This document shows, one piece after another, positions 1 through 64,000 of a DNA stretch of 64,000 nucleotides. Numbering within the stretch: position 1 is the first letter of the stretch; each line of letters starts with the position of its first letter. This DNA is from Photobacterium indicum (GTDB lineage: Bacteria > Pseudomonadota > Gammaproteobacteria > Enterobacterales > Vibrionaceae): NCBI RefSeq assembly GCF_003026215.1, contig NZ_PYOC01000004.1, forward strand, positions 248,001 to 312,000, given 5' to 3'. The position numbers and the translations under genes are program-made. A model generated the notes under the pieces. That model was not told the origin of the DNA. It saw only the letters and a list, made by a program, of their open reading frames with translations, and searched no databases.

Positions 1-40
1 TCATTGCCAGATTATAAGAGAATTTTTAAGGCCTACCTCC

Positions 41-541
41 ATGGATATGACAAACGCTCAACGTTTAATTCTTTCAAACCAGTATTACCTAATGTCTCAA
101 CTAACACCTGAAAATGAAGCGAAATATCGTCGTTTACAAACTATTGTAGAACGCGGATACGGCTTACAGATGCGTGAGTTAGATAAAGATTTTGGCTGCC
201 TTCCTGAAGAAGCATGTCGTAACATTATCGATTACATGGAAATGCACCACGCATTACAAGAGTCGTACAAAATGTTAGATGATGCGAGTCAATCACAAGT
301 AGAACCTCGTCGCCTTCAATTTCTTGGATTTGATGCAGCTACTGAATCACAACAAGTGCACTACGTGCGTTTCTTAACAGAAGAAGAAGGCTTATACCCT
401 CAGTTTGATAAGTCTGAACATCAGTTCAACAGCCAGGTACCGATGCAAGATAAGTATCAACGTATGCTACAAACATGGCGTAACTGTCCACGTCAGTATC
501 ACTTATCAAGCAGTGAAATTACGCAAATTTTAAGTGCATAA
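41..541 (+). CDS. yfbU: UPF0304 protein YfbU
   Basis: A 166-residue soluble protein of the YfbU (UPF0304) family. The N-terminus [13 protein letters not shown] and the segment [16 protein letters not shown] are the family's best conserved stretches, and the length matches the E. coli protein. The molecular function is not established; no catalytic motif or membrane segment is visible. The start at the ATG of MDMTNAQR aligns with the E. coli start. In E. coli yfbU lies next to yfbV-ackA; here about 13 kb of other genes separate it from yfbV, so the neighbourhood has been expanded. It is followed by its own hairpin terminator and is probably monocistronic. Family assignment is secure, role unknown. 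Confidence 0.93.
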
Positions 542-586
542 TTGATGCTGTTATAATCAATTTACTGACTTGTAGAACTTACATTT

Positions 587-612
587 AAAACCGGAGGACT
601 CCCTCCGGTTTT
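587..612 (+). terminator. Rho-independent terminator of yfbU
   Basis: Perfect 11-bp stem (AAAACCGGAGG / CCTCCGGTTTT) with a 4-nt loop, ending in a short T-run, 46 bases after the yfbU stop codon. Confidence 0.85.
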
Positions 613-815
613 GTCATTTCTGTGTGGGGAATATTTTTTGTGATAATACGCATCAGTAAGCACAAGATGAGTTACTTTTGACACGCATGTGAAATATGAA
701 AATTTAAAAGCGCTAGCGACTTAAAATATTAATGAACACAGCCACTATTTGGCTATAATCACAATAAATTACCCTGTATATAAGAATATAATTAAAAGAA
801 ATTATTATTAAACTT

Positions 816-2093
<1,278 letters not shown>

Positions 2094-2095
2094 TT

Positions 2096-4456
2096 GTGTT
2101 TAGCAAGAAAACGATTGGCTACCGACTCACATCCTCTATTGCCTTTATGGGGTTTCTTACCATTAGTGTGGGGCTCATTGCCGTTATTAATTGGGAAACA
2201 TTAGACGATAAAATTGAAACTATCGTGAATAGAAACATGCCGACATTACGTGCGAGTTACCAACTTGAACGCAATACCGCGAGTTTGCAGGCAGCCCTCA
2301 ACCTATTAAGTCATAATACCGATCCCATTTTGCATCGTAACCTTAAGCAAAACATTTTCATTAAACTGGAATTAATCACTGCCGCAATAACCGAAACCAC
2401 CAGCTTAGGCGACTACCCTGCAATAAAGGCAGAACATGCCATTTTAGCCAGCGATATTACTGCTTATACTGTCTTATTAGATCAACGCAATAAACATTTA
2501 CTGTCGTTAACGACCACGGTGAATAGCATTAAATGGCTACACCAAGATTTGATAGATGAGCTTACCCCACTCCGTCAAGAGGTCGAGTGGCAACTAACAC
2601 GCCTATTGCCAAATGTGATCAATACTCATTCGATCACTGAAATCATGACCGAATTTTCATTAATCCAATCAATCACGGTTAAAGAAAATGAGCTGAACCA
2701 ATTAGTACAAGAAATTTTATTGCAGCGACATGAACGCGACATTAGTAATGCCTTCTACTTTATTGGTTATAAAATCAAAGAAGTCAGTAATATGAGTCAA
2801 ACACTCAGTCATTACCCTTCGACGGTGTCTTACCGACAACTACTCAAGGAATTAATTGTTTTAGTCCAACCTATGGGCGTACTGGAAAAACAATTACGAG
2901 AAGATGTATTACTCTTCAATACCATCAAAGAATATGCTGAACGTATTCAGAACCGGTTACGTGATCAAGAAGAATTAATTCAAACAATGGCAGAACAAGC
3001 AACAACCTCATTGAAACAACTCAATGATGAAACTCGCCACTCCATTACTGTCAGTAATTTTATACTCTTTGGGGTCGTCTCCTTAGCCATCTTCTTATCT
3101 ATCGTGATCTCAATCTACTTAGTAAATCGCGGTATTGTTAAACGCCTTAACCTTCTCAGCAAAGCACTTTACGACGTTGCCAATGGCAATCTTAATACTG
3201 AAATTAACGTGACAGGAAATGACGAAATTGGAATGTTGGGTAATAATTTGCAGTATTTCTGTCAGCAAATGCAAGAGATGCAGCAAAGTAACGCCTTGAA
3301 TCTGATTAACAATACTCAGGCGAGTATCATCACCTGTGATTTAAATGGTGTAGTCGAATCGGTCAATACCAGTGCATTGAAACTATTTAATTACGATACA
3401 TCTTCTAAGACGAATACAATCTGGAATTTGTTTGATAAAAATATGCAACAACGCTTAAAATCTTTATTTGTCGATAGTAGCCCGCTTTTGGTCAAAGGAG
3501 CGTGTAACCTTACTCTCAAACACAACACCAAAGATGAATGTGTATATTTACGGCTCGATTTCCGTCTATTTACCCAAGGTAATAGTGATAAAGTTATTAT
3601 CACGATGACGGATATTACAGAGCAAGAAAATGCTGCTCGTTGGTTAGAGAATATGGTTCGTGAGAAAACGCTATCATTGACCAATCGTAACCACCAATTA
3701 AAGCTGGAAGTTGAAGACAGGAAGCGGGTTGAAAATGATTTACTTTCCGCTCAAGATGATCTTATTCAAGCAACAAAAATGGCCGTTGTCGGGCAAACAA
3801 TGACATCACTTGCGCATGAATTAAATCAACCATTATCCGCGATTTCAACATATGTCTTCACCGCAAAAATGGCTGTCGAAAAAGAAAATTATGCCCGATT
3901 ACCCGCCAGTTTAAATAAAATAGACAACCTAACTGCTCGAATGGGACGTATTATTGCAAGTCTGCGCAGTTTCTCGCGTAAGCAATCTGCGAATAATCCT
4001 CTGGTATCAGTCAATATTCGAGAATCAATTAACCAAGCAATGTTAATTGTTGAAAGTCGGGCGAAAACACAAAAAACCATCATCACCAATACCATTAATC
4101 AGGATCTATTCGCGAATGCTGATCAAGTGCAATTTGAGCAAGTACTCGTCAATTTATTGGTTAATAGTTGTGATGCGGTCGCAGGGCAAGAACAGCGCGA
4201 AATTTCTGTTTTTAGCTTATTAAATAACAATCCATTATTGCGTATTGCAGTGAGCGATACGGGTAATGGTTTTGACGCTGAAATTATAAAAAAACTATTT
4301 ATTCCCTTCACAACAACAAAGGATGTTGGGCTTGGCCTAGGCCTGAGTATCTGCCGTTCAATTATGAACCGTTTAGGAGGGGATATTTTCCTAGCTTCAA
4401 CTATTGAAGGAGGGGCTATGGTCGTATTGGAGTTGAATAATCATGATCATAAATAA
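2096..4456 (+). CDS. pgtB: PgtB-like membrane sensor histidine kinase
   Basis: A 786-residue hybrid-free sensor kinase. TM1 is at about residues 10-30, a large helical periplasmic domain follows, TM2 is at about 316-346 (VSLAIFLSIVISIYLV), then HAMP (about 347-400), a PAS-like domain (about 400-510), a coiled coil, and the kinase core. The phospho-acceptor is His574 in the H-box GQTMTSLAHELNQPL; N-box VNLLVNSCDAV, G1 SDTGNGFD and G2 GLGLGLSIC are all intact, so it should be active. The start is GTG at 2096, 2 bp after the upstream gene, preceded by AAGGT. The response regulator overlaps its 3' end. By the pgtCBA analogy it reads the binding protein and phosphorylates the partner regulator. 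Gene symbol rests on operon architecture plus family resemblance. Confidence 0.8.
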   Translation: MFSKKTIGYRLTSSIAFMGFLTISVGLIAVINWETLDDKIETIVNRNMPTLRASYQLERNTASLQAALNLLSHNTDPILHRNLKQNIFIKLELITAAITETTSLGDYPAIKAEHAILASDITAYTVLLDQRNKHLLSLTTTVNSIKWLHQDLIDELTPLRQEVEWQLTRLLPNVINTHSITEIMTEFSLIQSITVKENELNQLVQEILLQRHERDISNAFYFIGYKIKEVSNMSQTLSHYPSTVSYRQLLKELIVLVQPMGVLEKQLREDVLLFNTIKEYAERIQNRLRDQEELIQTMAEQATTSLKQLNDETRHSITVSNFILFGVVSLAIFLSIVISIYLVNRGIVKRLNLLSKALYDVANGNLNTEINVTGNDEIGMLGNNLQYFCQQMQEMQQSNALNLINNTQASIITCDLNGVVESVNTSALKLFNYDTSSKTNTIWNLFDKNMQQRLKSLFVDSSPLLVKGACNLTLKHNTKDECVYLRLDFRLFTQGNSDKVIITMTDITEQENAARWLENMVREKTLSLTNRNHQLKLEVEDRKRVENDLLSAQDDLIQATKMAVVGQTMTSLAHELNQPLSAISTYVFTAKMAVEKENYARLPASLNKIDNLTARMGRIIASLRSFSRKQSANNPLVSVNIRESINQAMLIVESRAKTQKTIITNTINQDLFANADQVQFEQVLVNLLVNSCDAVAGQEQREISVFSLLNNNPLLRIAVSDTGNGFDAEIIKKLFIPFTTTKDVGLGLGLSICRSIMNRLGGDIFLASTIEGGAMVVLELNNHDHK

Positions 4457-5726
4457 TGATGTACAAGTACTCATCGTTGACGATGACAAAGATGTTATAG
4501 AAGCGTATCAAGATTTACTTGAAATCTCTGGCTATAAAGCGCAAGCAACCACAGATCCGACTCAAGTATTAGGTATGATCACTAAAAATTGGTCAGGGGT
4601 GATTGTATCTGACATGTACATGCCAGGTTTGGATGGTATGGAATTACTGGCCAAAATTAAAGACTTTGATAATGAGTTGCCAGTCATACTTATTACGGGC
4701 CATGGTGATATTCCCATGGCTGTCGATGCAGTAAAGAAAGGCGCTGTCGATTTTCTCCAGAAGCCATTGCAACCGACTGAGTTACTAACATTACTTGAAG
4801 TACTACTGCCTAAACGCAAGCAAGTGATCGAGCAGCGCCAAAGCTTGAGTCACACCGTGTCTGAAGTCTTAATCGGTGATAGCCCGCTGATCGTAAAACT
4901 GCGAGAGCAAATCGCAAACATTGCCTTGACTAACAAGGATGTATTAATTGATGGGGAGAGCGGCACAGGTCGACGAACCGTGTCAAAACTATTACATCAT
5001 AGCCACCAACTAAGCATCGGCCCCTACGTTGAAATTGATGGTAGCGAAATTACGTGTACCCCCGATCTTCAGCGCACGATGATTTCAGTACGAAGTGGCA
5101 GCTTATGCTTAACCAATCCACATAGAATGCCAATGGAAGTACAACAATGGCTATGCCGCTTTTTACTTGAGCAAGATCGTCAAGGTAAAAAAGAAGTGCG
5201 TGTATTAGCGATTATTGATGGTGATGCAGAAAAAATCGTTGAAAGTGAAGAGATGTTACCCGAGCTTTTTTACTTTTTAAGCCAAATACGCTTTGCAGTA
5301 CCCACACTTCGACAACGCACGAGCGATATCACCCCGATTTTTAAACATTACCTAAAGTTTAGCTGTAAGAAGTTGAACAAAGCTGTTCCCGCTGTCGACA
5401 AAGCGTATATCAATACACTCAATCGACACCAATGGTCAGGCAACATACATGAACTAAAAAGTGTTGCAGAGCTATATGCTATTGGGATCGTAAAATTGAC
5501 AGGGCAAGAGCGTTCTAAGCCGCTAGAGCAAATGAGTAGCCCGCTTGATGAATTAGTTGATAGCTATGAAAAACAAGTCATTGAAGATGCGCTATACCTT
5601 TTCACAGGACGTATCAACGAAGTGTCATCTTACTTACAGATACCGCGAAAAAAACTGTATTTAAGAATGAAAAAACACGATTTAGATAAAGCGGAATTCA
5701 AGGTGAGACCCACCAGTGAATTTTAG
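4443..5726 (+). CDS. pgtA: PgtA-like NtrC-family response regulator with degenerate AAA+ domain
   Basis: A 427-residue regulator overlapping the kinase gene by 14 bp, hence translationally coupled. Receiver domain residues 5-120 with phospho-acceptor Asp57 (VSDMYMPG), a central AAA+-like region (about 140-350) and a Fis-type helix-turn-helix at the C-terminus (about 380-420). The central domain looks non-catalytic: the Walker A lysine is Arg (GESGTGRR instead of GESGTGKE), the Walker B segment reads GSLCLTN instead of GTLFLDE, and no GAFTGA loop that contacts sigma-54 is present. Family knowledge therefore predicts that it cannot act as an ordinary sigma-54 activator; it may activate sigma-70 promoters or act by binding alone. 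Targets are not visible here. Confidence 0.8.
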   Translation: MIINNDVQVLIVDDDKDVIEAYQDLLEISGYKAQATTDPTQVLGMITKNWSGVIVSDMYMPGLDGMELLAKIKDFDNELPVILITGHGDIPMAVDAVKKGAVDFLQKPLQPTELLTLLEVLLPKRKQVIEQRQSLSHTVSEVLIGDSPLIVKLREQIANIALTNKDVLIDGESGTGRRTVSKLLHHSHQLSIGPYVEIDGSEITCTPDLQRTMISVRSGSLCLTNPHRMPMEVQQWLCRFLLEQDRQGKKEVRVLAIIDGDAEKIVESEEMLPELFYFLSQIRFAVPTLRQRTSDITPIFKHYLKFSCKKLNKAVPAVDKAYINTLNRHQWSGNIHELKSVAELYAIGIVKLTGQERSKPLEQMSSPLDELVDSYEKQVIEDALYLFTGRINEVSSYLQIPRKKLYLRMKKHDLDKAEFKVRPTSEF

Positions 5727-5776
5727 TGCCTCGAAAGATAAATACGTGTTCTAAACACAGAACAACATTAAAAAAA

Positions 5777-5808
5777 GCCCCGCAAGATATAACCTTGCGG
5801 GGCTTTTT
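5777..5808 (+). terminator. Bidirectional terminator between the pgt-like operon and the UPF0319 gene
   Basis: Perfect 10-bp GC-rich stem GCCCCGCAAG / CTTGCGGGGC, 7-nt loop, T-run on the right and A-run on the left, placed between convergent genes. Confidence 0.9.
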
Positions 5809-5859
5809 GTTTATGATAATTACAGCTTTGCTTAAATACGCTAATTTATCGTTCTAAAT

Positions 5860-6501
5860 TTATAAACCTAGCGCCCAACGTATAAATTCTTTGCGGCGTT
5901 TTTTATTAGCATCTTGGTATAAATCTTTCATCAACTGATCCGCTTGAGCTGGCGTTAATTGGTTAATATCAACCGTTGAGACAGATTGAGAAGAGGCTGT
6001 TATTACAGCTGGTTGTGGCAAAGTTTGTATTTCACTCGGTGCTATTTGAGCCGCTAAAATATCATTATAGTTAGCCATTAATGGTGAACCTGATACCACC
6101 ACCTTTTCACTATCAAAACTAACAGACTTGCCAGCTGTATCGGTTAATTCAAAACTAGGGTTCTTAGCAAAACGTTTTACGTCTTGCTGGGTATCAACAC
6201 GAGGAGCCAATAATTCAACCACCTCACCATCATTGGCTGAAAAACGAATTAAAATCGGTTGCGATGACACATACCCCATCGATTGCCCCGTCGAGTGCGG
6301 ATTAGTAGGACTATCAAAACGTACCAACACCAGCTGATCCCCTTCTGGTAGTGCTACTGTTTTTGTCGCTTTTTTAATTTCCAGATGCTGAGCCGCAAGA
6401 ATTTCAAAATTGCCAGGCATTTTCAAGGTTACTTCTGCCATGGCAACTTGTGAAGTCAATACCAAAGGTAACGCAAATGCTAACAGTGTTTTTTTCATCA
6501 T
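5860..6501 (-). CDS. UPF0319 (YccT/DUF2057) exported protein
   Basis: A 213-residue periplasmic protein with a clear signal peptide (MMKKTLLAFALPLVLTSQVAMA, cleavage before EVTLKMPGNFEI). The VTLKMPGNFEILA opening and the later DILAAQI region fit the UPF0319/YccT family (DUF2057), whose biochemical function is not settled. It is preceded on the same strand by a porin gene but separated from it by a terminator, so it is likely to have its own promoter in the short gap 6502-6536 or to be expressed by read-through. No catalytic motif is visible. Confidence 0.8.
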   Translation of the reverse strand: MMKKTLLAFALPLVLTSQVAMAEVTLKMPGNFEILAAQHLEIKKATKTVALPEGDQLVLVRFDSPTNPHSTGQSMGYVSSQPILIRFSANDGEVVELLAPRVDTQQDVKRFAKNPSFELTDTAGKSVSFDSEKVVVSGSPLMANYNDILAAQIAPSEIQTLPQPAVITASSQSVSTVDINQLTPAQADQLMKDLYQDANKKRRKEFIRWALGL

Positions 6502-6536
6502 GCTTTCTCTCTGAAAATAGATATTTTATAAATAGT

Positions 6537-6562
6537 AAAGCCAGCGTATCACCGCTGGCTTT
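6537..6562 (-). terminator. Hairpin terminator of the porin gene
   Basis: 10-bp perfect stem AAAGCCAGCG / CGCTGGCTTT with 6-nt loop just downstream (minus strand) of the porin stop codon. The T-run is short, so termination may be partial. Confidence 0.65.
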
Positions 6563-6584
6563 GTATCACACGTTAACAGCTCAA

Positions 6585-7616
6585 TTAGAACTCGTAACGT
6601 AGACCTAAGTGGTAGAAGTCTTCTGATGCATTACCAGAAAAGCCTTTAGATTGACCATCGTCACCATCACGGAATACATAGCTCGTGAAGATAGAAGAAC
6701 GATCTGTTAGCTTATATTGTGCTTCAAACGTTGTATCTTTCAGCTCAAGGTTGTCGCCATCTTTGTTATCAAGAGAGCGGTAACCAGCACGTAGTACCCA
6801 ATCGGCATTTAAGTCGTAAACGGCTGTTAGCTCATAAACTTCATCCGTACTTTTAACTGATGAACCATCACGCTTAACTTCATCTTCAGAGTACATTGCG
6901 CCTAACATTAGATCGCCAACGTAGTAACGTGTACCTGCGCCCCAGAACGTGTACTTATCGCCATCGTTACCTTTATTGTACTGATATGCCACGACAGGTG
7001 CTAACTTGCCCGCATTACCTAGGTCAAACGTATAACGAAGCGCTGTGTTATAAGCCGCATCTAGATCTGAAGAGCCATTACCTAAGATATAAGCAACAGA
7101 AATATCAAGCGCATCAAAGCTGTTTTGGTACTGTAATGTACCATCTTGACGGAATACCTGTGTTGCCGTTGAATCAACTTGATCTACCTGACGAGCAATT
7201 GCCACATCAGATGCAGCGAAAACATCGGCAATATCGGTTAGCATGATCAGACCAGAAGCCACACGACCACCAGTAATTTTACCGTACTCAGACGCATCAA
7301 TACCTGCCCACACGTAACGTGCAGTTAGATCACTTGAGTCAGGATTTAAGCTATTAGCATATTCAGCAGCACCCACTTGGTATTCAGCCCAACCAATTAC
7401 CGATACTTTATCGTTAACCGTTTGAGATCCACCAAGACCAAAACGACCATCAAAATTACCTTGAGTATCTTCTGAACCTTTATCAGAAATGTTAAAACCT
7501 AAACGGCCGTAAACATCAACATTTGAACCGTCTTCACCTTGGTAAACGGTTGCGGCTTGTGCTGCGCCAGCCACTAACATGGCAGGTAAAAGAACTGCTA
7601 ATACTGTCTTTTTCAT
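6585..7616 (-). CDS. General outer-membrane porin (OmpH/OmpL type, Gram-negative porin family)
   Basis: About 343 residues: signal peptide MKKTVLAVLLPAMLVAGAAQA, then VDVYGRLGFNIS, the typical first strand of trimeric porins, a loop-3 region with acidic residues, alternating amphipathic strands and a C-terminal aromatic residue (YHLGLRYEF) required for barrel assembly. It should form a 16-strand trimeric diffusion channel. An in-frame ATG 33 bp upstream exists, but the start at 7616 is preferred since it carries AGGATT at proper spacing and directly begins the signal peptide. In Photobacterium and Vibrio such porins are commonly controlled by ToxR and by osmotic or pressure cues; that is family knowledge, not shown here. 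Confidence 0.88.
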   Translation of the reverse strand: MKKTVLAVLLPAMLVAGAAQAATVYQGEDGSNVDVYGRLGFNISDKGSEDTQGNFDGRFGLGGSQTVNDKVSVIGWAEYQVGAAEYANSLNPDSSDLTARYVWAGIDASEYGKITGGRVASGLIMLTDIADVFAASDVAIARQVDQVDSTATQVFRQDGTLQYQNSFDALDISVAYILGNGSSDLDAAYNTALRYTFDLGNAGKLAPVVAYQYNKGNDGDKYTFWGAGTRYYVGDLMLGAMYSEDEVKRDGSSVKSTDEVYELTAVYDLNADWVLRAGYRSLDNKDGDNLELKDTTFEAQYKLTDRSSIFTSYVFRDGDDGQSKGFSGNASEDFYHLGLRYEF

Positions 7617-8081
7617 TGTTTGAAATCCTAATATTGTTATTTTTTTCATCCCGACTTTGATTATGTGGATTCGGCGGTCACACAGACAAAGTCATGCAGC
7701 TCTTTTCTTCCTTGAAAGATCACTGAAACTCAATAGCAACAGCGACATATCTTCTACTACATAGAGGACAATACAAATTATTTAATGGAAAAAAACATGA
7801 GCAAAAAATGACTTCACATGCATTTATCGTTCAAGTTAAGGTGCAAGATAACCGAGAATGCTGAATAAAAGCTGAATGAAAGGATTCTTATTTCACGCTG
7901 TAAAATAATAGTTTTCAACTGTGATTCAGCTCTATTTTTTCATCGCGAATTATGTGATGTATATCCTTTAATCTCTTAAGTAACGAGCGTATAGAAGGCA
8001 AATAAGGAAGTATTCAGTGGGTAGTTACTTTCGAGGTTTGGTATTACAATGAGCACTGAATTTAATCGTGCGGTTTCCATC
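7617..8081. other. Intergenic region between divergent porin and rlmA
   Basis: About 430-465 bases without a supportable gene. It must hold the promoters of both divergent genes. AT-rich, with no clear sigma-70 hexamer pair, operator palindrome or small ORF that I can defend. Confidence 0.4.
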
Positions 8082-8897
8082 ATGTCTTATCAATGCCCTT
8101 TGTGTCACTCAGCTTTAGTCAACCATACTCAATACTGGCGCTGCGAGAATAATCATCAGTTTGATCTAGCTAAAGAAGGCTATGTGAATTTAATGCCCGT
8201 TCAGCATAAAAGTTCAAAGAACCCTGGTGATAACCAAGAAATGATGCAAGCACGACGTTTGTTTTTAAATACCAACCACTACCACCCACTGCGCGAGGCT
8301 GTGATCAAGCATCTTGATGAGCAATTGCCAGAGAACGCGCAACAATTATTAGATATTGGTTGTGGCGAGGGGTATTACACGTCTGAATTTACCCAATTAC
8401 AGGCTAAACACCCTGAATTAAGCGTACATGGGTTAGATATATCTAAAGTAGCTGTTCGCTATGCCGCCAAACGCTATAAAAACTGCCACTTCTGTGTCGC
8501 ATCGAGCCACCGCTTACCTTATTCCGATGCATACCTTGACGGTATAGTCCGTATTTACGCACCTTGTAAAGATGAAGAGCTACAACGCGCAGTTAAAAAA
8601 AACGGTATTTTAGTGACTGTTTCGCCTGCTGCGCGTCACCTATACCAGTTAAAAGAGTTAATTTACAACGGTGTACACTTGCACGATATGGAACCAGAAG
8701 TCATAGAAGGTTTCGATTTAATCGCCGATCAGCAATTACATTACGACATGACGCTAAACGGTGAAGAAGCAACAGCCTTAATGCAAATGACACCTTTCGC
8801 ATGGAAAACATCAGATGCTGTATGGGAACAACTAAAAACGGCGGTTGATTTACGCTGTGAAGCCGACTTTTCAATCCGCGTTTATCGTCGCCAATAA
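8082..8897 (+). CDS. rlmA: 23S rRNA (guanine-N1-745) methyltransferase RlmA
   Basis: A SAM-dependent methyltransferase that modifies G745 of 23S rRNA helix 35. The N-terminus carries a zinc-binding site (CPLC ... C ... H, in MSYQCPLCHSAL and WRCENNHQFD), followed by the family block LAKEGYVNLMPVQHK and the SAM-binding motif LLDIGCGEGYYTSEF. I place the start at the ATG of MSYQCPLC since this aligns with the E. coli protein; an in-frame ATG at 8049 with GAGG upstream would add 11 residues and cannot be excluded. Monocistronic as far as can be seen. Confidence 0.9.
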   Translation: MSYQCPLCHSALVNHTQYWRCENNHQFDLAKEGYVNLMPVQHKSSKNPGDNQEMMQARRLFLNTNHYHPLREAVIKHLDEQLPENAQQLLDIGCGEGYYTSEFTQLQAKHPELSVHGLDISKVAVRYAAKRYKNCHFCVASSHRLPYSDAYLDGIVRIYAPCKDEELQRAVKKNGILVTVSPAARHLYQLKELIYNGVHLHDMEPEVIEGFDLIADQQLHYDMTLNGEEATALMQMTPFAWKTSDAVWEQLKTAVDLRCEADFSIRVYRRQ

Positions 8898-8928
8898 CAA
8901 CTCTCTTCTTTTCCTTTAACTCCCAAGT

Positions 8929-8958
8929 ATTGATTATCAATTGCATTTGATAATCAAT
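8929..8958. promoter_or_regulatory. Perfect 12-bp inverted repeat, possible Fur-type operator upstream of chaN
   Basis: ATTGATTATCAA and TTGATAATCAAT are exact reverse complements separated by TTGCAT. The GATTATCA/TGATAATC half-sites resemble the hexamers of Fur boxes, and the downstream gene belongs to a haem/iron-linked family. No T-run follows, so a terminator for rlmA is less likely. Operator role is inference. Confidence 0.45.
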
Positions 8959-9110
8959 CTCATCTCCATTACTATCACACACCGTCTACAGTTATATCTA
9001 TTGCATGAGGCTTGATCACATCATGAATAAAATAGGTATTCATACTGTGTATTTCGACTTTGGCATGCACATCTTCGCATGTACGATATTTTTTAAGGTG
9101 TGATATTCAA

Positions 9111-10076
9111 ATGAAAAAGTGGTTCTCTCTTGGGCTAACCGGCATGCTTATGGGCTGTGCAACGCAATCTGAATTACCAGCAAATACAACAGCGACACAA
9201 CCTTTGCCCCCCACAATGTATGATTACACAATTACATCTCCACAAGGGGCAACGCTTAGCCTATCAAAACTGGCCTCAGCGATTAGCGATGCCGATATTG
9301 TTCTTGTGGGCGAATGGCATGGGCATCCAGGGGCGCACTTAATGCAAGCCCAACTGTTTGCTGAACTTTATCGCCAAAACCCTAATATGGCTTTATCGAT
9401 GGAACAATTTACCCGCGATAAACAGCCTTTAGTTGATCAATATTTAGCGGGAGAGATTGGCGAACAAACACTCATAAAAGAAGGGAATGCTTGGCCTAAC
9501 TATATCAGTGACTACCGTCCTTTAGTTGAATTAGCAAAACAAAATGGTTTGGATGTGATTGCCGCGAATGCGCCTAAGCCTATTGTTCGCTGTATTGGTA
9601 GAGAAGGCGCTGATTATCTTGATCGCCTACCGAGTAACGAACGTAAGTGGGTAGCTCATGATTTAACGTTAACAGCCGATGCTTACCAAGCGAAATTCAA
9701 AGCATCAATGCACCACGGTGATGAAGCAAAAACACAACGCCAGTTTGCTGCACAAACCGCTTGGGATGACACCATGGCAGAAAGTATGGTGGATTATTTA
9801 GCGAAACATCCTGGTAAGCAAATAATCCATGTTGCAGGGCGCTTCCATATTGCTGAAGGCTTAGGTACAGCATCACGCATTAAGGCACGTAACCCAGAAC
9901 TTAATGTCGTTATGGTGACTCCTGTCACTGAGCAATCGAATATCGCTGAGGATGCACCTGATTATAGAGTCAATGTGATGCCACTGCCCAAAGGTTATGT
10001 CAGTAAAGATAAAATGATGGCTGCAATGAAAAGCATTTCAGGCAGAAATAAAGAATTGAAGTGTTATACCAAATAA
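9111..10076 (+). CDS. ChaN-family haem-binding lipoprotein
   Basis: About 321 residues. The signal sequence MKKWFSLGLTGMLMGC ends in a lipobox (LMGC), so the mature protein should be a lipid-anchored envelope protein. The motif LVGEWHGHPGAH and the later MEQFTRD match the ChaN-like domain (haem-binding lipoprotein ChaN/PhuW group). The start at 9111 is chosen as it begins the signal peptide and has TAAGGTG about 10 bases upstream; an earlier in-frame ATG at 9060 would place 17 residues ahead of a lipoprotein signal, which is unlikely. A palindrome resembling a Fur site lies about 150 bp upstream. Role in haem handling is known for family members and inferred here. Confidence 0.8.
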   Translation: MKKWFSLGLTGMLMGCATQSELPANTTATQPLPPTMYDYTITSPQGATLSLSKLASAISDADIVLVGEWHGHPGAHLMQAQLFAELYRQNPNMALSMEQFTRDKQPLVDQYLAGEIGEQTLIKEGNAWPNYISDYRPLVELAKQNGLDVIAANAPKPIVRCIGREGADYLDRLPSNERKWVAHDLTLTADAYQAKFKASMHHGDEAKTQRQFAAQTAWDDTMAESMVDYLAKHPGKQIIHVAGRFHIAEGLGTASRIKARNPELNVVMVTPVTEQSNIAEDAPDYRVNVMPLPKGYVSKDKMMAAMKSISGRNKELKCYTK

Positions 10077-10510
10077 AACGAATAGCCAGAAAAGAGTAGT
10101 CCCCCATCGGCGGCCAGCAGGTGGAGGACTTAGGAGAGATACAGCTATATATCCCTTTTACTGGTTCAGTATCCTGCATCGACCTTTCCTGAAACTGAAT
10201 AGGCTTTGATTTTTTTAGCGCGAAAAATAAATCAGTTAAGAGCAATATTATCAAAAATTCCAATTAAGAATAATCAACCAAATTGATACCTAAACTACAG
10301 CACTTAAACGCTGCTCACCCTGCAGAATTCAAACCAATCCACCGCTATTTTATCAATGAACCACATATTAGATAGATATAATGTTTCAAGATTGTTAAAA
10401 ATTAGATGTTCTTTCTTTTCGCTTTGCGCTAAAACATTATCCTATGAGATCACAGTTCGAACTAGAGACTGCTCTCTAAATGGATAAAATAATAAAGCAA
10501 GGAGCTTGCA
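10077..10510. other. Intergenic region upstream of the TrpXYZ-type transporter
   Basis: About 430 bases with no convincing gene; a minus-strand reading frame here runs back into chaN and lacks support. The sequence at 10458-10465 (CGAACTAG) equals one half of the enterobacterial trp operator core, which is suggestive next to a putative tryptophan importer but is only 8 bases. The segment 10100-10220 is richer in G+C than its surroundings and could be a repeat fragment. Confidence 0.35.
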
Positions 10511-11479
10511 ATGAAGGGTAAAAAACTACTTATCGCGGCCGGTATAGCGGCATCATTCGCACTATCATCCGTATCTGCCTTCGCGGATGTTGCCAAAGTC
10601 GCAGTATCACAAATCGTTGAACACCCCGCTCTTGATGCTGCACGCCAAGGTTTACTGGATGGTTTAAAAGAAAAAGGATACGTCGAAGGTGAAAACCTTG
10701 AATTCACTTATCAGACAGCACAGGGGAATCCTGCCATTGCCGTTCAAATAGCCAAACAATTTGTCGGTGAACAACCAGATGTTCTCGTCGGTATTGCAAC
10801 ACCAACCGCACAAGCCCTTGCCGCTTCTACTCGTTCTATTCCCGTTGTGTTTACTGCTGTTACTGATCCTATTGGCGCAAAGCTTGTTAAAAACATGGAT
10901 AAACCCAACGGTAATGTAACTGGCCTTTCTGACTTATCACCCGTTGCTCAGCATGTTGAGCTAATGCAAGAAATAATTCCAAATCTAAAAAGTATCGGGG
11001 TGGTCTTTAACCCTGGCGAATCCAATGCTGTTGCGTTAGTAGAATTACTCCGCGAAGCCGCAAAAGCAAAAGGCATTGAAGTAGTAGAAGGTACGGCGCT
11101 TAAAAGTGCAGATGTTCAGTCAGCAGCGCAAATTATTGCATCAAAAGTTGATGTTATTTACGCCCCGACAGATAACACGGTTGCCAGCGCAATTGATGGA
11201 CTAGTGAACGCTGCAAACCAAGCAAACAAACCGATTATTGGTGCATCCACTACCTATATTGAAAATGGTGCACTTGCTGCATTAGGCTTTGATTATTACC
11301 AAGTTGGTATTCAAACAGCAGACTATGTTGATGCGCTACTAAAAGGAACCAAAGTTGCTGATTTGCCAGTTAATGTAGCTAAGGGTTCAGATTTAGCCTT
11401 AAATCAAAAAGCGGCCGAGAAATTAGGGATTACCTTCCCAGCAGCAGTATTAGCGCGTGCAACCTCAATCGAAAAATAA
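10511..11479 (+). CDS. ABC transporter substrate-binding protein, TrpX/ABC_sub_bind family
   Basis: A 322-residue exported protein: signal peptide (MKGKKLLIAAGIAASFALSSVSAFA) followed by VAVSQIVEHPALDAARQG, a typical opening of the ABC_sub_bind family (PF04392) to which streptococcal TrpX belongs. Further family blocks are GIATPTAQALA, VTDPIGAKLV, GNVTGLSDLSPV and YAPTDNTVAS. It should capture a small solute (tryptophan or a related aromatic in characterised relatives) for the permease and ATPase encoded just downstream. Strong ribosome-binding site AAGGAG at 10499-10504. The 116-bp gap to the permease could hold a processing site but no hairpin with a T-run is obvious. Substrate is inferred from family only. 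Confidence 0.82.
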   Translation: MKGKKLLIAAGIAASFALSSVSAFADVAKVAVSQIVEHPALDAARQGLLDGLKEKGYVEGENLEFTYQTAQGNPAIAVQIAKQFVGEQPDVLVGIATPTAQALAASTRSIPVVFTAVTDPIGAKLVKNMDKPNGNVTGLSDLSPVAQHVELMQEIIPNLKSIGVVFNPGESNAVALVELLREAAKAKGIEVVEGTALKSADVQSAAQIIASKVDVIYAPTDNTVASAIDGLVNAANQANKPIIGASTTYIENGALAALGFDYYQVGIQTADYVDALLKGTKVADLPVNVAKGSDLALNQKAAEKLGITFPAAVLARATSIEK

Positions 11480-11595
11480 GTTTCAAATGGCAAGAGGTAA
11501 GAGCCATAACTCTTGCCTCTTTCATATAATACCCTTCTGGATAAGTTGATGGTCAGATGCTTATCTAGATTAGTATAAGACAAGGAGTGTTATAG

Positions 11596-12522
11596 ATGTC
11601 TTTCTTTGCCTTCATCGGTACGCTAGAAATTGGATTAGTGTATGGATTGGTTGCACTTGGTGTATACCTGACTTTTCGCGTTTTAGATTTTCCCGATTTA
11701 ACCGTCGATGGTAGTTTCCCTATGGGTGCTGCGGTCGCTGCTACCGCAATCGTAGCTGGCATTAACCCATGGTTCGCCACATTACTAGCAATTTTTGCTG
11801 GTGGTGCTTGTGGTTTAGTTACTGGATTTTTAGCCATTCGCTGCAATATTTTACATTTATTGGCCAGTATTCTGACTATGATTGCCGCTTTCTCTATCAA
11901 TATCCGCATTATGGGTCGCCCTAATCTTGCTCTTTTAGGGGAAGAGACTATTTTGACCCCGTTCGAAAATTTTGCGATGGATTACGGCCTTGACTCTAAT
12001 TTAATTCGCTTATTGGTTGTTGCTCTGCTTGTGGTCTTTAGTGCTTGGTTCATCATTCGTTTGTTAGCCAGTGATTTTGGCTTAGGTCTACGTGCAACGG
12101 GCGTGAATAGCCGCATGGTAAATGCACAAGGCGGCAACACTGCGTTATATACCTACCTTGGTCTTGCGCTTTCAAATGGATTTGTCGGCTTTTCTGGCGC
12201 TCTTTTCGCTCAAACAAACAGCTTTGCAGATGTCACTTCGGGGGTCGGAACCATTGTGGTCGGCCTTGCCGCGGTTATCTTGGGGCAAACCCTTATCCCA
12301 GGTAGAAAAATATGGGTTGCCGTCGTCGCAGTTATTGTCGGCTCAGTGCTGTATCGCCTTGCAGTCGCTTTTGCATTAAGTTCAGGTATGTTTGGGCTTA
12401 AAGCTTCCGATCTTAATTTGATCACTGCTGTTCTTGTTGCGGTTGCCTTAATTGCACCTCGAATGAAAAACAGCTTTAATCGCAAAAAGAAACGCGTAAC
12501 TGCCACTAAAAAACTCGCCTAG
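11596..12522 (+). CDS. ABC transporter permease (TrpY-type, BPD_transp_2 family)
   Basis: A 308-residue inner-membrane protein with about eight to nine hydrophobic segments starting at residue 5. GLVYGLVALGVYLTFRVLDFPDLTVDGSF is characteristic of the permease that pairs with TrpX-like binding proteins, and the family is related to branched-chain amino acid permeases. It forms the membrane channel of the importer with the genes on either side. RBS AGGAG precedes the ATG. The basic C-terminal tail (NRKKKRVTATKK) is cytoplasmic. Second gene of a three-gene operon. Confidence 0.82.
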   Translation: MSFFAFIGTLEIGLVYGLVALGVYLTFRVLDFPDLTVDGSFPMGAAVAATAIVAGINPWFATLLAIFAGGACGLVTGFLAIRCNILHLLASILTMIAAFSINIRIMGRPNLALLGEETILTPFENFAMDYGLDSNLIRLLVVALLVVFSAWFIIRLLASDFGLGLRATGVNSRMVNAQGGNTALYTYLGLALSNGFVGFSGALFAQTNSFADVTSGVGTIVVGLAAVILGQTLIPGRKIWVAVVAVIVGSVLYRLAVAFALSSGMFGLKASDLNLITAVLVAVALIAPRMKNSFNRKKKRVTATKKLA

Positions 12523-12537
12523 GAGGTAAAGCTAAAG

Positions 12538-13332
12538 ATGATTGAATTAAATGATATTCGCGTTACCTTCAACGAAGGCACAATTTTAGAAAACCAAGCA
12601 CTTCGTGGCATTAATTTAGTGGTGCCTGAAAAGCAATTTGTCACTGTGATTGGCTCAAATGGTGCAGGTAAATCGACATTATTGGGCGCAGTCAGTGGCG
12701 AAACCCCGATGAGCGATGGGCAGGTATTAATTGATAATATTGATGTGACGGACAAATCTGTACATCAACGTGCGCAATATGCTGCACGTGTATTTCAAGA
12801 TCCCTTAGCGGGCACTTGTGCCTCTTTAACAATTGAAGAGAATATGGCGTTAGCCTATAAACGTGGCAGCCAACGTAGTTGGAAAATGGCTTTATCTTCA
12901 AACCGCCGAAAACTCTTTCAAGAACGTATCAGTATTCTGGGCTTAGGTTTAGAAGATCGTTTAGGTGATAGCATTGGCTTACTTTCAGGCGGTCAGCGCC
13001 AAGCCGTGAGCTTAGTCATGGCTACATTAGCTGATAGCAAGCTGCTGTTACTCGATGAGCACACTGCGGCATTAGACCCTAGAATGGCCGCTTTTGTACT
13101 CGCCCTGACAACAAAAGTGGTAACAGAGTTCGATCTCACCGTAATGATGGTAACGCACTCAATGAAAGATGCCCTTGCGCACGGTGATCGGACAATCATG
13201 CTTCACCAAGGTGAAATCGTTTTAGACGTTAAAGGTCAAGAACGAGAAAGCATGGACGTGAAACAGCTACTTGAAATGTTCAGCAAAGTGCGGGGCGAAG
13301 AATTAGCGGATGATAGCCTTCTACTTAACTAA
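12538..13332 (+). CDS. ABC transporter ATP-binding protein (TrpZ-type)
   Basis: A 264-residue ATPase with Walker A GSNGAGKST, signature LSGGQRQA, Walker B LLLLDEHTAALDP and the switch His in MMVTHSMKDA. The residue after the Walker B Glu is His (DEHTAALDP), seen in this subfamily. It energises import by the upstream permease and binding protein. Only 15 bp separate it from the permease and a near-consensus GGAGGT precedes its ATG, so it is co-translated. A weak hairpin (AGCCCTGT ... ACAGGGTT, 13353-13375) lies downstream. Confidence 0.85.
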   Translation: MIELNDIRVTFNEGTILENQALRGINLVVPEKQFVTVIGSNGAGKSTLLGAVSGETPMSDGQVLIDNIDVTDKSVHQRAQYAARVFQDPLAGTCASLTIEENMALAYKRGSQRSWKMALSSNRRKLFQERISILGLGLEDRLGDSIGLLSGGQRQAVSLVMATLADSKLLLLDEHTAALDPRMAAFVLALTTKVVTEFDLTVMMVTHSMKDALAHGDRTIMLHQGEIVLDVKGQERESMDVKQLLEMFSKVRGEELADDSLLLN

Positions 13333-13637
13333 CTAATTGTAAGTTATAAACATAGCCCTGTGTGACTACAGGGTTATCTCTCCCCTCTTAGTCTTCATGT
13401 TTAATATCATGCCTCTCTCAAATATTCATTGTTCCCTCCTCTTCTTGTTGTGTCCTTAAGTCATCCACAGAATATAGATTAACGATGAAAAATGAAGGGA
13501 TTACCCGCTATTTCAGTACTTGTGAAAACCTAGAATTAATTGAAATACCACTTCACCGTCGCTACTGCTGTAGAATTGAAGTAAAATATGCCTAGCGCTC
13601 TATCTTTTCTGAGCCCTTATTTAGATTTAGGAAAACA
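13333..13637. other. Intergenic region after the ABC operon
   Basis: About 305 bases. A weak stem at about 13353-13375 may end the ABC operon. A 37-codon frame starting at 13484 lacks a ribosome-binding site and is not called. No other element recognised. Confidence 0.35.
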
Positions 13638-13949
13638 ATGAAAAAAACATTTGCTTTAACTCACCCAAAAAAAGCTGTGCCAAGAGTCGTTGAATCAGTT
13701 AAACATGAAGTGAAAAAGTACATCAAAAGAGAGCGCAATAAGCAGCTTCCTGCTGGTGTCGATTTTTGGGATTTTGATTGTAAGTTTGGTCACACCGAAC
13801 AAGAAGCAAAAGTAATCCACCTTAAAGAAATCAACAAGTGCATCGATGAAGCTGAGAAATTAGAACTGACTTCATTCTATCTTGAGATTTTAGCTAAAGA
13901 TGGTATTCGTGCTAAAAAGCCACTAGACGGCTTATTTGAAGACGAATAA
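13638..13949 (+). CDS. Small conserved protein, probable DUF6172 family
   Basis: A 103-residue basic/acidic soluble protein starting MKKTFALTHPKKAVPRVVESV and containing KRERNKQLPAGVDFWDFDCKFG, which I recognise as the pattern of a small widespread family (DUF6172). No enzymatic motif, signal peptide or membrane segment. Start supported by an upstream AGGAAA. It stands alone between the ABC operon and a convergent yfbV, sharing a bidirectional terminator with the latter. Function unknown. Confidence 0.7.
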   Translation: MKKTFALTHPKKAVPRVVESVKHEVKKYIKRERNKQLPAGVDFWDFDCKFGHTEQEAKVIHLKEINKCIDEAEKLELTSFYLEILAKDGIRAKKPLDGLFEDE

Positions 13950-14050
13950 ACATTTCGCTGTTGAAGGTAGCAACACTGACTGGGACTTTACGATAGTTTG
14001 ATATATTCACTATTGTCTAGCGGATAACAGAAGGTGATTGACCTAAACCA

Positions 14051-14076
14051 AAAAAGCCCTTACTCAGGGCTTTTTT
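14051..14076 (+). terminator. Bidirectional terminator between the DUF6172-type gene and yfbV
   Basis: Perfect 10-bp stem AAAAAGCCCT / AGGGCTTTTT with loop TACTC, T-run on each strand, between convergent genes. Confidence 0.9.
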
Positions 14077-14127
14077 ACTTTCTGGTATTAGGTCGCATTC
14101 GCGAAATCCACGAAACCGCACCTCTCG

Positions 14128-14577
14128 CTAAAACCACCGTTCCAACGATGTTTTATCCAGTTGCTTAAATGCACGATTTAATACTTCTGCCAATTCAAGG
14201 TATCGTGGCTGTTTTTTCAACGGCTGCATTGCATACCCTTCACTGGTGATCTTTTCATAAATCTCACGATACCAAATGGCTAATGAAGGTGGCAACGTCG
14301 TTCGACTCCGCTTACCCAACCACCACAAACCTTGCAAAGGCATGGTCAATGCAAATAATGCCACCGTCATAGCTTGTGGTAACGCGCTATAGTTATTGAA
14401 TGCCATTTGGCTTAAAACACTCATCACTGCAACTGCAGGCATAACACGCGTCGCGAATTTTGTCGCTTTAATGTAGCGCTGTTCTGGGAATATGGCTGCT
14501 AGCTCTTTGCGCATAGGCCATGTTGCCATGTATTGCTGACCATTTTGGAAGTGTTGCCACACTGTTCGTTGAGTCAT
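14128..14577 (-). CDS. yfbV: UPF0208 inner-membrane protein YfbV
   Basis: About 149 residues with two membrane segments (about 47-65 and 70-90 from the chosen start) and the family signature [14 protein letters not shown]; the C-terminal [14 protein letters not shown] also matches YfbV. E. coli YfbV has been linked to chromosome macrodomain (Ter) organisation, but the molecular mechanism is not clear. The start at 14577 ([10 protein letters not shown]) is chosen over an upstream ATG since the extra 21 residues are an AT-rich, non-conserved hydrophobic stretch. Divergent from ackA exactly as in E. coli. Confidence 0.88.
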
Positions 14578-14913
14578 AAAACACCAGCCATCAAAAAAAA
14601 TAACAATAATTAAAATAAAATAGTAATAAACTTGATTCAAATTAAATTTTTCTAAAATCTTTTTGTTATATTGGGTAACAATCAGCTATCCTAAGCACGC
14701 TTTAAGATAATTGTTGCCTGTAATTACCATTTAGGCAACCTAAAGCAGCCATCAAGGATGACCCAGGATTGTGGGTTACTCAATTCTCGCCCTACGGATA
14801 GTGCGCAATTTTAACCCCGTTTGGATGACTGTATCAAAAGTCGTCTACGCTATGGGTACTTTTTTTATTCTCACGAATATCAACTTTCAGACAGATTATA
14901 GGTAGTCACTCTC
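14578..14913. other. Divergent yfbV / ackA regulatory region
   Basis: About 336 bases holding the promoters of both genes. Two dyads are visible: GTTGCCT ... AGGCAAC (14713-14739, 13-nt spacer) and GATGACT ... AGTCGTC (one mismatch) near 14824-14850. They may be operators or structure in a long ackA leader. In relatives this region responds to oxygen regulators; no clear FNR or ArcA site is seen. Confidence 0.4.
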
Positions 14914-16110
14914 ATGTCTAAGCTGGTTCTAGTTCTTAACTGCGGTAGTTCATCTCTTAAATTCGCTATTGTTGACGCTGTTTCAGGTGAAGAGCACCTA
15001 ACAGGTCTTGCAGAATGTCTGCACCTTCCAGAAGCGCGTATCAAGTGGAAACTTGATGGCAAGCACGAAGCTCAACTTGGCGACGGTGCTGCTCACGAAG
15101 AAGCGCTAGCATTTATGGTAGAAAGCATCATTGCTTCTAAGCCAGAACTTGCCGCTAACCTAGCAGCTATCGGTCACCGTGTAGTTCACGGTGGTGAGAA
15201 GTTCACTCAATCTGTTCTTATCGACGAAACAGTAGTTAAGGGTATCGAAGATTGTTCTGCACTAGCACCTCTTCACAACCCTGCTCACATCATCGGTATT
15301 AAAGCGGCACAGAAAGCATTCCCAGCACTTAAAAACGTTGCTGTATTCGATACTGCTTTCCACCAGACTATGCCTGAAGAAGCGTACCTATACGCACTTC
15401 CGTACAACCTATACACAGACCACGCTATCCGTCGTTACGGCATGCACGGTACTTCTCACCTGTTCATTACGCGTGTAACAGCTGAACTACTAGAGAAGCC
15501 AGAAGATGAACTAAACATCATCAACTGTCACCTAGGTAACGGTGCTTCTGTTTGTGCAATCAAGAACGGTAAATCTGTAGACACATCTATGGGTCTTACT
15601 CCGCTTGAAGGTCTAGTAATGGGTACGCGTTGTGGTGATATCGATCCTGCGATCATTTTCCACCTACACGATACACTTGGTTACTCTGTTGAAAAAATCA
15701 ACAACATGCTAACTAAAGAGTCTGGCCTTCAAGGTCTAACTCAAGTGACTTCTGACTGTCGTTTCGTTGAAGACAACTACGGCAAGAAAGAAGAAGCAAC
15801 ACGTGCAATGGACGTATTCTGTCACCGTCTAGCTAAGTACATTGCTGGTTACACTGCAACACTAGAAGGTCGTCTAGACGCAATCACTTTCACTGGCGGC
15901 ATCGGTGAAAACTCTGCTCCTATCCGCGAAATGGTTCTTAACCGTCTTGCTATCCTAGGTGTTGAAGTTGATGGCGAAGCAAACCTTAAAGCACGCTTCG
16001 GTAAAGAAGGTGTTATCACGACTGCAAACAGCCGTGTACCTGCAATGGTAGTTTCTACTAACGAAGAACTAGTTATCGCAGAAGATACAGCGCGTCTAGC
16101 TGCTATCTAA
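14914..16110 (+). CDS. ackA: Acetate kinase
   Basis: A 398-residue cytoplasmic enzyme of the ASKHA fold that interconverts acetyl phosphate + ADP and acetate + ATP. Motifs in order: [13 protein letters not shown] (N-terminal phosphate site), [12 protein letters not shown], the catalytic-region [10 protein letters not shown] and [39 protein letters not shown] and FTGGIGENS. Length is standard. Codon use is strongly biased toward codons typical of highly expressed genes, unlike the AT-rich neighbours. It precedes pta, the enzyme that makes its substrate, with an attenuating hairpin in between. Central to acetate overflow and to the acetyl-phosphate pool used in two-component signalling. Confidence 0.98.
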
Positions 16111-16125
16111 TCTAACGATTATTAT

Positions 16126-16153
16126 AACGGCTGGCCTAGGCTGGCCGTTTTTT
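16126..16153 (+). terminator. Terminator or attenuator between ackA and pta
   Basis: Stem AACGGCTGGC / GCTGGCCGTT (two G-T pairs) followed by six T residues. Its position suggests that ackA is made in excess and that pta has an additional promoter. Confidence 0.75.
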
Positions 16154-16274
16154 CATGTGTAATACAATTGTTTGTTGTGGCGTTGCTCCATAATTGTTCT
16201 AATTTGCAGATCGACCTGTCTTTAGAATCGTTATCGAACAGCGCTGTATTATTCAATAGTTTGAGGAATTCATA

Positions 16275-18428
16275 GTGTCCCGTACTATTATGCTTATCCC
16301 AGTTGGCGCTGGTGTTGGTCTAACAAGCGTAAGCCTTGGTGTTTTACGTGCAATGGAACGCAAAGGCGTTCGTGTTTCTTTCTTTAAGCCTATCGCACAA
16401 CCACGTAGTGGTGGTGAGCAGCCTGATCTGACTACAACGATCATCCGTGCTAACAACGATATGGAAATTGCAGAACCATTTACAATGGCACGTGCCGAAG
16501 AACTTCTTCGTAACGACCAAAGTGATGTACTGCTAGAAGACATCGTCGCACGTTTCAAAGAATCAACAGCGCAATCTGAAGTAGCATTAATCGAAGGTCT
16601 TGTACCGACTCGTAAACATCCATTTGCGAATCAGATTAACTATGAAATTGCTAAAACGCTGGGTGCGGAAATCGTATTCGTTATTGCGCACGGTACTGAT
16701 AACCCTGCACAACTAAAAGAGCGTATCGAAGTAGCATGTTCTAACTTCGGCGGCATTAAAAACAAGCAGATCTCAGGCGTTATTGTTAACAAGCTAAACG
16801 CACCTGTAGATGCTGAAGGCCGTACTCGCCCAGATCTATCTGAAATCTTTGACGATATAGACGGTACAACTATTCCGCTAAACGTTGAAGTAATGCAAGT
16901 ATTCAACTCTAGCCCTATTCGTGTACTTGGTTGTGCACCATGGAGCTCAGAGCTAATTGCAACACGTTCAACAGATATTGCAGCGCACCTTAACGCTCAA
17001 ATCATCAACGAAGGTGATATTGCGACTCGTCGTATCAAGAGTGTTACTTTCTGTGCACGCTCTATTCCGAACATGGTTGAGCACTTCCGTCCTGGTTCAC
17101 TACTAGTGACTTCTGCAGACCGTCCTGACGTTATCGTTGCGGCATGTCTTGCAGCAATGAACGGCGTTGAAATCGGTGCACTTCTTCTTACTGGCGGCTA
17201 TGAACTACCTAAACCAGTAATGGATCTTTGTGAGCGCGCATTCGCAACAGGCTTACCTGTGATGACTGCACTGGGTAACACTTGGCAGACATCTCTGAAT
17301 CTTCAGAGCTTCAGCCTTGAAGTACCAGCAGACGATAAAGAACGTGTAGAATTTGTTAATGAATACATGGCTAGCCACATCGATGGTCAGTGGATTGAAT
17401 CATTAACTGAAGGTTCGGCTAAAGAGCGTCGTCTAAGCCCACCAGCATTCCGTTATGAATTAACAGAGCTAGCGCGCAAAGCCGCTAAGCGTGTTGTTCT
17501 TCCTGAAGGTGACGAACCTCGTACCGTTAAAGCTGCAGCTATCTGTGCTGAACGCGGTATTGCTGAGTGTGTTCTTCTTGGTAACCCAGAAGAAATCAAG
17601 CGTGTTGCTGAACAGCAAGGCGTTACACTAGGTGCTGGTGTTACAATCATCGATTCTGAAGCGGTACGTGAAAACTACGTTAAACGTCTTGTTGAACTTC
17701 GCGGTGCGAAGGGCATGACAGATGTAGTTGCACGTGAAAAGCTGAAAGATTCTGTTTTCCTAGGCACAATGATGCTAGAAAACAATGAAGTTGATGGTCT
17801 TGTTTCTGGTGCGGTACACACGACAGCTAACACTATCGTTCCTCCGTTCCAAATCATCAAAACAGCACCAGATGCCTCTATCGTATCTTCAGTATTCTTC
17901 ATGCTTCTGCCTGATCAAGTACTAGTATACGGTGACTGTGCAATCAACCCAGATCCAAATGCTGAACAACTTGCTGAAATCGCAATTCAATCTGCTGATT
18001 CTGCAAAAGCATTCGGTATCGAACCTCGCGTTGCAATGATCTCATACTCTACCGGTACATCTGGTAAGGGTGCTGATGTTGATAAAGTACGTGAAGCGAC
18101 ACGCATTGCTCAAGAGAAACGTCCTGATCTAATCATCGACGGTCCTCTACAATACGATGCTGCAATCATGGAAAATGTAGCCGCTTCTAAAGCGCCTAAT
18201 TCTCCTGTAGCGGGTAAAGCAACAGTATTCGTATTCCCAGACCTAAACACTGGTAACACGACGTACAAAGCGGTACAGCGTTCAGCTGACCTAGTTTCTA
18301 TCGGTCCTATGCTTCAGGGCATGCGTAAGCCGGTGAACGACCTTTCTCGTGGCGCACTTGTAGACGATATCGTATACACAGTTGCACTGACTGCGATTCA
18401 GGCAAAACAATCTGAAGACGCTAAGTAA
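16275..18428 (+). CDS. pta: Phosphate acetyltransferase
   Basis: A 717-residue three-domain enzyme that converts acetyl-CoA + phosphate to acetyl phosphate + CoA. The N-terminal P-loop-like domain ([17 protein letters not shown]; a degenerate dethiobiotin-synthetase fold), the middle DRTGG-type domain (about 230-340) and the C-terminal PTA/PTB catalytic domain (about 385-712; [37 protein letters not shown]) are all present and of normal length for the long enterobacterial type. The start is GTG at 16275 with GAGGAA upstream, as the downstream reading aligns from [11 protein letters not shown]. Forms the Pta-AckA pathway with the upstream gene. Confidence 0.98.
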
Positions 18429-18458
18429 TTACTGATTAGCTAAACAAGTAATATCGAA

Positions 18459-18490
18459 CGCTCCTGCAGCAATGCAGGGGCGTTTTTTTT
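18459..18490 (+). terminator. Rho-independent terminator of pta
   Basis: 10-bp stem CGCTCCTGCA / TGCAGGGGCG (one G-T pair), GCAA tetraloop, then eight T residues. Confidence 0.92.
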
Positions 18491-18516
18491 GCTTTTAACT
18501 TGGAAAAACAGATACT

Positions 18517-18558
18517 AAAAAAGGCCATAATGACATGACCGTCATTATGGCCTTTTAA
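18517..18558 (-). terminator. Terminator of the FocA-type gene (minus strand)
   Basis: Perfect 14-bp stem AAGGCCATAATGAC / GTCATTATGGCCTT with a 6-nt loop; a T-run follows on the minus strand. It lies about 115 bases beyond the stop of the convergent focA-like gene. Confidence 0.85.
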
Positions 18559-18673
18559 AATGCTATTTATGGCTAAGTTCGCTCTATTCTAAGCGCCCTC
18601 AGTAAACAACGATATTATTCTGGATGAACCATTCTAACCAGCAAGGATGATCAAAAACCTGCCTAGGTTGATA

Positions 18674-19519
18674 TTACTCACTACGTAAGTAAATGAGCCA
18701 GTAACCCATCCCGACAAACACACCACCACCGATAATGTTACCGAGAGTCACTGGAATAAGATTATTAATAATAAAATTACTCATGGTTAAATCAGCAAAA
18801 TCAGCTGGATTCATACCACTCAGTTGCCAAAACTCAGGCGATGCCAATGTCTTAATACCAATCGCCATCGGTACTTGAAACATATTAGCTATACAGTGCT
18901 CAAAACCTGAAGATACAAACATTGCAACAGGTAAAATCATAACCAAAATTTTATCGGTTAGGGTGCGGCCACTGAAGGTCATCCAAACGGCAGCACAGAC
19001 TAATACGTTACACATAATGCCAAGTGCAACGGCCTGAAAGAAGCCATGATGCAATTTATGCTGAGCAATCTGCATGGTATTAATGCCTACCGCGCCATTA
19101 GCCGACATGTACTGCTTAGCCACTAGCATGATACCCACCAGTAACAATGCACCGATCAAGTTACCGATATAAACAACGCCCCAGTTCATACATAAGCTTT
19201 TCCAGCTAATTTTTCCACTCGCGCGAGCCACTAACGTCAAGACAGAGCTCGTAAAAAGTTCACCACCAGTGATCACAACTAAAATAAGCCCGAGGCTAAA
19301 TGCAAGTCCACCGATGAACTTGCTCATTCCCCATGCCATATCCCCAGAGCCCGTCGTCACCGTGGTATAGAAAATAAACGCAATCCCAATATGCAGTCCT
19401 GCAGTAATAGCCAACAGAAAAGACTTCATTGGGTCTTTAGTTGCCTTACCTACTCCGACTTCTGCAGCTTTTTCCGCCATCTGCGGCGGTAAAAGGGAAT
19501 CAAATTGACCCTGATTCAT
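18674..19519 (-). CDS. focA: Formate/nitrite transporter family channel, FocA-like
   Basis: A 281-residue pentameric anion channel with six membrane helices. The N-terminus FDSLLPPQMAEKAAEVGVGKATK and the conserved SSGFEHCIANMF (containing the pore His of FNT channels), FTSSVL and NLIPVTLGNIIGGG all match E. coli FocA. It should export and import formate. The start at 19519 (MNQGQFDSLL) is chosen: an AGGTGAG ribosome-binding site precedes it, while the GTG six bases upstream would overlap that site. In E. coli focA is joined to pflB; here it is beside ackA-pta instead, linking formate and acetate excretion in mixed-acid fermentation. FocA versus another FNT member cannot be fully separated by eye. 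Confidence 0.88.
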   Translation of the reverse strand: MNQGQFDSLLPPQMAEKAAEVGVGKATKDPMKSFLLAITAGLHIGIAFIFYTTVTTGSGDMAWGMSKFIGGLAFSLGLILVVITGGELFTSSVLTLVARASGKISWKSLCMNWGVVYIGNLIGALLLVGIMLVAKQYMSANGAVGINTMQIAQHKLHHGFFQAVALGIMCNVLVCAAVWMTFSGRTLTDKILVMILPVAMFVSSGFEHCIANMFQVPMAIGIKTLASPEFWQLSGMNPADFADLTMSNFIINNLIPVTLGNIIGGGVFVGMGYWLIYLRSE

Positions 19520-19887
19520 AAACACTCACCTGATACATATTGAAATACAAAAAATTGACAGCGGATACTGAACCCAACAAGGGTTAATTTCAAGCCTTAA
19601 ACACCATAAATCATCGAAAAAAACGCAATCTTTGTTCGCATATTCCGAGGTGAATGATTATATTCAGGCAACCCCTTAACCCTTAAAATATGTATGGAAT
19701 TGTAAACAAAGGAATTATTTACATTGCATAGGTGTGTTATGTCGTATGGGACGGTGTAGATGTGCCCCTTGTAATTCAAAAAGGCCTCTCTTAACCAAAC
19801 ACTGCTTAGCAGTATTAGCCTTTGTAATTGCTTTCAAGTTACTTATCGGCTTCAACCCTTTCGTATCATTCTTGTAAAGAGGTCAAC
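19520..19887. other. Divergent region between focA-like and SelW-like genes
   Basis: About 368 bases, AT-rich, with a small hairpin ACTGCTTAGCAGT at about 19800-19812. No FNR-type dyad could be found by eye and no supportable ORF; minus-strand frames here lack ribosome-binding sites. Confidence 0.35.
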
Positions 19888-20163
19888 ATGAATAAAGCAA
19901 AAATAGATATTTACTACTGTCGTCAGTGTAACTGGATGTTACGCGCAACATGGATGTCTCAAGAATTACTACATACATTCAGCGAAGAAATTGAAACCAT
20001 CAGTTTGCACCCAGACACAGGCGGGCGCTTCGAGGTGCACTGTAATGAGCAGCTGATTTGGGAGCGTAAAGCGGACGGTGGGTTTCCTGATGCCAAGCAG
20101 CTAAAACAACGCGTACGGGATGTTATCGATCCTGAGCGGGATTTAGGTCATGCCGATCGTTAA
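19888..20163 (+). CDS. SelT/SelW/SelH-family (Rdx) thioredoxin-fold protein, cysteine form
   Basis: A 91-residue protein with the redox motif CRQC at residues 11-14 (IDIYYCRQCNWMLRA) followed by a GGRFEV strand and a C-terminal FPDAKQLKQRVRD helix, the pattern of the SelW/Rdx family. Where some marine bacteria carry selenocysteine at the second motif position, here it is an ordinary TGT cysteine. Probably a small thiol oxidoreductase; substrate unknown. Start at 19888 is preferred: AGAGGTC lies just upstream and the motif position then fits the family; an earlier in-frame ATG at 19828 adds 20 non-conserved residues. Confidence 0.85.
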   Translation: MNKAKIDIYYCRQCNWMLRATWMSQELLHTFSEEIETISLHPDTGGRFEVHCNEQLIWERKADGGFPDAKQLKQRVRDVIDPERDLGHADR

Positions 20164-20299
20164 CCACCTTGTAGTTGGTATTAAATACAAACTAAAAAAC
20201 GCACCACTCATTCAAATAGCCATGAAAGTGAATGCGCTTTTTTTGTCTTACTGCTTATTTTAAAACTGACTTTTTACGCCGAAATATCTATAGATGAAT

Positions 20300-20848
20300 T
20301 TAGTTCAGTGCTACAGAAAGGAGCACATCACCATCAAATGTGATGACTTTTAGCATGTTATCTTCAAACACACCGAAGCTTGCCTGATGATCGCCACGAG
20401 GCATGGTGACAGATCCGGGGTTAAACAATACAAGGTCCCCTTTGTGTTCAGCCACGGGGATATGTGTATGACCCGATACAATCACATCACCTACTTTTAA
20501 GCGTGGGTGCTTATCGGCATTATATAAGTGACCATGGGTCAAAAATAAACGTCGACCGTTAGGCAAAAGCACTAAGTTGTAGTCCGCTAACATAGGGAAA
20601 TCAAGCAGCATCTGATCGACTTCACTGTCGCAGTTACCACGCACGGCAACAATACAGTCACCAAACTGATTCAATAAATCAGCGACTTTAGTCGGCGCAT
20701 AACCCGCAGGAACAGTATTTCTTGGGCCAGGATTCAAGACATCGCCTAATAATATTAAGTGCTGAGCTCCGCTTTGCTCAAATGCAGCAATCGCTTTTTT
20801 CGCGCTGTCGTAGCAGCCATGTATATCGGAGGCAAAAAATAATTTCAT
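20300..20848 (-). CDS. yfcE: Metallo-phosphodiesterase YfcE
   Basis: A 182-residue calcineurin-like phosphoesterase. Metal-binding motifs in order: SDIHG (residues 7-11), GDVLNPGPRN, RGNCD, THGH and SGHTHIP, all intact for a two-metal site. E. coli YfcE hydrolyses phosphodiester model substrates in vitro; the physiological substrate is unknown. In E. coli it lies close to ackA-pta, and that linkage is kept here. It is the last gene on the minus strand after the DUF1538/P-II/CBS operon, 86 bp from the CBS gene, so it may be partly co-transcribed. Confidence 0.93.
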   Translation of the reverse strand: MKLFFASDIHGCYDSAKKAIAAFEQSGAQHLILLGDVLNPGPRNTVPAGYAPTKVADLLNQFGDCIVAVRGNCDSEVDQMLLDFPMLADYNLVLLPNGRRLFLTHGHLYNADKHPRLKVGDVIVSGHTHIPVAEHKGDLVLFNPGSVTMPRGDHQASFGVFEDNMLKVITFDGDVLLSVALN

Positions 20849-20934
20849 AAGGCAAAGTCACACGTTGTAAAACAGGAACAGTATATTACGCTTATCCGCT
20901 GCTTTTTTCTATTCAGCATCGTTTCAAAATACGT

Positions 20935-21366
20935 TCAATCATGCAACATGCCATTTAATACAATATTGTTATAACTCACCATGCCCAATACCTTGCCATC
21001 TTCAATAACTGGGGCACGGCTGATCCCAAAGCGTTCGAATAAACGCGCACAATAACGAACATCCATCGACGCATTTACTGATAATGCAGGCTTAGTCATA
21101 ATTTCATAGATATTAGTACGCTTCGGTGAACGATCTTGAGCCAACACTTGCTTGGCAATATCATTCATCAACACAATACCGTATTCATCATCGGCATTGC
21201 GCTTATTAACGATTAACGCTTTAACCTGGCGCTGCTTGGCAATAACGATAGCATCTGCAACCGTAGTAACGCCTTCAACCATCGCGTAAGCATCCATCAT
21301 TACATCGCGTACTCGAATAATACGCTGATCGCCAAACTCACGATGACTCAAATTATATTCATTCAT
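20935..21366 (-). CDS. Two-CBS-domain protein
   Basis: A 143-residue protein composed of a tandem CBS pair (about 13-70 and 82-140): VRDVMMDAYAMVEG...TVADAIVIA and IMTKPALSVNASMDVRYCARLFERFGISRAPVIEDGKVLGMVSY. CBS pairs bind adenosine nucleotides and act as energy or ionic sensors. Its start overlaps the stop of the P-II-like gene by 4 bp (ATGA type), so it is translationally coupled to that gene and to the two DUF1538 membrane proteins. It is likely to gate or report on the activity of the membrane proteins; this is inferred from context. Confidence 0.85.
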   Translation of the reverse strand: MNEYNLSHREFGDQRIIRVRDVMMDAYAMVEGVTTVADAIVIAKQRQVKALIVNKRNADDEYGIVLMNDIAKQVLAQDRSPKRTNIYEIMTKPALSVNASMDVRYCARLFERFGISRAPVIEDGKVLGMVSYNNIVLNGMLHD

Positions 21367-21713
21367 AACTTGTCCCCAACCACCTTGGTTAACTCTTCAA
21401 TTTGGTGAGCAACACCAACTGCATCTTCAATATTTAGCTGAAGTGCAATACCTTGCCCTTTCTCACTATCAAATTCGCCAACTTCTTCAATCGTTTCTAA
21501 AATCGATCGTGCCAAATGCTCTTCAACCACAAATAAGATAACGTCACGCTGTACCTCTAAAGTAAGACCGAAAAAGGTTTTCTTTTTATTCAACCCTTCT
21601 CCACGAGCATTATTAATAACAGTTGCTCCCGTTGCTCCCGCATCACGTGCTGCATCGAGTACAGAATCTGTTTTTGAATCTTCAACAAAAGCAATTAACA
21701 ATTTAAAACGCAT
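21363..21713 (-). CDS. P-II-like signalling protein
   Basis: A 116-residue protein with a ferredoxin-like P-II fold signature: MRFKLLIAFVEDSKTDSVLDAARDAGATGATVI, then a Gly/Lys-rich loop (RGEGLNKKKTFFG) in place of the T-loop and LEVQRDVILFVVEEHLARSILETI. The uridylylated Tyr51 context of GlnB/GlnK is absent, so it belongs to the broader P-II-like superfamily rather than to nitrogen regulation. It overlaps the DUF1538 gene upstream by 1 bp and the CBS gene downstream by 4 bp. Likely a small-molecule sensor subunit for the DUF1538 membrane pair. Confidence 0.82.
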   Translation of the reverse strand: MRFKLLIAFVEDSKTDSVLDAARDAGATGATVINNARGEGLNKKKTFFGLTLEVQRDVILFVVEEHLARSILETIEEVGEFDSEKGQGIALQLNIEDAVGVAHQIEELTKVVGDKL

Positions 21714-22495
21714 TATTCAGCTCTCCTTTCCAGCCAAACCGATAATTGGGCATACCCCATCACTGTGATCATCGGAAATAAACTGGCAAACGCGATTAAA
21801 CCAAAACCATCTAACATCGGGTTACGCCCCGGAACGGTAGAGGCTAACCCTAATCCTAATGCCGTCACGATCGGCACTGTTACCGTCGATGTTGTCACAC
21901 CACCAGAGTCATACGCTAACGGCACAATTGATTTAGGTGCAAAGTAAGTCTGTATCACCACAATGATATATCCCGCCATAATGTAATAATGCAAAGGGTC
22001 ACCCACCACAATTCGATAACTCCCCAAAGCAATGCCCATGGCAACACCTAATGCAACGGCAATACGTAATCCATTTACTTGAATTGTACCGCCCGAGACC
22101 TGACTCGCTTTGATCGCGACCGCAATCAAGGATGGCTCTGCCACTGTGGTACTAAACCCTATTGCGGCGGCAAAAATATATACCCAATGGTAATCTACCC
22201 AGTCAATAACCAAAGGAATGACTGCCCCTTCACCATACAAAAACTCAGGTGCAGTCAGTTGCTCAGCCATCGATTCACCCAGCGGAAATAACGCCAGCTC
22301 TAAGCCCATTAAGAACAACGATAAACCAACAATAACGTAAACAAACCCCAAAACGACACGGCGCCAATTTGCAACAGGACGACGTAAAACAACTAATTGG
22401 AAACCGAATATAATCACCACAATGGGCGCAACGTCGCGCACCGTCATCATTAAGGTGTCAGAAAATTGCACAAGTGTTGAAGCAAATTGACTCAT
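21713..22495 (-). CDS. DUF1538 membrane protein (second of a pair)
   Basis: A 260-residue inner-membrane protein with about six hydrophobic segments. The block [25 protein letters not shown] followed by [27 protein letters not shown] is shared nearly word for word with the neighbouring 244-residue paralogue. DUF1538 proteins encoded as pairs have been reported (UmpAB of Halomonas) to act as a two-subunit Na+(Li+,K+)/H+ antiporter; I cite this from memory as family knowledge. Second gene of a four-gene operon with P-II-like and CBS regulators. Transport role here is inferred. Confidence 0.85.
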   Translation of the reverse strand: MSQFASTLVQFSDTLMMTVRDVAPIVVIIFGFQLVVLRRPVANWRRVVLGFVYVIVGLSLFLMGLELALFPLGESMAEQLTAPEFLYGEGAVIPLVIDWVDYHWVYIFAAAIGFSTTVAEPSLIAVAIKASQVSGGTIQVNGLRIAVALGVAMGIALGSYRIVVGDPLHYYIMAGYIIVVIQTYFAPKSIVPLAYDSGGVTTSTVTVPIVTALGLGLASTVPGRNPMLDGFGLIAFASLFPMITVMGYAQLSVWLERRAE

Positions 22496-22513
22496 GTCTT
22501 TAGGTCATCCCCA

Positions 22514-23248
22514 TTAGCTCAACACCATGCCGTACCCCATAACAAAAATCATGGGCGTTAATGAAGCAAACGCAATTAAACCAAAGCCGTCAATCATCGG
22601 ATTTCGCCCTTTGATTGACGAGGCTAACCCCACCCCTAAGGCAGTGACTAAGGGCACTGTAATGGTTGATGTCGTTACGCCCCCAGAATCATAAGCAATG
22701 CCGATAATGCTCGGTGGAGCAAACCAGGTCATGATCATTACCAGTAAATAGCCCCCAACGATCATCCACTGAATTGGCCAACCTTTTAGTATACGAATAA
22801 CCCCTAGCATAATGGCTAGCCCAACAGAAAAAGCGACCGTCAATCGCAAGCCAGAGGCATAGTCTAATTGTGCTTCTTGATTGTTATCTATCATGCCTCC
22901 TTCAGCTGCGACTTCTGCGGCCTCTGTGGCAACTGCAGTTAATGCGGGTTCAGCAATGGTGGTACCAAAACCTAAACAAAAAGCGAAGACTAATAACCAA
23001 GCTAAGCTGCCTTTTTTAGCAAAAGCGTGCGCCATTGATTCACCAATGGGAAACAAGCCCATCTCTAAACCAAAAATAAAAAAGGTGAGCCCCATCACAA
23101 CAAAAATAAGCCCGAGTAATATCGGTCCCCATTGCGGTAACGGCTGTTGTAATACCACCAGTTGAAAAAAACTGATCACAAAAATAATCGGTAATAAATC
23201 ACGAAAACTAGAGAGCATTGCTTTCAATAAAGCCATGATAGATTTCAT
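22514..23248 (-). CDS. DUF1538 membrane protein (first of a pair)
   Basis: A 244-residue paralogue of the downstream gene, with the same [20 protein letters not shown] and [18 protein letters not shown] core, [12 protein letters not shown], and an additional Glu-rich insertion around residues 108-125 ([18 protein letters not shown]) that the partner lacks. About six membrane segments. AAGGAG ribosome-binding site precedes the ATG, and this is the promoter-proximal gene of the operon. Expected to pair with the second DUF1538 protein into a heteromeric cation/proton antiporter. Length and motifs are normal for the short form of the family. Confidence 0.85.
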
Positions 23249-23623
23249 GCATCTCCTTGTTGTGATATTAATTCACCTACTATATTTATGGCTCATTAAT
23301 ATTTAGACACAACTTTTATTGCGCGAGGCGAGAAGCCCACCACACTATTAAATATTCATAATAAAAAGACCTTGTAAAAGTAGTATTTTTTCTCATTCTG
23401 CTATTTCAAAGGCCTGTATAGCTAAACCACTTCAAGGTGTAGAATTCAAAGCGACCTCAGCGAGCATCTTGAGGGAATTTAAGGATATTTATTCCTGAGC
23501 AAACACACTTGGTTATACTTATACCGACTGACACTTAAAGACCTGTGTCCGGCAATAATTCTTTGATCGAATAGTTTAAAAGAGGCGTATTATCTGAACG
23601 GTAGCAGAAGGAGAAGCACAAAC
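23249..23623. other. Divergent region between the DUF1538 operon and yfcH
   Basis: About 375 bases containing the promoters of the two divergent units and one copy of a dispersed palindromic repeat (23424-23484, listed separately). No ORF is supportable. Confidence 0.4.
23424..23484. repeat. Dispersed palindromic repeat, copy 1
   Basis: Contains TTCAAGGTGTAGAATTC and CAGCGAGCATCTTGAGG. In reverse orientation the same blocks occur at 28622-28680 (TTCAAGGTGCAAAATTC ... GTCTTGAGG), and part of it at 31702-31729. Ends are partly self-complementary, as in REP/MITE-like intergenic repeats. Confidence 0.5.
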
Positions 23624-24541
23624 ATGAATATATTAGTAACAGGTGGAACCGGGTTTATAGGTAAAGCACTGCTGCCGCATTTCAATCATGATCATATAAC
23701 CGTACTAAGTCGCAACCCAGCAATGGCCTACCAACGATTAGGGCATCACATCAAAGTCATCTCATCTATCGAAGAGCTCAGTGACTTCAATGATATTGAT
23801 GTGGTCATTAATCTTGCGGGTGAGCCTATTGTTAATAAACGTTGGAGCGACAAACAAAAACAGATTATTTGTGAAAGCCGCTGGGCAATTACTGATGCAA
23901 TAGTAGATAAAATAAATGCGAGCAGTAATCCTCCTCATACATTTATCAGTGGTTCTGCGGTGGGTATTTATGGTAATCAAAAATCTAATCAATTTGATGA
24001 AAGCCTACAAATAAAAAACGAGGATAACGCAAGCTCCTCCCCTCTTGATTTCGCTCAAACCGTCTGTACAAAATGGGAAGATACAGCCTTACTCGCGCAA
24101 TCAGATAAAACACGGGTATGCTTATTACGTACTGGTATCGTGCTCGCTAAACATGGTGGAGCTCTTGCCAAAATGCTACCCGCTTATCAATTAGGGCTTG
24201 GTGGACCACTCGGAGACGGACAACAATATTTCCCTTGGATTCATTTACAAGACATGGTGAAAGGGATTTTATTTTTACTTAAAACGCCACAAGCACAAGG
24301 TGCATTTAACTTCACCGCTCCAACCCCCGTAACCAATAAAGAATTCAGTCAAACCTTGGCGAAGGTTTTACATCGCCCGCATATTTTAAGCACACCTGCT
24401 TGGTTACTTAAAATCGGATTAGGGGAATCTGCCTCATTGCTGCTCGATGGGCAACGTGCTTTACCAGCAAAATTGGAGTCACAGGGTTTTCATTTTTGTT
24501 ACCCCGAACTAGAACATGCCCTGACAAATACATTAACCTAA
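23624..24541 (+). CDS. yfcH: TIGR01777-family epimerase-like protein YfcH
   Basis: A 305-residue NAD(P)-binding Rossmann protein of the extended SDR type: N-terminal MNILVTGGTGFIGKAL dinucleotide motif, then VVINLAGEPI, SGSAVGIYG (catalytic Ser/Tyr region), VCLLRTGIVL and the C-terminal DUF1731-like segment. Close to E. coli YfcH and plant/bacterial SulA-like cell-division-associated epimerases; substrate unknown. Start has AAGGAG at ideal spacing. The gene is monocistronic here. In E. coli yfcH also lies in the yfc cluster downstream of pta, so synteny supports the name. Confidence 0.88.
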   Translation: MNILVTGGTGFIGKALLPHFNHDHITVLSRNPAMAYQRLGHHIKVISSIEELSDFNDIDVVINLAGEPIVNKRWSDKQKQIICESRWAITDAIVDKINASSNPPHTFISGSAVGIYGNQKSNQFDESLQIKNEDNASSSPLDFAQTVCTKWEDTALLAQSDKTRVCLLRTGIVLAKHGGALAKMLPAYQLGLGGPLGDGQQYFPWIHLQDMVKGILFLLKTPQAQGAFNFTAPTPVTNKEFSQTLAKVLHRPHILSTPAWLLKIGLGESASLLLDGQRALPAKLESQGFHFCYPELEHALTNTLT

Positions 24542-24615
24542 TAGTGAAAGAGATATCCGCAAGTTACCTTTGGGGTATAAACATCCGTGAACACACGGAT
24601 GTTTATTGAGATTAA

Positions 24616-27081
24616 TTAAGACTTCAATGGCTGTAATAACTGCTTCAGCATGGTGCTAATAATAAACAGAACCAAACCAATCGCAGCGGTAGGCAACATT
24701 ATCCATAACATAGGGTGCCATTGTGGAGGCATTTCAAATCCCCACTTTACCAGCGCAGCAACAATGGCTTCTGCACCGACAACAGCCATAAAGCCAGCAA
24801 TCAATGCCATCAAGCCATACTCACCCCATACCGTCGCTGAAATACGTTTTCTACTCGCGCCTAATGTTCGATACAGTTTAATTTCTTGTTGGCGCTGAGC
24901 CATACTCAGGCGTAGCAGCGTCATCACCAGCAATAATCCACTGATCACTCCTAGCGCCGCTAACACGGATAATGATAATGACACTTGTTGGAGCATCAGT
25001 TGGATACGCGATGCCATGGTGCGTAAATCCATCAAACTCACGGTTGGGTAATCCCGCCCTAGCTGGTTTACCACATCATTTTGGTTTGACTCGATCCTAA
25101 AACTTACAAGCCAGGTGGCAGGTAAGTCAGCCATTACATCAGGGGTAAAAATAAAATAAAAATTAGGCCGCATATTTCGCCATTCAACATGACGAATACT
25201 ATTCACCGTGGCTGAGAATGGCTGACTATTCACATTAAAACCCAGTTCATCACCTACCGATAGTCCTAACCGTTCAGCAATACCAGACTCAATTGACACC
25301 CCTTTTATTGCTAATCTAGGTTCTGGCCAATTACCATCTAGCACATCATTATGAATAGGCAAGGTTTCACGCCATGTGAAATTTAACTCACGACGTAATG
25401 CTTCATCACGCTGCTCGGGATCATCAGCTTGCGTCAATAAATCGATCCCATTCACCGCAACTATTCGGCCACGAATAACCGGATAGGCTTCAGAATGAGG
25501 AATATTCTCTTGATCAAGTTTCGCTAAATACTCTTGCTGTTGTTCAGCACTGATATTAATCGCAAATACGTTAGGTGTATCAATGGGCAATGTTTGCTGC
25601 CAATCGGCTAATAAATCGGATCGCAGTAACCAAATAACAGCCAATAACATTAATGAGCTTGTGAGTGCCGCCAATTGAGCCCCTGTTGTTAATGGGCTGC
25701 GGCTTATGCGGCTCAACGCTAGTGTCATGGCTGGTCCCCACCTTCTTTTGCGCAGTAATGATAAAATCACCAAGCCCAAAGAAGCGAGTAGCACCAATAC
25801 GACCACAATACCCACCAAGGTCATCCACATTAATTTATTATCACCGAACCAGATCAATGCTGCGGCAACGGGCAATAACAATAAGGCGTTGGCTTTATTA
25901 TTCTTAGGCCTATCAGTTTGCTGCTGAATTACCGAAATAGCTGGCGCATCAAGCAGACGGATTAAAGGGATACCAATCCCTGGAACCGCCACCAGCAAAG
26001 CAACGAAAATACTGATGAACCACGGAGACATCCCCATAGCTGGCAATGGATCCGGTAGAATATCCGCCAGGGGCAAGCGCAGCAATACTTCCAGCCCCCA
26101 GCCAATCGATAGCCCTGCGACGGCAGAAAGCCCGAATAACATCGCTAGCTGACCAGATAACCAACGCCATAGCCATCGCTTGCTCGCCCCCAGACTTTTC
26201 ATCATGGCAACGGTTTCAACACGGGTTGAGGTATAGTGCTGGCACGTCAGTACCAAGGTCGCTGTCGCCATCAAAATGACTAGAATTAAGGTCAAAGATA
26301 AATATTGTCTGGCGCGATCAATAAACTCACCGGTACGGCCTTGTGAGGTTTCACTCAGCCAGCGTTGACCTGGTTCTAACGATGAAAAATCTTGAATCGC
26401 GGCAAGCTTATCGTCACTGCCCATAAGGTACAGGCGATACTGTACACGCCCACCAGGTTGAACCGCACCTGTCGCAGCAACATCATTTTCATGAATGAGC
26501 ACCGCGGGCATCTGACTGAAAGGGTTAAACGACAGCTCAGGCTCTTGCGCTATTTTACCTGACACCCTTAATTCAGCATCACCAATCGCAACAGTATCCC
26601 CTTGTTTAACATCCAGAAGTGAAAATAAACGTTCCGATAACCACAACTCTCCCGGATTAACTTTGCTTTGTGAACGTTGCAGATCTTGTAACGCCAATTG
26701 CCCGCGTAATGGGAAATCACTCGCGACTGCTTTTACGCTGATCAGCTGCATTTGCTGTTCGCTAAATGCCATGGTGCCAAAACGTGTTTGCTCTGAAAAC
26801 GTCAAACCAAGCGCTTCGGCTTTGCTTAGTAATGTCGGTTCGATCGGGTTATTAGAGACCAGCACTAAATCAGCGGCGAGCACTGATCGCCCTTGATCTG
26901 TCATGATCCTCTCAACTCGACTGACTAATGCTGCCAATGCAAACACACAAGCAATAATCAAAGTGAGTGCAACAGCCACCGGCCAAAGCTGACCTTGCCA
27001 CAACTCTCGCCAGCTCCACTTAAGCAACAGTTTGGGCTGCTGCCGATTTTGTACTCTTTGTGAGTCAGTCATGTCTGTCAT
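24616..27081 (-). CDS. ybbP: ABC transporter permease YbbP (FtsX-type)
   Basis: An 821-residue inner-membrane protein of the MacB/FtsX type with a duplicated layout: TM1 near residue 35, a large periplasmic region, a first three-helix FtsX domain (about 265-400), further helices around 405-445, a second periplasmic region and a final FtsX domain (about 715-815; LGASRKRISATVWGEYGLMALI). E. coli YbbAP is a mechanotransmission-type complex, proposed to extract lipids or hydrophobic molecules at the envelope and to work with TesA. The start overlaps the stop of ybbA by 4 bp. Confidence 0.92.
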   Translation of the reverse strand: MTDMTDSQRVQNRQQPKLLLKWSWRELWQGQLWPVAVALTLIIACVFALAALVSRVERIMTDQGRSVLAADLVLVSNNPIEPTLLSKAEALGLTFSEQTRFGTMAFSEQQMQLISVKAVASDFPLRGQLALQDLQRSQSKVNPGELWLSERLFSLLDVKQGDTVAIGDAELRVSGKIAQEPELSFNPFSQMPAVLIHENDVAATGAVQPGGRVQYRLYLMGSDDKLAAIQDFSSLEPGQRWLSETSQGRTGEFIDRARQYLSLTLILVILMATATLVLTCQHYTSTRVETVAMMKSLGASKRWLWRWLSGQLAMLFGLSAVAGLSIGWGLEVLLRLPLADILPDPLPAMGMSPWFISIFVALLVAVPGIGIPLIRLLDAPAISVIQQQTDRPKNNKANALLLLPVAAALIWFGDNKLMWMTLVGIVVVLVLLASLGLVILSLLRKRRWGPAMTLALSRISRSPLTTGAQLAALTSSLMLLAVIWLLRSDLLADWQQTLPIDTPNVFAINISAEQQQEYLAKLDQENIPHSEAYPVIRGRIVAVNGIDLLTQADDPEQRDEALRRELNFTWRETLPIHNDVLDGNWPEPRLAIKGVSIESGIAERLGLSVGDELGFNVNSQPFSATVNSIRHVEWRNMRPNFYFIFTPDVMADLPATWLVSFRIESNQNDVVNQLGRDYPTVSLMDLRTMASRIQLMLQQVSLSLSVLAALGVISGLLLVMTLLRLSMAQRQQEIKLYRTLGASRKRISATVWGEYGLMALIAGFMAVVGAEAIVAALVKWGFEMPPQWHPMLWIMLPTAAIGLVLFIISTMLKQLLQPLKS

Positions 27082-27752
27082 GCCGCCTCCACCTTTCCAC
27101 CTTGGATTCGTAAGGTACGATCACAGCGTTCTGCAAGCACAGAATCATGAGTCACTAACACCAATGTTGTACCGTGATCTCGGTTTAATGCAAAAAGTAA
27201 ATCAATGATATTCGCCGCTGTCTGCTCATCAAGATTACCGGTTGGTTCATCGGCAAACAACACCTGAGGGCGTGTCATGAATGCACGCGCAAGTGCTACC
27301 CTTTGTTGCTCTCCACCCGACAGTTGTGAAGGTAAATGGGTCTCTCTACCCGCTAAACCGACCAATTTTAATAAGCCTGATGCTCGAGCCTCATCACCCA
27401 CATCGCCTTTAATAATGGCGGGTAACATGACATTTTCAACCGCATTTAAGGATGGAATTAATAAGAAACTTTGAAAGACAAACCCTATAGCCTCACTACG
27501 TAAAGCCGCACGCGCTTCATCATCTAATTGCGACAGAGACTGCCCCAATAATTCAATATCTCCCGAACTCGGAATATCCAACCCTGCTAACAATGTCATT
27601 AAGGTGGACTTACCTGCGCCAGAGACGCCAACAAGTGCTATTGTTTCTCCTTGCTCGACCTCGAGGGAAACATCCTGCAAAATGGTGAGTGAAGACGATG
27701 CCGTCGTCACTTTTTTAGACACAGATACAGCCTTAATCACGGATGTTGACAT
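27078..27752 (-). CDS. ybbA: ABC transporter ATP-binding protein YbbA
   Basis: A 224-residue LolD/MacB-type ATPase: Walker A GVSGAGKST, Q-loop FVFQSFLLIPSLNAVENVMLP, signature LSGGEQQRVALARA, Walker B VLFADEPTGNLD and H-loop LVTHD, all intact. It powers YbbP. Its ATG (27750-27752 on the minus strand) overlaps the first ATG of the divergent tesA gene, so each promoter must lie inside the other gene. The following ybbP start overlaps its stop by 4 bp. Confidence 0.94.
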   Translation of the reverse strand: MSTSVIKAVSVSKKVTTASSSLTILQDVSLEVEQGETIALVGVSGAGKSTLMTLLAGLDIPSSGDIELLGQSLSQLDDEARAALRSEAIGFVFQSFLLIPSLNAVENVMLPAIIKGDVGDEARASGLLKLVGLAGRETHLPSQLSGGEQQRVALARAFMTRPQVLFADEPTGNLDEQTAANIIDLLFALNRDHGTTLVLVTHDSVLAERCDRTLRIQGGKVEAA

Positions 27753-28350
27753 GATGCGAATCCTTTCAGTTTTATTGATCTATTTATGCTCGCTAAATGC
27801 GTGGGGCAACACGTTACTGGTTGTCGGTGATAGCTTGAGCGCGGGCTATCAAATGCGGGCAGAGCAAAGCTGGCCGGTGTTACTGCAACCCGCATTAAAG
27901 CAACAAGGTCACGAAATCACCGTTGTAAATGCCAGCATTTCAGGTGATACAACAGGAAACGGCTTGGCTCGATTGCCTACATTATTACAACAACATAAAC
28001 CAGCTTACGTCATAATTGAACTCGGGGCGAATGATGGCTTACGTGGTTTTCCACAAGGCACTATACGTAACAACCTCAGCCAAATGATCACTGAAATTCA
28101 AAATGCTGATGCCAAGCCAATGCTCGTGCAGATAAAAGTGCCGCCAAATTACGGCAAACGCTACAGTGATATGTTCAGTTCTATTTACCCTCAACTCAGT
28201 AAAGAGTTAGCCACACCACTGTTACCTTTCTTTTTAGAGCCGATCATTTTAAAACAAGAATGGATGATGAATGACGGTTTGCACCCTAAATCTGATGCTC
28301 AGCCATGGATTGCCGAATATATGGCAGAGAATATCGCGCCTTATTTATAA
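27751..28350 (+). CDS. tesA: Multifunctional acyl-CoA thioesterase I / lysophospholipase L1
   Basis: About 199 residues. Signal peptide (MMRILSVLLIYLCSLNAWG) then the SGNH-hydrolase blocks: block I GDSLSAGYQM with catalytic Ser, block II Gly in NASISGDTTG, block III GANDGLRG with Asn, and block V DGLHP with the catalytic Asp and His. A periplasmic thioesterase, protease I and lysophospholipase in E. coli. Two adjacent ATGs (27751, 27754) follow GGATG. Head-to-head with ybbA as in E. coli. Downstream, where ybbO would normally follow, only a decayed ybbO fragment remains. Confidence 0.94.
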   Translation: MMRILSVLLIYLCSLNAWGNTLLVVGDSLSAGYQMRAEQSWPVLLQPALKQQGHEITVVNASISGDTTGNGLARLPTLLQQHKPAYVIIELGANDGLRGFPQGTIRNNLSQMITEIQNADAKPMLVQIKVPPNYGKRYSDMFSSIYPQLSKELATPLLPFFLEPIILKQEWMMNDGLHPKSDAQPWIAEYMAENIAPYL

Positions 28351-28385
28351 CTCCCAGCTACAGCGAACCTTTAAGAGAGATAACA

Positions 28386-28577
28386 ATGAGCATTGGCATT
28401 GGCATTGGCAACCACTGTGCAATCGCACTTCATCGAGCGGGTTACCAAGTTATTGCCACCCAAAAGATGTTGCTGCTTTACAAGCGTAAGGGCTACATTG
28501 CGTACAGCTTTATCTCACCTCTAGCGAGTCAATTCAACAGGGATTAAAAGAAACGTTAGACATTACCGGCGGGACAT
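28386..28577 (+). pseudogene. Truncated and frameshifted ybbO (SDR) remnant
   Basis: Translating in two frames gives GIGNHCAIALHRAGYQVIAT, then PKDVAALQA, a stop codon, and CVQLYLTSSESIQQGLKETL followed by DITGGTL. These align block by block with residues about 13-77 of the intact YbbO encoded at 31753-32580 (GIGRYCAEQLHEAGYQVIAS, PEDVAVLKA, CVQLDVTDSASIHSALKETL, QLTGGKL). One frameshift near 28460 and one TAA at about 28486 disrupt it, and homology stops at 28577, exactly where a long palindrome begins. Position and orientation directly after tesA match the E. coli tesA-ybbO order, so this is probably the original ybbO, now dead. The divergence from the intact copy argues against a very recent duplication. 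Confidence 0.8.
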
Positions 28578-28618
28578 TAGGAGATTGTTCACGCATGCAT
28601 TACGTGAACAATCTCCTA
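28578..28618. repeat. Perfect 16-bp inverted repeat at the ybbO break point
   Basis: TAGGAGATTGTTCACG and CGTGAACAATCTCCTA are exact reverse complements with a 9-nt loop. No T-run follows, so it is not a classical terminator, though it could block read-through from tesA. It begins where the ybbO homology ends. Confidence 0.85.
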
Positions 28619-28621
28619 TAC

Positions 28622-28680
28622 ACCAAGTTACCTCAAGACACTCGTTTCAGCGAGAATTTTGCACCTTGAAATAATTTGGT
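28622..28680. repeat. Dispersed palindromic repeat, copy 2
   Basis: Starts ACCAAGTTACCTCAAG and ends CACCTTGAAATAATTTGGT, with near-complementary ends (ACCAAGTTA / TAATTTGGT). Shares blocks with 23424-23484 (inverted) and 31702-31729 (direct). Confidence 0.55.
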
Positions 28681-28711
28681 TTATGGCATAAATATTAAGG
28701 CTAAACCGTGA

Positions 28712-30799
28712 TTATTCGTTGGCTGCAGCTTGTACTTCACCATGAACAACCCAAGGTTCATCTGCAACAGTTAAGCTCTCTTTGTCTGCCCAGGTTGTGC
28801 TAATGGTCGGAATATTCGCCGCTGTTGGTAATGTCAGTAGAGCCGCGCCGTTCAGATCCAACCCTGAGTTAGTACAATCACTTGCGCCGCCAGCCGCAGG
28901 TACAAAGCGTTTGTCAATACCGGTGGCTTTCACAACATAACGGTTGCCGTTACTGTCGGTATGCACTTCGGTACCGTCTGCAATGCTGAACTGAGCATTC
29001 CACTGACCGTCGGCCTGTTCCCATGGGATACCATGCATGTTATCCGGTCCGTGGTACTCCAGCATTACCTGCTTACCATCGCTGTTGGATTCACCATTTC
29101 TATCATTTGCTGTCTGGTGGGTGTAAATGAAGTTAACGGGTTTGTCGAACTCATAGAAGCTCTGATCTGCCTGATTTTTCAGCATAGTCAACTGGCTCCA
29201 GATATCGACCCCCATTTCCCAGCGATAGGTGACCAGGCTTTGACCATTAAGATCATCCCAGCTAGTGACAGAGCCTGCATCAGAACTCAGGACAAATTCA
29301 CCGCTCGATGCTCCCCAAAACTCCTGCCCATTACTTAGATCATCACGGGTAAAGTTAAGTGTAACCGGCTGACCTGACAATTTCAGGGTCATATCTGCCG
29401 GATCTAGGCTATACGCGATACCTGTACTGGACGGATCTTCGTAAGACTGAGTGAAAGTCCACTTAACCGCATCGTTAAGGCTGATGTTGCTTTGCGGGCA
29501 GTCGCCGTAACAGGTCAGGCCGATCGCCCCGCTGTTAAAAATGGCATCATTGGCACGGACGGTTTCGCTGGTCGTGTAAGCCACCTTATGAACTCCGCTA
29601 CCATTGCCCAGATAATTGACATTCTGACGCAGCAAAGGTGACCAGAAGTAAGTATTTGGTGTTATGCCAGCATCAACACCATCAGGGTTACCAGAGCCAT
29701 TATCGGCCTGGAACTGGCCTGCACTTTCAATCCAGTAAACCGTCGTTGAACTGCTGCCGTTCCAGTATTCGAAAGATTCACCATCTTGCAAGGGACGCTG
29801 CCCTTTTGTCTGGCGTACCAACTTGCCTGGTGCCGTCATGACAGTGTAGCTCACGCCAGCATCATCGGTAATTGTTGTTGGGGGCACATAACCTAGTTGC
29901 TGTTGCTCTTCTGTCCACAGACCCCACTCACCGATAAATCCGTATTGAGGTTGGCCGTTAAGCGATGAAATGTATTCGAAGTTAAAGCCAGCCTTAATGT
30001 CCAGCAAAGCGCCAGTCGTGGCATTAAATAGAGAATAACGGTGGGCATTCTCGCGCGGGTTATTGCGGCTTAAGCAAACTTCCGGATCACTGCCGACTTG
30101 CTTGAAATAGTAATCTTCATTGTAGGCCAGTTTGTACTCAATAGGCACAGGAGGGTTTTGGTTCCAGTCTAGGCCTTTTGTTTTACCGCGGCCGCTGTTG
30201 CCCTGAGCATCATCAATCTGCACAATCGCAGCCTGTTCTATAGTGTTTCCACCCTCTTCGAAAGTATTGATCAGGCTGATCACATTCTGGCCATTCTGAA
30301 CAGATATATTCAGGTCACCCTTGTCGCTGCCACTGGCATGTTTAAAAGTAAACTGCAGTTCGCCGAAAGGACTAGTCGGGCTTGGGGCTGCAGATACGCT
30401 GGTGTTAATAATATACTGGCCATCTTGCTCTTCAGCTTCCTGGAACCAGACGGTAACGTCTTGCGAACTTTGACTGTTAGCGCGGGACGAGCTAACCACC
30501 ACCTCAGAATATGAGATTTTATTTGCTGTGGCCTGCGAACTGTCACTATCTTGTCGACCTTCGCATTGGGCTGAATCCACCAATGCCCGGTAATCAGAAT
30601 TAGCAAAATTTTCAGCCCCGGTCGCCTTCATAATACACAATAGCATGTTAGCCATATTCAGCGGCTCAGCTGCCTGTTCACCGACATAACTGTCGGTGAT
30701 CGTATTTGAGTAGTCAGTGCCTGAATCGCTAAAATTTGCCGAACTTGGTAAAGAGAATAGGGCACTGGCAATTGCAGCCGATAAAGATAACTTGTTCAT
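28712..30799 (-). CDS. Large secreted protein of unknown function
   Basis: A 695-residue protein with a Sec signal peptide (MNKLSLSAAIASALFSLPSSA) and no further membrane segment, so periplasmic or extracellular. It is rich in Asn, Asp, Gly, Ser, Gln and Trp, with beta-rich character and only a few Cys (such as CYGDC in the middle and one near residue 50). The C-terminus (VQAAANE) is not that of a beta-barrel. I do not recognise a domain. It follows a 48-residue lipoprotein gene by 23 bp and is probably co-transcribed. Base composition stands out: a hand count of 29461-29520 gives 33 G+C of 60, against 14 of 60 at 31021-31080 just upstream, suggesting transfer. It lies in the segment that interrupts the tesA-ybbO junction. 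Confidence 0.85.
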   Translation of the reverse strand: MNKLSLSAAIASALFSLPSSANFSDSGTDYSNTITDSYVGEQAAEPLNMANMLLCIMKATGAENFANSDYRALVDSAQCEGRQDSDSSQATANKISYSEVVVSSSRANSQSSQDVTVWFQEAEEQDGQYIINTSVSAAPSPTSPFGELQFTFKHASGSDKGDLNISVQNGQNVISLINTFEEGGNTIEQAAIVQIDDAQGNSGRGKTKGLDWNQNPPVPIEYKLAYNEDYYFKQVGSDPEVCLSRNNPRENAHRYSLFNATTGALLDIKAGFNFEYISSLNGQPQYGFIGEWGLWTEEQQQLGYVPPTTITDDAGVSYTVMTAPGKLVRQTKGQRPLQDGESFEYWNGSSSTTVYWIESAGQFQADNGSGNPDGVDAGITPNTYFWSPLLRQNVNYLGNGSGVHKVAYTTSETVRANDAIFNSGAIGLTCYGDCPQSNISLNDAVKWTFTQSYEDPSSTGIAYSLDPADMTLKLSGQPVTLNFTRDDLSNGQEFWGASSGEFVLSSDAGSVTSWDDLNGQSLVTYRWEMGVDIWSQLTMLKNQADQSFYEFDKPVNFIYTHQTANDRNGESNSDGKQVMLEYHGPDNMHGIPWEQADGQWNAQFSIADGTEVHTDSNGNRYVVKATGIDKRFVPAAGGASDCTNSGLDLNGAALLTLPTAANIPTISTTWADKESLTVADEPWVVHGEVQAAANE

Positions 30800-30822
30800 A
30801 TCAAATCCTTTTTATATTTGGT

Positions 30823-30969
30823 TTAGTTAACGACGCTAACCGTTGAAGGCGTGCTAATTCCACTCACATCTTGCGATGCTTCAACCGCATTCGAACTTCC
30901 CCCACTATTACAGGCAGTTAATACAAAACTAATAGTGACTAAACATAACAGGCGCTTTATTAATCTCAT
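30823..30969 (-). CDS. Small 48-residue lipoprotein
   Basis: A short gene reading MRLIKRLLCLVTISFVLTAC, then a Ser/Gly-rich linker (NSGGSSN) and a 22-residue tail ending STVSVVN. The basic N-terminus, hydrophobic core and lipobox LTAC (Cys20) predict a lipid-anchored peptide; Asn at +2 favours the outer membrane. GGAAG is placed 6 bases before the ATG. It is followed after 23 bp by the 695-residue secreted protein, so the two form a unit. No homologue is recognised; it might be the N-terminal remnant of a larger lipoprotein, but the reading frame ends cleanly with TAA. Confidence 0.7.
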   Translation of the reverse strand: MRLIKRLLCLVTISFVLTACNSGGSSNAVEASQDVSGISTPSTVSVVN

Positions 30970-31000
30970 GACACTTCCTCTGTAAAATACGTCAAACGTT

Positions 31001-31022
31001 CGCTTGGTTGTATAACTAAGCG
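31001..31022 (-). promoter_or_regulatory. Dyad upstream of the lipoprotein gene
   Basis: CGCTTGGTT and AACTAAGCG form a 9-bp dyad with one mismatch around GTAT, 31 bases upstream of the lipoprotein start codon. Could be an operator or a 5' UTR hairpin. Confidence 0.4.
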
Positions 31023-31701
31023 CAATATTTCTTAATTAGTAATTATGAGTTTTTAGATGGAAATTAACTTCATATGCATACATATAAAATTAACCTTGAA
31101 CAATATAAAAAAACTTATCGGCATTATAGACAGCCAATAAAATAAAATCTTGGTATTTTCAAGTGAATTTTTAAAGCTTAATCACAAACAATGAAATATA
31201 AATATCTTTTAAGTTAAACGTCAAAACAATAACTGAGCATGTCATTAAATTGACGTAAAGATATAGTTATCAATACTGATAAAATAGATTTTTAACTCTA
31301 AATAAATGGAAGATTCAATTCGATAAAAGCAATGCGCCATAAAATCAAGAAGCTTAAGTTATTGATTTAACAGTGGTGTTATTCTTCATCAATAATAATT
31401 ACTTTTATATCATGCGCTTATATTCAATGTGTTTTATTCTTAGGCATGTCTACCTGCTGGGGGGAGATCACGTAATTTACAATAAAGTTAACAATCTACT
31501 TTTATATTACGATGGTTGAAAATTCGTCGAGTTATGGCTCTAAATAAACGAATTTGTATTATCCAAATACGTCAATGATGTTATTGAACACTATGTTAAT
31601 TTATATTTTACATTAATGTTTGTTTATAAAAATGATGGGTTTATTAAACAAACTTGATTTTCTTCCCCTCTCTAATATCGACTCACTCGATGGATGTATA
31701 C

Positions 31702-31729
31702 CCACGTTACCTCAAGGTGCTCAATTCTG
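31702..31729. repeat. Dispersed palindromic repeat, partial copy 3
   Basis: CCCACGTTACCTCAAGGTGCTCAATTCT shares GTTACCTCAAG and the downstream block with the copy at 28622 in the same orientation, so direct partial copies flank the accessory segment. Confidence 0.4.
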
Positions 31730-31752
31730 TAGGACTAACACACGACTCTCTA

Positions 31753-32580
31753 TTAATTACCTTTAACTAAAATACCATCAAGCATTCTTGATGATAAAAA
31801 GCGACGAAGGTACCCAAATATATAGGTTGATTTTGTCACATAGTAACGCGGCTTAGGGCTGGCGCTATCTAAGACTCTCTGTAACTGTTTCAATACAGCT
31901 TCCGGACCAAGTGTAAAAGGGGTTGAAGACTCCTGACTTCCCAGCCTTGCTAACGTTTTCTGATAATTCTTTTTATGCCGGGAGCCATCTATATCTATTG
32001 CACTTTTAACTGCACGTAAAGAGTTCTCTCTGAACTTGCTCACAATTGGTCCAGGCTCGATTAAACTGACAGAGATGTTTGTATCCATCAATTCCAAGCG
32101 AAGAGTATCTGAATAGCCCTCTAAAGCGAATTTTGTTGCCGAGTATGCTCCGCGATACTTCATAGCGACCAGCCCCAACACAGAACTATTTTGAACTATT
32201 TTCCCATGCCCTTGCTTCAACATAACCGGAATCACAGCCCTAGTCAGGTCATGTAAGCCAAAGAAGTTCGTTTCAAACTGTGCTCGAAGCGCTTCTGTCG
32301 GTAGGTCTTCGATTGCTCCGCCCTGACCGTACCCAGCATTATTGAATAACACGTCTAACTTACCGCCCGTTAGCTGCAATGTTTCTTTTAGTGCAGAGTG
32401 AATAGATGCTGAGTCCGTTACATCAAGCTGAACACAGGAAACCCCCTGTGCTTTGAGCACAGCCACATCTTCGGGCTTTCGGCAGCTAGCAATAACCTGA
32501 TAGCCAGCTTCGTGTAGTTGCTCTGCACAGTAACGACCAATACCACTGCTACACCCGGTAATTAATATCGACGTTTTCAT
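31753..32580 (-). CDS. ybbO: Short-chain dehydrogenase YbbO
   Basis: A 275-residue classical SDR: cofactor motif TGCSSGIG (residues 9-16), NNAG (81-84 region), catalytic Ser in NSSVLG, YxxxK in YSATK, and SLIEPGPI. The long C-terminal extension with FTLGPEAV and a basic, hydrophobic tail fits YbbO, an NADP-dependent aldehyde reductase in E. coli. It is the intact counterpart of the fragment after tesA, but on the opposite strand and about 3.2 kb away, next to cnoX as expected for the ybbN-ybbO neighbourhood. Confidence 0.88.
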   Translation of the reverse strand: MKTSILITGCSSGIGRYCAEQLHEAGYQVIASCRKPEDVAVLKAQGVSCVQLDVTDSASIHSALKETLQLTGGKLDVLFNNAGYGQGGAIEDLPTEALRAQFETNFFGLHDLTRAVIPVMLKQGHGKIVQNSSVLGLVAMKYRGAYSATKFALEGYSDTLRLELMDTNISVSLIEPGPIVSKFRENSLRAVKSAIDIDGSRHKKNYQKTLARLGSQESSTPFTLGPEAVLKQLQRVLDSASPKPRYYVTKSTYIFGYLRRFLSSRMLDGILVKGN

Positions 32581-33052
32581 ATTTTCTATCTTCCCACTGC
32601 ATTCACTGAGACTGCCTTTATGCCAACCTTAAACGACAAATAGCCAGCCTTTTATTAGTGAATAAATATTGAACGATCAGTCCTTTTGATCGAGCATCAT
32701 AACATGAGGTTTTTAGTTTACGAACAGTACTACCACAAGCATCAACATTGTAATTTCGTTCGATCTAGGAGGCTACACCGATACACTGCGCCTTGAATTA
32801 TTCGTGAACACAGTTATCTCCACTTATAACCACACCTTTACCTGTGTGATAAAAGTTCAATCATTGCATTGTAGCCATCATAAATAGGCATTAAGTACCA
32901 TTATCACGCTAGTAATGACAAAAAAAACAATAACGTAATATTACTGTCACACATTCAGGTTATCTTAATTACGTAGATAGAAGAAAAATCTTCTGTGTCT
33001 GATTTCTCGACATCTCCCTACGACTTATAACGAAAACCCCTGAGGGTGTGGT
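32581..33052. other. Intergenic region between ybbO and a small ORF
   Basis: About 470 AT-rich bases. It should contain the ybbO promoter (minus) and the promoter of the small transcript at 33053. No ORF or clear dyad supportable. Confidence 0.35.
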
Positions 33053-33124
33053 ATGACATTACGCCAAATAAATATGCTTTGTGTCTGTGTGACACTCGCT
33101 TTACTGTTAACATTTCAAGGCTAA
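33053..33124 (+). CDS. Small ORF: 23-residue hydrophobic peptide
   Basis: Reads MTLRQINMLCVCVTLALLLT followed by FQG and TAA. A strong ribosome-binding site (GAGGGTG, about 5 bases before the ATG) and an immediately following Rho-independent terminator make a complete mini-gene. Residues 8-21 are hydrophobic enough for one membrane-inserted helix, with two Cys. It has no run of a single amino-acid codon, so a classical attenuation leader is less likely. Alternatives are a small membrane protein, a type-I toxin-like peptide, or a dual-function small RNA. No homologue recognised. Confidence 0.55.
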   Translation: MTLRQINMLCVCVTLALLLTFQG

Positions 33125-33151
33125 AAAGGAGAGGAATACTCTCCTTTTTTT
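33123..33151 (+). terminator. Terminator directly after the small ORF
   Basis: Perfect 11-bp stem AAAAAGGAGAG / CTCTCCTTTTT, loop GAATA, followed by more T. It overlaps the stop codon of the 23-codon ORF. Confidence 0.9.
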
Positions 33152-33295
33152 CATCTTTGCTTCACATTCCTTCGCCTATTTCTTGATAAACATGAATTAC
33201 CCCCCATATTATTTAATTAAATGCCCCACTTTTTTGCGCTAACTCTGGCAAGGTATAGACAAATTTGAAATTTAAACAGTTTACGGATGAGTAGC

Positions 33296-34150
33296 ATGTA
33301 CGAACAATTAGCGATTGAACTGACAGAACAAAATCTCCAACAAGTGATTGAGCAATCAAAGCAAACACCTGTTGCAATCAGCTTTTGGGCACCATCAATG
33401 CCTGAGACCCTTGAAGTAAATGCAATACTTGAGAAAATTACTCGTGAGTATCAAGGGCAACTTGTTCTTGCGACCCTTAACTGTGAAACCCAGCAAATGG
33501 TTGCCTCACAGTTTGGCGTTCGAGGTTTACCTACAGTTGCATTGTTTAAAGATGGTCAACCCGCAGATGGTAGCTCAGGCCCTCAAACAGAAGCTAGCCT
33601 GCGTGAAATGTTGAATAAACATCTACCAAGCCAAGAAGAATTACAGTTAAAGGCAGCGTTAACGCTCGTCGATAATAAAGAATATGCTCAAGCCCTGCCT
33701 GTACTTCGTCAACTCGCGACTGCATTCCCCCAAGCAGGTATTGTCACTCTTGCCATCGCTGAATGTTTAGTGGAAACCGCTCAATTTGGTGAAGCTGAAA
33801 CGTTACTAGCGACCGTTCTAATGCAAGATCAAGATGCAAAATACAAAGGCTTAATGGCGAAACTTGAATTACACAAGCAAGCAAGCGATTCTCCAGAAAT
33901 CCGGTCATTAGAAGAGAAACTAGCCACTACCCCAACAGATTCAGCCATCTCTTTCGATCTGGCTATTCAGTACAATCAAGTAAATCGTACAGAAGAAGCA
34001 CTAGAATTATTGATTACGATTTTACAGAAAGACTTAAACTTTGCAGATGGTAGCGCGAAGAAAACGATGATGGATATTCTTGCCGCATTAGGCCAAGGTA
34101 ATCCAATTGCAGGGCAATATCGCCGCAAGCTATACTCCCTTTTATACTAA
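33296..34150 (+). CDS. cnoX: Chaperedoxin CnoX (YbbN)
   Basis: About 284 residues: an N-terminal thioredoxin fold (1-110) followed by TPR repeats (about 115-284; NRTEEALELLITILQKDL, YRRKLYSLLY at the end). The active-site region reads FWAPSMPET, so both Cys of a redox CxxC are missing, as expected for the redox-inactive CnoX/YbbN type; E. coli has SxxC at this place, so even that single Cys is lost here. The protein is a holdase that hands clients to GroEL/ES and DnaK. The start at 33296 aligns residue by residue with E. coli and has GGATGAG upstream; an ATG at 33287 would add three residues. Confidence 0.92.
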   Translation: MYEQLAIELTEQNLQQVIEQSKQTPVAISFWAPSMPETLEVNAILEKITREYQGQLVLATLNCETQQMVASQFGVRGLPTVALFKDGQPADGSSGPQTEASLREMLNKHLPSQEELQLKAALTLVDNKEYAQALPVLRQLATAFPQAGIVTLAIAECLVETAQFGEAETLLATVLMQDQDAKYKGLMAKLELHKQASDSPEIRSLEEKLATTPTDSAISFDLAIQYNQVNRTEEALELLITILQKDLNFADGSAKKTMMDILAALGQGNPIAGQYRRKLYSLLY

Positions 34151-34170
34151 ATAAAGATTTTCGACATATC

Positions 34171-34208
34171 AAAAAGGGCAGAGTAATCATCATTACTCTG
34201 CCCTTTTT
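34171..34208 (+). terminator. Bidirectional terminator between cnoX and the META lipoprotein gene
   Basis: Perfect 17-bp stem AAAAAGGGCAGAGTAAT / ATTACTCTGCCCTTTTT with a 4-nt loop, between convergent genes. Confidence 0.95.
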
Positions 34209-34230
34209 ATTTTAAACCTGTACCAATCAA

Positions 34231-34656
34231 TTAAATATGTTTATTGGCTTTTTCAAATACTAAGAAACGATCACCAGAATCCACGACTAACGTCTCATTC
34301 ACTACTTCAATATTAGTTGCATGACGTAAAACATTCATAATATTTTGCTCTTGTTCAACGATTTCTGGCAGGCACATTTTATGCGTCATCGCTGGTAGTG
34401 TGAAGTTCACCGCACCATCATCTAGATTCACTTTCCCTTTAAATAAGTTACATCCGGTAAAGCCTGCAACGCCTAGATTCTCTTCAATGGTCATACCCGG
34501 TTGGCGCTTAGTAATACCTGGAATACTAATCCCACCCTCAAGAACCCACTCACCCACATATTGATCAGATTCACTTAATAAGTGTTGATTTGAAAAGCAC
34601 CCCGTTAAAGGCAAAGCGAGCATGGCTAAAATGCAAAATTTAATTTTTTTCATCAT
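34231..34656 (-). CDS. META-domain (HslJ-like) lipoprotein
   Basis: About 141 residues. Signal MMKKIKFCILAMLALPLTGC ends with lipobox LTGC. The rest is a META domain: GEWVLEGGIS, FTGCNLFKGKV (the family's typical GCN motif) and TLPAMTHKMC. Related to HslJ, the heat-inducible envelope protein of E. coli, and to Leishmania META proteins; biochemical role unknown. The chosen start follows GGAAAG and begins the lipoprotein signal; an ATG 30 bases upstream is ignored as it would bury the signal. Confidence 0.8.
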   Translation of the reverse strand: MMKKIKFCILAMLALPLTGCFSNQHLLSESDQYVGEWVLEGGISIPGITKRQPGMTIEENLGVAGFTGCNLFKGKVNLDDGAVNFTLPAMTHKMCLPEIVEQEQNIMNVLRHATNIEVVNETLVVDSGDRFLVFEKANKHI

Positions 34657-34730
34657 GTAATTGTAACTTTCCGAGATACTAATCACCTTAAGTAACGGAT
34701 ACCCACAATTATTTAAGGTGATTAAAATTT

Positions 34731-34760
34731 TTTAAAAAAAATGCCGGTAAAACCGGCATT
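34731..34760 (-). terminator. Terminator of ompA (minus strand)
   Basis: 9-bp stem AATGCCGGT / ACCGGCATT with a 3-nt loop; on the minus strand it is followed by a run of T. Lies 71 bases after the ompA stop. Confidence 0.85.
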
Positions 34761-34831
34761 CGCAATTGTTACCTAAAATCAAGATAGTCAAAATGCAATA
34801 ACGTCTTAGCGCTATTGCATTGAACATCTAA

Positions 34832-35791
34832 CTACTTGATTACAACTTCAACAGAACGCTCGATTAGAGACTTGCCGTTGTCGTCTGTAAGTGGGTTCTG
34901 ATCAGCAACAGATGTTACTGTTAGGCGAGATACGTCAACACCGTTATCAACTAGGTACTGAGATACCGCGTTTGCACGTGCTTCAGACACTTTAGCGTTG
35001 ATTGCAGCAGTACCAGTTGAATCAGTACGACCGATGATTTCAGCTGTTAGTTCAGGGTTTGCTTGCAGCGTTTGTGCAACTTCGTTTAGGTTGTAACGAC
35101 CGTAATCGTTCACATCAACTTGACCAGTTTGGTAAGGAAGTACGAAGTTTGAACGAGTCATTGTCGTTACTTCTACAGGCACTTCTTTAACAACTTCAAC
35201 GTCCTGAGTTACGATCATTGGTGTTGCAGGTTGACCGAACTTATAAGTCATACCCCAGTAAACCTGATGTAGGTCAGTGTCTTGACCTTGGTTCAATTCT
35301 AGGTTCTGGTAGTAATCGTAACCAATCTTGGTTGATACAGCATTAGTTAGTTGGTACTCAAGACCAACACCCGCAGTACCAGTGAAGCTATCATCGATCT
35401 CACCTTCAGCAAAGATGTAAGTTGCACCCAACTTACCGAAGACAGATAGGTCTTGTGTAAAGTAGTAGTTACCCTTAACACCAAGAGTACCAAGGTGTAG
35501 ATCGGCATTACCTAGGTCATGCATGTAATCGTAGCTAGTGTAAAGACCAACATTTTTGTTGAAGTCGTAACCAGCTTCTAATTTAGAGCTAAATGCTTCA
35601 CCAGTACCGCCAACGTTAGACAGGTCATTGCTATCAACGATACCCATACCCATACCAGCACCGATCCAAAAGCCAGCTTTATCTACAGATTGAGTCGCAT
35701 CATTTGCAACTGCATCGTCAGCCATCGCTTGAGTAGCTACGCCTAAAGAAAGTGCAGCAAGAACTGATAAAGATAGTGATTTCAATTTCAT
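34832..35791 (-). CDS. ompA: OmpA-family outer-membrane protein
   Basis: A 319-residue protein: signal peptide MKLKSLSLSVLAALSLGVATQAMA, an N-terminal eight-strand barrel (about 40-190; WIGAGMGMGIVD, YKFGQ at the last strand), a short linker, and a C-terminal OmpA/MotB peptidoglycan-binding domain (about 200-319) with IIGRTDSTGTAAINAKVSEARA, which includes the Asp and Arg that clamp diaminopimelate. It joins the outer membrane to the cell wall. Strong GGAG ribosome-binding site and codon bias point to high expression. Divergent from a ToxR-like regulator; Vibrio OMPs are typical targets of such regulators. Confidence 0.94.
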   Translation of the reverse strand: MKLKSLSLSVLAALSLGVATQAMADDAVANDATQSVDKAGFWIGAGMGMGIVDSNDLSNVGGTGEAFSSKLEAGYDFNKNVGLYTSYDYMHDLGNADLHLGTLGVKGNYYFTQDLSVFGKLGATYIFAEGEIDDSFTGTAGVGLEYQLTNAVSTKIGYDYYQNLELNQGQDTDLHQVYWGMTYKFGQPATPMIVTQDVEVVKEVPVEVTTMTRSNFVLPYQTGQVDVNDYGRYNLNEVAQTLQANPELTAEIIGRTDSTGTAAINAKVSEARANAVSQYLVDNGVDVSRLTVTSVADQNPLTDDNGKSLIERSVEVVIK

Positions 35792-36470
35792 TATAAACTC
35801 CGAATTTTCTAATTGGCCACTCGTTAATGCGTACTGATTTTTTTCTATTGTACTGCCGAGGGCATGTCAGGAACGAGATACATACTGCGACTAAGTTCCC
35901 TACTGAACAAATAATAAAAAATGTTGTTCATTATTAATTAGGTTTATTCATTCCCATCAACAGTACGAGTTCTGAAACATGACATTTTCAGAAAAAAACC
36001 AAAACAAAGAGTGATAAAGATCGCAATTCAAGTTCTGAAAAACATAAAACCCAACACAAGAAAAACATAAAAACATAAAAAACAATAATTAACAGCAACT
36101 TAAGAAAGACTCAGGTTAAGTGCATTTATAAAACTACTCACTTCTGAAAGCTATAAAATGAAAATAAAAACACGCTAAAACAATGATTCAACCAATTAAC
36201 GTTCATGGCCGTCTCTTCCATAAATCCTTTATTTTGTTAGCATCCCTTTCGAAAAATAAACATGTGTGAATAACAATATGCCTGACTTTTTATACCATTG
36301 AGTATATTCATACGAATACCCAATATTGCACTTTGTCGAACATGGTTTCATTACGGTGTTATATAAAAACCATTGCCCTCAGTGTATTTAGCCGTCTTGA
36401 TAAACATCATTAAGAATAAGAAAGCGACAAACCTCTGGTTTTGTTGCATACAATAAATAGGTAACAGCAC
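35792..36470. other. Divergent region between ompA and the ToxR-like operon
   Basis: About 680 very AT-rich bases with repeated A/T tracts (35990-36180, several AAAACATAAAAA runs), the kind of sequence bound by ToxR-family and H-NS proteins. It must hold the ompA promoter with a long leader and the promoter of the regulator. No gene is supportable. Confidence 0.45.
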
Positions 36471-37106
36471 ATGATCATCTATAAGCATGGTAATGATATT
36501 TTTGAGCCTCAGAAAAGTGCTTTTCGAACCACAGAAAGCACGACAAAACTCAGTGCGAGCGAAACTAAAGTTTTGCAGTATTTGATTGAAAATAATGGCG
36601 AGATAATTACACGAGAAAAATTGCTAGAGATAGGATGGCCCAACAAGGTTGTTGTACCTAACTCACTGAATGTAGCCATTGCTAATTTAAGAAAAGCATT
36701 CAAAACCAAGATCGAAATTATTATCACGATTAAAGGTGCGGGGTTTACGATTGCCAAAAATACCTTTATTCAACATACAATACAACCAGAACCAATCTCT
36801 CTGGTTAATGAAGAAATGGATGCAGAAAAGTCAGAGAAAAAAAGCATTAGCAGCCATAACGATGGTCATTCAATAAGCAAATCTAAACGCCAACTATTTC
36901 AAACGGTATCTTTTAGTGTTTCTGTTGTGGTGGTGTTTACGTGGGTCACGTTATGGGTGAGTAGCTGGCAATCGCCGCCTTGCATCAGCTTTAATGAACA
37001 AGAAATTTGCGGCAATATTGAATTGCTCAATCTAGAAGATCTTCCAAAAACAGCAAGTCATTCTCTCTATATCGATTTTAAAGGTAACATTTATGAAGCA
37101 CAGTAA
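36471..37106 (+). CDS. ToxR-like membrane-bound winged-helix regulator (TcpP/VtrA type)
   Basis: A 211-residue protein with an OmpR/ToxR-type winged helix at the N-terminus (about 20-95: SASETKVLQYLIENNGEIIT, then W...V.PNSLNVAIANLRKAF and TIKGAGFTI), a charged linker, one membrane helix (about 143-165) and a short periplasmic tail of about 46 residues holding Cys171 and Cys180. It lacks a receiver domain, so it belongs to the one-component membrane regulators of Vibrionaceae (ToxR, TcpP, VtrA). The next gene overlaps it by 14 bp and encodes a small membrane/periplasmic protein, the arrangement of ToxRS, TcpPH and VtrA/VtrC. Regulatory target is not known; ompA is the adjacent candidate. Confidence 0.82.
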   Translation: MIIYKHGNDIFEPQKSAFRTTESTTKLSASETKVLQYLIENNGEIITREKLLEIGWPNKVVVPNSLNVAIANLRKAFKTKIEIIITIKGAGFTIAKNTFIQHTIQPEPISLVNEEMDAEKSEKKSISSHNDGHSISKSKRQLFQTVSFSVSVVVVFTWVTLWVSSWQSPPCISFNEQEICGNIELLNLEDLPKTASHSLYIDFKGNIYEAQ

Positions 37107-37533
37107 ACTCATATTGATAGCGTTTATTGCCTTTGTAGGATTATTGCTATTTCCTATTATCAACGGGTTTGGCTGCGATTTTAGTTTCAAATACATGATT
37201 GGTGATCGTGAAGAGTTTGGCAGCTGTAAACTTGGGCAGTACACATTAATTGACTACCCAGATAAAGATAACGGCTATACCGTACTTAACGGTTGGTATT
37301 TTAATATCTTTAATAATGCCGTGATTGTAGTAACCAGCCACGAAGATCATACTAAAAAAATGACCCCAGAAGTCATGAGTGCTATCAATGTATTAAATCA
37401 ACGTTCTTGGTATCAAATGAGCATGAAACAAATATCTCCAGCCCATATGGCGGTCTATACCAATACCCCATCAGATACCATGAAGGTTATTCAATACAAG
37501 GGCAAGCTGTCTCTGTTAGATAAAGACGCTTAA
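37093..37533 (+). CDS. Membrane-anchored periplasmic partner of the ToxR-like regulator (ToxS/TcpH/VtrC-like by position)
   Basis: A 146-residue protein with an N-terminal signal anchor (about 5-25) and a periplasmic domain with Cys28 and Cys45. It shares no obvious sequence with ToxS, but size, topology and the 14-bp overlap with the regulator match the second component of these co-component systems; VtrC in V. parahaemolyticus binds bile salts together with VtrA. AAGGTAAC is the ribosome-binding site, inside the end of the regulator gene. Its 3' end overlaps the convergent cueR by 4 bp. I infer a ligand-sensing or stabilising role; no ligand can be named. Confidence 0.75.
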   Translation: MKHSKLILIAFIAFVGLLLFPIINGFGCDFSFKYMIGDREEFGSCKLGQYTLIDYPDKDNGYTVLNGWYFNIFNNAVIVVTSHEDHTKKMTPEVMSAINVLNQRSWYQMSMKQISPAHMAVYTNTPSDTMKVIQYKGKLSLLDKDA

Positions 37534-37919
37534 TCTTGGCTTAACCCCTCAATAATTGGGCATGCCGCTCCCTCATTCCCTGGGCATTGTTTCGTCAATG
37601 TTTCCAGGGTTTTCTTCATCGTCAATAACTCCTCTATTTTATGATCAATTTCAATTAACTTTTCCTGGGCTTTCAGTTTTACATCTGCACTTTTACGCTT
37701 AGGATCCCGCGATAATGCCAGTAATTCACCACACTCCTCTAAAGAAAACCCAACTAAACGTGAGCGACGAATAAGATTTAACTCTGCAACATGCTTTTCA
37801 CCATATAGACGGTAACCATTACTGCTACGTTCTGGCACCGTAATAATCCCTTTCCCTTCATAGAATCGGATCGTTTTAGTGGTTAACCCTGTTTTTGTTG
37901 CGACGTTGCTAATATTCAT
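37530..37919 (-). CDS. cueR: Copper-responsive MerR-family regulator CueR
   Basis: A 129-residue MerR-type activator: N-terminal helix-turn-helix (SNVATKTGLTTKTIRFYE), long dimerisation helix and a C-terminal metal loop with Cys112 and Cys120 (CPGNEGAACPII), at the same numbers as in E. coli CueR. Ser77 is present as in Cu(I)/Ag(I)-selective members (divalent sensors have Cys there). It should activate copA through the distorted promoter listed at 38054-38084. Divergent from copA, convergent with the preceding gene (4-bp overlap of 3' ends). Confidence 0.95.
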   Translation of the reverse strand: MNISNVATKTGLTTKTIRFYEGKGIITVPERSSNGYRLYGEKHVAELNLIRRSRLVGFSLEECGELLALSRDPKRKSADVKLKAQEKLIEIDHKIEELLTMKKTLETLTKQCPGNEGAACPIIEGLSQD

Positions 37920-38053
37920 ACCAGCCTCTTGAACATTACAGTTTGTGTAAGGTTATTGGACTCTATTATTCTGTGAAGATTCCCTTTTTGACAAGTATTT
38001 TCTTATCCGATCTTCCAGCTAGCCCCCTTCACGAATTAATTTATATAACTCGC

Positions 38054-38084
38054 TTGACCTTACACCAACTAGAAGGTTTATTGT
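38054..38084 (+). promoter_or_regulatory. CueR-controlled copA promoter
   Basis: -35 TTGACC and -10 TATTGT are 19 bp apart, the over-long spacing typical of MerR-family promoters. The dyad ACCTT ... AAGGT (38057-38077) in the spacer matches the E. coli copA operator closely. Confidence 0.88.
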
Positions 38085-38148
38085 TACTATCAAATTAAAA
38101 TATTCTTTACTTTTCCACTTATCGCTTCTCGTAGCTAAGGTGACAAAC

Positions 38149-41046
38149 ATGACCGAATTTATCCTTCCTCTCGGAAAAGTTCGTTGTATGAATTGTGCGA
38201 ACAAAATCCACACCGCTCTAACGACCTTACCGAATATCGAGCATGTTGAGGTAAATACTCAACGCGCCATCATTATAGGAAACGTTGAGCTAGCACCCAT
38301 CATGTCAACCATTACAGCACTGGGCTACGAGGCGGGCTATCAGCACATATTGCCACTTCAGGGCTTATCATGTGGTAAATGTGTGGCAAAGGTAGAAGCT
38401 GCGCTAGCTGAAAATAACCAGATCACTGATTTTTCAGTTACCAAAACACAAGCATCAGTAACAGGGGCAATCACAGAACCAAACTTAATCACACTGATCA
38501 AAACGTTAGGTTACTCCGTGCCTACTGAACACACTTTTCATTTTGCTTTATCGGGGCTAAATTGCGGTAAGTGCGTCAAAAAAATCGAAAATGCACTCGC
38601 TGAGCAAGCTACTGTTAGCGATTTCACCATAAGTAAAACGCAGGCGACTATCACAGCTAAAAACGAAGCTGATACGCTTATATCTCTGATTAAATCACTT
38701 GGCTTCATGGCGAAAAAAGTAGATGGTACTGAGACTGTAGTCAATCACGCCGATATAGAAATAAGCCATACAAAAGACACACCGAATATCGCCCCAATAC
38801 AAGAAGGTGCCTCTTCGAGTACTTTGCAATTCCTACTTTCTGGAATGACATGTGCAAGTTGCGTATCTTCAGTAGAAAAAGCGATCTTGGCAGTGCCTGG
38901 TGTCGAACAAGCCAATATCAATCTAGCAGAACGTACTGCATTAGTTACCGGTACAGCCTCTGACCAACATATTATAACGGCTATCATTAATGCAGGTTAC
39001 GGGGCTGAATTGAGTGCAGATGAACAAACACGCCGCGCACGCCAACAAAAACAGAATGACACGACATATCGCCTGCATATGCGTAATGCCTTTGTTTCTC
39101 TCGGTCTAGGTATTCCTCTAATGGCCTGGGGGCTATTAGGCGGGAATATGACGATTAACTCTTCTAGCAGTCAAATTGCCTGGGGGGTAATTGGCATTAT
39201 TACCTTTGTTTTATTAATCACCGCTGGGCGCCATTTCTTTATTAACGCCTGGAAAGCATTCGTACACCACCGTGCAACCATGGATACCTTAGTCGCCCTT
39301 GGTACAGGATCCGCTTGGCTATTTTCAATGTTAGTGGTTATTGCACCCGATATTTTTCCAGAACCCGCTCGTCATGTGTACTTTGAAGCAAGTGCAATGA
39401 TTTTAGGCCTAATCACCGTCGGGCATGCACTTGAAGCGAAAGCACGTAGTCGTACATCAAAAGCATTAGAGCGTTTAATCGATCTGCAGCCTCAAACAGC
39501 CATTGTTATTATTAATGGGAACGAGCAAGAAGTGCCACTCGCCGACGTACAAGCAGGCATGTTGGTACGCCTTCATCCTGGGTCAAAAATACCGGTTGAT
39601 GGGATCGTTGAAGAAGGTCAAAGCTATATTGATGAATCAATGTTGACTGGTGAGCCAATTCCAGCCAACAAGCAAGCCGGAGATAAAGTTCACGCTGGCA
39701 CAATGAACCAAAATGGCAGCCTAATTTTTAAAGCTGAACATATTGGTAGCAATACCATGCTAGCGCGTATTATCCAGCTAGTTCGCCAAGCCCAAAGCAG
39801 TAAACCCGCACTGGCACGGTTAGCTGATACTATTTCAGCGATCTTCGTTCCTAGCGTCATGATTATTGCCATTATAACCGCTATGGCATGGTACTACTTC
39901 GGGCCAGAACCCTCGTCGATCTATATGCTGATCACAGCAACGACAATATTAATCATCGCTTGTCCTTGTGCGCTTGGTTTGGCAACCCCAATGTCGGTAA
40001 CCGTAGGGGTGGGCCGTGCAGCAGAATATGGCATCTTAATTCGTGATGCAGAAGCGATGCAACTTGCCGCTGATATCGACACCGTAGTGCTCGATAAAAC
40101 GGGAACACTGACAGAAGGCAAACCTCAAGTTGTTAATATTCATACCTACAACAATACTCAAAGTAACGACTTACTCAACTTAGCAGCCAGCCTTGAACAA
40201 GGCTCTGAGCACCCTCTGGCACGTGCAATTATTGATGCCGCCAATGCCGAAGAACTTTCACTACTTAAACAGCAGTCATTCGAAGCCAAACCAGGCTTTG
40301 GTGTTATAGGTAAAGTAAGTGAACACCAACTTCTATTAGGCAATGCTCGTTTACTTCAACAGCATCACATTAACATTGATGCTGCAGATGAAGATGTTCA
40401 TATTATTGCCAGCAAAGGGGCAACCCCTATCTACATGGCGATTGATAACCAGCTAGCAGGGGTATTGGGGGTTAGCGATCCCTTACGTCAAGATTCCATT
40501 TCAGCGGTAAAACGTATGAAAGCAATGAACCTTAATGTGGTGATGCTAACGGGTGATACACTGGTTACAGCCAATGCCATCGCCAATGAAGCAGGCATTG
40601 ATACCGTCATTGCAGGGGTATTACCTGATGGAAAAGCTGCAAAAATAGCGGAACTTCAACAACAAGGGCATAAAGTTGCGATGGTTGGGGATGGTATTAA
40701 TGATGCCCCTGCTCTCGCACTGGCAGAGGTCGGTATTGCGATGGGAAGTGGTAGTGATATTGCAATTGAAAGTGCCCAGTTTGCGTTAATGCGTCATTCT
40801 TTGCACGGTGTGGTTGATGCTATTCAGCTCTCGAAAGCAACATTGAAAAACATGAAGCAAAATTTATTTGGTGCCTTCATATATAACTCGTTGGGTATTC
40901 CGATTGCAGCAGGTGTGCTATTTCCATTAACTGGCACCTTATTAAGCCCTGTTATTGCAGGGGCAGCCATGGCTCTATCGTCTATCACCGTGGTAAGCAA
41001 TGCAAACCGCTTACGTTTATTCAAACCTAATCAGCAGGAGAAATAA
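38149..41046 (+). CDS. copA: Cu(I)-exporting P1B-type ATPase CopA with four metal-binding domains
   Basis: About 965 residues. Four N-terminal HMA domains with CxxC motifs at residues 13-16 (CMNC), 75-78 (CGKC), 139-142 (CGKC) and 235-238 (CASC), then eight membrane helices with the transport motif CPC (605-607), actuator TGE (MLTGEPIP), phosphorylation Asp649 in DKTGT, SEHPLA and GDGINDAPA. It pumps Cu(I) to the periplasm. E. coli CopA has two HMAs, so the N-terminus is expanded; HMA2 and HMA3 resemble each other (LSCGKCVAKVEAALAE and LNCGKCVKKIENALAE), suggesting internal duplication. The ATG at 38149 has AAGGTG at good spacing; the GTG at 38140 lies in that site and is rejected. Induced through CueR. 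Confidence 0.96.
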   Translation: MTEFILPLGKVRCMNCANKIHTALTTLPNIEHVEVNTQRAIIIGNVELAPIMSTITALGYEAGYQHILPLQGLSCGKCVAKVEAALAENNQITDFSVTKTQASVTGAITEPNLITLIKTLGYSVPTEHTFHFALSGLNCGKCVKKIENALAEQATVSDFTISKTQATITAKNEADTLISLIKSLGFMAKKVDGTETVVNHADIEISHTKDTPNIAPIQEGASSSTLQFLLSGMTCASCVSSVEKAILAVPGVEQANINLAERTALVTGTASDQHIITAIINAGYGAELSADEQTRRARQQKQNDTTYRLHMRNAFVSLGLGIPLMAWGLLGGNMTINSSSSQIAWGVIGIITFVLLITAGRHFFINAWKAFVHHRATMDTLVALGTGSAWLFSMLVVIAPDIFPEPARHVYFEASAMILGLITVGHALEAKARSRTSKALERLIDLQPQTAIVIINGNEQEVPLADVQAGMLVRLHPGSKIPVDGIVEEGQSYIDESMLTGEPIPANKQAGDKVHAGTMNQNGSLIFKAEHIGSNTMLARIIQLVRQAQSSKPALARLADTISAIFVPSVMIIAIITAMAWYYFGPEPSSIYMLITATTILIIACPCALGLATPMSVTVGVGRAAEYGILIRDAEAMQLAADIDTVVLDKTGTLTEGKPQVVNIHTYNNTQSNDLLNLAASLEQGSEHPLARAIIDAANAEELSLLKQQSFEAKPGFGVIGKVSEHQLLLGNARLLQQHHINIDAADEDVHIIASKGATPIYMAIDNQLAGVLGVSDPLRQDSISAVKRMKAMNLNVVMLTGDTLVTANAIANEAGIDTVIAGVLPDGKAAKIAELQQQGHKVAMVGDGINDAPALALAEVGIAMGSGSDIAIESAQFALMRHSLHGVVDAIQLSKATLKNMKQNLFGAFIYNSLGIPIAAGVLFPLTGTLLSPVIAGAAMALSSITVVSNANRLRLFKPNQQEK

Positions 41047-41047
41047 T

Positions 41048-41128
41048 ATGGTTGGTCTTATCGGATTGTTCGCTATTGGTTTTATCATCTGGTGGTTTTG
41101 GTTACACCCTGCGACGAAAGCAAAATAA
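41048..41128 (+). CDS. Small membrane peptide encoded directly after copA
   Basis: A 26-residue ORF, MVGLIGLFAIGFIIWWFWLH then PATKAK. Its ATG is one base after the copA stop codon and is preceded by CAGGAG, so it is co-transcribed and translationally linked. One hydrophobic helix with a WWFW aromatic girdle and a basic C-terminus indicates a single-span membrane protein with its C-terminus in the cytoplasm. Small subunits of this type accompany other P-type ATPases (for example KdpF with KdpB), so a role in stabilising or tuning CopA is plausible but unproven. Confidence 0.75.
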   Translation: MVGLIGLFAIGFIIWWFWLHPATKAK

Positions 41129-41283
41129 TACCGTTAATCATTCCCATTGAATGACGCTATTTTACCACACCCAAACGGCCGATTTATCGGTCGTTTCCCC
41201 CTCTCTATTCCAGCCTACTGGCAATGGTAAATTATCGATATAATTGATATAACAAACTCTCTTGCAGCAACTTTGGTTTAACC

Positions 41284-42144
41284 ATGTTCAAAACTTTGTT
41301 TTCAAAAGCACTTATGGTGCTGCCATTTATTACAACATCAGTTTTTGCCGAGCCTATAGTTTGGCAAGTAAAAGACGCTAACCGTGAATTTATTATTTTA
41401 GGCTCTGTGCATGCTGGCACTGATGATATGTATCCTTTGCCAAGTGCCTTTTTAGAGCACTGGAAAACGGCAGACAGCCTCGTTGTTGAGGCCAACATTC
41501 TACGCCCCTCTCAAGCAACTTTAGATATGTCAGGGCCTACAACATCATCTATGCTGAATCACCAACAGCTTGAAAAACTCGCTTCAATCGCCAATGACTT
41601 AAAGCTGCCTTATTCATCTCTCAGTAAAAATCCGCCTTGGCTAACAGTGATCAGTATTCAAATGTCACTTGCCACTCAATTAGGCTTGAGTGCAGAGCAA
41701 GGTATTGACACCATTTTACTGCGCAGGGCAATGAACGATGATTTGCCTATTCTTGAATTAGAAAGCGTTGAACAACAACTATCAATGTTAAAAGGGATGC
41801 CCAACCACGGCAAAGAAATGCTCACAACATCAATTGATGACTGGGAAAAAATGAGCAGCGAATTCACGTGCCTCATTAATGCTTGGAAAGCAGGCGATAG
41901 CCAGAAATTAACTGCGCTCTTCGAAGAAAGCCAACACAGTGAAGCTGTTGATAATGTACTTATTTTCGATCGTAATAAAGACTGGACTAACCAATTAACC
42001 AATGGCTCACCTTACCAACAAGGTAAGTTTATGATTGTAGTAGGCGCATTCCATTTATTCGGTGATAAAGGGTTACCTAATTTATTGAAGCAGAACGGAT
42101 TCACTGTCACGCAGCTGACAAAAAGCAAAAAGGTTCAGTGCTGA
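41284..42144 (+). CDS. TraB/GumN (YbaP-like) family protein
   Basis: A 286-residue exported protein: signal peptide MFKTLFSKALMVLPFITTSVFA, the family motif FIILGSVHAGTDDMYPL with GxxH, an ExE-like LVVEAN, LELESVEQQ, and the closing VVGAFHLFGDKG with a second GxxH. These residues correspond to the metal-dependent protease-like site of TraB/Tiki proteins. E. coli YbaP has the same domain and lies near copA, so position supports a YbaP equivalent. Possible periplasmic metallo-hydrolase; substrate unknown. Confidence 0.85.
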   Translation: MFKTLFSKALMVLPFITTSVFAEPIVWQVKDANREFIILGSVHAGTDDMYPLPSAFLEHWKTADSLVVEANILRPSQATLDMSGPTTSSMLNHQQLEKLASIANDLKLPYSSLSKNPPWLTVISIQMSLATQLGLSAEQGIDTILLRRAMNDDLPILELESVEQQLSMLKGMPNHGKEMLTTSIDDWEKMSSEFTCLINAWKAGDSQKLTALFEESQHSEAVDNVLIFDRNKDWTNQLTNGSPYQQGKFMIVVGAFHLFGDKGLPNLLKQNGFTVTQLTKSKKVQC

Positions 42145-42206
42145 TAAGAAGATCACGAAGAACAACAGAAGCGCTTAAGCATGAATAAAAACATATACTA
42201 AAAACG

Positions 42207-42235
42207 AAAAAAGCCCCGTCCTAAGACGAGGCTTT
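42207..42235 (-). terminator. Terminator of the tRNA-Pro array (minus strand)
   Basis: Stem AAGCCCCGTC / GACGAGGCTT (one mismatch) with loop CTAA; the minus strand has a T-run after it. Lies directly after the last tRNA gene and could also serve the convergent YbaP-like gene. Confidence 0.8.
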
Positions 42236-42241
42236 CAAAAG

Positions 42242-42318
<77 letters not shown>

Positions 42319-42382
42319 ACATTGTATATTTTAAATCTTACCAGATTGATTCTATCCGACTTGCATCAAACAGAAATAATAG

Positions 42383-42459
<77 letters not shown>

Positions 42460-42523
42460 ACATTGTATGTTTTAAATCTTACCAGATTGATTCTATTCGA
42501 CTTGCATCAAACAGAAAGAATAG

Positions 42524-42600
<77 letters not shown>

Positions 42601-42664
42601 ACATTGTATATTTTAAATCTTACCAGATTGATTCTATTCGACTTATATCAAATAGAAATAATAG

Positions 42665-42741
<77 letters not shown>

Positions 42742-42774
42742 ACATAATCAACAGGAGTGCTGTTGAGGTCGCCT

Positions 42775-42802
42775 ATAATACTCAGCACTGAATATTAAGC
42801 AA
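42775..42802 (-). promoter_or_regulatory. Promoter of the tRNA-Pro array
   Basis: On the minus strand -35 TTGCTT, 16-bp spacer, -10 TATTAT, followed by a G/C-rich stretch (AGGCGACC) like the discriminator of stringently controlled stable-RNA promoters. Confidence 0.65.
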
Positions 42803-43005
42803 GTTTTACAAGCCATTTTTTTTAATTCTAGATTCAGTTGCTCATCAATCACACAAACCAGAGGAAACACCGTTACTTAAGTGATCTAAAACACACCATT
42901 AAAAACAGAAATTAAACATCTTACCAACCATTGATCCAAATCATCATAACGTTTTCATTCATTGATTATCTTGTAGCCACTAACTCACGACTTTAAGGAA
43001 AGCAC

Positions 43006-43146
43006 ATGGATTTTTGGCTGGATCTTCTATTTGGTAACGCTGTAGGGCTCTCTTCAATGATCGTCATCTTTATTACGTTGGGTTTAATGCTATTTTTTGG
43101 CGGCTACTTTGTTTACAAAGTGTTGTCAGCCCCCTCTCCTCACTAG
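43006..43146 (+). CDS. DUF3149 small membrane protein
   Basis: A 46-residue protein, MDFWLDLLFGNAVGLSSMIV then a hydrophobic helix (about 18-40) and VYKVLSAPSPH. The MDFWLDLLFGNAVGL start and the GGYFVYKV end are the pattern of the DUF3149 family of gammaproteobacteria. TAAGGAA precedes the ATG. A single-span inner-membrane protein of unknown function; stands alone between the tRNA array and smrA. Confidence 0.85.
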   Translation: MDFWLDLLFGNAVGLSSMIVIFITLGLMLFFGGYFVYKVLSAPSPH

Positions 43147-43174
43147 AGCCATTTCGCAATATATTTTACTTGCG

Positions 43175-43212
43175 CCAGGATCAACTTGTCGGTATTGATC
43201 CTGGGTTTATTT
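43175..43212 (+). terminator. Hairpin terminator after the DUF3149 gene
   Basis: 10-bp perfect stem CCAGGATCAA / TTGATCCTGG with a 10-nt loop, followed by a T-rich stretch. Confidence 0.75.
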
Positions 43213-43275
43213 TATCTTTATCCTTCCCAGATTGCCTCGTATAATTACCTCATAGCCCTTTAACGCCAAAGCATC

Positions 43276-43857
43276 ATGTCAGATAATAATGAATTAGATC
43301 TCTTTCGAGAGATGATGGCCGATGTTTCACCACTCGAACAAGATCAAGTTGAAATAACTCAAAAATACCAAATAACAGAAACACATTTAGCACGTCAGAC
43401 AGCAGCTCAAACCCTTACTGAAAGTGATCCTGAATATTTATCACTTGATAACGTCATAATGCGAAAGCCTGAAGATATTATTGAGTTCAAACGAGATGGC
43501 GTTCAGGAAGGTGTATTTAGAAAACTACGGCTTGGAAAATACGAAATACAAGCTCGCTTGGATCTTCATCGTAAAACCTTAAAACAGGCACGAGATGAAA
43601 TTCTACAATTTCTAAAACAATGCCAACGCATGGATATTCGTACTGTCATTATCATTCATGGCAAGGGCGAGCGTTCTGATCCACCAGCAATGATGAAGAG
43701 CCATGTCGCAACATGGTTAGAGCAAATATCTGACATCATGTGTTTTCACTCGGCACTACGACAGCACGGCGGTAATGGGGCAACGTATGTAATGCTAAAG
43801 AAAAGCCCAGCCAAAAAACTCGACAATCGTGAGAAGCATCAAAAGCGCCAACGTTAA
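43276..43857 (+). CDS. smrA: Smr-domain endonuclease SmrA (YdaL)
   Basis: A 193-residue protein. The N-terminal ELDLFREMMADVSPLEQ and EFKRDGVQEGVFRKLRLGKY blocks match SmrA (YdaL) rather than SmrB. The C-terminal Smr domain (about 95-175) has LDLHRKTLKQA and VIIIHGKGE, with the LDxH and GxG nuclease motifs, then QHGGNGATYV. A DNA-nicking activity is reported for the E. coli protein; physiological role unclear. Monocistronic. Confidence 0.9.
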   Translation: MSDNNELDLFREMMADVSPLEQDQVEITQKYQITETHLARQTAAQTLTESDPEYLSLDNVIMRKPEDIIEFKRDGVQEGVFRKLRLGKYEIQARLDLHRKTLKQARDEILQFLKQCQRMDIRTVIIIHGKGERSDPPAMMKSHVATWLEQISDIMCFHSALRQHGGNGATYVMLKKSPAKKLDNREKHQKRQR

Positions 43858-43915
43858 GGGCTATTTACTTTCACGATAATAACCTCAACGCTTCGGATCG
43901 AGGCTAAAAAAATCA

Positions 43916-43953
43916 AATAAAAAGGCTTTCCGAAGAAAGTTCCAGAAAGCCTT
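43916..43953 (-). terminator. Terminator of the LysE-type gene (minus strand)
   Basis: 9-bp stem AAGGCTTTC / GAAAGCCTT with a 14-nt loop; on the minus strand it is followed by TTTTTATTTG. May also stop smrA transcripts. Confidence 0.75.
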
Positions 43954-43997
43954 CTTTACTGTATGAATTTATATATTCAATTGTCTTTCGCTGCTCT

Positions 43998-44612
43998 CTA
44001 CGCTTGAATAACCACTCGAATTGCCAAAAGAATGAGAACAACACCTGACAATTGATCGATCAATTGAGCTTTAGTACGCAACTTATCTAATACCTTCGGA
44101 TTCGATAATACAAAAGCAATAAAGGTATACCATAAACCATCAACCAATAATGGTGTGGCAACTATGATGGAACGGCTGGTCATTTCGGTACCAACAGCAA
44201 CAAACTGACTGAATAGTGCTAAAAAGAATAAAGCCAGCTTGGGATTTAACAATGAAATCATCAAACCATCACGAGCCGCTTCACGTAAGCGTGCTTTTTT
44301 ACCCGCTGAAAGTTTCGCCGCCACACCACCTTTCGAGCGCAGTGCATTTACCCCTAGGTAAGCCAAATAAGCTGCACCTGCATAAGAAATAAATGTAAAC
44401 ACAGTAGGTGACTGCTTTAATACGACTGCTAAGCCCAACAATGTTAGTAGTGCATACACACCAACACCGATTGCATGCGCCCATGACGTAACAATGCCAT
44501 GCAGCCTTCCGCTTGCAAGGCTATGTTTAGCCACAACCGCTAAGCTTGGCCCCGGCGACATCGCCCCTAACATACAAATCATTAATAATGAAAACCAAAT
44601 ACTCAGTGTCAT
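43998..44612 (-). CDS. LysE/RhtB-family amino-acid exporter
   Basis: About 204 residues with six hydrophobic segments. MLGAMSPGPSLAVVAKHSLASGR is the LysE/RhtB signature with its SPGP motif, and NPKLALFFLALFSQF is the second conserved block. Exports an amino acid or analogue (threonine, homoserine, leucine or similar in relatives); substrate not predictable. The start at 44612 has AAGGAG; an in-frame upstream start would add 13 polar residues before the first helix. Directly follows a LysR regulator gene on the same strand (55-bp gap), which probably controls it. Confidence 0.88.
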   Translation of the reverse strand: MTLSIWFSLLMICMLGAMSPGPSLAVVAKHSLASGRLHGIVTSWAHAIGVGVYALLTLLGLAVVLKQSPTVFTFISYAGAAYLAYLGVNALRSKGGVAAKLSAGKKARLREAARDGLMISLLNPKLALFFLALFSQFVAVGTEMTSRSIIVATPLLVDGLWYTFIAFVLSNPKVLDKLRTKAQLIDQLSGVVLILLAIRVVIQA

Positions 44613-44667
44613 GCTTTTGCTCCTTTTGCATGGCGGTAAACTAACAAGCAATGGTTATAATTAGAAA

Positions 44668-45618
44668 TCAAAACAATTCATCAGCCTCATGATTATTAAT
44701 CATGGGCATTGAATACATCGAGCTTCGCATAATAGTTAAGAGTAATGTTCGCATCCATTGATGTGACGGTTCATTATTATATTTAGGGTGCCAAAGTAAC
44801 CAATATTTATGCTCGGGCACAGATATAGGGAAAGGGAGAGGAAGGTAGGTAATAGGAAAAAGTTGCTTCATATTCACGGCAATATGTTCTGGGATCACCA
44901 ACAGCATATCAGAACGACAAATGGTATTAAGCGCTGAAGTAAAAAAAGGGACTGATAGCTTAACCCTTCGACTTAATCCTTGTTCAGCTAAACACTGATC
45001 AACAAAGCTGTCTTTATCTCCCCCGCCTGTTACTGATGCATGGTCATAATACAAAAAATCATTTAATTGCAGTGAATCCACCATCGCTAAAGGATGATCA
45101 GAACGCATCACACACACAGGATAATCCGCCCCAATCGGTTCGCCACATAAACCATCTGGAATAGCTGGTAGCATGGTAGAGACAAATTGAATATCAAGAT
45201 CAGCTAATTGAGCAAATTGCTTGGGTGACCACAACTGATAAGCGACACTAACGAGTGGAGCGTGCTCGCGCAGATGCTCAACCACCTCAGGAAGAATATA
45301 TTGCGCCACATAATCAGAAGACGATAGCACCACTTTTCCCTGCCATTGTTCAGGCTGAAAGGTGACTGGTTCAAACAAGCTATTGCACTCAGACAAAAGT
45401 GAATCTAACTGCAGTTTCAAGGCTTCTGCACGGGGGGTCAGCAATAATCGATTCCCCTCACGTATTAGCAAGGTATCGTTAAATACTTCACGCAATTGGG
45501 TTAACTGTCGACTCACTGCCGATTGAGTAATATGCAAACGCTCTGCTGTACGACTAACATGGCACTCATCAAGCAGCACTTGTAACGTACGCAATAAATT
45601 GAGGTTATGACTCTTCAT
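44668..45618 (-). CDS. LysR-family transcriptional regulator
   Basis: A 316-residue regulator: N-terminal helix-turn-helix (LNLLRTLQVLLDECHVSRTA, then ERLHITQSAVSRQLTQLRE) and a periplasmic-binding-protein-like effector domain (about 92-295). Cytoplasmic and probably tetrameric. It follows ybaK by 11 bp and precedes a LysE exporter gene, so its likely job is effector-dependent control of that exporter. LysR regulators beside divergent targets are commoner; here regulator and exporter are in the same direction. Effector unknown. Confidence 0.88.
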   Translation of the reverse strand: MKSHNLNLLRTLQVLLDECHVSRTAERLHITQSAVSRQLTQLREVFNDTLLIREGNRLLLTPRAEALKLQLDSLLSECNSLFEPVTFQPEQWQGKVVLSSSDYVAQYILPEVVEHLREHAPLVSVAYQLWSPKQFAQLADLDIQFVSTMLPAIPDGLCGEPIGADYPVCVMRSDHPLAMVDSLQLNDFLYYDHASVTGGGDKDSFVDQCLAEQGLSRRVKLSVPFFTSALNTICRSDMLLVIPEHIAVNMKQLFPITYLPLPFPISVPEHKYWLLWHPKYNNEPSHQWMRTLLLTIMRSSMYSMPMINNHEADELF

Positions 45619-45629
45619 CGATTCTTTCG

Positions 45630-46106
45630 CTACTCTTTTGCAATCAAAGCAAACTGACCAGATGTTAGCGACAATAAATCGTTAGGTGCTAGCTCAATTT
45701 CTAGGCCACGACGCCCCGCACTCACACAAATTGTTTCTAGTGGCTGGGCTGATGAATCTAAAAATGTAGGTAATCGCTTCTTTTGCCCTAATGGGCTAAT
45801 TCCACCAACAATATAGCCCGTTGTCTTCTCAGCTATTAGTGGATCAGCCATTTCGGCCTTCTTTCCACCCGCCGCCTTTGCGGCAGCTTTTAAATCCAAC
45901 ATGCCAGACACAGGCACAATAGCCACCGCCAATTTTTTCGGGTCGCCATTAAGTGAAAATAGTAATGTTTTGAAGACAAGGTTCGGGTTTTGACCTAACA
46001 CTTCAGCAGCTTCTAGACCAAAGTTAGTATTGGCAGGATCATGTTCATATTGATGAACATTAAAGTGAACCCCTTTCTTTTTAGCTAACTTTATTGCTGG
46101 TGTCAT
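45630..46106 (-). CDS. ybaK: Cys-tRNA(Pro)/Cys-tRNA(Cys) deacylase YbaK
   Basis: A 158-residue editing enzyme of the YbaK/ProX family that removes cysteine mis-charged on tRNA-Pro. Signature: [12 protein letters not shown] (conserved Lys in FKT), [29 protein letters not shown] and [11 protein letters not shown]. Start at 46106 aligns with E. coli ([10 protein letters not shown]) with AGGGAG upstream; an earlier ATG at 46136 adds 10 residues. As in E. coli, it lies beside the 5'-nucleotidase gene. Its substrate class, tRNA-Pro, is encoded four times 3 kb away. Confidence 0.93.
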
Positions 46107-46315
46107 TATCGCTGACTCCCTTATGGTAAATGACAATGCTTAAGCCATTTACTATATGCCTTACCACCAATCAACACCAGTAAAGAGAACGGCTCTATCC
46201 AAGTGCAACAGCAAATAATTACGACAAGAAGATATAAAAAAACGGCACCCTACAGCTTAATACTCATAATAGTAAAAAACCAATAAGATACCGCTCTCAT
46301 TAATCTGTATATCGT

Positions 46316-47989
46316 TTATTTATAAACGATTTCGCCTTTTGGTGCATAAGCGTTTACATCAATCGGGCTGTTAGCTTGCAAGAACTCTTTCAAGACTTCT
46401 GCATCTACAAAGCCAGTATTCACGTAACCAGTATGATCAGCAATTTTCGGGTAACCATCGCCACCTGCAGCATTAAAGCTTGGGATAGTAAAACGGTATG
46501 TTGCATTAAGATCTAATGCTTTAGCACCAATCTTAACGTCATGCACTTTACCCTGCTCTACCACCATAGAAATGCCATAAAACTGCGCATAAGCACCAGA
46601 ATCAACAGGTTTTGTTGCCACAACATTTAAGTAATCTAGGATTTCTGCGCCCGTCATGTCGGTGTAAGTTACGATATTGCCAAATGGCTGAACCGTTAAC
46701 ACATCTTTATACGTGATATCACCGGCCTCGATAGAATCACGCACACCGCCAGAGTTCATGACAGCAAAGTCTGCTTTGGCACGCTGCATGTGAGAAGCCG
46801 CGATCAAACGACCAAGGTTAGTCTGCTCGAAACGAACAACACTGCGATCGCCTTCTAACTTGCCATTAGAATTAGCAATTTTAATGTTAAGTTGATCCTG
46901 ACCTTTTTCTTGATATGGTGTTAAGAAAGACAATACAGCTTGATCTTCAGTGATTTCGTCTTGAATAAAGACGCGCTTTTTAGAGCCATCAGGCATCTTC
47001 ACTTTTTTCTTCAAGTTAACAGGAATCAAGTTATAGCTAACCATCTCCAGTTCGCCGTTCTGGAATTCAAAATCCGCACGACCAACATACTTGCCCCATT
47101 CGTGTGCTTGAACAATCCATGTACCATTTTGTTGGTCTGGCTGACAAGCATCACCTGGATTAAAGTTTTTATTGTACATATTTGGACCTTCCATACAGAC
47201 GGGCTCTTGCGAGTGGCCGCCTACAATCATGTCCAAATCACCTTCATCAACATAGCGCGCTAACGCTACATCACCAGGCGCATTCACACCACGGTTACCA
47301 TTTTCATAATGGCCCATATGCGTTGCTGCAATAATCACGTCTGGCTTTTCTGTTTCTTTTAGCTCAGCAATTAACTTTTTAGCTTCCGATTTAGGATCAC
47401 GAAAATCAATGCCGCTAATATATTCTGGATTACCAATTTTCGCCGTATCTTCGGTCGTTAAACCAATGACTGCAATTTTAATCCCTTGCTGCTCAAAGAT
47501 TTGATAAGGCTGAAATAAACGCTTGCCTGTTTCTTTATCGTAAATATTTGCAGATAGCATTGGGAATTCTGCCCACGCTTCTTGCTTACGCAGTACTTCA
47601 AGCGGGTTATCAAACTCATGATTACCTAATGCCATTGCATCATAACCCAGCATATTCATGCCTTTAAAATCGGGTTCTGCGTCTTGTAGATCAGATTCTG
47701 GTACGCCAGTGTTAATATCACCACCAGACAGAAGCAATGCTGTACCGCCTTCAGCCTGCACTTCCGTGCGCAATTCATCTAACAGCGTTTTACGCGCTGC
47801 CATTCCGTACTCACCATTTTTATTCTGCCAGAAACGGCCATGATGATCGTTGGTATGAAGAATAGTGATCTTATACGTTTTATCAGCATCCCATGCTGGT
47901 GAGGCGATATCAGCTTGGCTTGCACAACCAGAAAGTACTGCAAGCAAAGCTGCGCTCAATGCTGTTTTGGCAAATAGGCGTTGCTTCAT
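46316..47989 (-). CDS. ushA: 5'-nucleotidase lipoprotein (UshA/NutA type)
   Basis: About 557 residues. Signal MKQRLFAKTALSAALLAVLSGC ends with lipobox LSGC, so unlike soluble E. coli UshA this form is lipid-anchored, as in Vibrio NutA. Metallophosphatase domain (about 40-330) with ILHTNDHHGRF, GNHEFD, ATHMGHY and VGGHSQEP; C-terminal nucleotide-binding domain (about 360-540) with NSGGVRDSI and the F...GGDGY-type ring. It dephosphorylates external nucleotides for nucleoside and phosphate uptake. Start 47989 has AAGGTGG; the GTG at 47998 overlaps that site. Neighbour of ybaK as in E. coli. Confidence 0.93.
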   Translation of the reverse strand: MKQRLFAKTALSAALLAVLSGCASQADIASPAWDADKTYKITILHTNDHHGRFWQNKNGEYGMAARKTLLDELRTEVQAEGGTALLLSGGDINTGVPESDLQDAEPDFKGMNMLGYDAMALGNHEFDNPLEVLRKQEAWAEFPMLSANIYDKETGKRLFQPYQIFEQQGIKIAVIGLTTEDTAKIGNPEYISGIDFRDPKSEAKKLIAELKETEKPDVIIAATHMGHYENGNRGVNAPGDVALARYVDEGDLDMIVGGHSQEPVCMEGPNMYNKNFNPGDACQPDQQNGTWIVQAHEWGKYVGRADFEFQNGELEMVSYNLIPVNLKKKVKMPDGSKKRVFIQDEITEDQAVLSFLTPYQEKGQDQLNIKIANSNGKLEGDRSVVRFEQTNLGRLIAASHMQRAKADFAVMNSGGVRDSIEAGDITYKDVLTVQPFGNIVTYTDMTGAEILDYLNVVATKPVDSGAYAQFYGISMVVEQGKVHDVKIGAKALDLNATYRFTIPSFNAAGGDGYPKIADHTGYVNTGFVDAEVLKEFLQANSPIDVNAYAPKGEIVYK

Positions 47990-48184
47990 GGTTTCCACCT
48001 TAATCGTTTTTATTGATTTTATTCCACTGCCTGCACTCCCTTGTTATTGATTATTAACAAGGCATGCAGAATTTAACTTGCGTCAGTCTAAGTTAATTCA
48101 TCAGCAGTTGCGGATTCATTTCATCAATATGTTGAGTAGATCACTTTACATAAATGCAAAAATTACGCGGTATACGCAACACGC

Positions 48185-48214
48185 ATAAAAAAGCTCCGCA
48201 AATGCAGAGCTTTT
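48185..48214 (-). terminator. Terminator of the NhaC-type antiporter gene (minus strand)
   Basis: Stem AAAAGCTC / GAGCTTTT with a GC-extended loop region; T-run on the minus strand. Confidence 0.75.
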
Positions 48215-48267
48215 GATATTTCTATAAATAGTGTTAATTAATGAAAACAGTACAACGTCATTAACCG

Positions 48268-49623
48268 TTAAGCATTCGCTAATTGACGATTAGGGTGCTT
48301 CAATAAAACCGCAATAACGGCAGCAATCGCTAAGAAGAAACAATAATAAGAGTGGCTAACCACTTCAAGTGGCGATAAACCAAATACCGACCCCAATAAT
48401 AATGCTTGAGCACCGTAAGGTAGAACGCCCTGAACCACACAAGAGAATATATCGAGCAAACTTGCACTACGACGAGGCGTTACACCATTCTCTTCAGCTA
48501 GTTCACGTGCAACGCCACCTGAAACAATAATCGCTACCGTGTTATTAGCAGTACAAACATTCGTTAAACCAACCAAACCTGCAATGCCAAACTCACTTGC
48601 TCGTAGGTTTTGTCCTTGCGAGTGATCTTTACTAAAGACTCGAATAATACGGCTAATCATTTGCGTTAAATACGCAAGGCCACCTTGTTGGCGCATTAGC
48701 TCACTGATACCACCAATAAGCATGGACAGTAAGAAGATTTCTTGCATATTGCCGAAGCCAGCATAGATGTCTTTTGCGTACGTCGATAAACTATAGTCGT
48801 CAACCGACACAAGGCCAATACCACCCGCTAACAAGATACCGATACCCAGCACCACGAACACATTCAGACCCGATACCGCCAACACTAAAATCGTAATGTA
48901 AGGCAATACTTTTAACCATTCAATATCACTCGCTGCAGGTACTTCAGTAACAGTGCTACTAAATGCGAACACCAAAATAGCAACAATTGCAGCAGGTAAA
49001 GCAATGCGAATATTCTCGCGGAACTTGTCTTTCATCTGACAGCCCTGCGAACGGGTAGAGGCAATAGTCGTATCAGAAATAATGGATAAATTATCACCAA
49101 ACATCGCACCACTCAGTACAACACCAGCCGTTAGCGCGACATCCATTCCTGCTGCTTGAGCTAACCCCAGAGCCACAGGCGCAACTGCCGCAATCGTACC
49201 CATAGAAGTACCCATTGCAGTTGCGATGAAAGCAGATATCACAAAAATACCCGGTAAGATCATACTTGCAGGAATCATTGAAAGACCAAGATTAACGGTC
49301 GCATCCACGCCCCCCGTAGCCTTAGCAACAGCAGCAAAAGCACCCGCTAATAGATAAATCATACACATTGCAATGATGTCGCTATGACCGACACCACGTA
49401 AAAACTGCTCGATTGCTTTATTTAATTTTTCTTTGCTCAGTAGCAGCGCAATAACGATCGCAGGTAATGCGGCAACAGGAGCTGGCAACTGGTAAAAAGC
49501 AAAGTCGACACCTTGCATAGTTAAGTAAGTTCCAACACCAATAAAGAGGCTTAGAAACACGCCTAAAGGCAGCAGTGCAAGTGCTGATGGCTTAATGGTA
49601 GATTGTTGTGTTGTGTTCGACAT
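48268..49623 (-). CDS. NhaC-type Na+/H+ antiporter family protein
   Basis: A 451-residue inner-membrane protein with about eleven to twelve helices. Blocks AMGTSMGTIAAVAPVALGLA, GAMFGDNLSIISDTT and FGIAGLVGLTNVCTANNTVA are typical of the NhaC/YuiF ion-antiporter group (IT superfamily), with Asp in the GDNLS motif likely to be in the ion path. Expected to exchange Na+ for H+, though some relatives carry organic solutes. Monocistronic with a terminator. Fits the marine, Na+-cycling lifestyle. Confidence 0.85.
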   Translation of the reverse strand: MSNTTQQSTIKPSALALLPLGVFLSLFIGVGTYLTMQGVDFAFYQLPAPVAALPAIVIALLLSKEKLNKAIEQFLRGVGHSDIIAMCMIYLLAGAFAAVAKATGGVDATVNLGLSMIPASMILPGIFVISAFIATAMGTSMGTIAAVAPVALGLAQAAGMDVALTAGVVLSGAMFGDNLSIISDTTIASTRSQGCQMKDKFRENIRIALPAAIVAILVFAFSSTVTEVPAASDIEWLKVLPYITILVLAVSGLNVFVVLGIGILLAGGIGLVSVDDYSLSTYAKDIYAGFGNMQEIFLLSMLIGGISELMRQQGGLAYLTQMISRIIRVFSKDHSQGQNLRASEFGIAGLVGLTNVCTANNTVAIIVSGGVARELAEENGVTPRRSASLLDIFSCVVQGVLPYGAQALLLGSVFGLSPLEVVSHSYYCFFLAIAAVIAVLLKHPNRQLANA

Positions 49624-49860
49624 GATGACTACAGGACATCTATTTTAGAATTTGTCATAGACTAAAACTTCCATCTATACGTGTCAACTTCTAGACGTCT
49701 AAACATCTAAATAAACGATTATTACTGGTCATATCGACAACAAGGTTCTTCGTCAATTCACATATCAATGAATTTTTTCTCACCGACATACACAGCAAGG
49801 TGCTTATATTGTATAGAACATGTACTATACCGTCACCAATACCATATAAAAAAATTTAAA

Positions 49861-51741
49861 ATGAAATTAACCCTCAAAACAAAGTTAATCGGCTCAATAC
49901 TCATTGCTATTAGCATTATAGCGACAAGTCTGATCTGGCTTGCCTCACAAGAACTTTTTTCACAAACGAGAAATGGCATTTACTCCCGTGCAATAAGCCT
50001 CACCAATATTGCTACAGATAGCATTGGTTCTTGGCTTGATGACCATAAACTCATCATTCAAAGTACATCTAAAGTAACGGATATATCGCTATTACAGCCA
50101 GCAATGCTTCAAGCAAAACAGATTGGAAAATTTAACGATGTATTTTATGCCGACTTAACGGGTCAGCTATTTATTGCCGGACAAAACACAGCACTTAAAG
50201 GTTTTGATGCCCGACAACGAGAATGGTATAGCAAAGCCTTAAATGCTAACGACGTCATTGTTTCATCACCTTACATAGGTGCTGATAATGGGAAAACAAT
50301 GATTACCTTTTCGGTACCCATTTATATAAATGGGCAAAAATCTGGTGTGATAGGGGCTGATATCCCATTAAATTCATTACAGAATAATATTAACAATTAC
50401 GATGTTGGCGACAGTGCCCATGCAATGTTACTGACCAATAAAGGTCAAATTCTTGCCTACCCTGCTCCCAATTTAATTATGAATAAATTTATCAGTGTAG
50501 CTCCAGAATTAACACCAACCGCAATTGATGCAGCTATACAGAATAAGAGCATTGAAATCTACCAGCAGCAAGGCAAAGACAAACTTGTTTACTTTGATGC
50601 TATCGCCAATAGCAACTGGTTATTCGCCGTTGAAATGGATCGCGATACAGAAGAAGCCAGTCATCAACGTTTATTGCGCCAACTAATTATGACTGGAACC
50701 ATTGCAACATTGTTGGCCATGCTCTTTGTTTCTTGGTTAATTAACTATTTGTTCCGCGATTTGGCTCGTGTCTCTCAAGCCTTAGCAGAAATAGCCAATG
50801 GAAAAGGTGATTTGACTCAGCGCTTGGAACCCAATAGTGATGATGAAGTCGGTCAGCTTGCCATTAACTTCAATCGCTTTGTAAGCAATATGCATACCAT
50901 GGTCAAACAATTAAACAAGGTATCTGCATCACTCAACCAACAGTCACATACAACCGCAGCACAGGCAGAAGAACGCAGCACGCGTATTCAGCACCAGCAA
51001 GATGAAATTAATATGGTCGCAACAGCCATTAATGAAATGGCGGCAGCAACGCAAGAGATCGCCCACAATGCTGAAAATACAGCAAAAACATCGAGTGAAA
51101 CTGTCACAGTCGTTGAACACGGGACAGCACAGGTTCACCAAAGCCAAGGGTCTATTGCCAATTTAGCGACAGACGTTAAAACCGCCACCGAGGTTATTGA
51201 AGAATTAAATACCCACGCACAAAGTATCAATACCATTTTATCGACGATTCAGGGTATTGCTGAGCAGACTAATTTACTCGCATTAAATGCGGCAATTGAA
51301 GCGGCACGAGCAGGAGAGCAAGGACGAGGCTTTGCTGTCGTTGCTGATGAAGTACGCGTACTTAGCCAGCGCACCCACGCATCAACGCAAGAAATTCAGC
51401 AAATGATTGAAACGTTACAACGAACAACCACTCATGCTGTGGGTATCATGGGGGATAGCCGCCAATTAGCAGAAGCAACAGTTGAAGATGCGACAGCCTC
51501 TTCCGACAGTTTATCTCAAATCAATTCAGCAGTAGTCAACATCAGCGACATGGCAACTCAGATTGCCTCGGCGGCTGAAGAGCAATCTTCGGTAACAGAA
51601 GAAATCACTCGCAATACAGTCGGTATTCGTGATGTTTCTAACGAACTAGCCATTGAAGCAACGGAAGCCGCCCAACAAGCAGCTGAATTATCTGAACTGT
51701 CACATCAACTGCAGCAAGAGATAAAACAGTTCAAGCTATGA
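49861..51741 (+). CDS. Methyl-accepting chemotaxis protein (dCache), tandem copy 1
   Basis: 626 residues. TM1 (about 8-28), double-Cache ligand domain (about 35-270), TM2 (about 275-298), HAMP (about 299-350; [19 protein letters not shown]) and signalling domain with the hairpin tip [32 protein letters not shown]. No C-terminal CheR pentapeptide. The ligand motif reads FDARQREWY, i.e. F in place of the first Tyr of the YxxxxRxWY amino-acid motif seen in the two following genes. The ATG at 49861 makes length and N-terminus match the neighbours; an ATG at 49768 would put 31 extra residues ahead of TM1. Confidence 0.9.
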
Positions 51742-51763
51742 ATAAAATGACATAAATCCCCCT

Positions 51764-51797
51764 AAAAAAGCCGATGTTTATATGCTTCGGCTTTTTT
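51764..51797 (+). terminator. Terminator of chemoreceptor copy 1
   Basis: 11-bp stem AAAAAAGCCGA / TCGGCTTTTTT, 12-nt loop, T-run. Confidence 0.88.
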
Positions 51798-51822
51798 ATA
51801 TTTTAGCCCCCACTACCGACAA

Positions 51823-51855
51823 TTATTTGACGAACATGCGAAATACGTCAAATAA
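51823..51855 (+). promoter_or_regulatory. Palindrome upstream of chemoreceptor copy 2
   Basis: TTATTTGACG and CGTCAAATAA are perfect 10-bp inverted arms around 13 nt. The duplicated region upstream of copy 3 keeps the dyad, but one base pair has changed on both arms together (G-C to A-T). This points to selection for symmetry: an operator or a structured leader. Confidence 0.6.
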
Positions 51856-51983
51856 AATGCAGAATAACATATTGATTTTATAATAATTAAATACTTGCCC
51901 ATTTATCGTGCAAAATATGAATAATAGCTCTAAACTCCACCAGCTTATATTAAATTACTCCATTCTTTCCTCTGAGACTAAAA

Positions 51984-53867
51984 ATGAAATTAACATTAAA
52001 ACAAAAACTCATTGGTGCCAGCTTATCGGCCGTTGTTGTCATGGCAACTGCCTTGACTTGGTTAGCTGCAGATCAATTATTCGACCAAACTCGTAGTGGT
52101 ATTTATGCCCGTGCAGAAAGCTTGTCAGCAACGGCGGCTGAAGGGATTTCTAATTGGGTATCGATTCGAACCGATATCGCAAGTGCTGTTAATGACTACA
52201 GCACAGAAAAGAATGTCATTCCTTTTTTACAACAAGCGCGTAAAGCGGGTGGATTTGACGAGGTTTTCCTTGGTACTCCTGCTGGTGGCATGTTCCGTGC
52301 ACACCCAGAACGTAACCGTGCAGATTATGACCCACGCACTCGCCCTTGGTATCGCGATGCACAAACTGCAGGCAAACAAATCATCACAACGGCATACCTC
52401 GATGCCATTACTAATTCACTGCTAATTACAATTGCCGAGCCAGTAAATAAAAATGGTAAATTTATTGGGGTTGTCGGTGCCGATGTACTAATTGATCAGC
52501 TGATCAATGATGTAATTAGTCTTGATGCGGGTGATAACGCTTACGCAATGCTAATCAACAAGCAAGATGGCACCTTTCTAGCGCATCCTAATGAATCGCT
52601 ACTGTTAAAGCCAATTAACAATTACAGCAAAGACATTAGCATGCCGGCAATTAAATCTGCTATTCAAGACAATCGCATTGAAGAACTGACGATTCAAGGT
52701 AAAGCCAAACTGTTGTATTTCGCTAATGTACCCGGTACTGACTGGGTCATGGGCCTTGAAATGGACCAAGCAACAGAAGAAGCAAGCCATGCATCACTAC
52801 TTCGTCAGCTAATTATTACATCTATTATTATCACACTCGTTGTTGTGGGTGCCGTTGCCTCGCTTGTCGGCTTCTTGTTCCGCGATTTGAGCCGCGTTTC
52901 AGATGCATTGGCAGAGATTGCGACAGGTGAAGGCGATCTCACTCAACGCCTTGAACCACGTAGTGATGATGAAGTTGGTCAGCTCGCGCATAACTTCAAT
53001 CGCTTTGTCGGTAATATGCACGGTATGGTGAGCCGTTTGAGTGAAGTGTCAGCATCTCTGAACCAACAATCACACATTACGGCTTCCCAAGCGGAAGAGC
53101 GTAGTACCCGTATCCAGCATCAGCAAGACGAAATCAACATGGTCGCAACCGCAATAAATGAAATGGCGGCGGCAACCCAAGAAATAGCAGGCAATGCTGA
53201 TAATACTGCAAAAACTTCAGGTGAAACGGTTGCAGTATCTGAACATGGCGCAACGCAAGTAAACCAAAGTCAGCAATCAATCAGTAGCCTTGCGGGTGAA
53301 GTTGAAACAGCAACGCAAGTTATTGGTGAGTTGAATACACATGCACAAAGCATCAATACGATTCTTTCAACAATTCAAGGCATTGCAGAACAGACAAACT
53401 TACTGGCACTCAATGCAGCCATTGAAGCAGCACGCGCTGGTGAGCAAGGTCGTGGTTTTGCTGTCGTTGCTGATGAAGTGCGTGTATTAAGTCAACGTAC
53501 TCACGCTTCGACTCAAGAAATTCAACAAATGATTGAAACCTTGCAGCAAACGACAGGTCGCGCTGTTGGTATTATGGAAGATAGCCGTCACCTTGCTGAA
53601 ACCAGTGTTGATGATGCAAATTCTGCATCAGCAAGCTTATCGCAAATTAATACTGCAGTAACAAATATCAGTGATATGGCTACCCAGATTGCATCTGCAG
53701 CTGAAGAGCAATCATCTGTAACTGCTGAAATTACGCGTAATACGGAAGGGATCCGCGACGTTTCTAATGAATTAGCAGTAGAAGCAGACCAAGCAGCACA
53801 ACAAGCTGCAGAATTATCTGAACTGTCACATCAACTGCAGCAAGAAATTAAACAATTCAAGCTATAA
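51984..53867 (+). CDS. Methyl-accepting chemotaxis protein (dCache), tandem copy 2
   Basis: 627 residues, same layout as copy 1: TM1 (about 9-29), dCache domain, TM2 (about 275-297), HAMP ([19 protein letters not shown]) and the MCP signalling hairpin [20 protein letters not shown]. The sensor contains YDPRTRPWY and a following [10 protein letters not shown], fitting the YxxxxRxWY...D motif of amino-acid-binding dCache receptors, so an amino-acid attractant is a reasonable prediction. Almost identical to copy 3; the 2126-bp period includes the upstream palindrome and downstream terminator, so this is a segmental tandem duplication. Confidence 0.93.
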
Positions 53868-53898
53868 AGAAGCAGTATTAAAAATAGAAATAATCCTA

Positions 53899-53928
53899 AA
53901 AAGCCGATGCTTATATGCATCGGCTTTT
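53899..53928 (+). terminator. Terminator of chemoreceptor copy 2
   Basis: 12-bp perfect stem AAAAGCCGATGC / GCATCGGCTTTT with a 6-nt loop. Confidence 0.88.
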
Positions 53929-53947
53929 CTATGCTTAAATCCCGCCA

Positions 53948-53982
53948 TTTATTTGACAAATATGCGAAATATGTCAAATAAA
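53948..53982 (+). promoter_or_regulatory. Palindrome upstream of chemoreceptor copy 3
   Basis: TTTATTTGACA and TGTCAAATAAA are 11-bp inverted arms around 13 nt; homologous to the palindrome at 51823-51855 with a compensatory base-pair change. Confidence 0.6.
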
Positions 53983-54109
53983 ATGCAGAATAACATATTG
54001 ATTTTATAAAATTTAAATGCCTGCCAGTTTTTCGTGCAAAATCTAAATAATAGCTATAGACTTCGCCACCTTATATTGAATTACTCCATTCTTTCCTCTG
54101 AGACCAAAA

Positions 54110-55993
54110 ATGAAATTATCATTAAAACAAAAACTCATTGGTGCCAGCTTATCGGCCGTTGTTGTCATGGCAACTGCCTTGACTTGGTTAGCTGCAGATC
54201 AATTATTCGACCAAACGCGTAGTGGTGTTTATGCCCGTGCAGAAAGCTTGTCAGCAGCTGCTGCTGAAGGGATCTCTAATTGGGTATCGATTCGAACCGA
54301 TATCGCTAGTGCAGTTAATGACTACAGCACTGAAGAAAATGTCATCCCTTTTTTACAACAAGCCCGTAAAGCCGGTGGATTTGACGACATTTTCCTAGGT
54401 ACTCCTGCTGGTGACATGCTCCGTTCGCACCCTGAACGTATTCGCGCGGGTTATGATCCACGCACTCGTCCTTGGTATCGCGATGCACAAAATGCAGGCA
54501 AACAAATCATCACAACGGCATACCTCGATGCCATTACTAATTCACTGCTAATTACGATTGCCGAGCCAGTAAATAAAAATGGTAAGTTTATTGGGGTTGT
54601 CGGTGCCGATGTACTAATTGATCAGCTGATCAATGATGTTATTAGTCTTGATGCTGGTGACAACGCTTATGCAATGCTAATTAACAAGCAAAATGGCACT
54701 TTTCTAGCGCATCCTAATAAATCGCTACTGTTAAAACCAATTAACAATTACAGCAAAGACATTAGCATGCCAGCAATTGAATCTGCTATTCAAGACAAGC
54801 GCATTGAAGAAGTGACGGTTCAAGGTAAAGCCAAACTGTTGTATTTCGCTAATGTACCCGGTACTGACTGGATCATGGGCCTTGAAATGGATCAAGCGAC
54901 AGAAGAAGCGAGCCATGCCTCCCTACTTCGTCAGCTAATCATTACATCTATTATTATCACACTCGTTGTTGTGGGTGCCGTTGCCTCGCTTGTCGGCTTC
55001 TTGTTCCGTGATTTGAGCCGCGTTTCAGATGCATTAGCAGAGATTGCTACAGGTGAAGGCGATCTGACTCAACGCCTTGAACCACGTAGTGATGATGAAG
55101 TCGGTCAGCTTGCCATTAACTTCAATCGCTTTGTCGGAAATATGCACGGCATGGTGAGCCGTTTAAGTGAAGTGTCAGCATCTCTGAATCAACAATCACA
55201 CATTACGGCTTCCCAAGCGGAAGAGCGAAGTACTCGTATCCAGCACCAGCAAGACGAAATCAACATGGTCGCAACCGCAATAAATGAAATGGCGGCGGCA
55301 ACCCAAGAAATAGCAGGTAATGCTGATAATACCGCGAAAACCTCAGGTGAAACGGTTGCAGTATCTGAACATGGTGCAACGCAGGTAAAACAAAGTCAGC
55401 AATCAATTAGTAGCCTTGCGGGTGAAGTTGAAACAGCAACGCAAGTTATTGGTGAGTTGAACACACACGCACAAAGCATCAATACGATTCTTTCAACAAT
55501 TCAAGGCATTGCAGAACAAACCAACTTACTGGCACTCAATGCAGCTATTGAAGCAGCACGCGCTGGTGAGCAAGGGCGTGGTTTTGCTGTTGTGGCTGAT
55601 GAAGTGCGTGTATTAAGTCAACGTACCCATGCTTCGACTCAAGAAATTCAACAAATGATTGAAACCTTGCAGCAAACGACAGGTCGCGCTGTTGGTATTA
55701 TGGAAGATAGCCGTCACCTTGCTGAAACCAGTGTTGATGATGCAAATTCTGCATCAGCAAGCTTATCGCAAATTAATACTGCAGTAACAAATATCAGTGA
55801 TATGGCTACCCAGATTGCATCTGCAGCTGAAGAGCAGTCATCTGTAACGGCCGAAATCACGCGTAATACGGAAGGGATCCGCGACGTTTCTAATGAATTA
55901 GCAGTAGAAGCAGACCAAGCAGCGCAGCAAGCTGCTGAACTATCAAACTTATCTCATGAGCTACAAAAAGAGATCAGCCGCTTTAAACTGTAG
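54110..55993 (+). CDS. Methyl-accepting chemotaxis protein (dCache), tandem copy 3
   Basis: 627 residues, near-identical to copy 2 in membrane, HAMP and signalling parts. Differences cluster in the ligand domain (for example [20 protein letters not shown] against [20 protein letters not shown]) and at the extreme C-terminus ([15 protein letters not shown] against [15 protein letters not shown]). The YDPRTRPWY motif is kept. It may have diverged in ligand range while keeping the same output; the signalling halves look homogenised. Ends at its own terminator. Confidence 0.93.
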
Positions 55994-56025
55994 AAAACCT
56001 ATTTCAGAACGGGAAAAACACAACC

Positions 56026-56056
56026 AAAAAGGCTTGCCAGTAGGCAAGCCTTTTTT
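56026..56056 (+). terminator. Bidirectional terminator between chemoreceptor copy 3 and the SdaC-like gene
   Basis: 13-bp perfect stem AAAAAGGCTTGCC / GGCAAGCCTTTTT, 4-nt loop, between convergent genes. Confidence 0.93.
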
Positions 56057-56081
56057 AGAACAAGCAGTACAGCAAGTAAAA

Positions 56082-57338
56082 TTAAACCAGATTAAAGACG
56101 ATTGCTGACACCGCCAATAGACCCACCCCTAGAATAAAGTACGTACTAAAATGACGACGATACCGCTTTAATGCCTCTATTTTATAAACGGCAACCATTG
56201 GCATAACAAACAAAATCATAGCAATAATCGGCCCAGAAAATGCCTCCATCATGCCTAAGATACTTGGGTTCAATACTGCCGCTCCCCAAATACAAAAGAA
56301 CATAACGATAATTCCCAAACGATCCATATTTTTATCACTGAATCGGGTTTGTTTCTGCAACAGTCCATTTAAGCTTTCGCGCGCACCAAGAAAATGCCCT
56401 AGAAATGAAGATGAGATGGCAATAAACGCTATTAATGGTCCTAAAGCGACAATGAATTGGCTGTCATGCACATTGGCTAAATACGATAACACTGAAACAT
56501 TCTGCATTTTTGCTTCAAGCAATTGTTCAGAGCTCAAACTCAATACGCACGAAAACACAAAAAACAACACAAAAGAAATCAGCATGACTGATGTGCGCTT
56601 TAAGATTTGTTCTGTTTTAGGTAGGGCTTTATTACCATAATGACGACGCTGTGCGCCAGCAAAACTAGAAATTGCGGCTGCATGACTAAAAGCAAAAACA
56701 GTAACAGGAATCGCTAACCATAATGTTGTTGATAACTGCCCGATATCGAATGTATTCGACATCTCGGGTAAGCGCCAGCTAGGCACTAGGTATAATGATA
56801 AGCCCGCTAAAATAAAGGCTAATGGATACACAATAATTTCAAATACTTTTAGCATGATCTTTTCACCAGCCATCATCACTGAAATCACACCGAACACCAA
56901 GATACCTGATAATACAATGCGTGAAGGGGAAGACATACCAAGCTGGTTAACTATAAAACTATCTACGGTATTAGTTAGTCCAACACCATAGATCAATAAG
57001 ATCGGGAAAATAGATAAGAAATACAGAACAGAAATAATACGACCGGTTGACACACCAAAATGCTCTTCAACAACATTGGTAAAATCAGCATTCGATTGGG
57101 AAGAAGACAGAACAAAACGCGCCAAACCACGGTGAGCAAAAAACGTCATTGGCCCTGCCAGTAACGCCATTATTACCAAGGGCCAAAAGCCACCAGCACC
57201 AATATTAATCGGTAAGAAAAGAATGCCTGCACCAACGGCTGTTCCAAATAAGCTCAGCATCCAACTGGTATCATGACGGTTCCAACGACTCTGGTCAGCC
57301 GATATATTACTTAATGGTATACCTTGAGATAATGACAC
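56082..57338 (-). CDS. HAAAP-family amino-acid/proton symporter (SdaC/TdcC type)
   Basis: A 418-residue transporter with eleven hydrophobic segments. SLFGTAVGAGILFLPINIGAGG is the family's opening motif, followed by GPMTFFAHRGLARFVLSS, VFAFSHAAAISSFAGAQRRHYG and SSSFLGHFLGARESLNGL, all typical of SdaC/TdcC serine-threonine symporters as opposed to the aromatic Mtr/TnaB branch. Imports serine or threonine with protons or sodium. No serine deaminase gene (sdaB) adjoins it here, so the linkage known in E. coli is not seen. Confidence 0.88.
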   Translation of the reverse strand: MSLSQGIPLSNISADQSRWNRHDTSWMLSLFGTAVGAGILFLPINIGAGGFWPLVIMALLAGPMTFFAHRGLARFVLSSSQSNADFTNVVEEHFGVSTGRIISVLYFLSIFPILLIYGVGLTNTVDSFIVNQLGMSSPSRIVLSGILVFGVISVMMAGEKIMLKVFEIIVYPLAFILAGLSLYLVPSWRLPEMSNTFDIGQLSTTLWLAIPVTVFAFSHAAAISSFAGAQRRHYGNKALPKTEQILKRTSVMLISFVLFFVFSCVLSLSSEQLLEAKMQNVSVLSYLANVHDSQFIVALGPLIAFIAISSSFLGHFLGARESLNGLLQKQTRFSDKNMDRLGIIVMFFCIWGAAVLNPSILGMMEAFSGPIIAMILFVMPMVAVYKIEALKRYRRHFSTYFILGVGLLAVSAIVFNLV

Positions 57339-57647
57339 GCTATATCCTACTAATTTGAAATTTACTCTCGTCCAAGTATGGAGTAGCAGTATTTAATATC
57401 CAAAAAAGTGATGTAACAGATATCACTCTATTATTAGTTACCACATAGTTGCATCAGCTAACATTCCCCACACGAATAAGTCATACATCCACAAATAGAG
57501 CGCCAACCAGTGAAATCAACCAATTTTAGTGTATTGGTGATATTTTATATAAACACACTAAATCGTTTAAAATAGAAACAAAAAAAGGCTAAACAAAATA
57601 CTCTGCTTAGCCTTTTTCATTAATCAATTCTCTACACAGTAGATAAC
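57339..57647. other. Intergenic region between kdsA and the SdaC-like gene
   Basis: About 309 bases, AT-rich. Contains the kdsA terminator at its right end and must hold the SdaC-like promoter. No ORF supportable. Confidence 0.4.
57582..57617 (-). terminator. Terminator of the hemA-kdsA operon (minus strand)
   Basis: 11-bp stem AAAAAGGCTAA / TTAGCCTTTTT with a 14-nt loop, 31 bases beyond the kdsA stop codon; T-run on the minus strand. Confidence 0.85.
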
Positions 57648-58517
<870 letters not shown>

Positions 58518-58521
58518 TTAA

Positions 58522-59331
58522 TTAATGCAGGGTTAAAGGCTCTTCATTAAGCGCTTGAACCTGTAACTTAAGCAATTCAGCCGCTGGGTCTTCAGGGCAT
58601 TGCTCAATAAAATAAGCGTAATCTGTTGCTGCTGCATGGCTACAATCTAATTGCTGATAGATATAACCACGATCTCTAATTTCATGGGGATCATCTGGGC
58701 GTAAAGACAATGCAAGATCACTACAACGCAAAGCATCGGTATAATGTTCTTCTCGCAAAAGAGCACTTTTCAATACAGTTAACCAACGCGCGAGAATGTC
58801 TTTATTATCAGCAGTCGTTAAATGCTCGTCTTTCAACTCACAAAATGGTCCTTTATAACCAATTAGCCAACCGCGTAATGTACGTAAGCTAATGTATTCG
58901 CCATCAAAAGGATTAATGAACTGTTGTTCACCATCATACCAATCAATTTTTAAAATATACTGAGTAGGAAAACCAACACTGCTCACCGGCAGTTCAAGAT
59001 GACGCGCTAAATATAAGAAAATAGCACCAAGACTGACGGGGATCCCTTTTTTACGCTCAAGAACTTTATCCAGTAATGCATTTTCAGAAGAAAAATACTG
59101 TTGCTGATCCCCCTGAAACCCCCACTCTCTGTAAAAGAGTCGAATTAACCCTTCCAAACGTAAATGAGGGTTCGGCTCATCCATCAAGGCATGTTCAGCT
59201 TCTTTTGCCAGTTGCTTCAACTGTTGGCGAATTCTGGCAGCCGGAAAACTAGGATCAATAACCGAGGTGATCTCTAAAGCACCTTCCACCAACGTCATTT
59301 GGTCTAACTCGTCATCATTAAACTGCAACAT
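58522..59331 (-). CDS. sirB1: SirB1-family transglutaminase-like TPR protein (YchA)
   Basis: A 269-residue protein with a degenerate transglutaminase-like domain (about 40-160; LLDKVLERKKGIPVSLGAIFLYLAR) and C-terminal TPR-like repeats (about 180-255; ALRCSDLALSLRPDDPHEIRD). The SirB1 name comes from Salmonella, where the locus affected SirA-dependent regulation, but the biochemical function is unknown. It lies between sirB2 and kdsA as in enterobacteria, 19 bp before kdsA. Confidence 0.9.
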   Translation of the reverse strand: MLQFNDDELDQMTLVEGALEITSVIDPSFPAARIRQQLKQLAKEAEHALMDEPNPHLRLEGLIRLFYREWGFQGDQQQYFSSENALLDKVLERKKGIPVSLGAIFLYLARHLELPVSSVGFPTQYILKIDWYDGEQQFINPFDGEYISLRTLRGWLIGYKGPFCELKDEHLTTADNKDILARWLTVLKSALLREEHYTDALRCSDLALSLRPDDPHEIRDRGYIYQQLDCSHAAATDYAYFIEQCPEDPAAELLKLQVQALNEEPLTLH

Positions 59332-59333
59332 GA

Positions 59334-59714
59334 TTATCCCAGAAGTGGTGTTTTCAATACCGCAAGCTTAGCCGCTAGTACTATCCAGCCTAATGCGCCA
59401 AAAAATGCGAATGTTTTAAATACTTTATTCTTACCCACGTGTAATGTGAAAACACCTAATGCGATATAAGCAAATACACACGTAATTTTTTCAGTTAACC
59501 AACCACCACCAGCAGTAAAAGGCATAAAACCGGTAATAAATATAAGCCCGACACCTGTTAGCAGCAGCACTGTATCTACCGCATGCGGGGTGATTTTCAG
59601 GAATTTCTTTTCCAGTAACGGGGAGTTAGCCATCATCAAACAATAACGGACAACAAATAAAGACACACTCAGTGCAATAGCGACGAAGTGAAGGTGCTTT
59701 ACTGATTCATACAT
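59334..59714 (-). CDS. sirB2: SirB2-family membrane protein
   Basis: About 126 residues with four hydrophobic helices. VKHLHFVAIALSVSLFVVRY, HAVDTVLLLTGVGL and ITCVFAYIALGVFTLH fit the SirB family; the HLH and PHAVDT histidines are family-typical. Function unknown. Start at 59714 (MYESVKHLH) is chosen since it aligns with E. coli and has AGAGAG upstream; the longer frame would overlap prmC. Only 2 bp separate it from sirB1. Confidence 0.88.
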   Translation of the reverse strand: MYESVKHLHFVAIALSVSLFVVRYCLMMANSPLLEKKFLKITPHAVDTVLLLTGVGLIFITGFMPFTAGGGWLTEKITCVFAYIALGVFTLHVGKNKVFKTFAFFGALGWIVLAAKLAVLKTPLLG

Positions 59715-59725
59715 ATATATTCTCT

Positions 59726-60574
59726 CTATCCTTGCCAGCAACCTAGGGTGACTCGATCGAGCCCCGCATAGTCTTGCGCGGTTGAGACCAGGTGATAACC
59801 TAGTTCCTGTAAAATGTGCCGTACAGCTTCACCCTGTTCGAAACCGTGTTCCATTAGCAACCAGCCACCTGTTTGCAAATGCTGTCGACCTTGCTCACTG
59901 ATAATTTGAATATCAGCTAATCCATTATCATCTGCAACCAATGCCGTTTTCGGTTCAAAGCGTACATCACCCAACACCAAATGCGGGTCTGCTGCATCAA
60001 TATAAGGGGGGTTACTCACAATCACTGAAAATAGCTCATCACTAGCAAGCGGAGTGTACCAACTACCAGCTAAAAAACGCGCATTCTGCATATTAAGACG
60101 TTGAGCATTTTCAGCAGCAAGTTCAGCGGCTTCTGGACGTAAGTCTATTCCTGTAACCTGAACATCATTACGCTCAGACGCAATCGCTAAAGCAATCGCC
60201 CCCGTACCCGTACCTAGATCAAGAACTGTACATGCCTGAGTGGGTATTTTCTCTAATGCCAACTCAACCAAGCGCTCGGTATCAGGACGAGGGATTAACG
60301 TAAAGGGGGAAACCTTTAAAGGCAGCGACCAAAACTCACGTTCGCCTAAGATATATGCGACAGGCTCCCCCGTAATACGTCGAGCAAGAAGCGCCTCAAA
60401 TAGCGTGAATTGCTCATCACTTGGCTCTTTTTCAGGCCAAGTTAGCAAGTAACTGCGAGGTTTATCTAGCACATGGCAAAGCAATACTGCGGCATCCAAT
60501 TGCGGGCTATCAGAGCCCGCCTTGGTTAACTGCAACGTTGCCTGTTTTAACAAAGCATCGATGCATAATGGCAT
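59726..60574 (-). CDS. prmC: Release-factor glutamine methyltransferase
   Basis: A 282-residue SAM-dependent enzyme that methylates the Gln of the GGQ motif in RF1 and RF2. N-terminal helical domain, then VLDLGTGTGAIALAIA (SAM motif I) and the catalytic VSNPPYID (NPPY). Overlaps prfA by one base (TAATG), so the enzyme is co-translated with its substrate RF1. Confidence 0.96.
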   Translation of the reverse strand: MPLCIDALLKQATLQLTKAGSDSPQLDAAVLLCHVLDKPRSYLLTWPEKEPSDEQFTLFEALLARRITGEPVAYILGEREFWSLPLKVSPFTLIPRPDTERLVELALEKIPTQACTVLDLGTGTGAIALAIASERNDVQVTGIDLRPEAAELAAENAQRLNMQNARFLAGSWYTPLASDELFSVIVSNPPYIDAADPHLVLGDVRFEPKTALVADDNGLADIQIISEQGRQHLQTGGWLLMEHGFEQGEAVRHILQELGYHLVSTAQDYAGLDRVTLGCWQG

Positions 60575-61662
60575 TAGTTTTGCTCTGCCATCGCAGCCAA
60601 TTCGTCTGCTTGGTGTTCTTGAATAACAGGTTGAATCAAGCTATCCAGATCCCCTTCCATCACCTCATTCAAACGATAAAGAGTTAAGGTGATACGGTGG
60701 TCAGATACACGTCCCTGAGGGTAGTTATACGTACGAATACGGTCTGAACGATCACCTGAACCAAGTAGATTACGACGCGTGCTTGCTTCTTCTGCATGTC
60801 GTTTTTCTTCTTCAGCTTTAATAATACGTGCAGCAAGAACAGACATTGCCTTCGCTTTGTTCTTATGCTGTGAGCGTTCATCCTGACATTCAACCACAAT
60901 CCCCGTTGGTAAGTGAGTAATACGAATAGCAGAGTCAGTCGTGTTAACGTGCTGACCCCCCGCGCCTGATGAACGGAACGTATCTATTTTTAGATCGCCA
61001 GTATTAATTTCAGGAATTTCCGCTTCAGGAATTTCAGGCATTACCGCAACAGTACATGCTGAAGTGTGGACACGGCCTTGTGATTCTGTCGCTGGTACAC
61101 GCTGTACACGGTGACCACCAGACTCAAATTTCAATACGCCGTAAGCGCCATCGCCACTAACCTTCGCAATCATTTCTTTGTAACCGCCCTGCTCAGAACG
61201 GTTTTCATTGATCACTTCAATACGCCAGCCACGACGCTCTGCATATCGACTGTACATACGGAATAAATCACCCGCAAAAATACCCGCTTCATCACCACCT
61301 GCACCGGCACGAATTTCAACAAAACAGTTACGATCATCGTTAGGATCTTTAGGAATCAATAGCACCTGAAGTTCATCTTCAAGACGAAGAATATTTGCTT
61401 TTGATTCTTTAACTTCTTCTTGTGCCATTTCACGCATTTCAGGATCATCTTCTTTCGCCATTTCTTCTGCGGCTTCAAGATCATCTTTTGCGCCCAAATA
61501 AGCCTGGAAGCATTGCGTAATGTCTTCTAACTGAGAGTATTCTTTAGACAACGCTCGGAACTTGTTTTGATCACTGAGAATGCCTGGATCACCAAGCAAA
61601 TGTTGAATTTCTTCGTAACGCTCAACCAGGGTTTCTAATTTAACTAAAATTGATGATTTCAT
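60574..61662 (-). CDS. prfA: Peptide chain release factor 1
   Basis: A 362-residue protein, normal for RF1. Reads UAA and UAG through the PAT tripeptide (RVPATESQG) and releases peptide through GGQ ([15 protein letters not shown]). Followed by prmC, which methylates that Gln, and preceded by hemA at 12 bp, the classical hemA-prfA-prmC order. Confidence 0.98.
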
Positions 61663-61674
61663 AGGATCTTTAAA

Positions 61675-62937
61675 TTAATCTTTAATCGAGTCCAAACCCA
61701 GCGTTTCACGAATAACAGACAGTTTTTCCGGTTCACCATTGTGAGCCGCCTGCTGCATCGCACGGGTTGGCGCATGAATGAGTTTATTGGTCAATTTATT
61801 ACTTAATTCAGCCAATACTTTCTCAGGAGCCACGCCATTAGCAATAGCTTGTAGGCTTCGGCTTAGCATGTCATTTTTGATATCATCGGCAAAACAACGA
61901 TACTGACGAATACTGTCGACAGCTTCCAGTGAACGTAACCAACTCATAAAAGCTGCACTTTCTTCACTGATAATTGCTTCCGCTTGGATGGCGGCTACCT
62001 TACGTTGTTCTCGGTTTTTTTCAATGATGCTGTGTAAGTCATCCACTGTATATAAATACACATCATTTAAATCACCCACTTCCGCTTCGACATCACGGGG
62101 AACCGCGATATCAACGAGCAGCATTGGCTGATGTCGACGTGCTTTTATGGCTTTTTCTACCATACCTTTACCCACAATTGGTAAAGGGCTAGCCGTTGAA
62201 CTAATCACAATATCTGCACGGTGTAAATGTTCTGGTATCTCTGGTAAGCCAATTACTTCTGCGCCAAACTCTTCAGCTAAATTGGCAGCTCGCTCTTTCG
62301 TTCGATTCGCAACAATTAACTTATTACAGCCTTGCTCGACTAAATGACGAGAAACAAGTTCGATTGTTTCACCTGCCCCGACCAACAGCACAGTAGCATC
62401 AGAAAGAGACTCAAAAATTTGTTTGGCTAATGTACAAGCAGCGTAAGCAACCGATACAGCGTTTCCGCCAATATCCGTTTCAGTGCGAACACGCTTCGCA
62501 ACAGTGAATGTTTTGTGGAACAGCTTTTCTAGTGTGCCATGAATTGCATCATACTCTTGCGAGGAAGAATATGACTGCTTTACTTGACCTAGAATCTGAG
62601 GCTCACCAAGTACTAACGAATCAAGCCCACAAGCAACGCGCATTAAATGGCGTGCAGCAGCTTGTTCTTCATGAAAATACAAACTTGGCAAAATCTCTTC
62701 TGCTGATAGCTGATGAAATTTCGCTAACCAGTCAATCATGACACCCGGGCCTGAATGCGTTACATCACAGTACACTTCCGTTCGGTTGCAAGTAGATACA
62801 ATAATGCTACTTGTCACCTCAGGATGTGACTCTAACTGCTGTAGCGCTTCTTTCAGTTTATCTGGTGAGAAAGCTACTTTTTCACGCAAATCGACAGAAG
62901 CTGTGTTGTGGTTTATACCTAATGCAAGCAGGGTCAT
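61675..62937 (-). CDS. hemA: Glutamyl-tRNA reductase
   Basis: A 420-residue enzyme reducing glutamyl-tRNA to glutamate-1-semialdehyde, the first step of C5 tetrapyrrole synthesis. Catalytic Cys50 in [24 protein letters not shown]-binding VLLVGAGET and the V-shaped dimerisation helix at the end. N-terminus begins [13 protein letters not shown] as in the family. First gene of the operon, divergent from lolB as in E. coli. Confidence 0.97.
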
Positions 62938-63322
62938 GGAGACAGGTTACCAACTTCGCCAGTGAAAGATCTAAGGGGGGATTTTACTTGATGCCCCACC
63001 GTAATAAAAGGCAACAGATGTAATCGTTCCATGATAACCCCATATTTGTAGAGTATTAAATACAATATTTCCATACATCTCCCCATGCAACACCCTTTTG
63101 ACCAAGTATTAAACAACCCAGAAAAACGATGTAATCGTATGAATAGAAATAAAAAAACACAAATTAAAAACTAAATACCTTGCCTTAAACAAGTCAAAGA
63201 TTCATCGCGTATAACAAAAAAAAAATTTATGATAAACACACCAATGAAATTACATTTTTATTTGGCTTATCGAATAATTAACGCTATTGTTTGCGCAAAA
63301 GCACTCATCGAGTCACTGTATT
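62938..63322. other. Divergent hemA / lolB promoter region
   Basis: About 385 AT-rich bases. Contains the promoters of both genes; no ORF, dyad or known operator that I can defend. Confidence 0.4.
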
Positions 63323-63958
63323 ATGTCTGCAATATTTTCCATTCTAATTCCAGCTAAACGCTCACGGTATTTTATCGTTTTTCCACTTTTTTTATCCCTT
63401 CTTGCAGGCTGTGCGCAACAAGCACCAATAGCAACGACAACCGATTGGGTTACTCACGAGAAGAGCCTAGAAAACCTATCTCGATATGATGCCAAAGGAA
63501 AGTTGGGCTATAAAGCACCGAAATTACGCTTTGGTGGCAACATGATTTGGCAAACAACACCCAATAGTGACAAATTGTTGTTAACCAATTTTCTAGGTAA
63601 AACATTACTTAAGTTAGACGCTACACCCAAAATGACAACCTTAGTTGATTATGATGGTAAGCAACACTCAGGCGCTGATGCCTCAGGATTAGTTCGTGAA
63701 TTAACCGGAATAAACCTGCCCATAGAACAAATGCGTGACTGGTTGATTGGTTTACCTACCGCTGCTGATACTTATCAACTGAATCCTCAAAATCGTGTTG
63801 CATACTTAGCAAAACAGGTAGATGGACAAACATGGGAAATGGATTATCAAGAATACGATTATTCCATTTATCCCTCGCTACCAAAGCGCATGGTGCTCAC
63901 ACAAGACAAACAACAAATCACTCTTATAATTAATGAGTGGGATATACATAAGAAATGA
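63323..63958 (+). CDS. lolB: Outer-membrane lipoprotein receptor LolB
   Basis: About 211 residues. Lipoprotein signal with a long basic/hydrophobic N-terminus ending LLAGC, then the LolB fold: LSRYDAKGKLGYKAP, LLLTNFLGKTLLKLD (with the exposed hydrophobic loop that delivers lipoproteins), LTGINLPIEQMRDWLIGLP and MVLTQDKQQITLIINEW. It accepts lipoproteins from LolA and inserts them in the outer membrane. The start at 63323 is chosen as the only ATG; a TTG at 63287 in the same frame is less likely. Confidence 0.93.
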   Translation: MSAIFSILIPAKRSRYFIVFPLFLSLLAGCAQQAPIATTTDWVTHEKSLENLSRYDAKGKLGYKAPKLRFGGNMIWQTTPNSDKLLLTNFLGKTLLKLDATPKMTTLVDYDGKQHSGADASGLVRELTGINLPIEQMRDWLIGLPTAADTYQLNPQNRVAYLAKQVDGQTWEMDYQEYDYSIYPSLPKRMVLTQDKQQITLIINEWDIHKK

Positions 63959-64000
63959 TAACGACTGTGAATAATCAATCAAATTACGCCCCTATTTTTA
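63955..64000 (+). CDS. Partial CDS at the window edge, probably ispE
   Basis: An ATG overlapping the lolB stop codon (ATGA) opens a frame MITTVNNQSNYAPIF that runs off the window. In gammaproteobacteria lolB is followed by ispE (4-diphosphocytidyl-2-C-methyl-D-erythritol kinase). Only 15 residues are visible, none of them diagnostic, so the name rests on gene order alone. A GTG at 63967 in frame is an alternative start. Confidence 0.4.
   Translation, partial: MITTVNNQSNYAPIF

Follow-up and report, generated by a model that had tools for sequence, protein, structure and literature searches.

In the available parts of PMC9214523, co-component systems are described as virulence cassettes of enteric bacteria. 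In VtrA/VtrC, the bile-acid receptor of Vibrio parahaemolyticus, the regulator domain completes the barrel of the partner and VtrA has no tail cysteine pair, whereas the disulfide of FidL/YqeJ/BprQ-type partners links the first and last strands (PMC9214523, parts available). TcpP/TcpH and PsaE/PsaF combine reduced regulator periplasmic folds with overlapping genes, the start codon of the second gene overlapping a tail cysteine codon (same source). Here, we describe a regulator and partner pair, called REG and PART, in the window, i.e. the whole 64,000-nucleotide stretch of Photobacterium indicum DNA that was analysed. The pair is undescribed in the literature searched, which covered few subscription papers and included the available parts of PMC9214523, PMC13042144, PMC10269533, PMC6312309 and PMC10734457. 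The genes concerned are:

34231..34686, minus strand: META-domain (HslJ-like) gene downstream of ompA (Pfam/NCBIfam; lipobox-like start seen by eye)
34832..35791, minus strand: ompA, encoding a beta-barrel with a PF00691 domain, the proposed target, with a genome distribution (24/52) identical to that of REG
36471..37106, plus strand: REG, membrane-tethered winged-helix regulator of 211 aa (open reading frame, Pfam, alignment, hydropathy, model)
37093..37533, plus strand: PART, membrane-anchored periplasmic partner of 146 aa with a predicted eight-stranded VtrC/ToxS-like broken barrel

REG carries a PF00486 winged helix at residues 25-93 (Pfam, E 1.3e-13), a transmembrane segment at 148 according to the hydropathy of the 213-codon open frame, which begins two codons upstream of the ATG, and a 46-residue periplasmic tail (hydropathy). 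The AlphaFold model places the membrane helix at 137-167 and strands of middling confidence in the tail at 171-174, 177-181, 199-201 and 207-209; as the model is poor (pLDDT 61.5, pTM 0.34), the fold of the tail is unsure. Comparison to solved folds covered residues 1-97, i.e. the winged helix, and returned ToxR as the nearest. The linker that joins winged helix and membrane helix varies freely. Constant positions in the alignment of 22 rows lie outside the winged helix as well: the tail cysteines C171 and C180 are invariant in 22/22 rows, that of the window included, together with W158, L161, W162, W166, Q167, P169, G181, N182, I183, L186 and G205 of the membrane exit and tail. The linker of P. 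ganghwense-type regulators (L052/L077 and P0030) is much longer than that of REG. The original prediction of a winged helix, one membrane helix and a 46-residue tail with two cysteines is thus borne out by Pfam, hydropathy, model and alignment; coordinates and sequence likewise agree with the predicted overlap of 14 bp with a 146-residue anchored protein containing two cysteines. The overlap (37093-37106, different frames) encodes the last four residues of REG and falls well past both tail cysteines, unlike the arrangement in TcpP/TcpH and PsaE/PsaF.

PART begins with a hydrophobic helix (2-26) and contains the cysteines C28 and C45, which in the predicted model lie just before strand b1 and within b2, respectively. 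VtrC and ToxS are among the top structure matches of this model, the VtrC match exceeding unrelated lipocalins by less than 2 Z units, and the strand-helix order is that of ToxS as given in the available parts of PMC13042144. FidL/YqeJ/BprQ-type partners (of GrvA, MarT, YqeI and BprP) are lipocalin-like with a cysteine pair, as is PART, but the positions of the PART cysteines differ from their first/last-strand disulfide; a cysteine pair at the first two strands is also a difference from VtrA/VtrC. A search of PART against profile HMMs, suggested in the original prediction, matched no Pfam or NCBIfam family. For 24 aligned relatives of PART, Pfam returned three unrelated single matches (best E 0.058) and NCBIfam unrelated matches alone (best E 0.002). 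No FidL-type family match (FidL-like presumably being the name of the Pfam family) was found in Pfam for PART or these relatives. Profile-profile comparison of PART with ToxS gave a probability of 3.7%, and no VtrC chain appeared among sequence or profile matches up to E 10. PART is a partner type outside Pfam and NCBIfam coverage.

Several of the features by which Kinch et al. (2022) recognise coTTRs are found here: a CadC/ToxR-type winged helix at the N terminus of REG, a single membrane helix (hydropathy and model) followed by a periplasmic segment, a downstream gene that overlaps REG and encodes a membrane-anchored protein of the periplasm and, in the predicted model, an eight-stranded lipocalin-like barrel as partner. 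A further feature of coTTRs is a VtrA-like alpha/beta fold of the regulator tail, for which the REG model offers the four strands of middling confidence listed above. REG-PART very probably belong to the co-component superfamily. Gene architecture, the predicted fold of PART, the phylogeny of winged helices, the co-occurrence with ompA and DNA elements between ompA and REG form the observed basis of a wider reading, in which PART would sense an envelope signal and couple to REG by way of the REG tail and membrane helix, and REG in turn would act on the ompA region; we give it a probability of roughly 0.65. Contact between the two proteins, ligand and direction of regulation are what we infer: the broken barrel of PART would sense a small hydrophobic ligand or an envelope condition and engage the two-cysteine tail of REG and/or its membrane helix, changing the stability or pairing of REG, whose tethered winged helix would act on the shared intergenic region, most likely at a candidate palindrome, and set the level of this OmpA and perhaps of REG-PART itself.

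The partner family extends beyond the genus. A profile of 11 partners matched 40/296 Vibrionaceae genomes (E 0.01), and a profile of 24 partners 71/329 genomes in 4/13 genera (E 0.001); the latter was built partly from matches of the former search, so the E-values of the reused rows are not independent. One weak match of the 24-partner search (G203:C20) has a stop inside. With orthologs of the window pair excluded, 59 partner matches were examined, many from closely related genomes. At one locus (L264) the upstream regulator frame is broken and the partner open, the regulators of its close relatives L261 and L263 being open. The other upstream frames match PF00486 in 55/58 cases, and this agreement of a weak partner match with an independent neighbour domain makes the family credible; the remaining three (L280, L281, L283) resemble second partner genes by eye. 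At least two cysteines after the anchor are kept by 45/59 partners, typically as N-G-x-x-C with the second cysteine about 17 residues on. An inter-chain disulfide between REG and PART is disfavoured, as some relatives lose both cysteines in one protein only (L276 and L278 versus L137, L138 and L259, in which the other protein keeps both). Since the pairs are lost independently in partner or tail, each pair, in the tail of REG and in PART, probably forms an intra-chain disulfide.

In 14 of the 55 regulators no more than nine residues follow the predicted membrane segment, and a partner is still present, so barrel completion by the regulator domain in the manner of VtrA/VtrC cannot apply there. 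The same regulators bear on the possibility that PART is a stabiliser, shielding REG from proteolysis or aiding its disulfide as reported for ToxS, with redox state or proteolysis as the input: they have almost no tail to protect, yet keep the partner. We regard a stabiliser as unlikely, though a serious competitor to a sensor.

Several further arrangements were seen among the relatives. A tail-less, cysteine-free subfamily comprises L149, L265, L266, L268, L269, L271, L273, L277 and L279; among the loci listed, a second small partner-like gene follows in 7/9, and in five an OmpA-like motif (pattern only) marks a gene about 520 bp beyond. The pairs L137, L138 and L259, with regulator tails devoid of cysteines, directly follow the usher gene of a chaperone-usher system (PF00577 searched in L137 alone). 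One Vibrionaceae genome (G286, L135 and L141) contains four pairs, two convergent and two tandem. At L079 (G038:C7:982193-982687) a second REG-like gene has an interrupted frame, and the 3.5 kb read there showed no partner.

The region between the divergent ompA and REG, expected to be AT-rich and about 680 bp long, measures 679 bp with 68% A+T. In an alignment of 18 such regions (window and 17 fetched) two elements stand out, listed here with a hexamer in a conserved block:

35911..35916, minus strand: candidate ompA -10 hexamer TATTAT (inferred by eye; conserved block in the 18-region alignment)
35970..35993, strand not assigned: palindrome TTCTGAAA-N8-TTTCAGAA, candidate operator, roughly 180 bp upstream of the ompA start codon
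36213..36243, plus strand: conserved element, candidate extended -10 promoter for REG-PART (inferred by eye)

The palindrome occurs in 18/24 genomes that carry REG, always between ompA and REG, and in 1/28 non-carriers, where the arms are nine bases apart. These are the fair counts, because the 15 aligned palindrome rows were chosen by exact match and have identical arms by construction. It was not found in 6/24 carriers: P. ganghwense lacks even a half-site, P. damselae has two in direct orientation, and contig ends interrupt the region in G022 and G047. The reversed palindrome, used as a control, matched twice, both times in the P. ganghwense genome. The second element consists of TTCCAT, 16 nt and TAGCAT with TG one base before, TGTTAGCAT overlapping the -10, and reads as a putative extended -10 promoter for REG-PART. 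With up to 3 mismatches it was found in 21/52 genomes, once each and all of them carriers; the reversed pattern had no match in the 52 genomes. The genome of the window contains one copy of this block (up to 3 mismatches) and one of the exact palindrome, so neither pattern shows further regulon targets. As the carriers are related, the elements amount to few independent observations.

Both promoter readings were made by eye. A sigma-70 scan (5 promoter-like sites versus a shuffle mean of 9.0) and terminator-like sites (4 versus 1.5 shuffled) were not used as evidence. If TATTAT is the ompA -10, the palindrome would lie upstream of the ompA promoter. This position, between palindrome and start codon, argues against the idea that other factors, or an RNA hairpin in the ompA leader, account for palindrome and promoter-like block in place of REG, as does the near confinement of both elements to REG carriers. 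An ompA transcript that began further upstream would contain the 8-bp arms, which could then pair in the RNA; a search of 35700-36600 against Rfam up to E 1 matched no RNA family. A role apart from REG is a minority reading, which we consider about as doubtful as the stabiliser.

REG is present in 24/52 Photobacterium genomes (E 1e-15) and PART in 25/52 (24 strong matches, one distant), and ompA (E 1e-30 or better) is found in exactly the same 24 genomes as REG. By coordinates, ompA and REG are divergent neighbours in 23 of them; in G022 each is on a separate contig, and REG of G047 is divided between two contigs. The usual order is META and ompA (both leftward), REG and PART (rightward), merR (leftward) and copA (rightward). 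The META gene adjoins ompA in 18/18 regions holding ompA (window and 17 fetched), P. ganghwense included; HslJ, the protein it resembles, represents a fold class common to ToxS and PART. REG and PART are each 99% identical to those of the window in the P. frigidiphilum region, and 99% and 98% identical, respectively, in that of P. profundum, which places the window in the Photobacterium profundum group. The pair is not a chance reading, as it recurs in the genus with gene order kept in the loci read. A neighbouring thioredoxin-TPR gene, which we take to be CnoX, is present in 51/52 genomes, so genome quality does not explain the carrier pattern.

In a tree of this gene from 50 genomes, 22 of the 23 carriers form one group and P. 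ganghwense (G014/L128) lies among non-carriers, i.e. the carrier distribution needs a minimum of two changes and the co-occurrence reflects few independent events. P. ganghwense has META, ompA, REG and PART together; its thioredoxin gene is on another contig, merR-copA is absent from the 6 kb read beside the module, and its OmpA groups with that of P. profundum (94/82). This distribution fits a transfer of the module as well as repeated losses in other lineages, and the genes stay together either way. REG-PART adjoin one outer membrane protein gene in the genus and therefore probably sense something envelope-related and control that gene. The link to ompA, raised earlier as a possibility, gains from the identical presence and absence in 52 genomes and from the DNA elements that are nearly confined to carriers.

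REG-PART may also be a true co-component pair with its main targets elsewhere, ompA being merely a co-inherited neighbour. Shared inheritance explains much of the co-occurrence because most carriers form one group, and most of the more distant relatives, elsewhere in Vibrionaceae, adjoin genes other than ompA among the loci listed. Surface genes do adjoin the pair in some other lineages. The pair at L143 lies behind a PF00691 OmpA gene, the sole such lineage among the neighbours scanned with Pfam; that at L149 lies behind a beta-barrel plus LysM gene (Pfam), and eight close relatives have a similar gene by eye that ends 0-4 bp before the regulator frame (loci listed). Against targets elsewhere, P. 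ganghwense keeps ompA next to the pair even though neither merR-copA nor the thioredoxin gene accompanies them, and the shared region contains the carrier-linked elements, each of which occurs once per genome at the search stringency used. We hold targets elsewhere for improbable, somewhat more so than the preceding alternatives.

In a tree of winged helices, built on 78 columns only, the ten ToxR rows group together (95/94; 100% of 200 bootstrap trees) and REG falls outside, on a separate branch. Canonical ToxRS is encoded elsewhere in the same genome (PF17323 ToxS at contig C12, E 4.4e-78). A diverged duplicate of ToxR/ToxS, which the same order of parts and the ToxR-like winged helix would suit, is very improbable given this exclusion, the separate ToxS locus, the tail of REG at about half the 96 aa that follow the membrane helix in the genome's own ToxR, and PART, which does not match PF17323 and compares with ToxS at the low probability given above. 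The phylogenetic check named in the original prediction thus leaves REG outside plain ToxR, and the pair stands, as predicted, as a separate member, with a partner that is not ToxS by sequence and has a predicted VtrC/ToxS fold. Within the preferred reading, a co-component family separate from ToxRS, TcpPH and VtrAC is the best explanation. Besides REG-PART and ToxRS, the genome has four more membrane winged-helix genes with an overlapping downstream frame that looks anchored by eye (own-genome loci: L015/L151 on C12, L021 on C37, L022 and L023 on C1, L028 on C6), and may hold six co-component pairs.

An extended version of the preferred reading, which we offer tentatively, is that META-OmpA-REG-PART form a self-contained, occasionally transferred envelope module, in which the sensor pair would watch the outer membrane and control essentially its own OmpA through one operator per genome, within a large unnamed partner family whose regulators have a shortened periplasmic domain. 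With this domain lost in several lineages, the signal there would pass via the membrane helices.

The available parts of PMC13042144 call the transmembrane signalling link of the periplasmic partner unknown, and the tail-less regulators offer a direct test of how such a partner transmits its signal through the membrane. With a single proposed target, a short DNA region and a free-living relative, the system is easy to test. REG-PART occur in marine Photobacterium, are tied to an OmpA and have a partner outside Pfam and NCBIfam; the co-component kind therefore extends beyond enteric virulence cassettes and may have a role in envelope homeostasis.
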